Assembly (NCBI GenBank): GCA_025774865.1
Contig: JALGZO010000214.1
Span: 1-11,098, forward strand
DNA: 11,098 bases
From: a bacterium
GTDB taxonomy: Bacteria > ARS69
Direction: 5' to 3'
The notes beneath the pieces were generated by a model, which worked only from the letters and a program-made list of their open reading frames with translations, made no database searches and had not been told where the DNA came from. Position numbers and translations under genes: made by a program. Shown here piece after piece: positions 1 through 11,098 of this stretch (positions within the stretch are counted from its first letter, which is position 1; each line of letters begins with the position of its first letter).

Positions 1-1520
1 TCGGGCCGCTGGTAGTAGCGCGCGGGGGCCGTCTGCGTCCGCAGGATCGCCTCCTCGCTCCCCGCCACGCGGCTGCCCAGCACGTTCAGGGCCAGGTAGT
101 ACTCGCGCTCGCCCATGTAGTGGAAGAAGTCCGCTCCGCCGGCGTACGCCGACTCGTGCAGGAAGTCGACTTCGGCGTCGTCGATCTTTCGATTGACCGC
201 GGTCAGCATGCCGCCGAGGCGCGTGTCACCCTTTCGATAGTCCTTCTGGAGGCGGCCGACGAGGTAGTTCGACAACGGCTCGGCCGTCACGTCGCGACGA
301 TCTCCGTCCAGCTCGACCTGCGCCAGCTCCCTCGCCGTCACGCTCTCCAGAACACCGATCGACAGCCCATCCTGCCTCTTGCCCGTCAGCTTCAGCGCCC
401 CGATGATCGACGTGTTCTCCGGCTGATCCACGTAGCCGTCCTCGTACCAGTCGGCCCGATACTGCGGACGGCGGCCTATCCGCCGCGAGTAGAAGAGACG
501 ATCCGTCGTGTGCGTGCCGAAGGCCACGGAGGGCGCGATCCGAAACTCGAAGATGTTCGCCCCTTCGATGAAGAACGGGCGCTTCTCGTCGAAGAAGGTT
601 TCGAACGCGGTCAGGTTGACCTCCGAGGGATCAGCCTCCACCTGACCGAAGTCGGGGTTGACCGTGAGGTCGAGCGTGAGATCCGACGTCACCCCGATCT
701 TCCCGTCGAGTCCTCCCGTGACCTTGCCGGAGCTCCCGTCGGCGAAGGGGTCGCCCTCCACCGCCTCCGAGCGCTCCCCCTGGGCCAGCGCGTACGGCAG
801 GAGCTCGACTTGCCGCTGCGCCTCGATTCCGCGGATCCCGTGCAGCTCCCCGAACTTGCTGACCCAGCCGTCTTCGTCCTTGGGTATGGGCTGCCAGACG
901 GAGCGTTCCTCGTACCGGTAGAGCCGTCGATGTACCTGGATACCCCAGATGTGCTCGTCCTGCTGACCGTAGCGAAGCTGGCTCAGGGGGATGCGAAACT
1001 CGACGGTCCAGCCCTGATCGTCGATGCGCGACTCGTTCTCCCACACGGGATCCCAGTTGCCGTCCCAGTCGTCGCCATCCTCGGAGATGAACTCGTCGCC
1101 TTGGGTTCCCGAGACACTCGCCGTGAAGGAGAAGGCGGTGCGATGGTCGTGGTAGCTGTCGATGTTGATCTCGACCCAGTCGCCCGGGAAGTCGTCGCGC
1201 CGGCCGAGAATGCTCGAGACCTTCTCCGGCTCGGGGTCGAACGCGCGGAACGCGACGTAGAGATTAGCTTCGTCGTAGAGGATCTTGAAGTTCGTTTCCG
1301 CGGTTGGCGGCTCGCCCTCGGCGGGATCGCGCTGGATGAAGTCTCCCGCCCACTCGACGCGATCCCAGACGTCTTCGTCGATCCGGCCGTCGATTCTGGG
1401 CGCCGTGGGGGTCCGTTCGGTCAGGTAGGTACGCCGCTCAGCCGCTCCCTCGGTCGCCGCCAGAGCGATCGCCAGCATCGCGAGCATCGCGGCCCGGCCG
1501 CTCCGCGCGGAATTGCTCAC
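1..1520 (-). CDS. CBM9-like / DUF5916 exported protein (3' end outside window)
   Basis: The minus strand is open from a GTG at 1520 to the left edge, giving 506 residues without a stop. The start is chosen because GGGAGAGAG (1525-1533) lies just upstream and because it yields a short basic N-terminus and a hydrophobic signal peptide (AMLAMLAIALAAT) ending near residue 28. An in-frame ATG at 1559 would add 13 residues. Residues about 30-225 look like the family 9 carbohydrate-binding-like domain that begins these proteins (PRIDGRIDEDVWDRVEW, then LYVAFRAFDPEP and FPGDWVEINIDSYHD). Residues about 288-324 hold the DUF5916 signature, NPDFGQVEADPSEVNLTAF followed by DEKRPFFIEGANIF. Family members are usually 700-900 residues, with a C-terminal part predicted as an outer-membrane beta-barrel, so roughly a third or more is missing here. 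The substrate is unknown; a cell-surface or outer-membrane role is inferred from the family. The family call is secure, the function is not. Confidence 0.9.
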   Translation of the reverse strand, partial: MSNSARSGRAAMLAMLAIALAATEGAAERRTYLTERTPTAPRIDGRIDEDVWDRVEWAGDFIQRDPAEGEPPTAETNFKILYDEANLYVAFRAFDPEPEKVSSILGRRDDFPGDWVEINIDSYHDHRTAFSFTASVSGTQGDEFISEDGDDWDGNWDPVWENESRIDDQGWTVEFRIPLSQLRYGQQDEHIWGIQVHRRLYRYEERSVWQPIPKDEDGWVSKFGELHGIRGIEAQRQVELLPYALAQGERSEAVEGDPFADGSSGKVTGGLDGKIGVTSDLTLDLTVNPDFGQVEADPSEVNLTAFETFFDEKRPFFIEGANIFEFRIAPSVAFGTHTTDRLFYSRRIGRRPQYRADWYEDGYVDQPENTSIIGALKLTGKRQDGLSIGVLESVTARELAQVELDGDRRDVTAEPLSNYLVGRLQKDYRKGDTRLGGMLTAVNRKIDDAEVDFLHESAYAGGADFFHYMGEREYYLALNVLGSRVAGSEEAILRTQTAPARYYQRP

Positions 1521-1524
1521 TCGA

Positions 1525-1533
1525 CTCTCTCCC
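1525..1533 (-). promoter_or_regulatory. Ribosome binding site deciding the GTG start of the DUF5916 gene
   Basis: The minus strand reads GGGAGAGAG, with the GGGAG core about 8 bases before GTG at 1520. No comparable site precedes the alternative in-frame ATG at 1559, so the GTG is preferred. Confidence 0.5.
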
Positions 1534-1582
1534 GACCGTCGTCCTAGCTTGGACGCCATCGTACGCCAGAACGTTCAATCGG

Positions 1583-1597
1583 GGGAGGCGGCCTCCC
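1583..1597. promoter_or_regulatory. Perfect 7-1-7 palindrome, candidate operator between divergent genes
   Basis: GGGAGGC, one central G, then GCCTCCC form a perfect inverted repeat. It lies in the 173-bp gap between the divergent DUF5916 gene and the tandem zinc-finger gene. It falls where a -35 element would be if TAGTAT (1613-1618) is the -10 box of the zinc-finger gene, which is the geometry of a repressor site. A mRNA hairpin in the leader is the alternative. No regulator is known. Confidence 0.35.
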
Positions 1598-1693
1598 AGC
1601 GGGTCGACGCCGTAGTATCCTGCCCGGTGAGTCCGAACCTGGCGAGGTCAGGACGCACCCTCGCCCGGCCTCCTGCCGCTCGGAGCCAACGCC

Positions 1694-2221
1694 ATGCCGC
1701 ATGTCTTCGAAACGGCACCGACCGGCCGCGCCAAGTGCCGCGGCTGCGGCGAGGCGATCGCCAAGGGCGATCTACGCTTCGGCGAGCGGCTTCCGAATCC
1801 CTACGGCGAAGGCGAGATGACGCTCTGGTTCCATCCCGAGTGCGGAATGTACAAGCGCCCCGAGCCGTTCCTCGAGGCCCTGTCGGAAGCCGACGAGCCC
1901 ATCGAGGACGCGGACCGCTGGAAGCGTCTCGCCCGGACCGGAATCGAGCATCGGCGCCTGCCGCGTCTCCACGGGGCGGAACGCTCCCCTTCGGGGCGCG
2001 CGCGATGCCGATCGTGCCGAGAGCCGATCCCGAAAGACAGCTGGCGAATCTCGCTCGTCTACTACCAGGAAGGTCGATTCGAGCCGGCCGGCTTCATCCA
2101 CGCGGCCTGTGCACGAGAGTACTTCGAAACGACGGACGTGGTGGACCGCGTCTCGCACTTCGCGCAGCTGACCGACGACCAGCTGGACGAGATTCGCCGC
2201 GAGCTCACCGGCGGCGGTTAG
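1694..2221 (+). CDS. Small protein with two tandem PARP-type zinc fingers
   Basis: This 175-residue protein consists almost only of two related zinc-binding modules. Module 1 has C15-x2-C18, 28 residues, then H47-x2-C50 (CRGC ... FHPEC). Module 2 has C105-x2-C108, 27 residues, then H136-x2-C139 (CRSC ... IHAAC). C-x2-C-x(about 28-30)-H-x2-C is the ligand pattern of the PARP-type finger, and each module also keeps the preceding Gly-Arg-Ala-(Lys/Arg)-Cys and an Ile-(Ala/Pro)-Lys-(Gly/Asp) stretch. In eukaryotic PARP1, paired fingers of this type recognise DNA strand breaks. Here there is no ADP-ribosyltransferase or ligase domain, so DNA binding is an inference. The linker (51-101) is charged and the C-terminus (155-172) probably helical. 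ATG at 1694 follows a weak CGGAG. The gene is divergent from the DUF5916 gene and ends 10 bp from the stop of the convergent gene, so it is probably transcribed alone. Another Cys/His zinc finger without DNA-break function is possible. Confidence 0.82.
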   Translation: MPHVFETAPTGRAKCRGCGEAIAKGDLRFGERLPNPYGEGEMTLWFHPECGMYKRPEPFLEALSEADEPIEDADRWKRLARTGIEHRRLPRLHGAERSPSGRARCRSCREPIPKDSWRISLVYYQEGRFEPAGFIHAACAREYFETTDVVDRVSHFAQLTDDQLDEIRRELTGGG

Positions 2222-2231
2222 TTCACCCGAA

Positions 2232-2711
2232 TCACTCGGCGTCGTCGAGCCAGCCGGCGTGCGAAGCCCTCCAGTTCGGATGGTTCGCCCGATATTCCTC
2301 CGCCGCCCGCACCGCGTCGTCGCCTTGAAGAACGCTCTGAACCGCGGATCGGAATGCGAAAGCGCACAACATGTTGGAATAGGCGTCCGTCGGCGTGAAG
2401 TAGAATCCCGTTTCGCCGCCCAACGCGGCCGACCAGCCCGCGAGTTGCTCGCCATCGGTGAACTCGATCCAGACCTCCCGGTCTGACAGGCTCCTCGTCT
2501 GGAACTCCTTGACCTCTTCGTGGTCCGGATCGCCCTTCACCGTCTTGATGAAGAAGACGGCCTTGAGATCCTTCGTCTCGATTCGTAGGTCTTTCTCATC
2601 CGGCTGGCGTACGTGGAAGAAGGTGCATGAGGGCGTGAAGTCGGCGGTCCATCCCTTCGTGACCCGGCCGTCCACGTGACGCGCGGCTACGAGCTTTCCA
2701 ACAATCGACAT
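2232..2711 (-). CDS. Uncharacterised 159-residue protein with two similar beta-type modules
   Basis: ATG at 2711 is chosen over a longer open frame reaching 2903, because GGGAGG sits 6 bases upstream and the upstream extension is arginine-rich, low-quality sequence overlapping the divergent gene. The protein lacks a signal peptide or membrane segment and is probably cytoplasmic. Two related halves are visible. Residues 14-34 read DGRVTKGW..DF...CTFFHV, followed by RIETKDLKAVFFIKTVKG (43-60). Residues 86-107 read DGEQLAGW, then GETGFYFTPTDAYSNML (98-114). The pattern of a short Asp-Gly-(Arg/Glu) strand, a Gly, a Phe-rich strand and an LKAVFF strand recalls a small uncharacterised domain found in many GC-rich bacteria (possibly the one named DUF6982), sometimes linked to PilZ-like or Sm-like beta folds; I recall this and cannot check it. 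The helical tail (about 112-159) ends NWRASHAGWLDDAE. It is divergent from the lipoprotein gene (146-bp gap). The function is unknown. Confidence 0.8.
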   Translation of the reverse strand: MSIVGKLVAARHVDGRVTKGWTADFTPSCTFFHVRQPDEKDLRIETKDLKAVFFIKTVKGDPDHEEVKEFQTRSLSDREVWIEFTDGEQLAGWSAALGGETGFYFTPTDAYSNMLCAFAFRSAVQSVLQGDDAVRAAEEYRANHPNWRASHAGWLDDAE

Positions 2712-2717
2712 CAGAAG

Positions 2718-2723
2718 CCTCCC
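2718..2723 (-). promoter_or_regulatory. Strong Shine-Dalgarno site fixing the start at 2711
   Basis: The minus strand reads GGGAGG, six bases before ATG at 2711. It is the strongest ribosome binding site in the window, together with the one at 2846-2852, and it argues against the much longer frame that begins at 2903. Confidence 0.6.
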
Positions 2724-2742
2724 GACTCGGGGTACGCTAGGA

Positions 2743-2748
2743 ATTATC
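2743..2748 (-). promoter_or_regulatory. Candidate -10 box of the 2232-2711 gene
   Basis: The minus strand reads GATAAT, one mismatch from TATAAT, in an AT-rich island inside GC-rich DNA about 32 bases upstream of ATG 2711. No clear -35 TTGACA is seen at 16-18 bases further upstream, so the call is weak. Confidence 0.3.
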
Positions 2749-2845
2749 GGACCGGGCCGAATCCGCTTTAGCGAGCCCCTCCTGGCCTCCCGCGCAGCAC
2801 CGCAAAAGTCGGTGCCCACAACCACCGATAGGCGGATGGAACCTC

Positions 2846-2852
2846 GGGAGGT
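2846..2852 (+). promoter_or_regulatory. Shine-Dalgarno site of the lipoprotein gene
   Basis: GGGAGGT ends five bases before ATG 2858, fixing that start. Confidence 0.55.
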
Positions 2853-2857
2853 GACGG

Positions 2858-3499
2858 ATGATCGGGAACGGAAGGATCGGTGTGGCCGCCAGCGTGGCGG
2901 CATTGGGGTACTTCGCGGCCTGCTCCTCGTCCACGCTCGTGCAAGTGCCGCCGCGGATGGATTTGACGAAGTACGGCGCCATCGGGATGATCGAGTTCGG
3001 CTCGGGCGAGAAGGAGCTCGGACAGCAGGCGAGCCAGGAGTTCCTCACCGCCCTCCAGGCGGCCCAACCCGGCGTCCCGGTGCTGGAGCTGGGAGACGAG
3101 GCCCGCGTCCTCCAGTCGATCGGCGCCGACGCTCTCGACCCGGAGACGATGCGGTCCATCGGTGAGAAGTACAAGGTGGACGCGGTGATCTTCGGCGTCT
3201 TGGACGCGAAGGCCGTGAAACCGAAGCTGACGATGAGCTCCACGATCGAGTCCTTGAGCGCGAGCGCGGAGATCGAGGGAAATCTCAGCGCGAAGATGTT
3301 CGAAGCCCGTACCGGCGCCACCGTCTGGAGCAGCGTCGCCCGCGACCGGGCGACGGTCGCGGCGCTGACCGTGTCCGGGGAGGGGCTGTCCGGCCTCGGA
3401 GCCGACCACCCCGACGACGCGCACGGGCGGCTCGTGACCGGTCTCGTCTCCTTGGCCACGTCGGACTTTCGTCCGACTTACGTGCGCCGGAAGGACTGA
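2858..3499 (+). CDS. Probable lipoprotein with CsgG/LpoB-like alpha/beta fold
   Basis: The 213-residue product starts with a charged then hydrophobic segment (residues 6-21) ending FAAC, followed by SSS. C22 would be the lipidated cysteine. Phe at -3 is not the commonest lipobox residue, so ordinary secretion is possible. After a proline-containing linker (VPPRMDLTKY), a strand GAIGMIEF (40-47) is followed by a helix (GQQASQEFLTAL), a strand PVLELG, a helix ending RSIGEKYKVDAVIFG and later AKMFEARTGATVWSS. This order resembles the periplasmic 'dynamic response' folds of CsgG, LpoB and the GNA1162/DUF799 lipoproteins: a strand, a helix, then 'VDAVIFG' and 'FEARTGATVW'. The resemblance is by eye only. 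LpoB-type proteins act at the inner face of the outer membrane, often as partners of envelope enzymes or secretion pores, but no partner gene is adjacent. The gene is divergent from the 159-residue gene and followed by 187 bp without a convincing gene. Confidence 0.82.
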   Translation: MIGNGRIGVAASVAALGYFAACSSSTLVQVPPRMDLTKYGAIGMIEFGSGEKELGQQASQEFLTALQAAQPGVPVLELGDEARVLQSIGADALDPETMRSIGEKYKVDAVIFGVLDAKAVKPKLTMSSTIESLSASAEIEGNLSAKMFEARTGATVWSSVARDRATVAALTVSGEGLSGLGADHPDDAHGRLVTGLVSLATSDFRPTYVRRKD

Positions 3500-3523
3500 C
3501 CAGTCGACCGAAGACGCGACCCG

Positions 3524-3646
3524 TCACTCGACCGCGCCGGCCGAGCCTGAGAAATAATCGTCGATCTGGGCGATGGTTGCGAAGTCATGCGCTTCGTCGC
3601 GGGCCCACTCCAAGAAAGTCGCGCGCCGGAAGTCGCGGGTGCGGTA
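3524..3646 (-). pseudogene. Possible 3' remnant of a lost gene
   Basis: The minus strand encodes about 40 residues ending at TGA (3524-3526), including DFRRATFLEWARDEAHDF and ATIAQIDDYF. The composition looks like a real protein C-terminus: mixed charged and aromatic residues, and about 82% G or C at third codon positions by hand count. No ATG or GTG exists in frame close by; a TTG would give only 29 residues. Farther upstream the frame becomes the implausible antisense of the 76-residue secreted-peptide gene. I read it as a 5'-truncated remnant, or chance. The parent family is not recognised. Confidence 0.2.
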
Positions 3647-3650
3647 TGCT
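3645..3650 (+). promoter_or_regulatory. Candidate -10 box of the small secreted peptide gene
   Basis: TATGCT lies 36 bases upstream of ATG 3687. It fits the TAnnnT form seen before several genes here, but no -35 TTGACA is evident. Confidence 0.25.
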
Positions 3651-3686
3651 CTTGTCAGCGACCCGCCCCGGTTGGGAAGAGCAGCC

Positions 3687-3917
3687 ATGCTCAAGAGAAC
3701 TCTCCTCCGGACCTTCACCGTAGCTCTCCTGTCCATCATGCTGCTGACGACCGGTGCCGCCGCGAAGAGCGTCGTTCCGGATGCGGTCGACAGGGACAGT
3801 GATGTTCCGCTGTACCTGCAACTCATGGCGTACGTGTCACAGCTCTTGACTGCGGGCGAGGAAGTGCCGAAGTCACTGATCAACAAGATCCAGCAATACT
3901 ACAAGCAGGGTAAATAG
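3687..3917 (+). CDS. Small secreted protein of 76 residues, function unknown
   Basis: ATG 3687 is preferred to an upstream start at 3573 because GGGAAG (3674-3679) precedes it by 7 bases and because it opens directly into a classical signal peptide. The N-terminus is MLKR, followed by a hydrophobic core to residue 22 and an A24-A25-A26 cleavage motif. The predicted mature peptide has only about 50 residues (KSVVPDAVDRDSDVPLYLQL onward). It is probably two helices: LYLQLMAYVSQLL, then a short turn with GEEVP, then KSLINKIQQYYKQGK with a basic end. It contains no cysteine in the mature part. The gene stands alone, between a weak -10 candidate and a clear intrinsic terminator, so it is probably a single-gene transcript. 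I do not recognise the family. A small periplasmic or secreted peptide is the plain reading. Confidence 0.75.
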   Translation: MLKRTLLRTFTVALLSIMLLTTGAAAKSVVPDAVDRDSDVPLYLQLMAYVSQLLTAGEEVPKSLINKIQQYYKQGK

Positions 3918-3922
3918 CGCTC

Positions 3923-3938
3923 GCCGGGAGCCCCCGGC
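3923..3938 (+). repeat. Short GC-rich hairpin between stop codon and terminator
   Basis: GCCGGG, four bases, then CCCGGC form a perfect 6-bp stem six bases after the stop codon of the 76-residue gene and 12 bases before the terminator stem. It may protect the 3' end of the transcript or act as a first pause. Confidence 0.45.
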
Positions 3939-3950
3939 CAAGCCGAAGAG

Positions 3951-3991
3951 CGACCCGACGGCCTCGTGCCGCCGGGTCGTTTCTGTTTCTT
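3951..3991 (+). terminator. Rho-independent terminator of the small secreted peptide gene
   Basis: CGACCCGACGGC (3951-3962) pairs with GCCGCCGGGTCG (3968-3979) across a five-base loop with one mismatch. It is followed by TTTCTGTTTCTT, a T-rich tail rare in this GC-rich window. Stem strength, tail and position 34 bases after a stop codon all fit intrinsic termination. Confidence 0.85.
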
Positions 3992-4049
3992 CGCAGCCGT
4001 TTGGCGAGTCAGCGGGGCGAAGAGCTTCCCTTACGAGGGCGTCGTAGAG

Positions 4050-4055
4050 TAGACT
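4050..4055 (+). promoter_or_regulatory. Candidate -10 box of the GHKL-pseudokinase gene
   Basis: TAGACT lies 90 bases upstream of GTG 4146, in the 228-bp gap after the terminator. The identical hexamer occurs upstream of the beta-helix gene at 5824-5829. No good -35 box is seen. The gap otherwise holds only the two hairpins and the 3' flank. Confidence 0.25.
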
Positions 4056-4145
4056 GCTTGGCCGTTCCTCGAGTCGGACGAGATCCGGAAGCCACACCTC
4101 GGGGCCACCTCGAGACCGTCGACGCAACTGGCCGGAAAGCTCACC

Positions 4146-5726
4146 GTGATTGACCTGATCCAGAGCCGCGAGGCGATGCTCGCCGAGATCGGGGCCACCG
4201 AGACCGCGTTCACCAACCGCATCGAGGACCCCCACGATCCAGCGTTCCTCCACCTGGACCAGACGTCCGTCGCCGTTTGCCGTCCCTGGGAGGAGATCCT
4301 GTCCCGGCTCCGAGTGCCCCTCGCCCGGCGCTTCGCGGATGTACCTCCGGAGCGGTTCATCCGGGACATTGAACGACCTCTGAAGATGGGACTCGGCAAC
4401 GCGTTCAAGCGAGGCAACCAGCACGATCGGGACAAGCGGATCTCGGTGGAGGCCGTCGTCACCGAGACGGGCGCGCTGATCGCGATCTCGAACGACGGGC
4501 CGGGCTTCGACGTCGAGGACACGCTGCGCCGGTTCCGCGCCAGCGAGAGCTACTTCACGAACAAGGGAGGCGGCTTCAAGGCCTTCGAGCGGGCGGGATC
4601 GGTGGTCAGCTACGCCGACGGCGGCCGCACGCTGCTCATTCGGTTTCTGCGGGGATCGGAGTCGCCGGACCCGGGGCTCGCGCTCGCCGAGGACTACATG
4701 GCGAGCGTCTTCAGTAAGCTCGGAATGCTCAGGAAGCACGGACATACGCTGGAGTCCTGCCAGGTCGACGTGCTGGATCGAGCCGTGCCCGGCCGACCGG
4801 AGTTGAGGTACGCCCTCCAGATTCGCGAGAGCGGGATTGAGCTGCCAAAGATGATTCTCATCGGGAGACTCCTGTCGGAGTCTGCGGCCCGCCGCGAGCA
4901 CTGGGTTGCCAGACAGCTCTACAAGGGCTCCTTCAAGGCCGGGGACGGCCTCCTCGTTCCGAAACCCCTGGAGGTGTTCGACCGTCACCCCCGGCTGATG
5001 CTGTACCGGTTCGACCCCGGCCATGATCTGCGCGAGCACCTCGAAGCGCTCCGCGACCCCGAGCCGGTGGCCGAGGCAATGAGGGCGGTGGCGTTGGGGC
5101 TTCGCGCCCTGCACCGGAGCGGGATCTCCGTCGACTTCGACGAGATACCGCGCCGCGCGCGCGGCCGGCGTAAGAGAACCCAGGAGGGAATCGTCGCCGC
5201 GCTGTCCGACGTTCTTCCGGACCGGGTCCCCCGCGCGCGGCGATTCTTCGAGGCCCTCGAGCAGCGGGCCGCGCGGGTCGACGAGCCTGCCGAGCCGGTG
5301 CCGATCCACGGCTCGTTCGGCGGGGAATGCATCCGGCGGGCCGAGGATCGTCGGGGCGCCGAGCGGCTCTACGTCTACCGGTTCGACGAGTGCCGGCGCT
5401 CTCACCCCGGCTTCGATGTCGGTGGACTGATCGCGGACCTCTCGCGGTGGGAGAGCGAGTCGACGGCGAGGAGCGATCTCTTTCGCGCTGCCCGCGACGT
5501 CTTTCTGAAGAGCTACTTCGCCGGAGACTCCCCCGAGTGGCTCGAGGCACTTCCGTTCTTCACCTCCCGCGCGAATCTCGACCGCCTCGGGCAAGCTCTC
5601 GAACGTCGCCGCGAAGGGGCCGTTTCCGAGATCGATACGCTGCTGGGGCAGTGCGAACGGAGTCTGGAGGAGCCGGCCGGCACGCACCTCGATCTGCGCA
5701 AAGAAAGGACACCAACGCACGAATAG
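4146..5726 (+). CDS. Fusion of RsbW-like GHKL ATPase domain and APH-like pseudokinase
   Basis: The 526-residue soluble product starts at GTG 4146, six bases after GGAAAG (4134-4139); an in-frame TAG at 4050 limits any extension. Residues about 75-168 match anti-sigma-factor-type GHKL domains (HATPase_c_2): N-box GLGNAFKRGN with N85, G1 box ISNDGPGFD (N116, D117, G118, G120), a G2-like GGGFKAF (141-147) and the closing strand GGRTLLIRF. The glutamate expected four residues before the N-box Asn is M81. Residues about 225-435 resemble aminoglycoside/choline-kinase-type phosphotransferases: MILIGRLL, VPKPLEVF, LMLYRFDPG, a helix with LGLRALHRSGI, then PIHGSFGGECI and VYRFDE ... HPGFDVGGLIADL. In active enzymes the first strand carries Lys, here R241, and the catalytic motif is HGD, here H388-G389-S390. 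D414 is kept. The protein may therefore bind nucleotide in a regulatory role without ordinary phosphotransfer. The C-terminal 90 residues are helical. The partner is unknown; no sigma factor or anti-anti-sigma gene is nearby. Confidence 0.88.
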   Translation: MIDLIQSREAMLAEIGATETAFTNRIEDPHDPAFLHLDQTSVAVCRPWEEILSRLRVPLARRFADVPPERFIRDIERPLKMGLGNAFKRGNQHDRDKRISVEAVVTETGALIAISNDGPGFDVEDTLRRFRASESYFTNKGGGFKAFERAGSVVSYADGGRTLLIRFLRGSESPDPGLALAEDYMASVFSKLGMLRKHGHTLESCQVDVLDRAVPGRPELRYALQIRESGIELPKMILIGRLLSESAARREHWVARQLYKGSFKAGDGLLVPKPLEVFDRHPRLMLYRFDPGHDLREHLEALRDPEPVAEAMRAVALGLRALHRSGISVDFDEIPRRARGRRKRTQEGIVAALSDVLPDRVPRARRFFEALEQRAARVDEPAEPVPIHGSFGGECIRRAEDRRGAERLYVYRFDECRRSHPGFDVGGLIADLSRWESESTARSDLFRAARDVFLKSYFAGDSPEWLEALPFFTSRANLDRLGQALERRREGAVSEIDTLLGQCERSLEEPAGTHLDLRKERTPTHE

Positions 5727-5739
5727 CTCCCAATGCCGC

Positions 5740-5786
5740 CGGAAGCTGCCTTTTCTCCACGATGCGCTCTCGGCATCTCCTTCCGG
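5740..5786 (+). repeat. Nested inverted repeats in the gap after the fusion gene
   Basis: CCGGAAG (5740-5746) is the exact complement of CTTCCGG (5780-5786). Inside lies a second pair, GATGC (5761-5765) and GCATC (5773-5777). The outer arms are uneven in spacing and no T-tract follows, so it is not a standard terminator; it could be a leader or 3'-end RNA fold, or chance. Confidence 0.25.
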
Positions 5787-5823
5787 ATCGCCGCCGCCCA
5801 CCCCGGACGCCAATCGCGTGTGC

Positions 5824-5829
5824 TAGACT
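5824..5829 (+). promoter_or_regulatory. Candidate -10 box of the beta-helix gene
   Basis: TAGACT lies 51 bases before ATG 5880, within GCTAGACTT. It repeats the hexamer at 4050-4055. No convincing -35 element is present. Confidence 0.3.
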
Positions 5830-5869
5830 TGATGCTCCCGTAGTGCAGATGGATGCGCCAGCCCCGGCC

Positions 5870-5873
5870 GGAG
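5870..5873 (+). promoter_or_regulatory. Ribosome binding site choosing ATG 5880 over ATG 5853
   Basis: GGAG ends six bases before ATG 5880. The upstream in-frame ATG at 5853 has no purine-rich site and would only add nine residues (MRQPRPEPH) before the basic start of the signal peptide. Confidence 0.5.
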
Positions 5874-5879
5874 CCTCAC

Positions 5880-8273
5880 ATGCCGACTCGCCGCCGGGTC
5901 TCGCCGTGGCCGTTCCTCCTCCCCGCCGCAGCCTTTTCGCTTCTTGCGCTGGCTCATGCCGCTTCGGCCGCTCAGCTCGACGTCCCGGGCGATGCGGCCA
6001 CCATTCAGGCCGCAATCGACCTCGCCGCCGGCGGTGACGTCGTGGAGATCGCGAACGGGATCTGGACCGGTCCCGGCAACCGAGACGTCGTCGTCGCGAA
6101 GAGCATCGTGATCCGTTCGGCGTCCGGGGATCCCGATCTCTGCGTCGTGGACTGCCAAGGAGCCGGTCGAGGTTTCGTCTTCCAGGGACTCGCCAGCGCG
6201 GCCCGACTCGAATCGATCACGATCACGAACGGAAGTGCCCCGCTCGGCGGTGGCATCCTGATCACGGGTGTCTCCCCTACCCTCGAGAACTGTCGCGTGC
6301 TCGGCAACGAGGCGACCGGCACCGGAGGGGGCGGCATTGCGCTGGAGTCGTCGGCCAGCCCGCGGCTCGTCGGGTGCATGATCTCGGGCAACGTCGTGAG
6401 TGGGATCAACGGCGGAGCGGGTATCTGGAATGTCGGGGGAAGCCCGACGCTCATCAACTGCATCCTCGTAGGAAACACGACGTCGGGGGCCGGTATCGTC
6501 GGCGGCGCGATGTACACCACCCAGGGAGGAGTTCCGGTTCTCGCGAACTGCGCTCTCTACGGAAACTCGGCCTACGACGGCTCGGGGCTCTACTGCTCAT
6601 TCACGAGCAACCCGGACATCGTCAACTCCATCGTGTGGGGCAACGATCCCGGGACCTCGGGACTCGAAATCGTCGTCAAGTTCAGCGCCGTCGCGTCGGC
6701 GAGCTACTGTGACATCGACGGGGGATTCACCGGGACCGGCAACCTGGACGCAAATCCGATCTTCGCGGACGCGGACGGTCCCGACGACGTGCTCGGCACC
6801 GCCGATGATGATCTCAGCCTCGGACGCTTCTCTCCCTGCACCGACGCGGGGAACAATGCGGCCGCCGCTCTCGCCGGAGTCACGGAGGATCAGGCGGGAC
6901 AGCCACGTTTCGCGAACGATCTCGGGATCCCCGACACCGGGAACGGCGCGAACCCGGTCGTGGACATCGGCCCGTTCGAGCGTCAGTTGGAGTCAGTCCC
7001 CTTCGAATTTCGCGTTCCGTCGGAAGTCGCCACGATTCAGGCGGCCGTGGCGGCGGCCGGCCCCGGCGACGAGGTGTTGCTCGCGGACGGGACGCACTCC
7101 GGGCCGGGGAACTTCGACATCCTGTGCGATCGGAACGTGGTGATCCGTTCCGAGAGCGGCGACCCTTCCGCGTGCGTGATCGATTGCCAGGGCGCGGGAC
7201 GGGCGTTCTCGTTCGTCGGGGTCGGGACTTCCACGCGGCTCGAAGGGGTGACGCTGAAGAACGGGCAGGCGACCGAAGGTGGGGCGCTGTATCTCTCGGC
7301 CGCGTCCCCTTCGCTCACCAATTGCCGGATCGTCTCCAACACCGCGACCGGAGCCGGCGGAGGCGGCCTCTATTGTGACTACGAAAGCTCGCCCACTCTC
7401 ACGAACTGCGTCATCCGCGACAACCTGGCCAGCGGAACGTACGGGGGCGGGCTGTACAACAAGCGAAGCAGCAGTCCGGTCCTGACGAACTGCGTCTTCG
7501 CCGGCAACACCACGACCGGCGTGGGCACGACGGGCGGAGCCATCTACAACTGGACGAGCAATCCGTCCTTGACCAACTGCTCGATCGGCGGCAACTCATC
7601 GTACGACGCACCGGCGATGTACAGCGCCTTCGATTCTTTCCCCGAGCTCCTGAACTGCGTGGTCTGGGGCAACGTGTCCACCGTAGCCGGCGGGACGCCC
7701 CTGTTGGACAAGTTCTCCTCCATTACCTACGTGGGCTACTGCGACATCGAGGGGGGAGCACCAGGACCTGCCAACCTGCAGCAGGATCCACTCTTCCTCG
7801 ATTCGGAGCTGCGGGTGCCCAGCTGGTCGCCGTGCGTCGACGCCGGAAACAACACCTACGTGACCACGCTCACCGATCTCGACGGGGGGCCCCGCATCTG
7901 GGATGGCGACGACGATAGCATCGCCGTGGTCGACATGGGAGCGCACGAGTTCTCCGTCGACTCGCCGACCAGTGTCTTGTCCGGACCCTCGATCGCGAGC
8001 ACGACACTCATGGCGCCGCGGCCCAACCCATCACGCACGAGCTCTCAGCTCGCGTTCCAGATCCTACGCGCCGGCGCGGTCTCGCTCTCCGTGTTCGACG
8101 TGGCCGGACGAAGAGTCCGGACGCTGGCCGAAGGGGTTCGCCCGGCCGGCTCCCACGTCGTGACCTGGGACGGAACGAACGACGCCGGCATCCCGGTCGC
8201 CGCCGGGGCGTACATCGTGCGACTCGCGACGGACCACACGGCTGTCTCGCGCAAGATTCACCGCGTGCGCTGA
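5880..8273 (+). CDS. Secreted parallel beta-helix protein with duplicated helix and FlgD-like C-terminal domain
   Basis: The 797-residue product begins with MPTRRR, a hydrophobic stretch and an A-S-A cleavage motif near residue 30. Two long homologous units follow, residues about 34-370 and 378-692, offset by 344 residues. Each opens with a (V)ATIQAA(I/V) ... GDEV-type segment, then IVIRS.SGDP, CQGAGR, many short right-handed-helix rungs with SP.L.NC and GN..., a GYCDI/SYCDI turn, and closes with SPC.DAGNN and a VDIGPFE or VDMGAHEF ending. This resembles the pectate-lyase-type beta-helix proteins with the closing element often labelled 'choice-of-anchor Q'. Residues about 713-797 form a FlgD-like Ig module (PNPSRTSSQ, FDVAGRRVRTL, WDGTNDAGIPVAAGAYIVRL), which ends many exported proteins of this bacterial group and may act as an anchoring or sorting domain. 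Surface location is likely. No catalytic residues could be identified, so adhesion or glycan binding is only a guess. It faces the 8295-9743 gene tail-to-tail with 21 bp between. Confidence 0.93.
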   Translation: MPTRRRVSPWPFLLPAAAFSLLALAHAASAAQLDVPGDAATIQAAIDLAAGGDVVEIANGIWTGPGNRDVVVAKSIVIRSASGDPDLCVVDCQGAGRGFVFQGLASAARLESITITNGSAPLGGGILITGVSPTLENCRVLGNEATGTGGGGIALESSASPRLVGCMISGNVVSGINGGAGIWNVGGSPTLINCILVGNTTSGAGIVGGAMYTTQGGVPVLANCALYGNSAYDGSGLYCSFTSNPDIVNSIVWGNDPGTSGLEIVVKFSAVASASYCDIDGGFTGTGNLDANPIFADADGPDDVLGTADDDLSLGRFSPCTDAGNNAAAALAGVTEDQAGQPRFANDLGIPDTGNGANPVVDIGPFERQLESVPFEFRVPSEVATIQAAVAAAGPGDEVLLADGTHSGPGNFDILCDRNVVIRSESGDPSACVIDCQGAGRAFSFVGVGTSTRLEGVTLKNGQATEGGALYLSAASPSLTNCRIVSNTATGAGGGGLYCDYESSPTLTNCVIRDNLASGTYGGGLYNKRSSSPVLTNCVFAGNTTTGVGTTGGAIYNWTSNPSLTNCSIGGNSSYDAPAMYSAFDSFPELLNCVVWGNVSTVAGGTPLLDKFSSITYVGYCDIEGGAPGPANLQQDPLFLDSELRVPSWSPCVDAGNNTYVTTLTDLDGGPRIWDGDDDSIAVVDMGAHEFSVDSPTSVLSGPSIASTTLMAPRPNPSRTSSQLAFQILRAGAVSLSVFDVAGRRVRTLAEGVRPAGSHVVTWDGTNDAGIPVAAGAYIVRLATDHTAVSRKIHRVR
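5979..7955 (+). repeat. Tandem duplication of a beta-helix domain within one gene
   Basis: Unit 1 (about 5979-6990) and unit 2 (about 7011-7955) align across their whole length at the protein level with a starting offset of 1032 bases. Shared landmarks are ATIQAA, IRS.SGDP, DCQGAGR, GGG rungs, SYD, VWGN, YCDI.GG, SPC.DAGNN and the (M/I)G.(F/H)E ending. Unit 1 carries an insertion of dates-and-decimals-type acidic sequence (ADADGPDDVLGTADDDLSLG) absent from unit 2. DNA identity is low enough that this is an old duplication. Confidence 0.85.
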
Positions 8274-8294
8274 CAAGAGTGGGCGTGTCCTGGC

Positions 8295-9743
8295 TCAACG
8301 CGTGAGCACGACCCGGCGGGTCGCCGTCCGATCACCGGCGGCGACCTTCAGAAAGTAGACGCCGGAGGGGCTCGGGCGTCCTCCGTCCGTTCGACCATCC
8401 CAGATCAACCGATGCACGCCGGCGGGACGAGCGCCGCGAGCCAGACGACGTACGAGGCGACCCCCGACATCGACCACATCGACCGTGACGGGAGTTCGCT
8501 CGGCGACCGAGAGGCTGAAGGACACCCCGGACCGAGTCGGGTTCGGAAAGATCGCCCCGAGAAGGAACTGCTCCGGAGCGGACGGCCGATCACCCGCGCT
8601 CGTGGCGACGACGCACTCGCCGAATCCGAGATCGAGCACGAGCGGGTTGGAGGTCGAGAAGAAGTCGTCATTGAGATACGCGGTGCGAAACTCTCCCGGG
8701 CATTCGATCACGAAGGCGGAGTCCGCCGGCGATTTCCACATACAGCGGTAGTAGAGGTTGCGATACGTGCCGGCCGGAAAGGTCTCGCGAGTCGTGAAGA
8801 CCCCGTCGCTGGCGACGTCGTCCGGCGGGACGCCGTCGTCCCGGAGGCGTCGCAAGGGCGGATCGTCCCAGGACAACGGAAGCTCGCTGCCCGTGACCCC
8901 CAGGGAGTCCCCCGCCCCGAAGGGAGGGTCGGGCGCGACGGCCTGAACTCGAAAGACGACGTCCATGTCCCGGACCGTGAAATCCGGGGGAGCTTCGTCG
9001 TTCCACCACAAATCGAGCGTGTCCCGACCGTCCGGATGGGCGGCGAGATCGATCGTGACCATGCGGTCGGCCGGTAGAGGCTCCAGCTCGCTGCAAAGGT
9101 GCGAGAACCTGAACTCGAGATCCCGCGTCTCGGGGCCCCCGGTCGCGCTCGAGCAGGGCGGGCTGAAGAACACCTTCTGGACCCAGGTCGAGTCGCCCTC
9201 CGCGTCGTCCAGCTCGACGTCACAGATCGGAGACCAGGTGAGGGGTTCGAGGCTTCCCTCGACCGCGAACGAGTGGGGCGGCGCGTCGTGGCTCTTCATG
9301 TGTTCGCCCATGCGCCCCTTCACGAGCAGTTGCTCCAGGTAGAACGTGAATACGTTGCCCACGCCGTCGTCGACCATCTCGTTGCCCGCGAGGTCCACGA
9401 CCTTGACCACCCGGACCTGTTCACAGGTTCCGTATCCGTAGAACCCACTTGTGAATCGGATCTGGGTACGGTCCGGCGGAAACCAGAAGCCCTGGAACGC
9501 CGTCTCGCCCGTGTGCTCGTCGGTGTAGTTCGAGGGGGAGATCGCGTGAAACCAGTCGACCGGCTCACTGAAAACGAACTCCAGACATCCAGTCTCTTCC
9601 GCGTTCGCAGGATCATAAATGACGCGGGCCGAGGCGATCGTGGGCGGAATCGTGTCGACGCCGGCCGGAAGCGAGAGTCCGTCCCTCCCCTCCGAAGGTC
9701 CCGACGTCGTGAGAATGCCCACGACGAGAGCGGCCCACGGCAT
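8295..9743 (-). CDS. Secreted multi-domain protein with FlgD-like C-terminal Ig domain
   Basis: ATG 9743 is chosen because GGAG lies seven bases upstream and a signal peptide follows at once (MPWAALVVGILTTSG). A GTG at 9797 would add 18 residues but would lie at the predicted transcription start. The 482-residue product then has an Ig-like segment at about 33-140 (PPTIASARVIYDP, LEFVFSEPVDWF, IRFTSGFYGYG, VVDLAGN), resembling the bacterial 'SbsA/Big_5' domains that describe changes across a boundary. A central part (about 150-280) holds several cysteines and is not recognised. Near 295-335, RLRDDGVPPDDVASDGVFTT and FPAGTYRNLYYRC resemble the 'choice-of-anchor X' element. The last 82 residues are a FlgD-like Ig module (FPNPTRSG, VDVVDVGGRLVRRL, GVHRLIWDGRTDGGRPSPSG, YFLKV). 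It is probably exported and surface-held; no enzymatic motif is seen. It lies 109 bp downstream of the exporter gene on the same strand and converges on the beta-helix gene. Confidence 0.88.
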   Translation of the reverse strand: MPWAALVVGILTTSGPSEGRDGLSLPAGVDTIPPTIASARVIYDPANAEETGCLEFVFSEPVDWFHAISPSNYTDEHTGETAFQGFWFPPDRTQIRFTSGFYGYGTCEQVRVVKVVDLAGNEMVDDGVGNVFTFYLEQLLVKGRMGEHMKSHDAPPHSFAVEGSLEPLTWSPICDVELDDAEGDSTWVQKVFFSPPCSSATGGPETRDLEFRFSHLCSELEPLPADRMVTIDLAAHPDGRDTLDLWWNDEAPPDFTVRDMDVVFRVQAVAPDPPFGAGDSLGVTGSELPLSWDDPPLRRLRDDGVPPDDVASDGVFTTRETFPAGTYRNLYYRCMWKSPADSAFVIECPGEFRTAYLNDDFFSTSNPLVLDLGFGECVVATSAGDRPSAPEQFLLGAIFPNPTRSGVSFSLSVAERTPVTVDVVDVGGRLVRRLARGARPAGVHRLIWDGRTDGGRPSPSGVYFLKVAAGDRTATRRVVLTR

Positions 9744-9803
9744 GATGCGACTCCGGGAAGCAGGTGGAGGATGGGTGGCCGCGGGAGAGCGGCCCACGGC
9801 CCC

Positions 9804-9809
9804 AGAATA
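9804..9809 (-). promoter_or_regulatory. Candidate -10 box of the 8295-9743 gene
   Basis: The minus strand reads TATTCT within TTTGGTATTCTGG, an AT-rich patch in the 109-bp gap after the exporter gene, about 60 bases before ATG 9743. It suggests that the secreted protein has its own promoter. No matching -35 box is clear. Confidence 0.3.
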
Positions 9810-9852
9810 CCAAATCTACCGGGGCAGAATCGCTCTCCCTGCCGGAGGCCCG

Positions 9853-11098
9853 CTACGCCTGATTCGGATCGGGCACCACACCTCCCCCGCCGACGCGGTC
9901 CGCGGCCCCGGGGGACTCCTCGATTCGCATCAGGGCCGGCGCGAGGAAGCCCGTGATCCCCATCGCGACGCACATCGCGCCACCCGCCAGATACCACGTT
10001 CCGACCCCGACGAACTCGGCCACCGGCGCCGCGACCAGCAGCCCGATCGGTGCCGTCGCTCCCGCGAGGCTTCCGAGAAGCGAGAACACGCGCCCCTGGA
10101 GCTCTGGGGCGATCGTCGCTTGCATGATCGCCTGCACGGGGCCGTTCACGAGCGGCACGATGAGTCCGACCGCGACCATCCCCCCCAACGCCCAGACAAA
10201 AGTCCCGGAGGGCGTCAGCCCGACGGCCAGGACCGCGAGCCCGAGCGCGATCATCCCCGTCAGGGTGGTCACGATGCGACGCGAGAAGCCGCCCCACGCG
10301 CCGAGCAGCACCCCGCCGCCGAGCATGCCGACGCCGAACGCGGACGTGATCCAACCGAGCTGGGTGGCGTCTCCCTGCAGACGCTCGAGCACGAGCAGCG
10401 GAAGCAGTGCGAATGCGGGCACGAGCAGCATGTTGATCGCCGCCGAGATGAAGACGAGCGTGAGGTGCCCGGTGCGCCGACGCAAGTAGGTGAAGCCTTC
10501 GACCGTTTCGCGCCAGACCGACGACTTCCCGGTCTCGGGCCCGGTGGCCTCGGGCTGGGGAACGTGAATGAAGAGGAGAGGCACGATCGCGACGAAGGCC
10601 GTCACGACGTCCACGACCATCACCCCGGCCATCGGCAGAGTGGCGTAGAGCAGAGCGCCCAGTGGAGCGGCGACGACCAGCAGGAGGCCCTGCGCGCTCT
10701 GATTGAGACCCTGGATTCGCGTGAGAAGACGCTCGGGCACCATCAACGACGTGGATGCCATCATCGCGGGGGCATGAAACGCGCTCCCGAGCGCACGAAC
10801 GAGCAGGAGCGCCAGCACGTGCTCCGTCTGCGCCTTCCCCGACACGTAAAGCGCGGCGAGCACCAACGCCGCCGCGGCGACGACACCGTCGGCGAGGAGC
10901 ATCACCCTCTTGCGGTTCCATCGGTCGATCAGCGTGCCGATGACGGGCCCGAGAACCACCTGGGGCAGAAGTCCGAACAGGGTCGCAGTCGCGAGGACCG
11001 TGGCTGATCCCGTCCGTGCGGTGAGCCACCAGATGAGGGCGAACTGCACGGCACCGCTGCCGACGAGTGAGAGCGTCTGGCCACTCCACAAGACGAAG
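9853..11098 (-). CDS. Major facilitator superfamily exporter, Mef-like (5' end outside window)
   Basis: The minus strand is open to the right edge, with at least 414 residues visible and a TAG stop at 9853-9855. The first visible residues, FVLWSGQTLSLVGSGAVQFA, correspond to helix 1 of Mef-type macrolide exporters and related MFS_3 proteins, where about 10-15 residues come before; a TTG at 11091 is therefore not the likely start. Motif A between helices 2 and 3 reads GTLIDRWNRKRV, keeping Asp-Arg and the basic end. FHAPAM and the EGFTYLRR loop at the middle, then GMLGGGVLLGAWGG and GRVFSLL in the second half, fit this 12-helix family. It should export a small hydrophobic compound across the inner membrane by proton exchange; the substrate cannot be read from sequence, and macrolide resistance should not be assumed. 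The last 25 residues are a glycine- and acid-rich cytoplasmic tail (ESPGAADRVGGGGVV). There is no regulator gene within the window. Confidence 0.93.
   Translation of the reverse strand, partial: FVLWSGQTLSLVGSGAVQFALIWWLTARTGSATVLATATLFGLLPQVVLGPVIGTLIDRWNRKRVMLLADGVVAAAALVLAALYVSGKAQTEHVLALLLVRALGSAFHAPAMMASTSLMVPERLLTRIQGLNQSAQGLLLVVAAPLGALLYATLPMAGVMVVDVVTAFVAIVPLLFIHVPQPEATGPETGKSSVWRETVEGFTYLRRRTGHLTLVFISAAINMLLVPAFALLPLLVLERLQGDATQLGWITSAFGVGMLGGGVLLGAWGGFSRRIVTTLTGMIALGLAVLAVGLTPSGTFVWALGGMVAVGLIVPLVNGPVQAIMQATIAPELQGRVFSLLGSLAGATAPIGLLVAAPVAEFVGVGTWYLAGGAMCVAMGITGFLAPALMRIEESPGAADRVGGGGVVPDPNQA

Follow-up and report, generated by a model that had tools for sequence, protein, structure and literature searches.

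GHKL and APH rank among the largest phosphotransfer folds of bacteria. Among RsbW homologues, M. smegmatis RsbW1 and RsbW3 are without kinase activity; one of them is an anti-sigma factor, and the other acts by heterodimerising with it (PMC7693655, PMC10950880). In the spore-kinase family, the pseudokinase signature of choline-kinase-type (CAK) proteins is that catalytic residues are lost while those that hold the fold are kept (PMC2860764). Here we describe a gene that joins the two folds in a single chain, with catalytic residues absent from both. It lies in the window, an 11,098-nucleotide stretch covering positions 1–11,098 of contig JALGZO010000214.1 (assembly GCA_025774865.1, GTDB lineage ARS69), at positions 4146–5726 of the plus strand, and encodes a probable GHKL-APH double pseudoenzyme of 526 aa with a GTG start. 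The original prediction held this architecture to be undescribed, and we found no GHKL-APH fusion described in open-licence papers.

Gene, homologues and genomic neighbourhood

The 4146–5726 ORF has GC contents of 0.71, 0.47 and 0.84 at the first, second and third codon positions, respectively, and the neighbouring genes are alike. An antisense ORF of 646 aa (3873–5813) has the mirror image of this pattern and was rejected as a high-GC artefact. The likeness to the neighbours and the mirror-imaged antisense ORF mark 4146–5726 as coding. Two full-length homologues, L067 and L068, are collinear with the window protein from the GTG onwards (VIDL, VIDL and VIEL in the window protein, L067 and L068, respectively), which supports the GTG start, and a candidate ribosome-binding site, GGAAAG (4134–4139, plus strand), is placed 6 nt before it. 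The translation contains the motifs originally read from it, namely N85, NDGPGFD (residues 116–122), HGSFGGECI (388–396) and YRFDE (411–415), as well as the residues M81, R241 and S390. Other genes of the window have 64–67% homologues in family-mates; hence the contig belongs to the host genome, and contamination as its source was ruled out.

Both homologues were recovered from one Myxococcales MAG, DT_70, by searching with aligned APH relatives. L067 (JABSQW010000412) has 38% identity to the window protein (E 2e-91) and L068 (JABSQW010000001) has 36% (E 5e-63). With 35.8% identity to each other, the two are as distant mutually as from the window protein, so their duplication is old. The fraction of positions identical in all three proteins was highest, at 0.30–0.31, in the GHKL domain and in the HG..C/DVGG core (residues 383–435), compared with 0.09 (9%) in the variable linker between the two halves (residues 169–202; 4650–4751, plus strand).

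The family is rare, with three known members in two genomes of different phyla. About 1,170 genomes were searched (1,172 counts, in which some genomes are counted repeatedly), and the fusion was found only in the window's genome and in the Myxococcales MAG. No fusion homologue was detected in a first scan of genome contigs, in 290 domain-wide genomes, in a further 386 genomes, or in viral contigs, phages and plasmids. Among 377 Myxococcota genomes and 90 genomes of the MAG's class it was present in the MAG itself only, and it was absent from four family-mates of the host. Four matches at E <= 1e-4 in the 290-genome scan were rejected as ordinary RsbW-like or REC-GHKL proteins that match the GHKL half only. 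The window protein matched no family in PADLOC, PHROGs or NCBIfam.

The genes before the fusion gene include a zf-PARP-like gene (1694–2221; PARP-type zinc finger in two stretches, E 1.4e-22), a DUF6982 gene (2232–2903, minus strand), a lipoprotein-like ORF (2858–3499) and a small secreted-looking ORF (3573–3917), and the gene is followed by one for a secreted beta-helix/FlgD_ig protein (5853–8273). The bacterial zf-PARP protein has 65–67% homologues in two family-mates. The secreted proteins at 5853–8273 and 8295–9797 have FlgD_ig-type C-terminal tails, a feature present at about 100–150 or more sites in each genome of the host's family. A 475-aa plus-strand ORF at 120–1547 has mirror-imaged codon-position GC, so the real gene there probably runs on the minus strand through the region.

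In the MAG, L067 sits near a contig end, with a short TAT-like ORF and a PAPS-reductase-like gene upstream of it; L068 precedes a methyltransferase/DUF5666 gene by 17 bp and is oriented divergently to an M14 peptidase. A survey of the three fusion loci for a constant partner gene, as the original prediction had proposed, found no shared neighbour, nor was a STAS or sigma gene recognised beside any of the three copies.

Tandem APH-like loci, with two or more APH genes, recur in unrelated genomes (L079, G000:C514; L078, G290:C367; L081, G028:C120; L069, Rubrobacter). Three of these four are beside an ABC exporter, and two of the three also have a GT4 glycosyltransferase. The Myxococcales tandem-APH cluster additionally has inositol-phosphate-synthase-like and HprK-like genes. 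At L078 (2090–10397, minus strand), in the same genome as the two homologous fusion copies, four APH-like proteins read HGT, HGS, HGA and HGA with DFD intact and are possible partial pseudokinases. At another locus (L080/L032, G000:C318), an asparagine-synthetase-like (lasso-cyclase-like) gene adjoins two tandem APH genes, possibly as part of a RiPP cluster.

The closest relative of the C-terminal domain in its own genome is the APH at G000:C514, which adjoins an ABC exporter and a GT4 gene, and the Myxococcales genome has a similar cluster, in which the APHs are the HGT/HGS/HGA variants. The fusion protein might therefore be an accessory of glycosyltransferase, ABC exporter and tandem-APH loci, whose APH group its C-terminal domain descends from, for example one that regulates an active APH without itself being catalytic. 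We consider this very unlikely, because none of the three fusion genes adjoins such a cluster, and the four family-mates have many other APH-like proteins yet lack the fusion.

The N-terminal GHKL domain

The first 60 residues (4146–4325, plus strand), in which 28% of positions are identical in all three proteins (IGA, DPxD and LD), gave no family match and no HisKA-type match in a Pfam scan. Sensor histidine kinases carry a DHp domain with the phospho-accepting His before the GHKL domain, and this is absent from the window protein.

Residues 61–168 (4326–4649, plus strand) were confirmed as a SpoIIAB/RsbW-like GHKL fold by Pfam, profile, hhalign and structure matches. Pfam HATPase_c_2 gave 20.3 bits (E 5.7e-4) for the window protein, below the cut-off of 27.4, and was above it in L067 and L068, with 28.2 and 34.4 bits, respectively. 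The best solved chains for a profile of the three sequences were Bacillus SpoIIAB (E 0.0013), and profile-profile comparison with RsbW-like proteins in hhalign gave Prob 97.5. Residues from about 19 to 170 of the structure model aligned to UsfX, RsbW and SpoIIAB with Z 11–12 and rmsd 2–3 (VIA-align).

In the N-box (residues 79–91; 4380–4418, plus strand), the Glu position, 81, is occupied by M, K and K in the window protein, L067 and L068, respectively, and N85 is Asn in all three. In ordinary GHKL relatives aligned to the same profile, the N-box Glu is present wherever the position is aligned. In the G1 box, NDGPGFD (116–122; 4491–4511, plus strand), the Asp of D-x-G-x-G that contacts adenine is Asn116 in the window copy and Asp in both L067 and L068. 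The G2/lid region, YFTNKGGGFKAF (136–147; 4551–4586, plus strand), has a G-G/S-G-F pattern conserved in the three, and G118, G120, F121, D122, G141, G143 and F144 are identical throughout. L067 and L068 keep all GHKL nucleotide determinants but the general base, and the window copy is also without the Asp at 116. This replacement would weaken nucleotide binding, so the window copy may be nucleotide-free. Binding of ATP without the N-box Glu is common among histidine kinases, and for this reason the loss of the Glu alone does not define the function.

SpoIIAB, RsbW and UsfX are the best solved relatives of the N-terminal half, and kinase-less RsbW homologues act as partner switches. The GHKL half could likewise work alone in a plain anti-sigma/anti-anti-sigma partner switch, with the pseudo-APH half as a ligand-free dimerisation or docking extension. 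This is unlikely, given that the APH core (residues 383–435) is conserved as well as the GHKL half and that the neighbouring genes include no recognised sigma or STAS gene.

In two further proteins, L003 and L006, an RsbW-like GHKL domain comes after a receiver-like domain; judged by the GHKL match, both proteins are structurally related to Leptospira LvrC-type regulators.

The C-terminal APH/CAK domain

Residues 203–475 (4752–5570, plus strand) were confirmed as an APH/CAK-type fold by Pfam, hhalign and structure matches. Pfam APH gave 25.1 bits (E 1.8e-5; cut-off 23.2) for residues 246–440 scanned alone, and 35.3 bits, also above the cut-off, for L067. Comparison with active APH relatives in hhalign gave Prob 98.4 (E 4.8e-15, 234 columns), and the lanthipeptide kinase chain 9dk1 was a weak match to the three-sequence profile (E 0.67). 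An AlphaFold model from the single sequence was unusable (mean pLDDT 37.7); a second model from five sequences, including two APH-only sequences from a Rubrobacter locus, was of moderate confidence, with a mean pLDDT of 60.9. A search of viral contigs for additional GHKL and APH sequences, meant to enlarge the alignment, yielded none. Model residues from about 175 to 516 aligned with glucosamine kinase, 5-methylthioribose kinase and maltokinase at a modest Z of about 10 and rmsd 4–8. The top Foldseek ranks were a mixture of APH(4), maltokinase, YtaA and SpoIIAB, none below E 0.001; hence the fold claim is based on the sequence profiles and the VIA-align Z. Because pLDDT was below 50 in the catalytic-loop region (379–419) of the five-sequence model, no pocket geometry is claimed. 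The GHKL and APH architecture of the original prediction is thus borne out: Pfam, hhalign, structure matches and homologues agree, the N-terminal half of the model matches RsbW/SpoIIAB, and the C-terminal half matches APH/CAK kinases.

The position of the strand Lys is occupied by R241 (4866–4868, plus strand), which is Arg in all three members. The catalytic-loop remnant, HGSFGGEC (388–395; 5307–5330, plus strand), follows the pattern HGxxGxxC, in which position 390, the HGD Asp, is S, A and Q in the window protein, L067 and L068, respectively, and position 395, normally Asn/Gln in the catalytic loop, is an invariant Cys. In RFDECRRSHPGFD (412–424; 5379–5417, plus strand), the metal-binding Asp position, 412, reads R, R and H. 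Every APH relative aligned to the profile has the first Asp of DFD. Most of these relatives also have an intact HGD, which is HGT, HGS or HGA in the tandem-APH cluster of the same Myxococcales MAG, so its loss recurs within this APH group. The structural residues His323, His388 and Asp424 do not vary among the three members.

Catalytic residues had been predicted to be missing from both halves, and this also holds for L067 and L068, neither of which has the Glu, the Lys or the HGD Asp. The residue-by-residue claims fared less evenly. R241, originally taken as a sign of inactivity, is weak evidence for it, since the strand Lys varies among CAK kinases: ordinary relatives have K or Q, the closest HGD-bearing relative in the window's genome has Gln, and Lys to Arg is a common change, with Arg in choline kinase (PMC2860764). 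Of the three replacements originally pointed out, R241 is invariant, and M81 and S390 are not; the conserved trait at the N-box and HGD is the absence of Glu and Asp rather than any particular replacement. Three replaced residues, N116, C395 and R412, go beyond the earlier list, and Arg412 and Cys395, not Arg241, are the strongest catalytic losses; with the replacements seen in L067 and L068 they are the better evidence.

The occurrence of the same losses in full-length homologues from another phylum, at ~36–39% identity, together with the retained fold residues, marks them as a family trait rather than the decay of one copy. Degeneration of a once active bifunctional kinase, with the window copy as a pseudogene in progress, would fit the loss of the adenine Asp (N116) in the window copy only and the very sparse membership. 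It is nevertheless highly improbable, as the 526-codon ORF is intact with normal codon-position GC, the losses are common to homologues in another phylum, and genome searches found no active full-length ancestor.

Cys395, Arg241, His388 and Asp424 are each invariant across the three proteins, so the former active site remains constrained. This would be expected if the C-terminal domain were an enzyme with other chemistry, transferring AMP or another group or using Cys395 as a nucleophile, with the GHKL domain as a regulatory nucleotide sensor. SelO and SidJ, which reportedly carry out AMPylation and glutamylation, respectively, on a pseudokinase fold, are precedents, and in view of their chemistry we infer, rather than assert, that the window protein is not an enzyme. 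We regard other chemistry as decidedly unlikely here: the R/R/H replacement of the metal-binding Asp leaves no obvious Mg-nucleotide site, SelO retains its metal ligands, and Cys395 could be structural.

Proposed function and comparison with known systems

The window protein is probably a signalling or scaffold protein rather than a phosphate-moving enzyme, since relatives in another phylum share the same losses. From the CAK pseudokinase signature and the binding-only RsbW homologues, we judge a kinase-dead, ligand- or nucleotide-gated protein-binding switch to be the most likely function, with moderate confidence. The N-terminal half would be a SpoIIAB/RsbW-type GHKL domain minus its general base, which in the wider family probably still binds nucleotide, though perhaps not in the window copy, and which would bind a protein partner through its RsbW-type surface. 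The C-terminal half would be an APH-fold pseudokinase with a remodelled pocket (Arg241, HGxxGxxC and Arg412) that would accommodate a ligand or partner but transfer no phosphate. When one half is occupied by its ligand, an allosteric signal to the other would control partner binding. Counting against such a switch are the small number of sequences, three, the lack of a constant neighbour and of any recognised STAS or sigma gene beside the copies, and N116 in the window copy. More tentatively, the three proteins could represent a new signalling family in which two unrelated nucleotide-binding folds, each made catalytically dead by conserved substitutions, are fused, each sensing a different ligand and jointly gating a protein partner.

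A fusion with both folds inactivated is a natural test of what the pockets do without catalysis. Should binding of ATP or ADP persist in the GHKL half, that half would be a sensor of energy state with no kinase output. For recognising further members, the HGxxGxxC motif offers a sharp signature.

With the SpoIIAB/RsbW anti-sigma factor kinases, the fusion protein has in common the fold, the N-box Asn and the G1/G2 glycines. It differs from them in the absence of the N-box Glu (three of three members) and of the adenine Asp (window copy), in its second kinase-type fold, and in having no recognised sigma or STAS neighbour. The kinase-less RsbW homologues (M. smegmatis RsbW1 and RsbW3, Mtb UsfX) resemble its GHKL half, and UsfX is among the top structure matches, but these proteins are short and single-domain, with no APH half. 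CAK kinases (5-methylthioribose kinase, maltokinase, glucosamine kinase, APH(4) and LxmK) have the same fold and the same H...HG...FD...DVG layout, whereas in the fusion the HGD Asp, the loop Asn/Gln and the metal Asp are replaced and the strand Lys is Arg. BSK pseudokinases such as YutH have the CAK fold with the catalytic Asp lost and the structural His and Asp kept (PMC2860764), and the fusion has the same pattern, with H323 and D424 identical in all three members. BSK proteins are single-domain Firmicutes spore proteins without a GHKL half, and no specific sequence similarity between them and the fusion was found; the fusion members belong to a small, probably FCB-like phylum and to a Myxococcales MAG. 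Both halves are well-known folds, and pseudo-forms of either one are already known on their own; what is new, as far as the open-licence literature extends, is the presence of two dead kinase-type folds in one chain.
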